Origin: an uncultured Alphaproteobacteria bacterium
GTDB taxonomy: Bacteria; Pseudomonadota; Alphaproteobacteria; HIMB59
Assembly (NCBI GenBank): GCA_902527545.1
Contig: CABZPR010000013.1
Coordinates: 1 to 32,659, forward strand
Length of the DNA stretch: 32,659 nucleotides
Direction: 5' to 3'
The number at the start of each line of letters is the position of its first letter. Positions within the stretch are counted from its first letter, which is position 1. The notes beneath the pieces are model-generated. The model was not told the origin of the DNA. It did no database searches and worked only from the letters and a program-made list of their open reading frames with translations. Of this stretch, positions 1 through 32,659 are shown piece by piece. The position numbers and the translations under genes were made by a program.

Positions 1-1
1 G

Positions 2-592
2 GGAATAAAGATAAGCGCTCAAATCAAAGATATAAATAAAAAGATTTACCCTAAGAATGATGACGAGTTGATTAAAATTTTAAAATTAAAATCTACTAAA
101 GAATTAAATGATAAAATAGATAATAAACTCAATGAGGATATGAATTATCTTCAAAAAGAGTTTTTTATTGAAGATCTGCTTAAAGTCCTATCACAAAAGA
201 AAAAGATTGAAATCAATGAAGAGGTTGTAAATCTTGAGCTCAAAAGAAAATATCAAATAGATTTATCTAAAATGAAAGATGAGCACAAAGAAAGAATTGA
301 TAGTTTAAAAAAACTCACAAGTGAAAATATTCAAAAAGATGTATTATTTTCTGAATTAGTAAAATTCTTAAATGTAAAAGTTGAGCAGAAAGAACTCCAA
401 GAGTATATTCAAAAATATTATGGTGAAAAAATTGACCAAAGAACAGCAGAGACAGCTTATGGCACTCTTCTCAGAAATAAAATAGCAGATGAGTCTATGA
501 AAACTTTTAAAATTAAAGAAACTAAGTTAAGTTTAGAAGAATTAATGAAAAAAGGATCTCAGAATAATGAATCTAGTACCAATAGTAATTGA
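2..592 (+). CDS. tig: Trigger factor, C-terminal part (5' end outside window)
   Basis: Ribosome-associated chaperone and peptidyl-prolyl isomerase that shields nascent chains. The frame is open from base 2 with no start or stop before it, so this is the tail of a longer gene, about 196 codons here against a usual length near 430-480. The first residues include [14 protein letters not shown], which matches the trigger factor junction after the PPIase domain (family pattern K-x-L-P-x-x-D-x-E). The rest is charged and helical, as expected for the arm/chaperone domain, and ends in a polar tail. A TTG at 68 is internal and should not be taken as the start. The clpP start overlaps its last 26 bases, and tig-clpP-clpX-lon is a standard alphaproteobacterial order. 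The identification rests on context and the helical C-domain more than on a catalytic motif. Confidence 0.88.
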
Positions 593-1166
593 ACAATCTG
601 GTAAAGGGGAGAGGTCATTTGACATTTTCTCCAGACTGCTCAGAGAAAGAATTATTTTTTTGACAGGCGCCATCAATGATGAGACTGCCTCTTTAATATG
701 CGCTCAACTTTTATTTTTGGAGTCTGAAAATCCGGAAGAACCTATTAATCTTTATATTAATTCACCTGGAGGCTTAGTTACGGCGGGTTTGGCAATGTAT
801 GACACTATGCAGTATATCAAATGCCCCGTTCATACTGTTTGTATTGGTCAAGCTGCCTCTGCAGGCTCATTAATACTGGCTGCAGGAAAAGAGGGCAACA
901 GATATGCTTTACCACACTCTAAAATAATGATTCATCAACCATCTGGTGGTTTTTCAGGACAAGCAAGTGATATTAAAATTCATGCTGAGGAGATATTAAA
1001 GACAAAAAAAAGACTCAACGAAATCTATCAAAAGCATACCAAAATAAGCATTGGTGAAATAGAAAAGGCAATGGAAAGAGATAGATTCTTTGACCCTGAA
1101 GAGGCGCAAAAATTTGGTTTGATTGATAAAGTTATCACTACTAGAATTGGAAATAAAAATGTCTGA
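567..1166 (+). CDS. clpP: ATP-dependent Clp protease proteolytic subunit
   Basis: Serine peptidase of 199 residues that forms the double-heptamer proteolytic chamber and works with ClpX (next gene) on unfolded or tagged cytoplasmic proteins. The catalytic triad is visible: Ser98 in GQAASAGS, His123 in MIHQPSGG and Asp172 in MERDRFF. The spacing equals the E. coli mature enzyme (Ser97, His122, Asp171). The hydrophobic glycine-rich strand [13 protein letters not shown] is also typical. The ATG at 567 gives a protein starting [25 protein letters not shown], the usual ClpP beginning. It overlaps the end of tig by 26 bases and the clpX start by 8, implying translational coupling. Length is normal and nothing is missing. 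Confidence 0.97.
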
Positions 1167-2412
1167 TGAAAAAATAATCTCTGCTAATAGTTCTGATAAA
1201 AAAATATCATGTTCTTTTTGTGGTAAAAGCCAAGAAGAGGTTAAAAAATTAATTGCTGGACCAAATGTTTATATTTGTAATGAGTGTGTGGTTTTATGTA
1301 AGGATATACTTGTTGAGGATGATAAAATTGACACAAAGAAAAAATTTGAGATACCAAAGCCAAGTGAGATCTATAATTATCTTGACGATCATATAATAGG
1401 TCAAGATCATGCAAAAAAAATATTATCTGTATCTGTTTACAATCATTACAAGAGAGTCCAAAACGCCTCAAAAGATATAGAAATATCTAAGTCAAACATA
1501 TTGCTTATTGGACCGACAGGTTGTGGTAAAACACTTTTAGCACAAACCCTAGCAAAATTTTTAAATGTACCTTTTACAATTGCTGATGCTACTACGTTAA
1601 CGGAGGCTGGATATGTAGGTGAAGATGTAGAAAATATTATTTTAAGACTACTCCAACAATGTGACTATGATGTCGCTTTGGCTCAAAAAGGCATCGTATA
1701 TATTGATGAAATTGATAAAGTAGGTAGAAAAAGTGAAAATCCATCAATAACAAGAGACGTATCAGGTGAGGGAGTTCAACAAGCTTTACTTAAAATAATT
1801 GAAGGTACAACTGCTAGTGTGCCCCCTCAAGGTGGAAGAAAACATCCCCAACAAGAGTTCCTTCAAGTTGATACCAAAAATATATTGTTTGTTTGCGGGG
1901 GTGCTTTTGAGGGAATTGATAAAATCATAAAAAATCGTGTCAATAAAAAGTCCATAGGTTTTAATAAATCAATTAATCAGGACCAACCAATGACATCACA
2001 ACTTGAGAATGACGATTTGATTAAATTTGGATTAATACCTGAATTAGTAGGAAGACTTCCTGTAAGCGCTAGTCTGAATGAATTATCTTTAGAGGATTTA
2101 AAAGAGATAATTACAAGACCAAAAAATGCAATATCAAAACAATACAAAGCTCTTTTTTCTTTTGAAGGAGTTGAATTCGAGATAACTGAAGATGGTCGGG
2201 AGCAAATTGCTCAATTAGCTGTTGAAAAAAAAATTGGAGCACGAGGCTTAAGATCAATAATGGAAAAACTACTTTTAGATTGCATGTATGATATTCCTGA
2301 TAAGGATTCTGTGGATAAGGTAGTTTTGAGTAAAGAGTCAGTAATCTCAAATAGACCAATAATCGTATATAAAGAAAAGGCAAAAATAAAAAAAAAAGTG
2401 GGTGAAAATTAA
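1159..2412 (+). CDS. clpX: ATP-dependent Clp protease ATP-binding subunit ClpX
   Basis: AAA+ unfoldase of 417 residues that recognises, unfolds and feeds substrates into ClpP. The N-terminal zinc-binding domain has Cys18, Cys21, Cys40 and Cys43. The pore loop GYVG, the Walker A motif GPTGCGKT (Lys124), Walker B IDEID (Asp183, Glu184), the substrate-contacting RKH loop (GGRKHPQ) and the sensor-2 stretch [13 protein letters not shown] are all present. I place the start at ATG 1159, which yields [12 protein letters not shown] directly before the zinc domain. The in-frame extension to 1123 only re-reads the end of clpP. The start overlaps the clpP stop by 8 bases. A full-length family member with all key motifs. 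Confidence 0.97.
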
Positions 2413-2435
2413 AAATTCCTCACTATCTTAATAGT

Positions 2436-4853
2436 ATGGAAAATCAAATAATCGGACCCATTTTACCTTTAAGGGATTTAGTTGTTTATCCCTTTATTAC
2501 TTCACCTTTGTTTGTTGGCCGAGCTAAATCTATTGATGCAATTAATTTTGCGATGAATAACAACAATAAGATTATTTATTTATTTACGCAAAAAGAACCT
2601 ACTACTGATGATCCACAAGTTAACGATGTATATTCTTATGGAGTAAAATCAAAAATTATTCAGTTTCTTAAGTTGCCGGATAATACATATAAAGTTCTTA
2701 CTGAAGGTTTAGAAATCGTGAAGATAAAGTCTGCCGTTAAGGCAAGCAATAACTTTCTTACAGCCAAGCTTGAACCAGTAGCAATTAACAAAAAAAATTC
2801 AGTTGAATTAAAAGCTTCTATAAGAGTTTTAAAAAATGAATTTCAAAATTATATTCAAAACATAGGGAGTAATAATGATATCTTCGAGGGCCTTCTAAAT
2901 ATTGAGGATCCTTATCAATTCATTGATAACATTTATTACAACTTAAATATTGGAATTGAGGACAAACAAAAAAATTTAGAAATTACTGACATTAATAAAA
3001 AAATTCAAAATTTACTAAATTTCTTTTCAAAAGAACTTAACTTCTCTGCTCTTGAGAAAAAAATAAAAAATAGAGTTAAAAGACAAATGGAAAAAACTCA
3101 AAGAGAGTACTACCTAAATGAACAAATGAAAGCCATTCAAAAAGAACTTGGCGATGGTGAGGATGGTTCTAACGAGTATTCTGAAATAGAAAAAAAGATT
3201 AATGAGGTAAAATTATCAAAAGAAGCAAAAGAAAAAGCCTTAAACGAATTTAAAAAGTTAAAATCTATGAGTCCAATGTCTGCTGAAGCATCAGTTATTC
3301 GTAATTACCTTGAATGGATATTAGATATACCATGGGAAAAATTCTCAAAAGAAGTCATAGACATAAAAGGTTCTGAAAAAATATTAAATGATGATCACTA
3401 TGGTCTCGAAAAAGTAAAAGAGAGAATACTTGAATTTTTAGCAGTTAAAAAAAGATCTAAAAAAGCATCTGGCACAATTCTTTGTTTTGTAGGACCTCCA
3501 GGTGTAGGGAAAACTTCATTGGGCAAATCTATTGCTAGGGCCACTGGCAGAGAATTCGCTAAGATCTCTCTTGGTGGAATTAGGGACGAGGCTGAAATTA
3601 GAGGGCATAGAAGAACATATATTGGCTCAATGCCTGGACGATTTATTCAGGCTATGAAGAAAACAAAAACATCTAACCCAATTATTTTATTAGATGAAAT
3701 AGATAAGGTAGGTAGTGACTGGAGAGGAGACCCATCCTCTGCATTATTAGAAGTTTTAGACCCTGAGCAAAATAATCAATTTAATGATCATTATCTTGAG
3801 GTTGATTATGATTTATCAAATGTGATGTTCATTTGCACCGGTAATACTTACAATATACCAGGCCCATTACTTGACAGATTAGAGGTCATTGAAGTATCTG
3901 GTTATACAGAAAAAGAAAAAGTTGAAATTGCCAAAAAATACTTAATACCAAGAAAAATGAATAAAAATATTTTAAAAAATAATGAATTTAAACTTGATAA
4001 GTCATCTATTACAAAAATAGTAAGACACTATACCAGAGAGTCAGGTGTCAGAGGGCTCGAAAAAGTTTTTGATAAGCTTTTTAGAAAACTCGTTTTTCAA
4101 TTAGAAAAAAATAAATCAAGGTCAAAAAAACCATTTGTTTTTGATGACAAAGCTATAAAAAATTTTTTAGGACCAGAAAAATTCAAGGATAGTGTTTTAG
4201 AAAAGAAAAATTTAGTGGGCATCACCAACGGGCTTGCATGGACTCAGGTTGGTGGAGATATCTTAAATATCGAAGTTAATTTATCTTCAGGTAAGGGAAT
4301 GATTAATGCAACAGGTAAACTTGGAGACGTGATGAAAGAGTCTATTACTGCTGCTTTAGGTTACATTAAATCCAATTCCGTTGAGTTTGGAGTAAATCCA
4401 AAGGTTTTCGATAAAATAGATATTCATTTACATGTACCCGAAGGGGCTATACCTAAAGATGGCCCAAGTGCTGGTATTACAATATTTACCTCATTAATTT
4501 CATCTCTTACTGATATTAAAATAAAAAGAGACATTGCAATGACTGGGGAAATTACATTAAAAGGAAGAGTTCTTCCAATTGGGGGATTAAAAGAGAAATT
4601 ATTGGCTGCGATAAGGTATGGTATTAAAACTGTTATAATCCCAAAAGAAAATGAAAAGGACTTAGTTGAAATACAAAAAGACATTCAAAACAAGTTGATA
4701 ATTAAGAAAGTCGAGTTTGCAAAAGAGGTATTGGACTTAGCTCTCGATGGAAAAATAAGTAAAATCAACAAAAAATTGGACTGGAGACACTTAGTTTCAG
4801 AGTCTATGAAGCCAAAAAACCAGCAAAATCAAGAAAAAACATTCGTCAACTAG
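2436..4853 (+). CDS. lon: ATP-dependent endopeptidase La (Lon)
   Basis: Homohexameric AAA+ serine protease of 805 residues that degrades misfolded and short-lived regulatory proteins in the cytoplasm. In order it shows the substrate-binding LON N-domain (starting IIGPILPLRDLVVYPF), a coiled region around residues 195-265, Walker A GPPGVGKT, Walker B LLDEID, and a C-terminal protease domain. That domain has the Ser-Lys dyad: Ser678 in DGPSAGIT and Lys721 in GGLKEKLLAA, separated by 43 residues as in E. coli. The length matches the family. The gene starts 23 bases after clpX and is followed by a separately promoted hup gene. Confidence 0.97.
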   Translation: MENQIIGPILPLRDLVVYPFITSPLFVGRAKSIDAINFAMNNNNKIIYLFTQKEPTTDDPQVNDVYSYGVKSKIIQFLKLPDNTYKVLTEGLEIVKIKSAVKASNNFLTAKLEPVAINKKNSVELKASIRVLKNEFQNYIQNIGSNNDIFEGLLNIEDPYQFIDNIYYNLNIGIEDKQKNLEITDINKKIQNLLNFFSKELNFSALEKKIKNRVKRQMEKTQREYYLNEQMKAIQKELGDGEDGSNEYSEIEKKINEVKLSKEAKEKALNEFKKLKSMSPMSAEASVIRNYLEWILDIPWEKFSKEVIDIKGSEKILNDDHYGLEKVKERILEFLAVKKRSKKASGTILCFVGPPGVGKTSLGKSIARATGREFAKISLGGIRDEAEIRGHRRTYIGSMPGRFIQAMKKTKTSNPIILLDEIDKVGSDWRGDPSSALLEVLDPEQNNQFNDHYLEVDYDLSNVMFICTGNTYNIPGPLLDRLEVIEVSGYTEKEKVEIAKKYLIPRKMNKNILKNNEFKLDKSSITKIVRHYTRESGVRGLEKVFDKLFRKLVFQLEKNKSRSKKPFVFDDKAIKNFLGPEKFKDSVLEKKNLVGITNGLAWTQVGGDILNIEVNLSSGKGMINATGKLGDVMKESITAALGYIKSNSVEFGVNPKVFDKIDIHLHVPEGAIPKDGPSAGITIFTSLISSLTDIKIKRDIAMTGEITLKGRVLPIGGLKEKLLAAIRYGIKTVIIPKENEKDLVEIQKDIQNKLIIKKVEFAKEVLDLALDGKISKINKKLDWRHLVSESMKPKNQQNQEKTFVN

Positions 4854-4863
4854 TATATTGTTG

Positions 4864-4893
4864 TTGATTTTCTTACCTTTTTCTTACTACAAT
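4864..4893 (+). promoter_or_regulatory. Putative sigma-70 promoter of hup
   Basis: A TTGATT (-35-like, 4864-4869) and TACAAT (-10-like, 4888-4893) pair separated by 18 bases sits in the 70-base gap between lon and hup. It would start transcription near 4900, just ahead of the strong ribosome binding site. Read from consensus only. Confidence 0.45.
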
Positions 4894-4910
4894 TAACTAA
4901 TAGAATCACT

Positions 4911-4917
4911 AAGGAGG
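4911..4917 (+). promoter_or_regulatory. Strong ribosome binding site of hup
   Basis: AAGGAGG, a perfect Shine-Dalgarno core, ends 6 bases before the ATG at 4924. Most genes in this window have weak or no such site, so this one suggests high expression and fixes the HU start. Confidence 0.8.
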
Positions 4918-4923
4918 TTCGGT

Positions 4924-5205
4924 ATGAACAAAAATGAACTCATTGCTGAATATAGTACGAAAAATGGTGTTGGAAAATCAGATGCAACTAAGGCTGTAGA
5001 AAGTTTATTTGATATTATCACATCTACTTTGAAAGCAGGAGGGGATGTTAAGATAGCCGGTTTTGGTACTTTTAAGGTAGCTAACACAAAAGCTAAGACT
5101 GGAAGAAACCCAAGAACGGGAGAGTCAATCCAAATTCCTGCATCAAAAAAGCCAAAATTTCTTGCTGGAAAACAGTTAAAAGAACTAATAAAGTCCACAG
5201 TCTAA
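4924..5205 (+). CDS. hup: DNA-binding protein HU
   Basis: Small nucleoid protein of 93 residues of the HU/IHF family that binds and bends DNA without strong sequence preference. The start MNKNELIAEYSTKNGVGKSDATKAVES is the family's helical dimerisation part. GFGTFKV, then GRNPRTGESIQIPASKKPKF, is the beta-arm signature that grips the minor groove (the RNP motif lies near residues 60-62). The ATG is fixed by the Shine-Dalgarno site 6 bases upstream. It follows lon and precedes two tRNA genes, as in many alphaproteobacteria. HU or IHF may also act as the architectural factor for recombination of the element inserted nearby; that link is inference. Whether it is the HU-alpha or HU-beta type cannot be decided. 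Confidence 0.95.
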   Translation: MNKNELIAEYSTKNGVGKSDATKAVESLFDIITSTLKAGGDVKIAGFGTFKVANTKAKTGRNPRTGESIQIPASKKPKFLAGKQLKELIKSTV

Positions 5206-5223
5206 TTTTTTGCAAATTAGATA

Positions 5224-5299
5224 GGGCGATTAGCTCAGTTGGTAGAGCATCTCGTTTACACCGAGAGGGTCGGCGGTTCGAGTCCGTCATCGCCCACCA
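5224..5299 (+). tRNA. tRNA-Val (anticodon UAC)
   Basis: A 76-base cloverleaf. The acceptor strands GGGCGAT and ATCGCCC pair fully, the anticodon stem TCTCG/CGAGA encloses loop TTTACAC with anticodon TAC, the T-arm contains GGTTCGAGTCC, and CCA is encoded. Confidence 0.97.
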
Positions 5300-5312
5300 T
5301 TCGACAATTGTC

Positions 5313-5390
5313 GGGGGTGTAGTTCAGTTTGGTTAGAACGCCTGCCTGTCACGCAGGAGGTCGCGGGTTCGAGTCCCGTCGCTCCCGCCA
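5313..5390 (+). tRNA. tRNA-Asp (anticodon GUC), integration target
   Basis: A 78-base cloverleaf. Acceptor strand GGGGGTG pairs with CGCTCCC (two G-U pairs), the anticodon stem CCTGC/GCAGG encloses CTGTCAC with anticodon GTC, the T-loop is TTCGAGT and CCA is encoded. It starts 13 bases after tRNA-Val. Everything from 5346 on is repeated at 11157-11202, so the present 3' half is probably the copy brought in by the mobile element, leaving the tRNA functional. Confidence 0.97.
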
Positions 5391-5391
5391 C
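5346..5391 (+). repeat. attL core (3' half of tRNA-Asp)
   Basis: Begins CTGTCACGCAGG in the anticodon loop and ends one base past CCA. All 46 bases are identical to 11157-11202. Crossover probably occurred within this identity block. Confidence 0.93.
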
Positions 5392-5505
5392 AATAAGATA
5401 ATCTTGGGTTATATATTTCCTAACTTTTTCAATACTTATCTGTTCAACAAAAATTAATTGAATCAATAAACCATGTCGTCTAATTCCATAAAATTTCTTT
5501 CTAGT

Positions 5506-5525
5506 GGTGAACATATGGTGAGCAA
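5506..5525 (+). repeat. Candidate integrase arm site, left copy
   Basis: GGTGAACATATGGTGAGCAA, itself two copies of TGGTGARCA in tandem. It matches 11077-11096 at 18 of 20 positions and lies about 115 bases inside the left core. Confidence 0.5.
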
Positions 5526-5598
5526 AACCCCCCATGTACTTTTAGACAATAACAATGGTAGTGATTTCAATGCAGAACAGATTTCCTTATGGAATTTG

Positions 5599-5625
5599 AT
5601 CCCTAAATCAAAGGATATTTTTCCA
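5599..5625 (+). promoter_or_regulatory. Candidate operator, copy 1 (upstream of int)
   Basis: A 27-base motif with inverted arms ATCC and GGAT followed by ATTTTTCCA. It matches 7987-8013 without gaps at 23 of 27 positions. It ends about 50 bases before the integrase ATG, a position suited to regulation of int or to recombination-protein binding. Confidence 0.45.
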
Positions 5626-5676
5626 ACTCATAAGATGTTGAATCCAATTAGTAACCATACGAAAGGATACAACACA

Positions 5677-6936
5677 ATGACTAAGATAAGATTTAATAAA
5701 ACTAATATTGAAAGCCTTAAACCTAAGGAAAAAAGATACAGAGTTTATTCTGATGAAGTTAAAGGTTTATATGTGGAAGTATTAACCTCTGGTCGTAAAG
5801 CGTTCAGAGTTTTGTACAAGGTCAACTATATAAGCTATACCCACCAATTAGGGGTGTACCCCGTTATGACTCCGACCTATGCAGTCAAACGAGCTATGGA
5901 AGTTTTAACTTCTGTTTCTAAAGGAAACAATCCACAGTTAGACAAAATTAAGAAAAGAGAAGAACTTACTTTCAAAGAATATTTTATTGAAAGGTTTTTA
6001 CCTCTTCAGTTAGATAGGCGTTTCAGTAAAGAAGAGTTTACTATTAATGATGAAGGTAGGATTAAATGGCGTAAAGGCGTTCAGAAAAAGATCTATAATC
6101 TTACTGACGGATACAATGCTCACTTCAGGTTCGCTAAGTTTATCAATAAAAAAGTATCTGATATTACTGAAGAAGATGTAATTATTTTCTCTAAACAGAT
6201 AACTAAAAGCCATATCCACAATAGATTAATGAAAGAACTTAGTAGGTTTTTCAATACTACTTCGTTGAATGTTAATCCTGTCAGAAGAGCGTTAGCTACT
6301 GATATTCAGTTAAGACCAACCAAAGCAAGAACAGTTAAAGCTAAACCTGAAGAAGTTAAGGCTATTGGTAAGGCATTAGAGCTAATCAAAAGTGGTTATA
6401 TGCAAAACAATGGCTTTTATTACCAACCACAACCACAACAAGTAAACATTATAAAAATTCTTTTATTTGAAGGGTTAAGACCTAACGAAGTTTACAAAAT
6501 GGAGTGGTCAATGGTCAATGAATCGGGGGTATATGACACCGATACTAAAACGGGTGATAAAACTATTCCATTAACTAAACAATCTTTGAATATTCTTTCT
6601 ACTATTGAAAAGAAATCAAAGTTTGTCTTTCCGTCGCCCACGAACAACGATCAACACATCAAGAGCATTAGAAAGATATGGACTAAGGTCTTAGAACTAT
6701 CTGGAGTTAATCCTGAACTTAGAATTTATGATTTAAGAAATACATTTAGTTCAAAAGCCTCAATGATGTTTGGAACTTGGGTATCATCTAAGTTAACTAA
6801 TCACACAAACTCTAGAACAGTTGAGAAGCATTATTCTGATTTAGATAGTGGGGAAAGAGTATCTAGAAAGAATGAAGTAGCAGAAACATTTGAAAACCTT
6901 TTGCAAGGTGGGGGGAAGGTTGTCCAGATCAAATAA
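5677..6936 (+). CDS. int: Tyrosine recombinase / site-specific integrase (P4-like)
   Basis: Catalyses integration and excision of the element at tRNA-Asp. The protein has 419 residues from ATG 5677, which is preceded by GAAAGGA at 9 bases. An in-frame extension upstream to 5473 lacks a ribosome site and runs over repeat DNA, so I exclude it. The N-terminal part (about 1-90: SDEVKGLYVEVLTSGRKAFRV, then HQLGVYPVMTPTYA) matches the arm-binding domain of P4-type integrases. A SAM-like core-binding part follows. The catalytic domain shows Arg268 (LLFEGLRPNEVY), Arg354 (YDLRNTF), His376 (TNHT) and nucleophile Tyr386 (KHYSDL). The usual His of the H-x-x-R box is Tyr351, and the usual LGH is TNH. Both are tolerated variants in this family. 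The next gene overlaps its end. Confidence 0.95.
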   Translation: MTKIRFNKTNIESLKPKEKRYRVYSDEVKGLYVEVLTSGRKAFRVLYKVNYISYTHQLGVYPVMTPTYAVKRAMEVLTSVSKGNNPQLDKIKKREELTFKEYFIERFLPLQLDRRFSKEEFTINDEGRIKWRKGVQKKIYNLTDGYNAHFRFAKFINKKVSDITEEDVIIFSKQITKSHIHNRLMKELSRFFNTTSLNVNPVRRALATDIQLRPTKARTVKAKPEEVKAIGKALELIKSGYMQNNGFYYQPQPQQVNIIKILLFEGLRPNEVYKMEWSMVNESGVYDTDTKTGDKTIPLTKQSLNILSTIEKKSKFVFPSPTNNDQHIKSIRKIWTKVLELSGVNPELRIYDLRNTFSSKASMMFGTWVSSKLTNHTNSRTVEKHYSDLDSGERVSRKNEVAETFENLLQGGGKVVQIK

Positions 6937-7987
6937 GTATTTACATAAATTATTTGAGGAACATTGGAATAAAAACCAAATAAATCCCAAGGATTTTAAG
7001 CCTAGGAAAGACGGAAGCGTTCCACCTACGACTTACATCATGAATGGTCAGTTGACTATTAACTATGGTCAAATGAGAAACTCCCACAAAGAAGTTACGA
7101 TAAGACAGATAAAAAAATACAACATCAAATCAGCTTCAGAACTAATTGCTAAAGCTAGTATTGGTATTCCTGAACATGTTCCAAAGGTTGGTATGAACCT
7201 AACAAAGAAACAAGAAAAGGAATTATTTAGATTACAAGGCGTTGATGAAGCAGAAAAAGAATTAAATTTAAGTGGTGCTTTGCAAGAGAGTGAGTGGAAA
7301 CTCTATAAGTCTTTGCTTCCATTACATACTAAAGGTATGAACTATGTCGTTTACCAAATTAGGGTGTATGGGGTAAATAAAAAAAACCAATCCAAGTTTG
7401 ATAAACTCTATAAAGATGTTGCGTCTTTCTTTCTATTGATTGAAGGTCATCACAGAAGATACTTCAAAGAAGATCTTGATAAACTATCCAATGAATACCT
7501 AAGAGCTAAAACACATTTAGCAAAAGCAATAGAAGTTATAGAAGATAATAAGTCCAAGAGTGCTGTTTATAGCATGAAATATGGAGTGGGTAGAGGTCGT
7601 ATCTTTTCAATTAGAGTTATTTCTGAATTGTATAGACAGATAGCAGTTATGGATAAGTTAGTTAAACTGAATGATGAAGAGAAAACAATTAAGTCCAGAG
7701 TTCCTAATGAAACAGAGGATCTACAATATTTTTATTATCTATGTTGGAAAATGTATCAGTTGGTTGATGATAGTAAGTTCAAAACACCTAAATACAATAA
7801 CCAAAAACTATTTGCAGAGTTCGTGTATCATATTCAAAGCAGATTTACTTCAGTTGGTTCGCTAAGTAAAACATCAGAGTCTATAAGAAAGAAACCAAAG
7901 TTTAAGAAGATGAAATTTCTAAACTTACAATCAATTAAAACAGAAGTTACTTACAATAAAATATTCAAACAATTGTTTGGAAACTAA
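6920..7987 (+). CDS. Element-encoded protein of unknown function
   Basis: A basic, mostly helical protein of about 355 residues that I do not recognise. No signal peptide, membrane segment, nuclease motif, Walker motif or cysteine cluster is visible. The N-terminal third includes a possible HTH-like stretch (KEVTIRQIKKYNIKSASELIAKA). The middle third is aromatic and charged (FFLLIEGHHRRYFKEDLDKLSNEY, then YGVGRGRIFSIRVISELYRQIAVMDKLVKL). The C-terminus is very lysine-rich. There is no ATG before residue 40. I chose TTG 6920 because AAGGTGG lies 8 bases upstream. GTG 6908 and TTG 6890 are alternatives without such a site. It overlaps the end of int by 17 bases, so the two are probably cotranscribed. 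As the only sizeable gene outside the integration and replication modules, it is the best candidate for an accessory function such as interference, packaging or regulation. That is inference. Confidence 0.75.
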   Translation: MSRSNKYLHKLFEEHWNKNQINPKDFKPRKDGSVPPTTYIMNGQLTINYGQMRNSHKEVTIRQIKKYNIKSASELIAKASIGIPEHVPKVGMNLTKKQEKELFRLQGVDEAEKELNLSGALQESEWKLYKSLLPLHTKGMNYVVYQIRVYGVNKKNQSKFDKLYKDVASFFLLIEGHHRRYFKEDLDKLSNEYLRAKTHLAKAIEVIEDNKSKSAVYSMKYGVGRGRIFSIRVISELYRQIAVMDKLVKLNDEEKTIKSRVPNETEDLQYFYYLCWKMYQLVDDSKFKTPKYNNQKLFAEFVYHIQSRFTSVGSLSKTSESIRKKPKFKKMKFLNLQSIKTEVTYNKIFKQLFGN

Positions 7988-8013
7988 TCCTGAACTCATA
8001 GGATATTTTTCCA
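7987..8013 (+). promoter_or_regulatory. Candidate operator or weak terminator, copy 2
   Basis: ATCCT (7987-7991) and AGGAT (8000-8004) form a 5-bp hairpin followed by ATTTTTCCA, overlapping the stop of the preceding gene. The hairpin plus T-run could end transcription. The near-identical copy upstream of int (5599-5625) instead suggests a protein-binding site. It ends 25 bases before the AlpA-like ATG. Confidence 0.45.
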
Positions 8014-8038
8014 TTTCTAGTTATTCCATATTATCTGT

Positions 8039-8272
8039 ATGGAAACACAAACTACACAAAGCGAAACATCAGAGTTACTAACTACTGATCAAGTAGCAAA
8101 TCTCTATAAGCAATTTTCAGCTAATGCTCTACGCATACAGCGTTATAGAGGTGAGTCGCCTTTTCCCTACATCAAGCTAGGAAAGAAGGTTTTTTACAAC
8201 AAAGCAGACATAGAAAGAGTATTGAACAATCACACAATTGACGAGTATGAAACCTATACTGATCAACGCTGA
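8039..8272 (+). CDS. AlpA / excisionase-like helix-turn-helix protein
   Basis: A 77-residue DNA-binding protein of the MerR-like winged HTH type used by excisionases and AlpA regulators. The run TTDQVANLYKQFSANALRIQR is the HTH, and FPYIKLGKKVFYNKADIERVL is the typical wing followed by the family's Y-x-x-x-D-I-x-x-x-L ending. Such proteins direct excision with the integrase or switch on the element's genes. No Shine-Dalgarno site precedes the ATG. A TATTAT box at 8029-8034 lies so close that the mRNA could be nearly leaderless, which is inference. It starts the right-hand gene block (HTH, primase, helicase, small protein), and the primase start lies inside its 3' end. Confidence 0.82.
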   Translation: METQTTQSETSELLTTDQVANLYKQFSANALRIQRYRGESPFPYIKLGKKVFYNKADIERVLNNHTIDEYETYTDQR

Positions 8273-9119
8273 ACGCTTCGTTTCAATGTATTTTCCAGAC
8301 CATAAAATCAAGGAAAACGCCAAAGAAATCAGAATAGGAAACAAAGGTTCTAAGGTTGTTATGAAAGACGGATCGGGGTTCTTTGACCACGAAGAAGGTA
8401 ACTATACTTCCATGTTTAATGAGATCATGAGAAGAGAAAACTTTTCTTATCCTGAAGCATGTACTTATTGCAAAGATAACAACCTATTTATTTCTGATCA
8501 TGCTTTTAGATACTACAAAAAACCAATAAAAACTTTGAAGAAAGAAATCTTTGAAAAGAGTTTAATTCCTTTTGGGTTTACTAATGGTCATGAGTATCTG
8601 AAGAGAAGAGGTATTATTGATAGTGCCTACCCAGAGAATACATTGTATTGGAACGACTCAGAAAAATATCTTGCTCATAAGTTAGTAGATATAAACCTAC
8701 AAACTATTGGTTATCAGAGGATATTTGTCAGTTCTGATTTTAAAAAGATACCACCCCCAAAGATCTATGGAACTTCTAAAGGTGGTAAGACTGTTATCAA
8801 TATTCACGATTATGAAATGATTACTTTAGTTGAAGGACTAGAGGACGGACTAACACTTCACCAATCATACTTACTAAACAATGTTAAAAGAACTGTTTGG
8901 GTAATGACAGGAACATCTAATTTTCTAAATGTAGAAATACCTGAAAGCACGAAGAGAGTTATTATTGCTTTAGATAATGATGAAGCTGGTGAGAAGATGT
9001 TTGAAAAATGTAAAGAGCGTTTCAGTAATCTCAACAAAGCAGTATCCAGACTTCGACCAAAGCCTGAATACAAAGATTTTAATGATGAATTAAGAGGTAT
9101 TAAATTTAATGCAAACTAA
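8247..9119 (+). CDS. Toprim-domain primase-like protein
   Basis: Likely makes primers for, or otherwise serves, replication of the element together with the helicase gene that follows. The protein has 290 residues from ATG 8247; a TTG at 8238 is possible. The C-terminal Toprim fold has the conserved Glu196 (TLVEGLEDGLTLHQ) and the metal-binding pair Asp243/Asp245 (IIALDNDEAGEKMFEK), ending KDFNDELRG, all typical of DnaG/P4/T7-type primases. The N-terminal half has GFFDHEEGNYTSMFNEIM, resembling the region after the zinc motif in phage primases, but there is no four-cysteine zinc ribbon, so it may be zinc-independent or recruit DNA through another protein. It overlaps the HTH gene by 26 bases and the helicase by 11. 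It could be a degenerate primase, but the catalytic acids are intact. Confidence 0.87.
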   Translation: MKPILINAERFVSMYFPDHKIKENAKEIRIGNKGSKVVMKDGSGFFDHEEGNYTSMFNEIMRRENFSYPEACTYCKDNNLFISDHAFRYYKKPIKTLKKEIFEKSLIPFGFTNGHEYLKRRGIIDSAYPENTLYWNDSEKYLAHKLVDINLQTIGYQRIFVSSDFKKIPPPKIYGTSKGGKTVINIHDYEMITLVEGLEDGLTLHQSYLLNNVKRTVWVMTGTSNFLNVEIPESTKRVIIALDNDEAGEKMFEKCKERFSNLNKAVSRLRPKPEYKDFNDELRGIKFNAN

Positions 9120-10239
9120 TGGAAAAGCAATAGATCTTCCAACGGAAGAGATAGTAATTAAACAGAAAACATTCCCAAGTTGTACACTTGGTGAATTAGC
9201 AAAGATGAACATTGAACCACGAAAACCGATTATTGATCCGTTGATCATGGAAGGTTCTTCAATGGAAATAAATGGTGGAACAGGAATTGGAAAAACTTGG
9301 TTCACTCTTGAAATGTTATGTTCAATTGCAACGGGTGAAAGTTTCCTAGGAAAGTATGAAGTAAAAAATCCTAGACCTGTCTATTACATTGACGGGGAAA
9401 TGCCTTTCGACTCAATTAGAGATAGAGTTAATATGATTATGGGTAGGTATATTTATAAATACAAAGTTTCTGAAATACCTTTGCATTTTAGTAACCCACT
9501 TCTATTTGATAACAATTATATCCCTAAGATTAACGATCCGAAGGTCACTCAATCACTAATCAAAGATCAAATAAAACGAATGTCAGACATACATGGAAGC
9601 CCGATATTTATATGTTTTGACAACCTTTCTTGCCTTACAGATTACAAAGAAAACGATAATGATGATTGGACTTCAATGTTGGATATGTACACAGAATTAA
9701 AACATGAAAAGCATTCTATCTGTCATGTACACCATGTTGGTAAGGGTGGTCATCAAAGAGGAGCTAGTAGGAAGCATGACGCTTTGGACTGTGTTATTCA
9801 CTTGAAACGACCAGAGGACTATGACGCTTCTGAAGGTGCAGTATTCAATGTTAGGTTTGATAAGCATAGACACTTCGCGGGTGAGGACGCTAGAAGTTTC
9901 AAATGCTCTATAAAAGTTGATCAAGATTTAAACCAAGTAAAATGGGATATATCAAAATATAAAGATCTTGCTCATGAAGAATTACTAACTGCCTACTGTA
10001 ATGGACTACCTGATATTACATACACCAAGTTAGAAGGTGAGTTTGGAATATCTAAGAGTGCTATTGCAAGGACTATTAAACAATGTGTCACCAATGGTCT
10101 TTACATATCTAAAATGGAAGAGATCTATGGTGATGAATGGGAAAACTACGATAAGCTAATCAACAAAAAGAAAAAGAAAGGAGTAGCATTATCACAAAAC
10201 GAGGAAGAAAGAGGGATCAGTCCAGAAATACCATTTTAA
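9109..10239 (+). CDS. RepA/DnaB-like hexameric helicase (AAA_25 / RecA fold)
   Basis: Presumed replicative helicase of the element. It has 376 residues. Walker A is GGTGIGKT (Lys62), and YYIDGEMP follows as the RecA-fold strand with an acidic residue. Walker B is FICFDNLS (Asp171), and HVHHVGKGG (from His206) is the histidine-rich sensor seen in plasmid RepA helicases of the RSF1010 type. RGASRKHDALD matches the motif carrying the arginine finger in that group. The C-terminal 90 residues look like a winged helix (TKLEGEFGISKSAIARTIKQC) and end in a lysine-rich tail. The ATG overlaps the primase stop by 11 bases, so primase and helicase are coupled. Similar RecA-fold proteins occur in regA/repA plasmid loci and phage satellites. 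The exact substrate is unknown. Confidence 0.88.
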   Translation: MQTNGKAIDLPTEEIVIKQKTFPSCTLGELAKMNIEPRKPIIDPLIMEGSSMEINGGTGIGKTWFTLEMLCSIATGESFLGKYEVKNPRPVYYIDGEMPFDSIRDRVNMIMGRYIYKYKVSEIPLHFSNPLLFDNNYIPKINDPKVTQSLIKDQIKRMSDIHGSPIFICFDNLSCLTDYKENDNDDWTSMLDMYTELKHEKHSICHVHHVGKGGHQRGASRKHDALDCVIHLKRPEDYDASEGAVFNVRFDKHRHFAGEDARSFKCSIKVDQDLNQVKWDISKYKDLAHEELLTAYCNGLPDITYTKLEGEFGISKSAIARTIKQCVTNGLYISKMEEIYGDEWENYDKLINKKKKKGVALSQNEEERGISPEIPF

Positions 10240-10379
10240 CATTTCCCAATCCCACACCCTTAAGCTATGGGAAATGGGAAAAGCCTAAGAAGGTTATCTG
10301 TATTGCTTCAGAGATAAGGAAGTCACTTCAAGAGAGTGATGACAGAGAATTAGAACAATTATTTTGGAAGAGAGTATAA
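10155..10379 (+). other. Coding-like frame without a standard start
   Basis: A 74-codon open frame, in the -1 frame relative to the helicase, runs from 10155 to a TAA at 10377-10379, one base before the next gene's ATG. Its last part (KWEKPKKVICIASEIRKSLQ, then ESDDRELEQLFWKRV) has normal protein-like composition. No ATG, GTG or TTG occurs in the frame. AAGGAG at 10178-10183 stands 7 bases before an ATC (10191) and 4 before an ATT (10188). Either a rare start codon or a -1 slip at the helicase's AAA/AAG lysine run could express it. It could equally be chance. Confidence 0.35.
10242..10280 (+). repeat. Imperfect inverted repeat after the helicase gene
   Basis: TTTCCCA at the left pairs with TGGGAAA at the right, with an inner TCCC/GGGA pairing across a 15-20 base loop. 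It follows the helicase stop by 2 bases. It may be an RNA hairpin modulating the next gene, or an origin element. There is no T-run, so a simple terminator is unlikely. Confidence 0.4.
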
Positions 10380-10380
10380 A

Positions 10381-10566
10381 ATGGATCGTTACTTATCGGA
10401 CTATGAAAAACTTCTTCATGAATACGAAAGGATTGAGTCAAAACTTAATAGCCTTTTTATTCAGACTGATCTATCAGAGTCAGCTAGAAAGAAGTTAGAA
10501 ATAAGTTTGAAGAGAAGATTAAAAACACTACTACCTGAACTAAGAAAAAAAGAAATAGAAGTTTAA
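10381..10566 (+). CDS. Small helical protein of unknown function
   Basis: A 61-residue charged protein beginning MDRYLSDYEKLLHEYERI, with heptad-like leucines suggesting a short coiled coil or helical hairpin, and a basic second half (KRRLKTLLPELRKKEIEV). It has no membrane segment or recognised domain. GGAAGAGAG stands about 6 bases before the ATG and is a reasonable ribosome site. It is the last plus-strand gene of the replication block. Possible roles include a replication accessory or regulator, but the sequence does not say. Confidence 0.6.
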   Translation: MDRYLSDYEKLLHEYERIESKLNSLFIQTDLSESARKKLEISLKRRLKTLLPELRKKEIEV

Positions 10567-11085
10567 TATCGTTTCTAGTTCATTCGTGTCGTTACTTAAA
10601 TTCTTCCAAATTTGATGAATTTAATGCGAAATTAATCGAAATACTTCCCTATACAAATAAAATGCTCTCTCTACGAGGGGGTTATTAGGGTTATTTTGTT
10701 AATGTTTTCAATTGTTGATACGGAGTTCTTAGTAGTTTTTCCGTATTTCTCGCACAGAACTCTCGTAGGTAATGTAACCTTTTGTTACCCTGAAATGTTT
10801 ACTTTTGTTAACTTTGAAAGCTACGCATAGGGGGGGGTTCAAAATTACTAAAGGTACACTTTAATACATGTTTAACACGCATTTTTGAATCGTAGGGTAC
10901 GAAGTAAATGCTACCCCCGTAACAAGTTAACATGAGGCTAACACCATGCTCTATGATTCCTAAAACAGCGTTTCGCGGTGCATGATCCATGGTCAAATAT
11001 CAATGGATATTCTGTTCACCAATATTGGAATATTTGAATCATTATTTCGTAAAATGTGGTAGTGTTTCACTAGAAAGGTGAACAC
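10567..11085. other. Gene-poor right end of the element, rich in inverted repeats
   Basis: No convincing plus-strand gene. It holds a possible broken minus-strand frame (10729-10996) and several inverted repeats: CTACGAG (10671-10677) with CTCGTAG (10762-10768); ATACGGA (10718-10724) with TCCGTAT (10740-10746); CATGTTTAAC (10867-10876) with GTTAACATG (10926-10934), one base looped; AATATC/GATATT (10996-11011); and the palindrome CCAATATTGG (11019-11028). A run of eight G occurs at 10830-10837. The cluster is compatible with a replication origin and recombination-protein sites; neither is proven. Confidence 0.5.
10729..10996 (-). pseudogene. Possible Mor-like regulator broken at a homopolymer run
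   Basis: On the minus strand a frame starts at TTG 10996 or ATG 10990 and encodes HGVSLMLTCYGGSIYFVP. This resembles the GG-x-x-x-Y-x-P element of Mor/C phage transcription activators. At the run of eight C (10837-10830 on this strand) the frame leads to an early stop after about 62 residues. With seven C it would continue 31 more codons as CVAFKVNKSKHFRVTKGYI followed by TYESSVREIRKNY, which looks like the helix-turn-helix end of Mor proteins, stopping at 10731-10729. It may be a recent frameshift, phase variation, a sequencing error or coincidence. The family resemblance is short. Confidence 0.3.
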
Positions 11086-11086
11086 T
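11061..11086 (+). repeat. Hairpin overlapping the right arm site
   Basis: AGTGTTTCAC (11061-11070) pairs with GTGAACACT (11078-11086) with one bulged T, around loop TAGAAAG. It lies about 70 bases from the att core and may be a binding site for a recombination or excision protein. Confidence 0.45.
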
Positions 11087-11096
11087 TGGTGAGCAA
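11077..11096 (+). repeat. Candidate integrase arm site, right copy
   Basis: GGTGAACACTTGGTGAGCAA, 18/20 identical to 5506-5525 and in the same orientation. In the excised circle the two copies would flank the att core, as arm-type sites do. Confidence 0.5.
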
Positions 11097-12231
11097 CTCT
11101 TATGGGTGTTTAAAAAGGCTTGGTAATATAGGCTTAAAACAACCTAGGATTCCTTACTGTCACGCAGGAGGTCGCGGGTTCGAGTCCCGTCGCTCCCGCC
11201 ACTCAAGAACATTTATTTTATTTTTTTTAACTTTTTCATTATTTTCATGCTCTTTATATAAATCAAAAGATGTTTATGGATTAAAGACTCTTGGTATGAG
11301 TTTTAGCGATACGACAATTAAAGGATTTAAAATTGACCCAGGTTGGAATTTTAGTTCAAAAGAGGAAATAAAAAAATATCAAAGAAAAAAAAACTTGGTA
11401 CTTTTTCAACTTCAGAGAGAGAAAACAAGATACGGAGATACTGCTTTTTTTATCCAAGCACCAGGAGATGAGTGTTATAACAAATTAAAAGATTGCTCAC
11501 GACCAAATGGCGAAAAACAAAAAAGAGTAGAGGCAGGAACCGATTATGGTTTTCAAGGAGAAATATGGTTATCTTATTCTTTTTTAATCACTGAAAATTA
11601 TGAATTAAATAATGATAGCGCTATGAATAAATCAATATTGCAATTTCATAGCACAGAGAGTTTTTTTGGTCCTATGTTTATGCTTCAGATAGACAAGAAG
11701 AGAGGTTTGCTTTGGAGACATGAATCTAGTGAAGGAGTTATTATTATTGAAGAAGGGAATGATGATTGCTCACCTGGTGCTGGAGGCCCAGAAGATACTG
11801 ATAAAAGAATTTTTTGTGAATCTAGGCATGATTGGTATCAAATAATCTCTGCTAAAAATTTACAAAGAAATAAATGGTATGATTTAGTCTTCAATATTAA
11901 TTTTAATAAAAAGGATATTTCAAAAGCTTTCCATAAAATTTGGTTAAATGGAAAGTTATTGCATTACAGAAAAAACCAAACACTTTGGAAAGATCAAAAA
12001 GGCGTAAAAAACTCAGATAATTTGGCAAATTTTAAATTTGGTATTTATGGTTCAAGATTGGATGGCTCTTATCAATCTATGTATGCTGATGAAATTCACT
12101 TTGGAACTGAATGTGAGGACCTTTTAATAGAAAATATTGGCTACTATTGTAGTAATCTAAAAAAACAAGCAATAAATGAAACATTTCCAATCTTAACAGA
12201 AGATAGAGTTGCTTATTACTCTAAAGAATAA
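11086..12231 (+). CDS. Polysaccharide-lyase-like lipoprotein (heparin lyase I / PL20-type fold)
   Basis: Probably a secreted, lipid-anchored carbohydrate-active protein. After an odd N-terminus, TFILFFLTFSLFSC is a hydrophobic signal ending in an LFSC lipobox. The mature part has features of the concanavalin-like jelly-roll lyases: FQGEIWLSYSFLI, SILQFHSTESFFGPMFMLQI, NKWYDLVFNINF, then an ending YADEIHFG. Two close acidic/cysteine loops may form disulfides. The start is unresolved. Between the signal sequence and the tRNA fragment (11157-11202) there is no ATG, GTG or TTG. The frame runs back through the fragment to TTG 11086 or GTG 11089 in the element, with AAAGG about 7 bases ahead. The ATG at 11296 would delete the signal peptide. 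The gene is host DNA, as it lies outside the right repeat. Family call is moderate. Confidence 0.65.
   Translation: MVSNSYGCLKRLGNIGLKQPRIPYCHAGGRGFESRRSRHSRTFILFFLTFSLFSCSLYKSKDVYGLKTLGMSFSDTTIKGFKIDPGWNFSSKEEIKKYQRKKNLVLFQLQREKTRYGDTAFFIQAPGDECYNKLKDCSRPNGEKQKRVEAGTDYGFQGEIWLSYSFLITENYELNNDSAMNKSILQFHSTESFFGPMFMLQIDKKRGLLWRHESSEGVIIIEEGNDDCSPGAGGPEDTDKRIFCESRHDWYQIISAKNLQRNKWYDLVFNINFNKKDISKAFHKIWLNGKLLHYRKNQTLWKDQKGVKNSDNLANFKFGIYGSRLDGSYQSMYADEIHFGTECEDLLIENIGYYCSNLKKQAINETFPILTEDRVAYYSKE
11157..11202 (+). repeat. attR core (tRNA-Asp 3' fragment)
   Basis: Identical over 46 bases to 5346-5391. It covers the anticodon loop to CCA, but the bases before it (CCTTA) do not match tRNA-Asp, so no tRNA can form here. 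It is the displaced original 3' end of the host tRNA gene. Confidence 0.93.
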
Positions 12232-12299
12232 GAAATTTTTTCAACTTTTTTACACTCAAATATTTAAAAATCATGTGTAAGACTAATGCGTCATTTTTA

Positions 12300-12330
12300 T
12301 CGTCACTAAATACATTTTGTTTCTTATAAT
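12300..12330 (+). promoter_or_regulatory. Putative promoter of the nuo operon
   Basis: A perfect TATAAT at 12325-12330 has a weak TCGTCA -35 box at 12300-12305 (19-base spacer). Transcription would start near 12337, after the TTG at 12334, which supports the ATG at 12361 as the nuoA start. Confidence 0.5.
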
Positions 12331-12360
12331 GTATTGCGTTACGGAAAATCAAAACTTTTA

Positions 12361-12720
12361 ATGTATAACCTAGATTATATTTTCATATTGATATTCATTT
12401 TTATTGGGGCAGGAATGGCAATCGCTATGTATTTGCTCTCAAAAATATTATCACCAAGCTCACCTGATACTGAAAAACTATCTGCATATGAATGTGGTTT
12501 TGAGGCGTTTGACGACGCTCGATCAAAATTTGATGTTAAGTTTTATTTAGTATCAATACTATTTATTATATTTGATTTAGAGATTGCGTTTTTATTTCCT
12601 TGGGCAGTGAGTCTTAGCAATATCGGAGCTCTTGGTTTTTATTCAATGATGTTTTTTTTATTTATTCTCACAGTGGGATTTATTTATGAATGGAGAAATG
12701 GAGCATTAGATTGGGAGTAG
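12361..12720 (+). CDS. nuoA: NADH-quinone oxidoreductase subunit A
   Basis: Small membrane subunit of complex I (ND3 homologue), 119 residues with three transmembrane segments, next to the quinone site. The conserved loop [34 protein letters not shown] contains the ECGF motif and the D-V-K/R-F-Y stretch diagnostic of NuoA/ND3. ATG 12361 is preferred over TTG 12334 because the likely promoter -10 box ends at 12330 and the family begins with a short N-tail before the first helix. First gene of a 14-gene nuo operon; nuoB starts inside its 3' end. Confidence 0.93.
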
Positions 12721-13220
12721 TATTAGAAAAAGACAAATCATTAAATATTGATGAGTTATTTGAAAAAAAAGGGTTTGTAACAGCTTCATTTGAAAATTTA
12801 ATTAATTGGGCGAGGTCAGGATCTTTATGGCCTATGACTTTCGGCTTAGCATGTTGTGGGGTTGAGATGATGCACTCCTATATGAGTAGATACGATCTAG
12901 ATCGTTTAGGTGTAATTCCTAGAGGCTCTCCAAGACAATCTGATGTAATGATTGTTGCGGGAACTCTTACAAACAAAATGGCATCTGCTTTGAGAAAAGT
13001 TTACGATCAAATGCCTGAACCAAGATGGGTAATCTCTATGGGTTCTTGTGCAAACGGAGGAGGATATTATCATTACTCTTACTCAGTTGTTCGAGGATGC
13101 GATAGGATAGTGCCTGTAGATATTTATGTTCCTGGATGCCCACCTACTGCGGAAGCTCTTTTGTACGGCATTATGCAACTTCAAGATAAAATTAAAAAGA
13201 AAAAAAAGATTTATAGGTAA
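12690..13220 (+). CDS. nuoB: NADH-quinone oxidoreductase subunit B
   Basis: Peripheral-arm subunit of complex I (PSST homologue), 176 residues, which holds iron-sulfur cluster N2, the electron donor to quinone. The N2 ligands are visible as the adjacent cysteines in [11 protein letters not shown], then Cys in [15 protein letters not shown] and in [12 protein letters not shown]. The start at ATG 12690 overlaps nuoA by 31 bases. A TTG at 12711 with TGGAG upstream is a possible alternative and would remove seven residues. Length and motif order are normal. It ends in a lysine-rich tail, and nuoC follows after five bases. Confidence 0.95.
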
Positions 13221-13225
13221 ATTTC

Positions 13226-13822
13226 TTGTCTCCAAATATTTTACAGAAATATTCAACTGGTAACTTCCATTTTCCCATAAAATCTGGAATAGACAATATT
13301 TTAGTTAACAAAGACTCCATACTAGAAGTAACACAAAAAATTAAAGAAGACGAAGATCTACTCTATGACCAGTTAATTGATATTACTGTAACTGATAATA
13401 TGCTATCTAAATCAAGTTATTCAAACGAACGATTTACTCTAATCTACTCCTTTCTTAGTTTAAAATTTAATAAAAGATTATTTATTTTCACTAACATTTC
13501 TGAAGATAATCTAGATATCAATTCAATAACTCAAATTTTTGAGTCTGCTGATTGGTTTGAAAGAGAATGTTACGATCTTTTTGGTATAAACTTTGTTAAC
13601 CACCCAAATCTTCAAAGAATAATGAATGACTATAACTTTCAAGGTCACCCGCTAAGAAAAGATTTTCCTCTGACGGGTTATGAAGAGGTTCGTTACGATG
13701 AAAACTTAAAAAAGGTTGTTTATGAACCAGTGACTTTAAAACAGGAGTTTCGAGATTTTGACAATGAAAGTCCTTGGGAGGGAATGAAAGAAACAATCAA
13801 AGAGGAGCTCGAAAAAAAGTAA
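13226..13822 (+). CDS. nuoC: NADH-quinone oxidoreductase subunit C
   Basis: Peripheral-arm complex I subunit (30-kDa homologue), 198 residues, which binds NuoD and helps form the quinone-facing module. The signature [20 protein letters not shown], followed by [19 protein letters not shown], is the textbook 30-kDa pattern. The start is TTG 13226, with AGG 8 bases before it, because no ATG or GTG occurs before residue 58. NuoC and NuoD are separate genes here, unlike the fused form of enterobacteria, as usual in alphaproteobacteria. Its TAA shares one base with the nuoD ATG. Confidence 0.93.
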
Positions 13823-14997
13823 TGTCAGAGAATTTTAAACCTGTAACTCTTAACTTTGGACCCCAACATCCTGCTGCTCATGGAGTTCTTAGACTACTTG
13901 TACAATTAGAAGGGGAGGTAGTTAATAAAGCCGAACCTCACATTGGACTTTTACATAGAGGAACTGAAAAATTAATTGAACAAAAAACATATACTCAAGC
14001 TATTCCATATTTTGATCGTCTTGATTATGTTTCTCCAATGTGTCAAGAACATGCCTTTGCTTTAGCTGTTGAGAATTTATTAAATATCGAAGCACCTAAA
14101 CGAGCTCAATATATCAGAGTTATGTTTGCAGAAGTTACTAGGATACTAAATCATTTATTAAATATTCCTGCATTTGCAATGGATATAGGAGCTGCTACTC
14201 CAATGCTGTGGGCTTTCGAAGAAAGAGAAAAAATGTTGGAATTCCATGAAGCTGTATCTGGTGCCAGATTTCATGCAGCTTACTTTCGTCCTGGTGGAGT
14301 TCACCAAGACTTGCCTGAAAATTTGCTAGAAAAAATGAAAAACTATTTTACTAATTTTCCAAAATTTATAGATACGCTTGAAGAACTACTTACTGAGAAT
14401 AGAATATTCAAACAACGATCTGTTGATATAGGTATTTTAAAAAAGGATGATGCAATAAGACTAAGTTGCAGTGGCCCTGTTCTTCGTGCTAGTGGTGTGG
14501 CTTGGGATTTAAGAAAATCTCAACCTTATGATGTTTATGAGGATTTAGATTTCGACATACCAGTCGGAAAAACTGGTGACACCTATGATAGATATTTGGT
14601 TAGAATGGAAGAGATGAGAGAGTCAGTTAAGATAATCTTACAGTGTATTGAAAATATTCCAGAAGGACCCGTAATGGTTGAGAATAATAAAATTACTCCA
14701 CCTAAAAGATCAGAAATGAAAAATTCAATGGAAGCTATTATTCATCATTTTAAATTATTTACCGAGGGTTATAGGGTTCCTGAAGGTATTACATACAAAA
14801 GCGTAGAGGCACCAAAAGGAGAATTTGGTGTTGTATTAGTTTCAGATGGAAGTTCCAAACCATATCGATGCAAGCTGAGAGCACCCGGCTTTGTTCATTT
14901 ACAGGCATTACATTATTTATCAAAGGGCCACCAACTAGCTGACGTACCATCAATTTTAGGAAGCCTAGATATTGTATTTGGAGAGGTAGACAGATGA
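13822..14997 (+). CDS. nuoD: NADH-quinone oxidoreductase subunit D
   Basis: Complex I 49-kDa homologue, 391 residues, forming the quinone-binding pocket with NuoB. The start [21 protein letters not shown] contains the conserved GPQHPAAHG loop that contacts quinone. [46 protein letters not shown] and the C-terminal [10 protein letters not shown] are also invariant family segments. I chose ATG 13822 because the upstream in-frame extension only re-reads nuoC. The stop TGA overlaps the nuoE ATG (ATGA). Full length, no anomalies. Confidence 0.97.
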
Positions 14998-15581
14998 GTA
15001 GTAATCATCCAGGTTTATCTAATAATTTTTCTAGATCAGGCGAAAAATTCTCTTGGTCAAAAGATAACTTAAGATCAATTAAAAATATAATTTCTAAATA
15101 CCCTAAAGGTAGAGAACAAAGTGCAGTTATGCCTCTTCTTTATTTGGCTCAAGAACAAAACAATAATTGGATAAGTATCGAATGTATAGAAACAATCGCT
15201 GAAACTTTAAATATGCCTAAAATAAGAGTCACAGAAGTGGCCTCATTTTATTCAATGTATAATACAAGACCTGTTGGAGAAAATCTTGTTCAGATTTGTA
15301 GAACCTCTCCTTGTTGGCTTAGAGGTTCAAATAAGATCACGAAAACTATTTGCAAAGAAACAAAATGTGAAATTAACGATACCAGTGACGATAATAAATT
15401 TACAGTTGTTGAAGTAGAGTGCCTTGGTGCTTGCTCAAATGGACCTATGATTCAAATCAATAATGATTTCTTTGAGGATTTAGATGAAGAGTCTACAAAA
15501 AAAATTATAGACAATATTAAAGAGGGAAAACCAAATGTCATTGGTTCACAAAAAGGCAGGAGAAGTTCAGAGAATGCTTAA
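14994..15581 (+). CDS. nuoE: NADH-quinone oxidoreductase subunit E
   Basis: Thioredoxin-fold 2Fe-2S subunit (24-kDa homologue), 195 residues, part of the NADH-oxidising module with NuoF. The four ligands are seen in [11 protein letters not shown] and [15 protein letters not shown]. The region [24 protein letters not shown] is characteristic. The ATG overlaps the nuoD stop by four bases. The C-terminal tail ([12 protein letters not shown]) is polar and overlaps the nuoF start. The length fits the alphaproteobacterial form, slightly longer than E. coli NuoE. Confidence 0.95.
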
Positions 15582-16845
15582 TGAAAAAGATAAAGTTTTT
15601 CAAAACCTTCATGGTTTTCAAGAACCCTTTATAGAGGGAGCTTTAAAAAGAGGTTCCTGGTCAAACACAAAAGAAATTTTGTCTAAAGATCAAAATGATA
15701 TTATCGAATTAGTTAAATCCAGTCAGTTAAGAGGAAGAGGTGGAGCTGGATTTTCTACAGGTCTTAAATGGTCATTTATGCCAAAGAATACTGGTAAACA
15801 GCATTATTTGGTTGTGAATGCTGATGAGTCAGAACCTGGTACTTGCAAAGATAGAGAAATTATTAGAAATGACCCGCATACTCTTGTAGAAGGGTGCTTG
15901 ATAGCTTCGTACGCAATTCAAGCAACTAAATGCTACATATATATAAGGGGAGAATACCATCACGAATATGTCCAATTAGAAAAGGCAATTGAAGAGGCAT
16001 ATGAACGAGGCTTTATTGGAAAAAATTCTTGTGGTAGCGGATTTGATTTTGATCTTTATGTTCATAGAGGTGCTGGAGCTTACATATGTGGAGAAGAGAC
16101 AGCTCTTTTAGAGAGTTTAGAAGGAAAAAAAGGACAACCAAGATTAAAACCTCCTTTTCCTGCTGGTGTAGGTTTGTATGGCATGCCGACAACTATTAAC
16201 AATGTGGAGTCAATCGCAGTAGTTCCAACTATTTTAAGAAAAGGCCCAGATTGGTTTAAGTCAATTGGCGCTGAAAATAATACAGGCACAAAAATTTTTT
16301 GCATATCTGGTAACGTTAATAAACCATGCACAATAGAAGAGGAAATGGGAATACCACTTAAAGAATTAGTTGAAAAGCATTGTGATGGAGTTGAGGGAGG
16401 ATGGGATAATTTAAAGGCGATAGTACCAGGAGGTTCTAGTACCCCAATGCTTCCAAAAAATATTTGTGAGTCAGTTCTGATGAATTTTGATGATCTAAAA
16501 GCTAATGGCTCAGGTTTAGGTACAGCAGGAGTGATTGTTGTTAACAAGAATAATGATATTGCTGAGGTAATTGAGAGATTTGCTCACTTTTACAAGCATG
16601 AAAGTTGTGGTCAATGTACACCTTGTAGAGAAGGAACAGGCTGGATGCATAGAATGATGCAGAGATTAGTTAGAGGAGAGATTTCTCCTGAACAAATAGA
16701 GCTTTTAGAAAATGTTACAAAGCAAGTAGAGGGTCATACTATCTGCGCTTTAGGAGATGCAGCAGCTTGGCCTATACAAGGACTCATTAAAAATTTTAAA
16801 TCAGAGTTAATAAGTAAATACAATAAAAAGTTAAAAGCTTCATGA
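15574..16845 (+). CDS. nuoF: NADH-quinone oxidoreductase subunit F
   Basis: Complex I 51-kDa homologue, 423 residues, binding NADH, FMN and cluster N3, where NADH is oxidised. [19 protein letters not shown] and [19 protein letters not shown] are the NADH/FMN motifs. [15 protein letters not shown] followed by HTICALGD supplies the four cysteines of N3. ATG 15574 gives [14 protein letters not shown], matching the usual alphaproteobacterial N-terminus (ML-x-D-K-D-R-I-F). The in-frame ATG 15535, with GAGGG upstream, would add 13 residues and cannot be ruled out. It overlaps nuoE by 8 bases and nuoG by 4. Confidence 0.95.
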
Positions 16846-18875
16846 GTGACGATCTAATAAATATTAAAGTTAATCAAAAAGAAATTCAGGTAGATAAAAA
16901 TCTGACTGTGATGCAAGCCTGTGAAATTGCTGGTGAAGAAATTCCAAGATTTTGCTATCACGACAAACTCTCTATAGCTGGTAACTGTAGAATGTGTTTA
17001 GTAGAAATTGAAAAAGCTCCAAAATTAGTGTCTTCCTGCACTATGCCTCTAATGGATGGCATGTCGATAATCACCAATTCTGAAAAAGTAAATGCAGGTA
17101 GAAAAGGTGTAATGGAGTTTTTGTTAATTAATCACCCCTTAGATTGCCCAATATGTGATCAAGGTGGAGAATGCGATTTACAGGATCAGGCAATGTACTA
17201 CGGTTTCGACAAATCAAGATATAAAGAGAATAAAAGGGCTGTTGATAATAAAAATATGGGACCTCTGGTAAACACTATAATGACTAGATGCATCCATTGC
17301 ACTAGGTGTGTGAGATTTGCCACTGAAGTAGCAGGAGTTCCAGAATTAGGTATGTTAGGTAGGGGAGAGAATGCAGAAATTACCACTTACCTTGAACAAT
17401 CAATCACTTCAGAGCTTTCAGGTAACGTAATTGATTTATGCCCTGTAGGAGCACTTACGAGTAAGCCATATCAATTTAAAGCGCGTCCTTGGGAGTTAAA
17501 ACGTACAGACTCAATCGATATCTTCGATAGTGTTGGTTCTAATATCAGAGTCGATAGTAGAGCGGAGGAGATTTTAAGAGTTACACCAAGAACAAATGAA
17601 TACATAAATGAAGAGTGGATATCAGATAAAGTTCGATTTAACTATGATGGTTATTACCAACAAAGAATTGACACACCCTATATTAAAGAAGACCAAAAAT
17701 TATCAATATCAAATTGGGATGAGTCATTAAAAGTTTTAAAAGATAAATTAAAAACTTTAAAACCATTAGCTTTGATTGGTGAGCACGTAGATTTAGAAAC
17801 CGGATATGCAATCAAAAAATTTATGTCAAATTATGGTAAAGACAATGTGGAGTGCCGAACTGATAATCATACTATCCTAGAAAGTTTAGATAGTTATCGT
17901 TTTAACACACCTTTGAACGATATAGAAAATTCAGATTTAATTATACTTGTAGGAACAAACCCAAAAATAGAAACACCAATTATAAATCATAAGATATTTA
18001 AAGCTTACAATAATGATGCAAAAGTATTTAACATTGGTGAAAATATATCTTTGAACTATAAAACAGAGTATCTAGGAGAGAGTTTATCAAGTTTAAATAA
18101 TGAAAATCTAATCAAAGCATTAAAAAAATCTAGTAACCCTCTTATGATTATTGGCTCTGCTTTTTTAAATAAAATTAAAAATATTAAAACTTTAAAATCT
18201 ATTTTTTCATATGCTGATAAATACAAAGTTATTACAAAAGAAAAAAATAATCTAAATTTTTTAAATCCATATGCCTCACGTGTCGGCCAATTGATTATAG
18301 GCAATACTACTAATAACCTTTGTGAGCCGTTTTCTAATTTAAAAAAAGATAATTTTAAATTAGTTCTTTCTTTTGGTTCAGAACATATTGCCAACCAGCA
18401 ATTCAATAACTGTTTTAAAGTTTATTTTGGCCATCATGGTGATGATGGAGCGATGGGGTCTGATATTGTTTTGCCAACCCCTCTTTATACAGAGAAAAAT
18501 GGTACTTTTGTAAATATTGAAGGCAGACCTCAAGAAGCAAAAAAATGCCACAATCCAATTGGATCCGCCAAAGAAGAGTGGTCGATACTAAAAAAACTAT
18601 CAGATGAATTATCTTTTGAATTTATCCCAAATACATTTGATCAATTAAGATCTGAGTTATTTGACAAATACCCAGTCCTGTCTGATTATCATGAAATTAT
18701 TACTGTTGAAAATTCAACTTCAATTACACCAGATATTGAATTTGAAGATTGTAAGGCAGAATATCCTGTAAGTAATTTTTATATGTCAGATGTGATTTCA
18801 AAAAATTCTGTCACTATGGCCAAATGTGTTGAGGAAATAATCTCAACCCCATCTCTTTTGGAGAAATCAGCATAA
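16842..18875 (+). CDS. nuoG: NADH-quinone oxidoreductase subunit G
   Basis: Large iron-sulfur subunit of the complex I NADH module (75-kDa homologue), 677 residues. The N-terminal ferredoxin domain has Cys in [22 protein letters not shown] and SSCTMP for the 2Fe-2S cluster N1b. The next domain has [21 protein letters not shown] and [10 protein letters not shown], then [14 protein letters not shown], giving the ligands of N4 and N5. The rest is a molybdopterin-oxidoreductase-like domain without an obvious catalytic role, as usual; it is the least conserved part here and is rich in Lys/Asn. It overlaps nuoF by 4 bases and nuoH by 1. Length is normal for alphaproteobacteria. Confidence 0.95.
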
Positions 18876-19873
18876 TGACAAGTTTATCCCTTGAGTTAAC
18901 AATTGGTATTTTAAAAATATTTAGTTTCGTTGTTCCTGTCTTAGTTTCTGTTGCGTTATTAGTGTACTTAGAAAGAAAAGTGCTTGGTGCTGTTCAATTA
19001 AGAAAAGGCCCTAACGTTGTTGGACCATTTGGAATACTCCAGAGTTTTGCTGATGTCTTAAAATTACTTACTAAGGAGAATTTACTTCCCTCTAGCTCAA
19101 ACAAGTTCCTCTTTATCTTTGCACCTATGCTTACTTTAATATTAAGTTTAATAGCTTGGGCTGTTATCCCAATTAGCTCTACTTATGTTATAGCAAATAT
19201 AAATATAGGTATTCTATATTTGTTCGCTGTGTCATCTTTTGGTGTTTATGGGGTCATTATTGCTGGTTGGGCTAGTAATTCTAAGTATCCATTTTTAGGG
19301 GCATTGAGATCAGCTGCTCAGATGATTTCTTATGAAGTATCAATAGGTTTTGTAATCATAACAGTTTTAATTTGTGTCGGCTCATTAAATTTAATTGATA
19401 TTGTAGAGAGTCAAAAGAATATGTGGTTTGCCATACCACTGTTACCTATGTTTGTTATATTTATAATTTCAGCATTAGCTGAAACAAATAGACTCCCATT
19501 TGATTTGCCTGAAGATGAAGCCACATTAGTTGCAGGTTTTTTTACCGAATACTCATCAATATCATTTGGATTATTTTTTTTAGCAGAATACGCCAACATG
19601 ATTTTAATGAGTTCCCTAACTGTAATTTTATTTTTAGGAGGTTGGTACCCTCCAATAGATATCTTCCCTTTAAATGCAATACCTGGAATATTTTGGTTTG
19701 TAATTAAAGTATTTTTAATTCTTTTTGTGTTTTTATGGGTCAGAGCAACTTTTCCTAGATATAGGTATGACCAACTTATGCGACTTGGCTGGAAAATCTT
19801 TCTACCTTTTACTTTGATTTGGGTAGTTATTACATCTGCATTTTTATTTTACTTTGGATTATTACCTAACTAA
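18875..19873 (+). CDS. nuoH: NADH-quinone oxidoreductase subunit H
   Basis: Membrane subunit (ND1 homologue), 332 residues with about eight or nine transmembrane helices, linking the peripheral arm to the proton-pumping arm and lining the quinone tunnel. Signatures are [56 protein letters not shown] and [14 protein letters not shown]. The acidic loop ([17 protein letters not shown]) is intact. The start ATG overlaps the nuoG stop by one base, and nuoI follows two bases after its stop. Confidence 0.97.
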
Positions 19874-19875
19874 CA

Positions 19876-20364
19876 ATGACAACACTAATTAAATACATAA
19901 AATCCTTTACTCTCTTCGAATTAATGAAAGGTTTGAAACTAACGATCACCTATTTTTTTAAGCCAAAAGTTACTCTTAATTACCCTAATCAAAAAGGCCC
20001 TATTAGTCCACGTTTTAGGGGAGAACATGCTTTGAGAAGATACCCCAATGGTGAGGAAAGATGTATAGCATGTAAGTTATGTGAAGCAGTTTGCCCTGCG
20101 CAAGCTATAACCATCGAAGCAGAACCAAAACCTGACGGAAGTAGAAGAACTACACGATATGACATTGACATGACCAAGTGTATTTATTGTGGTTTATGCG
20201 AAGAGGCATGTCCAGTAGATGCAATTGTTGAAGGACCCAATTTTGAGTATGCTACTGAAACAAGAGAAGAATTACTTTATGATAAGGAAAAGCTTTTACG
20301 AAACGGTGATATATGGGAAAAACAAATTAGTGAAAATCTTAAAAGGGACAGCAAATATAGATAA
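19876..20364 (+). CDS. nuoI: NADH-quinone oxidoreductase subunit I
   Basis: Ferredoxin-like subunit (TYKY homologue), 162 residues, carrying clusters N6a and N6b that pass electrons to N2. The two 4Fe-4S motifs are [16 protein letters not shown] and [16 protein letters not shown], both complete. [15 protein letters not shown] before the first motif, and [19 protein letters not shown] after the second, are family-specific. The stop shares one base with the nuoJ start. Full length. Confidence 0.96.
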
Positions 20365-20963
20365 TGTTTCTTGTTGGCTCTTTTTTTTTGTTCGCAGCAT
20401 TTTTGATCACCACATGTATATTTGTTATATTTTCAAAAAACCCAGTTAACTCTGTACTCTTTCTTGTATTAGCTTTTCTTAATTCTACATTTCTTTTTAT
20501 TCTTATTGGTGCAGAGTTCGTTGGTATTATTCTTGCGATCGTATATATAGGAGCAGTAGCTATACTATTTCTTTTTGTTGTGATGATGCTTGATATTCAA
20601 ATCACAACTTTAATGTTTAATATTAAAAGATATATACCTCTTGCATTACTTTTTGCTGGTATAATTTTAGCTGAAATAATCTATTTAACTGTATTTAAAA
20701 CTTCAAAAGATAATTTAGACACTTTTATTATATCCAAAAATAATACTGAGCAAATTGGAGATGTACTTTATACAGAGTATTTTATTGATTTTCAGTTAAG
20801 CGGTATAGTTTTGCTACTTGCTATGATTGGCGCAATTGTTTTAACACATGTGTATAGACCAACTATCAAAAGACAAAACATAGAAAGTCAAAACTCAACT
20901 ACAGCCGAAGATAGAGTAAAACTAGTAAAAATTAAGTCTGGTGAAGGTATTAAAGATGACTAG
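20364..20963 (+). CDS. nuoJ: NADH-quinone oxidoreductase subunit J
   Basis: Membrane subunit (ND6 homologue), 199 residues with five predicted membrane segments, forming part of the link between the quinone site and the pumping subunits. NPVNSVLFLVLAFLNSTFLF and the helix EFVGIILAIVYIGAVAILFLFVVMML are diagnostic; the latter contains the conserved pi-bulge region of ND6. The C-terminus is a polar cytoplasmic tail overlapping nuoK by 8 bases. Normal length for alphaproteobacteria. Confidence 0.94.
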   Translation: MFLVGSFFLFAAFLITTCIFVIFSKNPVNSVLFLVLAFLNSTFLFILIGAEFVGIILAIVYIGAVAILFLFVVMMLDIQITTLMFNIKRYIPLALLFAGIILAEIIYLTVFKTSKDNLDTFIISKNNTEQIGDVLYTEYFIDFQLSGIVLLLAMIGAIVLTHVYRPTIKRQNIESQNSTTAEDRVKLVKIKSGEGIKDD

Positions 20964-21267
20964 CCTTACGTATAATCATTTCTTCATACTTTCTTTAATT
21001 GTTTTTATTATTGGGTGCTTTGGATTATTTTTAAACAGAAGAAATATGATCCTAATTTTAATGTGTATTGAAATTATATTATTGGCTGCAAATATTAATT
21101 TTGTATCAGCTTCGGTTTTTTTAAATGATATTAATGGTCAGGTATTCTCCATTTTTATTTTAACCATTGCCGCTGCAGAAGCAGCGATTGGCCTTGCTAT
21201 ATTAGTAATTTATTTCAGAAATAAGGGAGAGATTGATATTACTCAAATCAACCAACTAAAAGATTAA
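20956..21267 (+). CDS. nuoK: NADH-quinone oxidoreductase subunit K
   Basis: Small membrane subunit (ND4L homologue), 103 residues with three helices, part of the proton pathway. Conserved membrane glutamates are in MCIEIILLAANINFV and TIAAAEAAIGLAILV. I use ATG 20956 (MTSLTYNHFF) because it gives the usual short N-tail. The in-frame extension to 20941 only reads the nuoJ tail. It overlaps nuoJ by 8 bases and nuoL by 1. Confidence 0.95.
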   Translation: MTSLTYNHFFILSLIVFIIGCFGLFLNRRNMILILMCIEIILLAANINFVSASVFLNDINGQVFSIFILTIAAAEAAIGLAILVIYFRNKGEIDITQINQLKD

Positions 21268-23183
21268 TGTTAAGTTATAAATTACTTTTTTTTCTTCCTC
21301 TAATTTCAACTATTTTCACATATCCTTTTGGAGTGTTATTAGGTGAAAAAACTGCTCAATATTTCTCATCTACTCTAATATCTATAGCAGCTGTTTTAAG
21401 TTGGTTCTTATTTATCAGTTTTTCTAGTTCATCATCATCAGAAATTATAATTCCTGTCCTAGAGTGGTTTTTTGTTTCTGGTCAATTCTTTAATTGGGGA
21501 ATTTCTGTAAATTCTCTCACTCTTTTGATGTTAACACTTGTTCTCACAGTTTCTGCATTGGTTCATATTTATTCAATTGAGTACATGTCTCATGATAATT
21601 CAAAAGTGAGGTTCATGACTTATTTGAGTCTATTTACATTTTGTATGGTTGCCTTAGTTGTAAGTGATAATTTAATTCAGTTATTTTTTGGTTGGGAGGG
21701 AGTTGGTTTAGCCTCTTATTTATTAATAGGTTTCTGGCATCATAAGAAGTCCGCAAATTTAGCTGCAATGAAAGCTTTTTTAGTAAACAGAGTTGCAGAT
21801 TTTGGATTTCTTATTGGTATTGCAACTCTCTATATATTTTTAGATACATTGTCTATTAATGAAATAATTGCAGGGAAAGAAAAATTATTAAGTTATAAAA
21901 TTAATTTTTTAGGATTTGAAATTAATGCATTAGTTTTTTCTTGTTTTTTTCTTTTCATAGGTGCTATGGGTAAATCTGCTCAGTTTGGCTTTCATACGTG
22001 GTTACCTGATGCTATGGAGGGACCCACACCTGTCTCAGCTTTAATTCATGCAGCAACAATGGTAACAGCTGGTGTTTTCTTGACTGTAAGATTTTCTGAA
22101 CTAATGGTCATGTCTGACCACATAATGACTTTTGTTTTAGTAATAGGTCTATTAACAGCATTCTTCGCTGCATCAGTTGGCTTTTTTCAAAAAGATATAA
22201 AAAAGGTAATAGCTTATTCTACTTGTAGTCAATTGGGTTTTATGTTCGTGGCTTGTGGTTTAGGTGCATTTAATATTGCAATTTTTCATTTAATAACACA
22301 TGGTTATTTTAAGGCATTACTCTTTTTATCTTCAGGGTCTGTTATTCATGGTGTTCACGATGAACAAGATATGGATAAGATGGGAAATCTTTTTTCAAAG
22401 ATGAAAATCACTGCAGTAATGATGTGGATAGGTACCCTGGCTATAATAGGTTTTCCATATTCATCAGGTTACTTTTCAAAGGACCTAATTTTAAGTTCAT
22501 CATTTAATTTAATTAGTTTAGGCCCATTGGTTTATGTAATTTTAGCTATAGTCTCTGCCATGACCGCATTTTACTCTTTCAGACTCATATTTAAGGTTTT
22601 TCATGGCAATTATAATGGATCATATGATTATGAAAAAATTCATGAATCCGGTCCTTTTATTTTAGTACCGTTATTATTACTTTCTGCAGGAGCGATACTA
22701 GCAGGCTACTTTCTAAACGATTTATTAGCTGGGTATGACTCAAAAAATTTTTGGAACGGAATAATTTTTTTGACTCAAGATAAGCAATATTACTCCTCTT
22801 TTTATCCAATTTTATCAAAAACTTTAGTTGCTTTTGGAGTAGGTTTGGCAGTTTATTATTATGGATATAATTTAAATAAACTTACTGACTTAAAAAAACG
22901 TTTTCACTCAATCTATAATTTTATTTTGAACAAATGGTATTTTGATGAACTTTATAACAAAATTTTTGTTTTACCACTTTACAATTTAGGTAAGTTTTTA
23001 TGGACTAAAATAGACCAAGGTATAATTGATAAGTATTTACCGAATGGAAGTGCTTCAATAGTTTCTACAATTTCAAAAGCATTTAAAAGGATTCAAACTG
23101 GGTATATTTTTGATTACACTTTTATAATAATTTCTGGTTTCACACTCTTTATAACTATCATTTTTTATATATCCATAACCTAA
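21267..23183 (+). CDS. nuoL: NADH-quinone oxidoreductase subunit L
   Basis: Distal antiporter-like proton-pumping subunit (ND5 homologue), 638 residues with about 15-16 membrane helices and the long lateral helix near the C-terminus. FFGWEGVGLASYLLIGFW contains the key membrane glutamate. AMGKSAQFGFHTWLPDAMEGPTPVSALIHAATMVTAG is the broken-helix lysine region. GYFKALLFLSSGSVIHGVHDEQDM and GFPYSSGYFSKD are further signatures. The stop is one base before the nuoM start. Complete. Confidence 0.97.
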   Translation: MLSYKLLFFLPLISTIFTYPFGVLLGEKTAQYFSSTLISIAAVLSWFLFISFSSSSSSEIIIPVLEWFFVSGQFFNWGISVNSLTLLMLTLVLTVSALVHIYSIEYMSHDNSKVRFMTYLSLFTFCMVALVVSDNLIQLFFGWEGVGLASYLLIGFWHHKKSANLAAMKAFLVNRVADFGFLIGIATLYIFLDTLSINEIIAGKEKLLSYKINFLGFEINALVFSCFFLFIGAMGKSAQFGFHTWLPDAMEGPTPVSALIHAATMVTAGVFLTVRFSELMVMSDHIMTFVLVIGLLTAFFAASVGFFQKDIKKVIAYSTCSQLGFMFVACGLGAFNIAIFHLITHGYFKALLFLSSGSVIHGVHDEQDMDKMGNLFSKMKITAVMMWIGTLAIIGFPYSSGYFSKDLILSSSFNLISLGPLVYVILAIVSAMTAFYSFRLIFKVFHGNYNGSYDYEKIHESGPFILVPLLLLSAGAILAGYFLNDLLAGYDSKNFWNGIIFLTQDKQYYSSFYPILSKTLVAFGVGLAVYYYGYNLNKLTDLKKRFHSIYNFILNKWYFDELYNKIFVLPLYNLGKFLWTKIDQGIIDKYLPNGSASIVSTISKAFKRIQTGYIFDYTFIIISGFTLFITIIFYISIT

Positions 23184-23184
23184 T

Positions 23185-24639
23185 ATGAGCTTCCCAATAT
23201 TATCAATGTTAATTTTAACACCCATAATAGGTGCTTTAACGCTTTCATTATCAAGTAGTGCACAACTTAAAAACAAAACTATTTTTCTATCAGGATTATG
23301 GATAACTATAGGTGAATTTCTTCTTAGTTTATTATTACCAATTTTTTATGATAAATCCAAAAATGGTTATCAATTTACAGAGTTTCATACCTGGTTTGAT
23401 AAATTTGATATAAATTACTATGTTGGAGTTGATGGTGTTTCAATACCACTTATATTACTAACCACATTCTTAATACCTATTTGTTTATTGTGCTCTATAA
23501 ACTCTATTCAAAATAGAGCCAAAGAATTTGTTATTTATTTTTTATTGCTTGAGAGTTTTATTATAGGTGTATTTGTTAGTATCGATCTTGTAATCTTTTA
23601 TGTCTTTTTTGAGGCGGTTTTAATCCCAATGTTTTTAATAATTGGAATTTGGGGAGGAGAAAATAGACTTTATGCTACTTTCAAGTTCTTTCTATACACA
23701 CTTGCAGGATCTGTTTTAATGTTACTTGCAATTATTTATATCATTTCTAATGTGAAATCAGGTAATATTGAGTTAATTTCAGATTTTACATTTGATCAAC
23801 AGATTGAGTTAATTCTTTTTTTATGTTTCTTCGCCTCTTTTGCAGTAAAAGTACCAATGTTTCCTTTTCATACATGGTTACCTGATGCTCATGTTCAAGC
23901 ACCTACAAGTGGATCAGTAATTTTAGCTGGTGTGCTTCTTAAGTTAGGTGCGTACGGTTTTATTAGACTATCTTTACCTTTTTTTGAGTATGCCTCAATT
24001 TATTTTCAACCAATGATTTTTGCACTAAGTTGCGTGGCTATTGTTTACACCTCAATTGTAGCTCTTAGACAATTAGATATGAAAAAAATGATTGCCTATT
24101 CCTCAGTTGCTCATATGGGATTTGTAACCATTGGAATTTTCACTTTAACTCAAGATGGAATTAACGGTGCATATTTTCAAATGATAAGTCATGGAATAGT
24201 TTCTGCAGCATTATTTTTAATAGTTGGTGTGGTATACGAAAGACATCACACCAGAATGATATCTGATTATAGTGGTGTAACAAATGTTATGCCTAAATAT
24301 TCATTCTTTTTTATGATTTTTATGCTTTCATCTGTGGGCCTTCCTGGGACTAGTGGCTTTGTTGGAGAGTTCTTGGTTATTATGTCAACTATAAGTGTAA
24401 GTGTTTATCTTACTTTTTTTACTGCTATTGGAGTAATCTTAGGAGCGTCATACATGCTCTTATTGTACAAAAATATTAATTTTGGAGATTTAAAATCAGA
24501 TATTAAGCAATTAACTGATTTAACAAAGATTGAAATTTTCTATTTCTCTTGTTTAGCATTTCTCACAATGCTTTTAGGAATTTATCCAAAACTTTTATTT
24601 GAGATGATAAACAAGAGTATTTCCTTAAGTATAATATAA
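23185..24639 (+). CDS. nuoM: NADH-quinone oxidoreductase subunit M
   Basis: Antiporter-like proton-pumping subunit (ND4 homologue), 484 residues and about 14 helices. Signatures are YVFFEAVLIPMFLIIGIWGG (essential glutamate), FAVKVPMFPFHTWLPDAHVQAPTSGSVILAGVLLKLGAYG (lysine and broken helix) and MKKMIAYSSVAHMGF. Length and helix pattern are normal. It shares one base with the nuoN start. Confidence 0.97.
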   Translation: MSFPILSMLILTPIIGALTLSLSSSAQLKNKTIFLSGLWITIGEFLLSLLLPIFYDKSKNGYQFTEFHTWFDKFDINYYVGVDGVSIPLILLTTFLIPICLLCSINSIQNRAKEFVIYFLLLESFIIGVFVSIDLVIFYVFFEAVLIPMFLIIGIWGGENRLYATFKFFLYTLAGSVLMLLAIIYIISNVKSGNIELISDFTFDQQIELILFLCFFASFAVKVPMFPFHTWLPDAHVQAPTSGSVILAGVLLKLGAYGFIRLSLPFFEYASIYFQPMIFALSCVAIVYTSIVALRQLDMKKMIAYSSVAHMGFVTIGIFTLTQDGINGAYFQMISHGIVSAALFLIVGVVYERHHTRMISDYSGVTNVMPKYSFFFMIFMLSSVGLPGTSGFVGEFLVIMSTISVSVYLTFFTAIGVILGASYMLLLYKNINFGDLKSDIKQLTDLTKIEIFYFSCLAFLTMLLGIYPKLLFEMINKSISLSII

Positions 24640-26027
24640 TGATTAATTTATATCAATTCATACCAGAAATTTTTATTCTATCTTTGATTTTAATAACTTT
24701 ATGTTTTGGATTATTTAACAAGGATAGAGCTATATCTTTAAATACTTTAGGTTTCTTTTTGTTAAGTATATTGCTTTTAAATTTTGGAAAAGATTTTTAT
24801 AGTTCCACAAAATTGTCATTTAATACGATCAATTTATTTGTTTTATCAAAGATTATTTTATCTATTGGCTCAATCGTTTTTATTTTGTTGTTAAAAAGAC
24901 CTTTGAAGAATGAAAATTTATACAGATATGAATATGTGTTATTTATACTTTTTGCTATTCTTGGCTCATTTGTTCTTATTTCTAGTAATAATTTTTTAAC
25001 TGCTTTTATTGGTTTAGAACTTCAATCACTCTCCTTGTATTTGATGGCTGCTTTTAATACTAAAAATTTATCTTCAAATGAAGCAGGTATAAAGTATTTT
25101 TCCCTTGGCGCTTTATCATCAGGATTTCTGCTATTTGGTATTTCAATGATTTATTATGATACAGGGTCTTTTAATATCCAAAACCTCAATAACTTCACTG
25201 CAATAAGTGAAATAGGGTTATCATTAGTTCTTATCTCTTTATTTTTCAAAGTTTCCGCTGCTCCATTTCATATTTGGACACCTGATGTTTACGAAGGATC
25301 TCCAACTATATCCACACTCTTTTTTGCAACTTTACCTAAATTTGCTTCATTAATATTTTTATTCAGGGTTTATCAAGAACTTAACATCTCTGATATCAAA
25401 TCTCTTAATTATATTTTTCAAATGGTATGCGCCATTTCTTTGTTAGTAGGAGTCTATGGAGCCATTACACAAAAAGTTATTAAAAGACTTTTAGCCTTTA
25501 GCTCTATCAACCACATTGGTTTTATGCTTCTTGGAATAATGAGTTACCAATTTATGTCTGAAGGCACATTATTTTTTTACTTGATTATTTATATGATTAC
25601 CACATTTGGTATTTTTGCTGTCTTACTAAACTTGAGAAATGTAGATGGAGAATTTACAAAAATATCTCAGCTCAATGGTTTAAGATACACCTCAAATTCA
25701 AAATCAATAACCTTGTTGGTATTTTTCTTTTCTCTTGCAGGAATACCACCTTTTGCAGGCTTCTTTGCAAAGTTTTTCATACTTTCAGCTTCTATAAATG
25801 ATGGATTTATTTTTTTATCAATTATTGCTGTTTTAAGTTCAGTAATTGCTGCATTCTATTACTTAACAATAATTAAGAATATGTTTTTCAATAAGTCAGA
25901 AATAGAGTTACTAGATGATAATAACAAAATAAGTAAAGTTATCTTTATAGCATCCGGATTAATTATAACTCTATTTTTCATCTATCCAGATCCTTTAATT
26001 AATTTAGTAGATAATCTTTTCAAATAA
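24639..26027 (+). CDS. nuoN: NADH-quinone oxidoreductase subunit N
   Basis: Antiporter-like proton-pumping subunit (ND2 homologue), 462 residues and about 13-14 helices. TAFIGLELQSLSLYLMAAF contains the conserved glutamate. FFKVSAAPFHIWTPDVYEGSP carries the pumping lysine and broken helix. KRLLAFSSINHIGFMLLG and LAGIPPFAGFFAKFFIL complete the pattern. Last of the 14 nuo genes; birA follows after three bases, so the downstream genes may be read through from the nuo promoter. Confidence 0.97.
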   Translation: MINLYQFIPEIFILSLILITLCFGLFNKDRAISLNTLGFFLLSILLLNFGKDFYSSTKLSFNTINLFVLSKIILSIGSIVFILLLKRPLKNENLYRYEYVLFILFAILGSFVLISSNNFLTAFIGLELQSLSLYLMAAFNTKNLSSNEAGIKYFSLGALSSGFLLFGISMIYYDTGSFNIQNLNNFTAISEIGLSLVLISLFFKVSAAPFHIWTPDVYEGSPTISTLFFATLPKFASLIFLFRVYQELNISDIKSLNYIFQMVCAISLLVGVYGAITQKVIKRLLAFSSINHIGFMLLGIMSYQFMSEGTLFFYLIIYMITTFGIFAVLLNLRNVDGEFTKISQLNGLRYTSNSKSITLLVFFFSLAGIPPFAGFFAKFFILSASINDGFIFLSIIAVLSSVIAAFYYLTIIKNMFFNKSEIELLDDNNKISKVIFIASGLIITLFFIYPDPLINLVDNLFK

Positions 26028-26030
26028 AAA

Positions 26031-26717
26031 TTGTATAAAGTTATTTTCGACTCAATTACTTCTACACAAGATGAAATTATAAACTTTAGTAATTATACAA
26101 AAATTTTAAAAAATGATAATTTTTATATTCAATCTTTTAGACAAATTAAAGGCACTGGAAGGGGTAAAAAAAAATGGTTAAGCCCCAAAGGTAATATTTA
26201 TTTAACAATCAATCAAAAATTGAAAGTTTCATATGCCTTAAGAAATAACTTTTATATTTGTTACATAATTCACAAATTTTTTAAATTTAATTATAATATT
26301 AATTTAGACTACAAATGGCCAAATGATTTGTTTTTTAATAATAAAAAAATAATTGGCGTTGTTGTCAAAACAACAATCTTGGGTAAAAAAACTTATCTGA
26401 AAACTGGAATAGGAATAAATATAAATAATTCTCCAATAGTCGACTCAACTTCTTTATTTTACATTATTAATAAAAAAACTAATATTCTTGATTTATCAAA
26501 TGCAATTATTGATTTTATTGAAAATAACTTAACAAATAAAATATCTAATAATAAGTTAGTGAGATATCTTAATAAAAATATGCTAAGGGACTTTAAGTTA
26601 AATCATCCAAATTTTGGAAAAAAAATTATTGAAATATTAACAGTAAATGAAGATTTATCATTAAAGATTAAAATAGATGATGTTACAAAAAATATTTTTT
26701 TTGGAGAACTAATTTGA
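26031..26717 (+). CDS. birA: Biotin--[acetyl-CoA-carboxylase] ligase (no repressor domain)
   Basis: Attaches biotin to the carboxyl carrier protein of acetyl-CoA carboxylase through biotinyl-AMP. The protein has 228 residues, only the catalytic and C-terminal domains; there is no N-terminal winged helix, so it is the non-regulatory class I type. The N-terminal FDSITSTQDEI, the adenylate-binding loop QIKGTGRGKKKWLSP and YKWPNDLFFNNKKIIGVVV, then TGIGININ, are family motifs. The start is TTG 26031; no ATG lies near. The protein is unusually rich in Asn, Lys and Ile, in line with the base composition. It sits between nuoN and coaX, as in many alphaproteobacteria. The last bases overlap the coaX TTG. 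Confidence 0.92.
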   Translation: MYKVIFDSITSTQDEIINFSNYTKILKNDNFYIQSFRQIKGTGRGKKKWLSPKGNIYLTINQKLKVSYALRNNFYICYIIHKFFKFNYNINLDYKWPNDLFFNNKKIIGVVVKTTILGKKTYLKTGIGININNSPIVDSTSLFYIINKKTNILDLSNAIIDFIENNLTNKISNNKLVRYLNKNMLRDFKLNHPNFGKKIIEILTVNEDLSLKIKIDDVTKNIFFGELI

Positions 26718-27481
26718 ATTTATTAGTTGATATTGGAAATACATCAATAAAATTTTCATCATTTGTTGATAACAGTTTAAAAAAAATTTCTCAAATTAAA
26801 TACTCAAAGAAAGATTTGAAATCAGTTACTCTCTTTTTTAAGAATAAACTTAAAACTCATTCTAAAATTTATATTTGTTCTGTTGTCTCAAATGTTGATA
26901 AGGCTATAATTAAAAATTTAAAATCCCATAGGAAACAGATATTTTTCATTAGTAAAAAAAAATTATCTTATTTAGTTCATAAAACAGTTAATTTGCGACA
27001 GCTAGGTAATGATAGAATTATTAATGTTTTATCGGCAATAAATATTTATCCAAAATCTAAATTTTTTATCATAGTCGATTTAGGCACGGCCACTACATTA
27101 GATACTATTATAAATAATAAATATTACGGAGGTGTAATATTACCCGGTCTCACGACATCATATGAAAATCTAATTTCTTTAGCTTCTGGTATAAAGAACA
27201 TGAAATTTTCTAATAAATCTAACATCATAGGTAAAAATACCAATCAAGCATTAATGTCTGGTTTTAATGTAGGTTACAAAATAATGATAGAGTCTTACAT
27301 AAAATTAATTAAATCTACCTATAAAAGGAATTTTAAAGTGATTTTTACTGGTGGATATGCTACCTCTATCGATTATAAAAAAACTAATTTTATTTATAGA
27401 GAAGATTTAACTCTTTTAGGTATTTTTTTTTATCATAATTTTTTAAATGAAAAACATAGAATTATTAAACAACAAAAATAA
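26714..27481 (+). CDS. coaX: Type III pantothenate kinase
   Basis: First step of coenzyme A synthesis: phosphorylates pantothenate, with monovalent-cation dependence and no feedback inhibition in this type. It has 255 residues in an ASKHA fold. LLVDIGNTSIKF at the N-terminus is the phosphate-binding loop, LRQLGNDRI carries the catalytic Asp region, FFIIVDLGTATTLD the second phosphate motif, YYGGVILPGL the pantothenate region, and VIFTGGYA the adenosine motif. The start is TTG 26714, overlapping the birA stop (TTGA). Its 3' end overlaps the rnj start by 35 bases. Confidence 0.93.
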   Translation: MNLLVDIGNTSIKFSSFVDNSLKKISQIKYSKKDLKSVTLFFKNKLKTHSKIYICSVVSNVDKAIIKNLKSHRKQIFFISKKKLSYLVHKTVNLRQLGNDRIINVLSAINIYPKSKFFIIVDLGTATTLDTIINNKYYGGVILPGLTTSYENLISLASGIKNMKFSNKSNIIGKNTNQALMSGFNVGYKIMIESYIKLIKSTYKRNFKVIFTGGYATSIDYKKTNFIYREDLTLLGIFFYHNFLNEKHRIIKQQK

Positions 27482-29105
27482 TAATTATTTTTTACCCATT
27501 GGAGGGATAGGTGAAATAGGGGGTAATAACTATTTATACTCTTTTAAAGGAGAACAAATAATAGTTGATGGTGGTATTTCATTTGCAGACGATAGTCTAC
27601 CAGGTGTAGATATAACTATTCCTGATCCATATATTTTTCTTAATACATCTATTAAACCCAAAGCAATGATACTTACTCACGCACATGAAGATCATGTTGG
27701 AGGATTAGAATATTACTTTGATAAGATTGATTTTCCAATATATTGCAATCAATTTACTTTTTCTTATATAAAACATAAGTTTAATAAAAAAAATGATTTT
27801 GAAAAAAAATTTATAATAGTTAAAGACTTTCAAGAAGTAGAGTTCGAGAACTTTTCATTTCAATTAATTCCAACAACTCACTCTATACCCGACCCCACTG
27901 GTATTTTTTTTAAAACATTAGAAGGAAATATTTATCATACAGGTGATTGGAAAATAGATAAAAATCCAGTTACTGGTTCACCTTTTGATTACAAAAATTA
28001 TCAGTTATTAAAGGATGAAAATATCGACTTACTTATAGGTGACTCAACTAACGCTGGTGTAAACGAGATATCACGCTCAGAGTCTGAGTTAGATCCATCA
28101 TTTTATAATTTATTTAATAAACTTGAAGGTAGAGTAATAATTACTTGTTTTTCCTCGAATATTGCAAGACTTAAGACCATTATTTTAAATGCAATTAAGC
28201 ATGATAAAAAAATATTCGTTGTAGGAAGAAGTATAAAAAGGGCTATTAATACTGCTATTGAAGAAAAGTTAATTGAAAATTTTGAAATACTTAACGAAAA
28301 AAAATTTCAAGATTATAATAAAGATAAAGTTCTTTTAATTTGCACAGGAAGCCAAGGTGAAAAAAACTCTGCTCTTTGGAAAATTGCAAATAATACACAT
28401 AATCAAATTAAATTAAGTGCAAAAGATAATATAATTTTTTCATCAAAAGAAATTCCTGGTAACGAAAAATCAATTTCATATTTAAAAAATTCTTTTAGTT
28501 ACTTAGGCTTAAATATCATCTCTGATGAAGAAGAATTTGTTCATGTTTCAGGACATCCAGGAAAAAATGAAATAAAAGAATTTTACTCTTTCATTCAACC
28601 TAAGTCTTTAATCCCCATGCATGGAGAATACCTTCATTTAAAAAAACATTTAGAAATAGCTAAAAGCTTAAAAATTGAAAAAACTAATCTTCTTTTAAGT
28701 GGAGACTTGTGCCAATTGGATTTAGTAAATAAAAATCATAAGTTAATTGATCAATTTGTTATAAAAAAACTACCTATTGTTCAAAACCTAATCATTGAAG
28801 AGGATAGCTTTATAAATGAAAGGGGAAAAATTCTTTATAATGGTGTGGTTAGTATTAATTTAATTCTAAACAAACAATTTGATATTATTAAATTTCAAAT
28901 ATCTGATAAGGGCTTCCCTTTTTCCTACAATAAAGTATTAATCCAAGATGAAATTAAAGATATCTTACTAAATAAAATTTTGTTTATTAAGGATGAGATA
29001 GATGAAAACTCACTAAGCGGATTAGTAGAGGAAGTTTCAAGAAAAACGTTTAATAGAAATTTTTCATTAAAACCTGAATTTTTAATTCATATATCTCTAA
29101 TATGA
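27447..29105 (+). CDS. rnj: Ribonuclease J
   Basis: Metallo-beta-lactamase/beta-CASP nuclease of 552 residues with 5' to 3' exonuclease and endonuclease activity in RNA turnover and maturation. The start LPIGGIGEIGGNNYLYSF is typical. The metal-binding motif THAHEDHVGGLEY has His78, His80, Asp82 and His83, with further ligands at PTTHSIPDPTG and HTGDWKID. The beta-CASP region includes GDSTNA, CFSSNIARL, CTGSQGE and HVSGHPG, and LIPMHGEYLH is the C-terminal His motif. In alphaproteobacteria it regularly sits in this birA-coaX-rnj-DUF1467-proS order. It overlaps the next gene by 4 bases. Confidence 0.95.
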   Translation: MKNIELLNNKNNNYFLPIGGIGEIGGNNYLYSFKGEQIIVDGGISFADDSLPGVDITIPDPYIFLNTSIKPKAMILTHAHEDHVGGLEYYFDKIDFPIYCNQFTFSYIKHKFNKKNDFEKKFIIVKDFQEVEFENFSFQLIPTTHSIPDPTGIFFKTLEGNIYHTGDWKIDKNPVTGSPFDYKNYQLLKDENIDLLIGDSTNAGVNEISRSESELDPSFYNLFNKLEGRVIITCFSSNIARLKTIILNAIKHDKKIFVVGRSIKRAINTAIEEKLIENFEILNEKKFQDYNKDKVLLICTGSQGEKNSALWKIANNTHNQIKLSAKDNIIFSSKEIPGNEKSISYLKNSFSYLGLNIISDEEEFVHVSGHPGKNEIKEFYSFIQPKSLIPMHGEYLHLKKHLEIAKSLKIEKTNLLLSGDLCQLDLVNKNHKLIDQFVIKKLPIVQNLIIEEDSFINERGKILYNGVVSINLILNKQFDIIKFQISDKGFPFSYNKVLIQDEIKDILLNKILFIKDEIDENSLSGLVEEVSRKTFNRNFSLKPEFLIHISLI

Positions 29106-29302
29106 AGTTTTTATTCTTACTTTTTATTATTTGGTGGGTTATTTTTATGACAATATTACCTATTAAAAGATCTGATTTTGAGGAGGGTATGCCAAGAAAG
29201 TCTTATTTAGGAATAAAATTTTTAGTTTCATTTACCCTATCAATGATCGTCTCTTTTTTTATAATAAAATATGAGAACAATATATTCGAATACTTTAAAT
29301 GA
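29102..29302 (+). CDS. DUF1467 family small membrane protein
   Basis: A 66-residue protein with two membrane helices (about residues 2-20 and 40-60). The start FLLFIIWWVIFMTILPI followed by a basic/acidic loop (KRSDFEEGMPRK) is the DUF1467 pattern, with the WW pair and LP after the first helix. The family is specific to alphaproteobacteria and of unknown function. It is repeatedly found between rnj and proS, exactly as here. Coupled by 4-base overlaps on both sides, so it is almost certainly translated. Confidence 0.85.
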   Translation: MKFLFLLFIIWWVIFMTILPIKRSDFEEGMPRKSYLGIKFLVSFTLSMIVSFFIIKYENNIFEYFK

Positions 29303-30573
29303 AACTTTCAAACCTTTTATTTAACTCATTAAAAGAGTCACCAAAAGAAGCTAAAATTATTTCCCATCAATTAATGTTGCGTTCATCGATGATTAGGCAA
29401 CACACCTCGGGAATATATACATGGTTGCCATTAGGTTTTAAAGTCCTTAAAAATATTGAAAATATAATTCGAGATAATCAAGACGAAATAGGATGTAATG
29501 AAATGTTAATGTCTACTATTCAATCTTCAGAATTATGGAAAAAAAGTGGCAGATATGCAGACTATGGAAAAGAGATGTTAAGGATTACTGACAGACATGA
29601 TAACGATTTACTATATGGACCAACTAATGAAGAGGTCATAACAGATTTATTTTCAGATTATGTTAATTCTTATAAAGGACTTCCTAAATATCTTTACCAT
29701 ATTCAATGGAAATTTAGAGATGAAATTAGACCTCGGTTTGGCGTAATGCGAGGTAGAGAATTCTTAATGAAAGATGCCTATAGTTTTGATTTAACCGAAG
29801 AAGCTGCTTTTGAAACTTATAAAAAATTTTTTAGAAGTTATTTAAAAACTTTTCTAGATCTTGGATTACAACCGATTCCTGTTAAAGCTGCGACTGGTGC
29901 TATTGGTGGAGATTTGTCTCATGAGTTTCAAATATTAGCAAATACTGGTGAAAGTGAACTTGCTTACGACTCTAAATTAGTTGACTCCAATTTATATGAA
30001 AAAAGTTATGAAGAAATTACAGCAATGTATTCTGCATCTGACGAAATGATCGATAAATCAAAATCTGATGTGATAATTGGAAGAGGTATTGAAGTAGGTC
30101 ACATATTTAATTTTGGCACAAAATATACAAAGCCATTGGAATGCTTCGTGTTAAATCAAGATGGAAAAAGAATATCACCATATATGGGATCCTATGGAAT
30201 AGGTGTTTCCAGATTAACAGCAGCGATAATAGAGGCATTCCACGATGATAAAGGTATCAAATGGCCTATTAGTATTTCACCATTTAAGATAAACATCATA
30301 ATGCAATCAAACTCTGACTATATTAAAGATGTTGAGAGCATTTATAATCTGCTTATAACTAAATATGATAATGTTTGTTTAGATGACAGAGATTTAAGTA
30401 TAGGAAGAAAAATTAAAGACTCTGAATTGATTGGTATACCTTGGACATTGATTATCGGGAATAATTTTAAAGAAAAAGGTCAAATTGAACTGATCAGTAG
30501 ATCTAACAGTGATAAGATATTCTTAAGTAAACAAGAAATTGAGAATTTTGAATTTGAACAATACACTCCATAA
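29299..30573 (+). CDS. proS: Prolyl-tRNA synthetase (short, alphaproteobacterial type)
   Basis: Charges tRNA-Pro. The protein has 424 residues, about 140-150 shorter than the E. coli enzyme because the editing (INS) domain between motifs 2 and 3 is absent, the standard state in alphaproteobacteria. It opens MKLSNLLFNSLKESPKEAKIISHQLMLRSSMIRQHTSGIYTWLPLG (motif 1 region). Motif 2 is WKFRDEIRPRFGVMRGREFLMKDAYSF, and motif 3 is MGSYGIGVSRLTAAIIEAF. The C-terminal anticodon-binding domain follows (NVCLDDRDLSIGRKIKDSELIGIPWTLIIG). Without the editing domain, misacylated Ala-tRNA-Pro would need a free-standing deacylase elsewhere (inference). Confidence 0.97.
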   Translation: MKLSNLLFNSLKESPKEAKIISHQLMLRSSMIRQHTSGIYTWLPLGFKVLKNIENIIRDNQDEIGCNEMLMSTIQSSELWKKSGRYADYGKEMLRITDRHDNDLLYGPTNEEVITDLFSDYVNSYKGLPKYLYHIQWKFRDEIRPRFGVMRGREFLMKDAYSFDLTEEAAFETYKKFFRSYLKTFLDLGLQPIPVKAATGAIGGDLSHEFQILANTGESELAYDSKLVDSNLYEKSYEEITAMYSASDEMIDKSKSDVIIGRGIEVGHIFNFGTKYTKPLECFVLNQDGKRISPYMGSYGIGVSRLTAAIIEAFHDDKGIKWPISISPFKINIIMQSNSDYIKDVESIYNLLITKYDNVCLDDRDLSIGRKIKDSELIGIPWTLIIGNNFKEKGQIELISRSNSDKIFLSKQEIENFEFEQYTP

Positions 30574-31726
30574 ACTATCTTTCTCCTACATATTTAATTT
30601 TAAAAAAGATAAAGCATTTTCAGTATCAACTATTTTATCGTCACTAGCATTAATACTAGGTATTTCTATTTTAATAACAGTAATGTCCGTGATGAATGGT
30701 TTTAGAGAACAATTAGTTGAGTCATTGAGTGGTGTGAATGGAGATATCACTATTTATAGTGTAAATAAAGATATAATCAAAAAAATACAAGAAAAAAATC
30801 CTTCTATATCTTTTGTTGAAAATATTCAAACTAGAGTAATTACAAGTAATGAAAATGGTGTTGAGGGTTTGTTAATGAAATCTCTTAATAAAGAAGATAT
30901 TTATAAGATACCTAAAATTAATCAAAATATATTTGAAATTGAAAAAGATATCGAAAATTGGGTTTTTATTGGAGTTGAACTAGCAAGATCTTTAAATTTA
31001 AAAGTAGGAATGCCCCTTCAAATTAATATTCCTGGAAATTCTATGACAATTTTAGGTCCTATTTTAAATTCAAGACAATTAATCATTAAAGGAATATTTA
31101 ATACAGGAGTATACGACTTTGATAAATATTTTATCTTTAGCAATATCGACCAGTTTGAAAATAACATGAACAATAAAGTGATAGATGTTTATTTGAGTCA
31201 TAAAAACTTTGATTATAGCGATTTAAATGGCCTAAACTACTCAACTTGGGAGGACCAAAATCAAACTTTAGCTCAAGCATTATCTACTGAAAAAAATGTT
31301 ATGTTTGTAATTCTCTTTTTTATTATTGTAATTTCGTCCTTTACAATAATTTCAAATCAAATTTTTTTTATTAAAGAAAAATATAAAGATATTGTTTTGT
31401 TAAAAGCATTGGGTATAAAACAATCAAAGATTTGTTTTTTATTTTTTTTAAATTCTTTTTTCATATCATTTTTCTCTATTTTCATAGGAACTTGTTTAGG
31501 ATTACTGCTATCGACAAATATTGACTCTGTTGAAAACTTTTTATCGTACTTATTAAATTTTGAACTTTGGAATAATGAAATAAGATATTTAGCATCTATG
31601 CCCTATAGTATTAAATTAAACGACATTGTGTTTATTGTATGTATTTCTCTTTTTTCAAGTTTAATTGCCTCTTACATTCCAATATTGAGAATATTTAGAA
31701 TTAAACCAAATTTAATATTAAGATGA
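30539..31726 (+). CDS. Lipoprotein-releasing ABC transporter permease (LolC/LolE family)
   Basis: Inner-membrane permease of 395 residues that, with LolD, extracts mature lipoproteins and hands them to LolA. The first helix (STILSSLALILGISILITVMSVMNGFREQLV) carries the family hallmark SVMNGFR. A large periplasmic domain (about 70-250) and three C-terminal helices follow, with the FtsX-type stretch IKEKYKDIVLLKALGIKQSKI. Only one permease gene is present, so the transporter is probably a homodimer with LolD, as in other alphaproteobacteria, and I therefore give no C or E letter. The start is one of three TTG codons (30539, 30548, 30554) inside the end of proS; none has a clear ribosome site. 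It overlaps lolD by 4 bases. Confidence 0.9.
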   Translation: MRILNLNNTLHKLSFSYIFNFKKDKAFSVSTILSSLALILGISILITVMSVMNGFREQLVESLSGVNGDITIYSVNKDIIKKIQEKNPSISFVENIQTRVITSNENGVEGLLMKSLNKEDIYKIPKINQNIFEIEKDIENWVFIGVELARSLNLKVGMPLQINIPGNSMTILGPILNSRQLIIKGIFNTGVYDFDKYFIFSNIDQFENNMNNKVIDVYLSHKNFDYSDLNGLNYSTWEDQNQTLAQALSTEKNVMFVILFFIIVISSFTIISNQIFFIKEKYKDIVLLKALGIKQSKICFLFFLNSFFISFFSIFIGTCLGLLLSTNIDSVENFLSYLLNFELWNNEIRYLASMPYSIKLNDIVFIVCISLFSSLIASYIPILRIFRIKPNLILR

Positions 31727-32358
31727 GTTTACTAGAACTTAAAAATATTTCTAAATCCTACTTATCTAAGGTAGGAAACTTTCAAGTAATTAATAAATTA
31801 AACTTATCAGTAGATCATAATCAAAATATTTTTTTATTTGGTCCATCAGGTTGTGGTAAGTCTACTTTATTAAATTTGATTTCAGGATTAGATAACTCAG
31901 ACTCTGGAGATATTTATTTTGATGGTAAATTAGTTAAAAATCATTTTGACCTTTTGAAAGATGATATAGGTATTATATTTCAGGATCACTATTTAATATC
32001 TGAATTAAACATTTTCGATAATATTAAATTAAAAAGTAATGATACTAAGAAAATTGAAAAAATTTTATCCTATTTTAATATGAGCCGTTTTAAATATAAA
32101 TACCCCAATCAGTTATCAAATGGACAAAAACAAAGAGTTTGTGTTGCAAGATCTCTAGTTAATAGCCCTAAACTTTTGATAGCTGATGAACCAACAAGTT
32201 ATTTAGATAAGGAAAATGCAAAGTTGGTAATAGATCTTATATTAAATAGTTCTAAAAAATTCAATTTATCAACAATAATAGCCAGTCATGATATTTCATT
32301 TCGTCCACTTTTTGATAAGTCTTATACAATTGAAGATAAATCAATAAAAGAATGCTGA
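31723..32358 (+). CDS. lolD: Lipoprotein-releasing system ATP-binding protein LolD
   Basis: ABC ATPase of 211 residues that powers the Lol permease encoded just upstream. Walker A is GPSGCGKST (Lys46), the Q-loop is IIFQDHYLISELN, the ABC signature is QLSNGQKQRVCVARSL, Walker B is LLIADEPTS, and the switch His lies in IIASHD. The signature reads LSNGQ, where LSGGQ is commonest; this variant occurs in working ATPases. Length is slightly below the usual 220-230. It overlaps the permease by 4 bases and dnaE by 7. Confidence 0.93.
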   Translation: MSLLELKNISKSYLSKVGNFQVINKLNLSVDHNQNIFLFGPSGCGKSTLLNLISGLDNSDSGDIYFDGKLVKNHFDLLKDDIGIIFQDHYLISELNIFDNIKLKSNDTKKIEKILSYFNMSRFKYKYPNQLSNGQKQRVCVARSLVNSPKLLIADEPTSYLDKENAKLVIDLILNSSKKFNLSTIIASHDISFRPLFDKSYTIEDKSIKEC

Positions 32359-32659
32359 TACCTTTAAGAAATTATTCAAATTATTCTATTTGCGAGTCTA
32401 ATATAAAAATTGATGATCTTGTAAATTTTGCCGAAAAAAAAAAATTACCTGCAATGGCATTAACAGATTACAAGTTGTTATCAGGTGTTCTTGAATTTTC
32501 AATAAAATGTAAAAATAAAGGTATTCAACCAATCATAGGATTAGATTTTGATTATATCTCTAAATTAAAACACAAATCGCGACTTACCTTTCTATCCAAA
32601 AATGATATTGGTTTTAAAAATCTCAATATATTATCTACTAAAATAAATACTGAAAATGA
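32352..32659 (+). CDS. dnaE: DNA polymerase III subunit alpha, N-terminal part (runs off window)
   Basis: Catalytic subunit of the replicative polymerase; only the first 102 codons are visible. The start MLIPLRNYSNYSICES, followed by VNFAEKKKLPAMALTDYKLLSGVLEF and GIQPIIGLDF, matches the N-terminal PHP domain of DnaE (family pattern HLRVHS-x-YS, then P-A-L-A-x-T-D, then G-I-x-P-I-x-G). The usual HS pair before Y-S is replaced by YS-N, so metal binding by this domain is probably lost, as in other proteobacterial DnaE proteins where the PHP part is structural. The ATG overlaps the lolD stop by 7 bases. The lolC/E-lolD-dnaE order is typical of alphaproteobacteria. Confidence 0.88.
   Translation, partial: MLIPLRNYSNYSICESNIKIDDLVNFAEKKKLPAMALTDYKLLSGVLEFSIKCKNKGIQPIIGLDFDYISKLKHKSRLTFLSKNDIGFKNLNILSTKINTEN

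Follow-up and report, generated by a model that had tools for sequence, protein, structure and literature searches.

The DNA analysed here, a stretch of 32,659 nucleotides from an uncultured alphaproteobacterium (referred to as the window), carries a tRNA-Asp gene whose 3' half occurs a second time 5.8 kb downstream. The question raised by this locus is whether the enclosed DNA is a mobile element and, if so, how an element with so few genes would spread. The site and the ends are as follows.

5313..5391, forward strand: tRNA-Asp(gtc), the integration target (ARAGORN: 5313-5390)
5346-5391, forward strand: left 46-bp att core, in the tRNA-Asp 3' end
5392..5676, forward strand: left arm, with the paired motif and a 36-bp near-repeat (sequence repeats)
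10567..11156, no strand: right end, non-coding, about 590 bp, containing the arm motif 11077-11096
11157..11202, forward strand: right 46-bp att core

The two att cores are perfect copies of each other and enclose the 5.8-kb element. The first-pass annotation had proposed this repeat as the boundary, which the ARAGORN call, the repeat scan and the shuffles bear out: at up to 3 mismatches the 46-bp sequence occurs at these two places only in the window, and it was obtained in 0 of 100 shuffles. Each arm holds one copy of a 20-bp paired motif (5506-5525 and 11077-11096; 0 in 100 shuffles), and the two copies may be binding sites of the integrase.

The family set examined consisted of 52 genomes of one genus, probably HIMB59, in which the full element is present in 2 genomes, mini-elements in 5, and an uninterrupted empty tRNA-Asp site with the same neighbours in 14. 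All 14 empty sites, which are of the lyase type, align to the joined flanks of the window over approximately 798-800 bp, with 94.9-97.4% identity and 0-4 gaps. The second full copy, in G024, is 94.7% identical over 5.9 kb, and both full copies have the same ends, the same gene content and all frames open. The flanks of the two copies are 92.7-98.9% identical, and these values do not discriminate between vertical and horizontal descent. The uninterrupted sites, the second copy and the horizontal spread of the derivative described below support the earlier view of an integrated mobile element; across the 52 family genomes, the genes were found neither within a larger prophage nor as conserved chromosomal genes. 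At E <= 1e-50, the integrase was found in 1 of 385 class genomes, which is its own, and none of 23 sister-family genomes yielded it at E <= 0.001. Short, weak integrase matches occur in G014 (3.6e-9, over 63 residues) and G035 (5.6e-4), both congeners.

The content of the full element between the arms is given below.

5677..6936, forward strand: tyrosine integrase, 419 aa (Pfam Arm-DNA-bind_3 1e-11, Phage_integrase 1e-10; PHROG 1 integrase 6.6e-32)
6920..7987, forward strand: protein of unknown function, 355 aa if TTG 6920 starts it, in which case it overlaps int by 17 nt
7978..8013, forward strand: near-repeat (81%) of 5590-5625, directly before alpA
8039..8272, forward strand: AlpA-like HTH protein, 77 aa (HTH_17 6.2e-5; PHROG 66 4.6e-5)
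8247..9119, forward strand: Toprim primase-like protein, 290 aa (Toprim_3 1.3e-15; PHROG 510 DNA primase 1e-13)
9109..10239, forward strand: RepA-like AAA_25 ATPase, 376 aa (AAA_25 5.4e-23; PHROG 906 DNA polymerase/primase 3.8e-18)
10381..10566, forward strand: 61-aa ORF, 97-98% identical in G024 and in the five mini-elements

The gene set named in the first-pass annotation (integrase, AlpA-like, Toprim and RepA-like proteins, and one sizeable unknown) is confirmed by Pfam and PHROG, the AlpA-like call being the weaker one. Both integrase domains exceed the Pfam cut-off, as do the Toprim_3 and AAA_25 matches; the integrase is 99% identical in G024. No relatives of the Toprim and RepA-like proteins were found among solved structures at E <= 0.001. 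The HTH_17 match of the AlpA-like protein reaches 23.6 bits against a Pfam cut-off of 27, and PHROG 66 is described as 'excisionase and transcriptional regulator'; the protein is proposed to be the excisionase. The 36-bp near-repeats before int and alpA, which are also present in G024, may form a shared operator of the two genes. The protein encoded at 6920-7987 matched nothing in Pfam at E <= 1; its one PHROG match is weak (0.016) and of unknown function. It is 95% identical in G024, was found among 60 relatives only in G000 and G024, and its AlphaFold model, with a mean pLDDT of 35.8, is unusable. The 61-aa ORF, the non-coding right end and the pair of 20-bp arm motifs were absent from the earlier gene listing. 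A -1 frameshift carrying RepA beyond its stop was considered by inspecting the frames by eye and was set aside.

As stated in the first-pass annotation, virion, conjugation and partition genes are not apparent: none was found by Pfam or PHROG among the proteins of the element. The six proteins likewise gave no Pfam or PHROG match to capsid-size or packaging-redirection genes, a feature of PICI and P4-like satellites, and the Pfam and PHROG matches of the element include no relaxase or conjugation gene, a feature of ICEs and IMEs. The Toprim protein was rejected as a relaxase, its NCBIfam TraI match scoring 25.9 bits where the cut-off is 929.85.

The mini-elements, found in G034, G066, G009, G006 and G071, are relatives of the 2.7-kb type that retain both ends, have lost the segment from int to repA and have acquired a hydrolase gene. 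The junction replacing int to repA is common to all five and sits at a 6-bp ATTTCC present on both sides; a 49-aa ORF arises across it, probably as a by-product. In G034 and G066, perfect att cores and exact arm motifs flank an element with no integrase, the arrangement of cis-mobilizable elements. The right ends are decayed or lost in the other three, and in a scan of 12 regions for right att remnants, G009 and G010 exceed 100 shuffles and the other 10 do not. The left arm of G071 is only 86-89% like those of the other mini-elements and lacks an arm motif even when 3 mismatches are allowed.

Between G034 and G009, the mini-element is 96.7% identical in the left arm, 98.9% in the orf61 segment, 97.6% in the cargo and 93.4% at the right end, whereas the coding flanks are 78.9-83.1% identical (lon, nuoA-D) and 90.8% for hup; G066 and G009 show a similar pattern. 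The right end of the window itself (10567-11156) is 98.2-98.5% identical in G034 and G024 and 92.7% in G009. Because the element is 93-99% identical against 79-83% for lon and nuoA-D, the mini-element evidently moved between species, and did so without an integrase of its own. No integrase of this family was found in the five mini-element genomes; these assemblies are 69-91% complete and could therefore miss one. A mini form as the ancestor is disfavoured because the left arm of G063, which is of the full type, continues beyond the junction (76-80%) and because, in a sister family at tRNA-Arg, int follows straight after the left arm.

It is also conceivable that the full element alone moved and that deletion or homologous exchange gave rise to mini forms lineage by lineage, for which the ATTTCC on both sides of the junction could provide a basis by favouring repeated deletion. 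This reading is improbable, as all five share the junction and the cargo gene, four of the five have a second 45-bp copy beside the cargo, and the cargo of G009 matches that of the others at 96.8-97.6%, compared with 78.7-83.1% in lon and nuo. Movement may have occurred by transformation, with crossovers close to the ends. Integrase-less islands with att copies are described in a report on Dehalococcoides ssrA islands, where they lie next to integrase-bearing ones and are regarded as cis-mobilizable, being mobilised by accretion (PMC3146451). In G024, which resembles these, another left end accompanied by a restriction-type gene comes after the full element, a tandem seen only there. In contrast to those islands, the five mini-elements stand alone with no adjacent integrase-bearing element and have passed between species. 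This is an indication of action in trans and suggests that the smaller element rides on the full one.

According to one report, the phage-inducible chromosomal minimalist islands (PICMI) are experimentally shown phage satellites of 6.1 kb, which carry int, an overlapping gene (in 21 of 35 subfamilies), alpA and a primase, integrate at fis, are induced by a helper phage and packaged as a concatemer, and are known in complete form only from Vibrio genomes (PMC10803314). The present element resembles them in its size of about 6 kb, the 17-nt overlap with int if TTG 6920 is the start, the int, alpA and primase genes at the domain level (with AlpA below the Pfam cut-off), the flanking direct repeats, the lack of visible capsid-remodelling genes, and relatives that carry cargo. 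It differs from them in its tRNA-Asp site, its streamlined alphaproteobacterial host, the additional RepA-like ATPase, the non-autonomous derivatives and the tRNA-Arg sister family. The earlier statement that no named type matches is thus only partly true, because the gene order is that of PICMI; it holds for the site and the host.

The reading favoured here, with a probability of roughly 0.55, is a PICMI-like, helper-dependent minimal integrative element, with an integrase that acts in trans on non-autonomous derivatives as well and mobilises them. The integrase would recombine the 46-bp core at the 3' end of tRNA-Asp, for which the integrated state, the empty sites and the second copy are observed. 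By analogy with PICMI genetics, excision would be directed by the AlpA-like protein, perhaps together with the protein overlapping int, and the domains of the Toprim and RepA-like proteins suggest that they amplify the excised circle. For transfer between cells, the element would depend on a foreign vehicle, most probably a particle of a helper phage into which the DNA is passively packaged, and the same kind of integrase probably moves the 2.7-kb derivative in trans across diverged species.

That the element is possibly a phage satellite, as first suggested, remains plausible by analogy with PICMI. IMG/VR and the phage records yielded nothing closely related. This negative result, together with a gene content confined to integration and replication, would suit an integrative plasmid-like element spreading without phage, by vesicles or natural uptake; we consider this unlikely but worth keeping in view, because an experimentally shown phage satellite has the same succession of int, overlapping gene, alpA and primase (PMC10803314). 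A decayed remnant of a larger phage in tRNA-Asp is very improbable: integrase, AlpA-like and replication genes with PHROG matches also occur in prophages, but the two copies agree in their ends and genes, every frame being open, no virion genes are present, and phage matches number 0 for the overlapping gene and are weak for Toprim and RepA. Arm-motif matches in 15 IMG/VR contigs were taken as chance, as the fetched pieces encode none of 13 query proteins.

This locus provides an ocean clade whose genomes measure about 1.3-1.4 Mb with a defined mobile element, which can be followed there through empty sites, full copies and non-autonomous derivatives. Both the smallest gene set needed for satellite-type spread and the riding of integrase-less forms on it thereby become directly testable. 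If the element is a satellite, the PICMI-like architecture extends beyond Vibrio. Tycheposons (Hackl et al. 2023) reportedly combine tRNA sites and cargo modules in streamlined marine hosts. The element shares with them a tyrosine recombinase at a tRNA gene (PMC10872708), cargo modules and such a host. VEIMEs (Eppley et al. 2022), named in PMC11389934 and PMC10803314, are likewise small integrative elements of marine origin, presumed to be carried in virions.

The right end contains one further feature.

10598..10642, no strand: 45-bp sequence, single in the window, which flanks the hydrolase in mini-elements and lies beside the hydrolase in the tRNA-Arg element of G005

The second flanking copy is absent from G071, which lacks that end. 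The single copy in the window may represent an empty cargo site. The tRNA-Arg family, whose integrase is 45% identical, is also present in this genome, and its four elements have the same gene order as the tRNA-Asp element, with an int overlap of 8 nt in all four. One member (G005) has the hydrolase in common with the mini-elements, so that the same cargo occurs in elements that differ in integrase and in target tRNA. A two-tier system can be put forward tentatively, in which the cargo-free 5.8-kb element would give integrase, perhaps also replication, in trans to the 2.7-kb relative with its secreted-type hydrolase, and the 45-bp docking site would pass cargo between the tRNA-Asp and tRNA-Arg elements. 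Homology of the 6920-7987 protein to its tRNA-Arg counterpart (253-258 aa; AlphaFold mean pLDDT 41.7) was not supported, with a best BLASTP score of 15.4 bits (E 1.7) and 21-22% identity in a forced alignment, and the two are therefore compared by position only. The tRNA-Arg elements moved as well: G064 is 85-86% identical to the three others in the livG flank and 96-97% in int. The G+C content of the tRNA-Asp element is about 0.32-0.37 per kb, near that of its surroundings.

The element is integrated in tRNA-Asp(gtc), which is preceded by lon (named by eye), hup and tRNA-Val. The perfect 46-bp repeat of the tRNA-Asp 3' half, taken as the element boundary in the first-pass annotation, was confirmed; this core occurs at only two places in the window at up to 3 mismatches, and the two copies enclose 5.8 kb.

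Features of the full element in the window
5313-5390, tRNA-Asp(gtc), integration target
5506-5525 and 11077-11096, 20-bp paired motif, one per arm
5590-5625 (5' of int) and 7978-8013 (5' of alpA), 36-bp near-repeat, 81%
5677-6936, int
6920-7987, unknown gene overlapping int, if TTG at 6920 is the start
8039-8272, AlpA-like gene, match under Pfam's cut-off
8247-9119, Toprim primase-like gene
9109-10239, RepA-like AAA_25 gene
10381-10566, 61-aa ORF (orf61)
about 590 bp, non-coding right end
11157-11202, second copy of the 46-bp core

The gene overlaps suggest two units, namely int with the overlapping gene, and alpA-Toprim-RepA. The 36-bp near-repeat, which is also present in G024, the other genome with a full element, is a putative operator common to int and alpA. 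The 20-bp motif, found in 0 of 100 shuffles, may represent the arm sites of the integrase.

The family search covered 52 genomes of one genus, probably HIMB59. The excerpt of PMC12416821 gives AEGEAN-169 or SAR11 group V as its earlier names. The genome scan gave AG-349-E10 (Cand. Pelagibacteraceae in NCBI), AG-916-N15, AG-910-G09 and AG-325-J07 as single-cell relatives; the assembly of G029 is one contig of 1,410,127 bases.

Occupancy of the tRNA-Asp site in the 52 genomes
Full element, 2/52: G000 (the genome of the window), G024
Mini-element with hydrolase gene, 5/52: G034, G066, G009, G006, G071
Left arm present, remaining content different or unknown, 5/52: G031, G011, G020, G063, G064 (575 bp to the contig end)
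Empty, lyase gene adjoining, 14/52
Empty, nuoA adjoining at 56-103 bp, 7/52
Other genes or contig end behind tRNA-Asp, 8/52: G010, G013, G016, G019, G029, G030, G061, G072
tRNA-Asp at contig edge, 1/52: G025
Full tRNA-Asp not found, 10/52: G001, G002, G003, G015, G021, G022, G026, G032, G033, G070

The empty sites proposed for related genomes do exist: the 14 lyase-type sites match the joined window flanks at 94.9-97.4%, with 0-4 gaps over about 798-800 bp. In some congeners the polysaccharide-lyase-like gene (11206-12231; PF14099, 7.8e-16) separates nuoA from the tRNA-Asp site; in those that lack it, nuoA stands directly behind the site. The second full copy, in G024, is 94.7% identical to that of the window, with flanks at 92.7-98.9%, values that do not discriminate vertical from horizontal descent.

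A derivative of the element has spread horizontally. In G034 and G066 this mini-element is 2.67 kb long with perfect 46-bp cores at both sides; G009 has 28 bp of perfect right core left, and the right end is mostly gone in G006 and G071. In window terms, the left arm runs to 5586 and is joined there to 10241-10642; the cargo follows, a hydrolase gene of 475 aa (dienelactone hydrolase family, 4.5e-8), then 10598-10642 once more and finally the right end. The mini-element lacks the integrase gene, the overlapping gene and the AlpA-like, Toprim and RepA-like genes, and the deletion junction is identical in all five mini-elements. A 49-aa ORF spans this junction in each (L055:1382-1531). In the window, the stretch that corresponds to its C-terminal part (10239-10379) is likewise open, in a frame where no ATG, GTG or TTG start was seen by eye.

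Between G034 and G009, the flanking genes are 82.5% (lon), 83.0% (nuoA), 83.1% (nuoB), 79.3% (nuoC), 78.9% (nuoD) and 90.8% (hup) identical, whereas the element reaches 96.7% in the left arm, 98.9% in the orf61 segment, 97.6% in the cargo and 93.4% in the right end. G066 and G009 give 100, 99.2, 97.5 and 93.3% for the same four parts, against 78.7-83.0% for lon and nuo and 90.8% for hup. In 100-bp windows, G034 and G009 are mostly 92-100% identical inside the element (85% in the first; 84 and 61% in two near the right end), and outside it 75-88% at 1,100-600 bp upstream, 88-97% over hup-tRNA and 80-83% over nuo. Between G071 and G009, the excess of element over flank identity is clear in the orf61 segment (99.2%) and cargo (96.8%), but not in the left arm (86.4%) or the 45-bp right stub (91.1%). 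Non-coding ends more alike than coding flanks are hard to explain by constraint alone, and this excess indicates that the mini form crossed about 20% host divergence after integrase loss. No integrase of the full element's family was found in the five mini-element genomes, which are 69-91% complete; an integrase acting in trans probably moved the mini form; transformation with crossovers near the element ends is a less likely alternative.

A second element family, of 7.9-9.8 kb between perfect 46-47-bp copies, is present in G000, G005, G008 and G064. Its target is tRNA-Arg(tct) in the first three (ARAGORN), and G064 has the same core. Relative to the window element, the integrase is 45% and the AlpA-like protein 33% identical. 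The order is int, overlapping gene (253-258 aa, TTG start, 8-nt overlap with int), variable cargo, AlpA-like gene and a 281-aa protein, taken for a putative replication protein from a sub-threshold DUF1376 match. G064 differs from the other three more in the livG-like flank (85.2-86.4%) than in int (96.0-96.7%), alpA (94.8-97.4%) and rep (96.0-97.4%), which indicates that this family also moved; the flank/element comparison is not discriminating for pairs without G064. The overlapping gene of G005 is 73-74% identical to the others (483 aligned bases) while int is 96-99%, and it therefore appears to have been exchanged as a module.

The tRNA-Arg element of G005 carries the hydrolase of the mini-elements at 96.8-97.7% DNA identity, and the 45-bp sequence (window 10598-10642) adjoins it there too. 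A 32-base pattern from this sequence occurs in 8/52 genomes, at positions within tRNA-Asp or tRNA-Arg elements. Its single copy in the window may, tentatively, mark an empty cargo site.

Judged from protein families, Int would excise and integrate the full element, the AlpA-like protein would aid excision, and the Toprim and RepA-like proteins would replicate it; by analogy, transfer may take place in a borrowed particle. According to the excerpt of PMC10803314, excision of PICMI115, one of the phage-inducible chromosomal minimalist islands (PICMI, Vibrio phage satellites), requires int, alpA and the int-overlapping gene iolg, and replication requires prim; particles of a virulent phage take up the 6.1-kb DNA as a concatemer of 8 copies, and fis integration is described as a PICMI hallmark. 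As known from sequence, the window element has the int, overlapping gene, alpA and primase set at domain level; however, its site is tRNA-Asp instead of fis.

Neither int and Toprim nor the right-end 29-mer and a 43-base core stretch gave a viral link in IMG/VR; the arm motif occurs in 15 contigs there, whose fetched pieces encode no query protein. Among phage records, the sole match of the right end covers 54 bases of one archaeal virus (E 0.01, two records); the overlapping gene gave 0 matches, Toprim 1 record at 24.5% identity, and the RepA-like protein 90 records, all below 60% identity (21-28% among the 15 matches listed). These negatives are weak evidence, since the search covered IMG/VR and phage records and DNA of this kind may not be counted as viral in IMG/VR. 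The excerpts of the literature matches listed hold no description of the full element or mini form in HIMB59, and overlap with the Hackl or Eppley sets is possible.

Several tRNA-Asp sites show further arrangements. In G010:C3, a 36-base core remnant (L047:1800-1835, 83%) some 680 bp past tRNA-Asp, and separated from it by a 144-aa ORF, scores above 100 shuffles and is a trace of another insertion. In G031 (L051), a left arm 85% like that of the window is followed by genes for a MoxR-type ATPase, a 318-aa protein with no Pfam match and a TgpA-type transglutaminase; no right core was found behind tRNA-Asp in L051, and the arrangement is a cellular operon adjoining an element scar. In G024 (L008:14286-17966), the full element adjoins another left arm (88% identity, 247 bp), which starts at the common core; next comes a ResIII/Mrr-type restriction protein of 1107 aa, and no further core copy was found before nuoA. 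This is a tandem array with probable defence cargo.

Near-identical 40-base DNA encoding a signal peptide (MKTLLALLLLIPSLSW) opens ORFs that are divergent downstream (by eye), in G000:C16 (L011, L113), G000:C1 (L112), L009, L010, L092 and L114-L119. It is present in 23/52 genomes at up to 3 mismatches, in the cargo of all four tRNA-Arg elements examined, and in 8 other regions examined, 7 of which have a gene for tRNA or tmRNA at most 4-6 kb away (tRNA density uncontrolled). The identity at the DNA level suggests a movable 5' end common to cargo genes.
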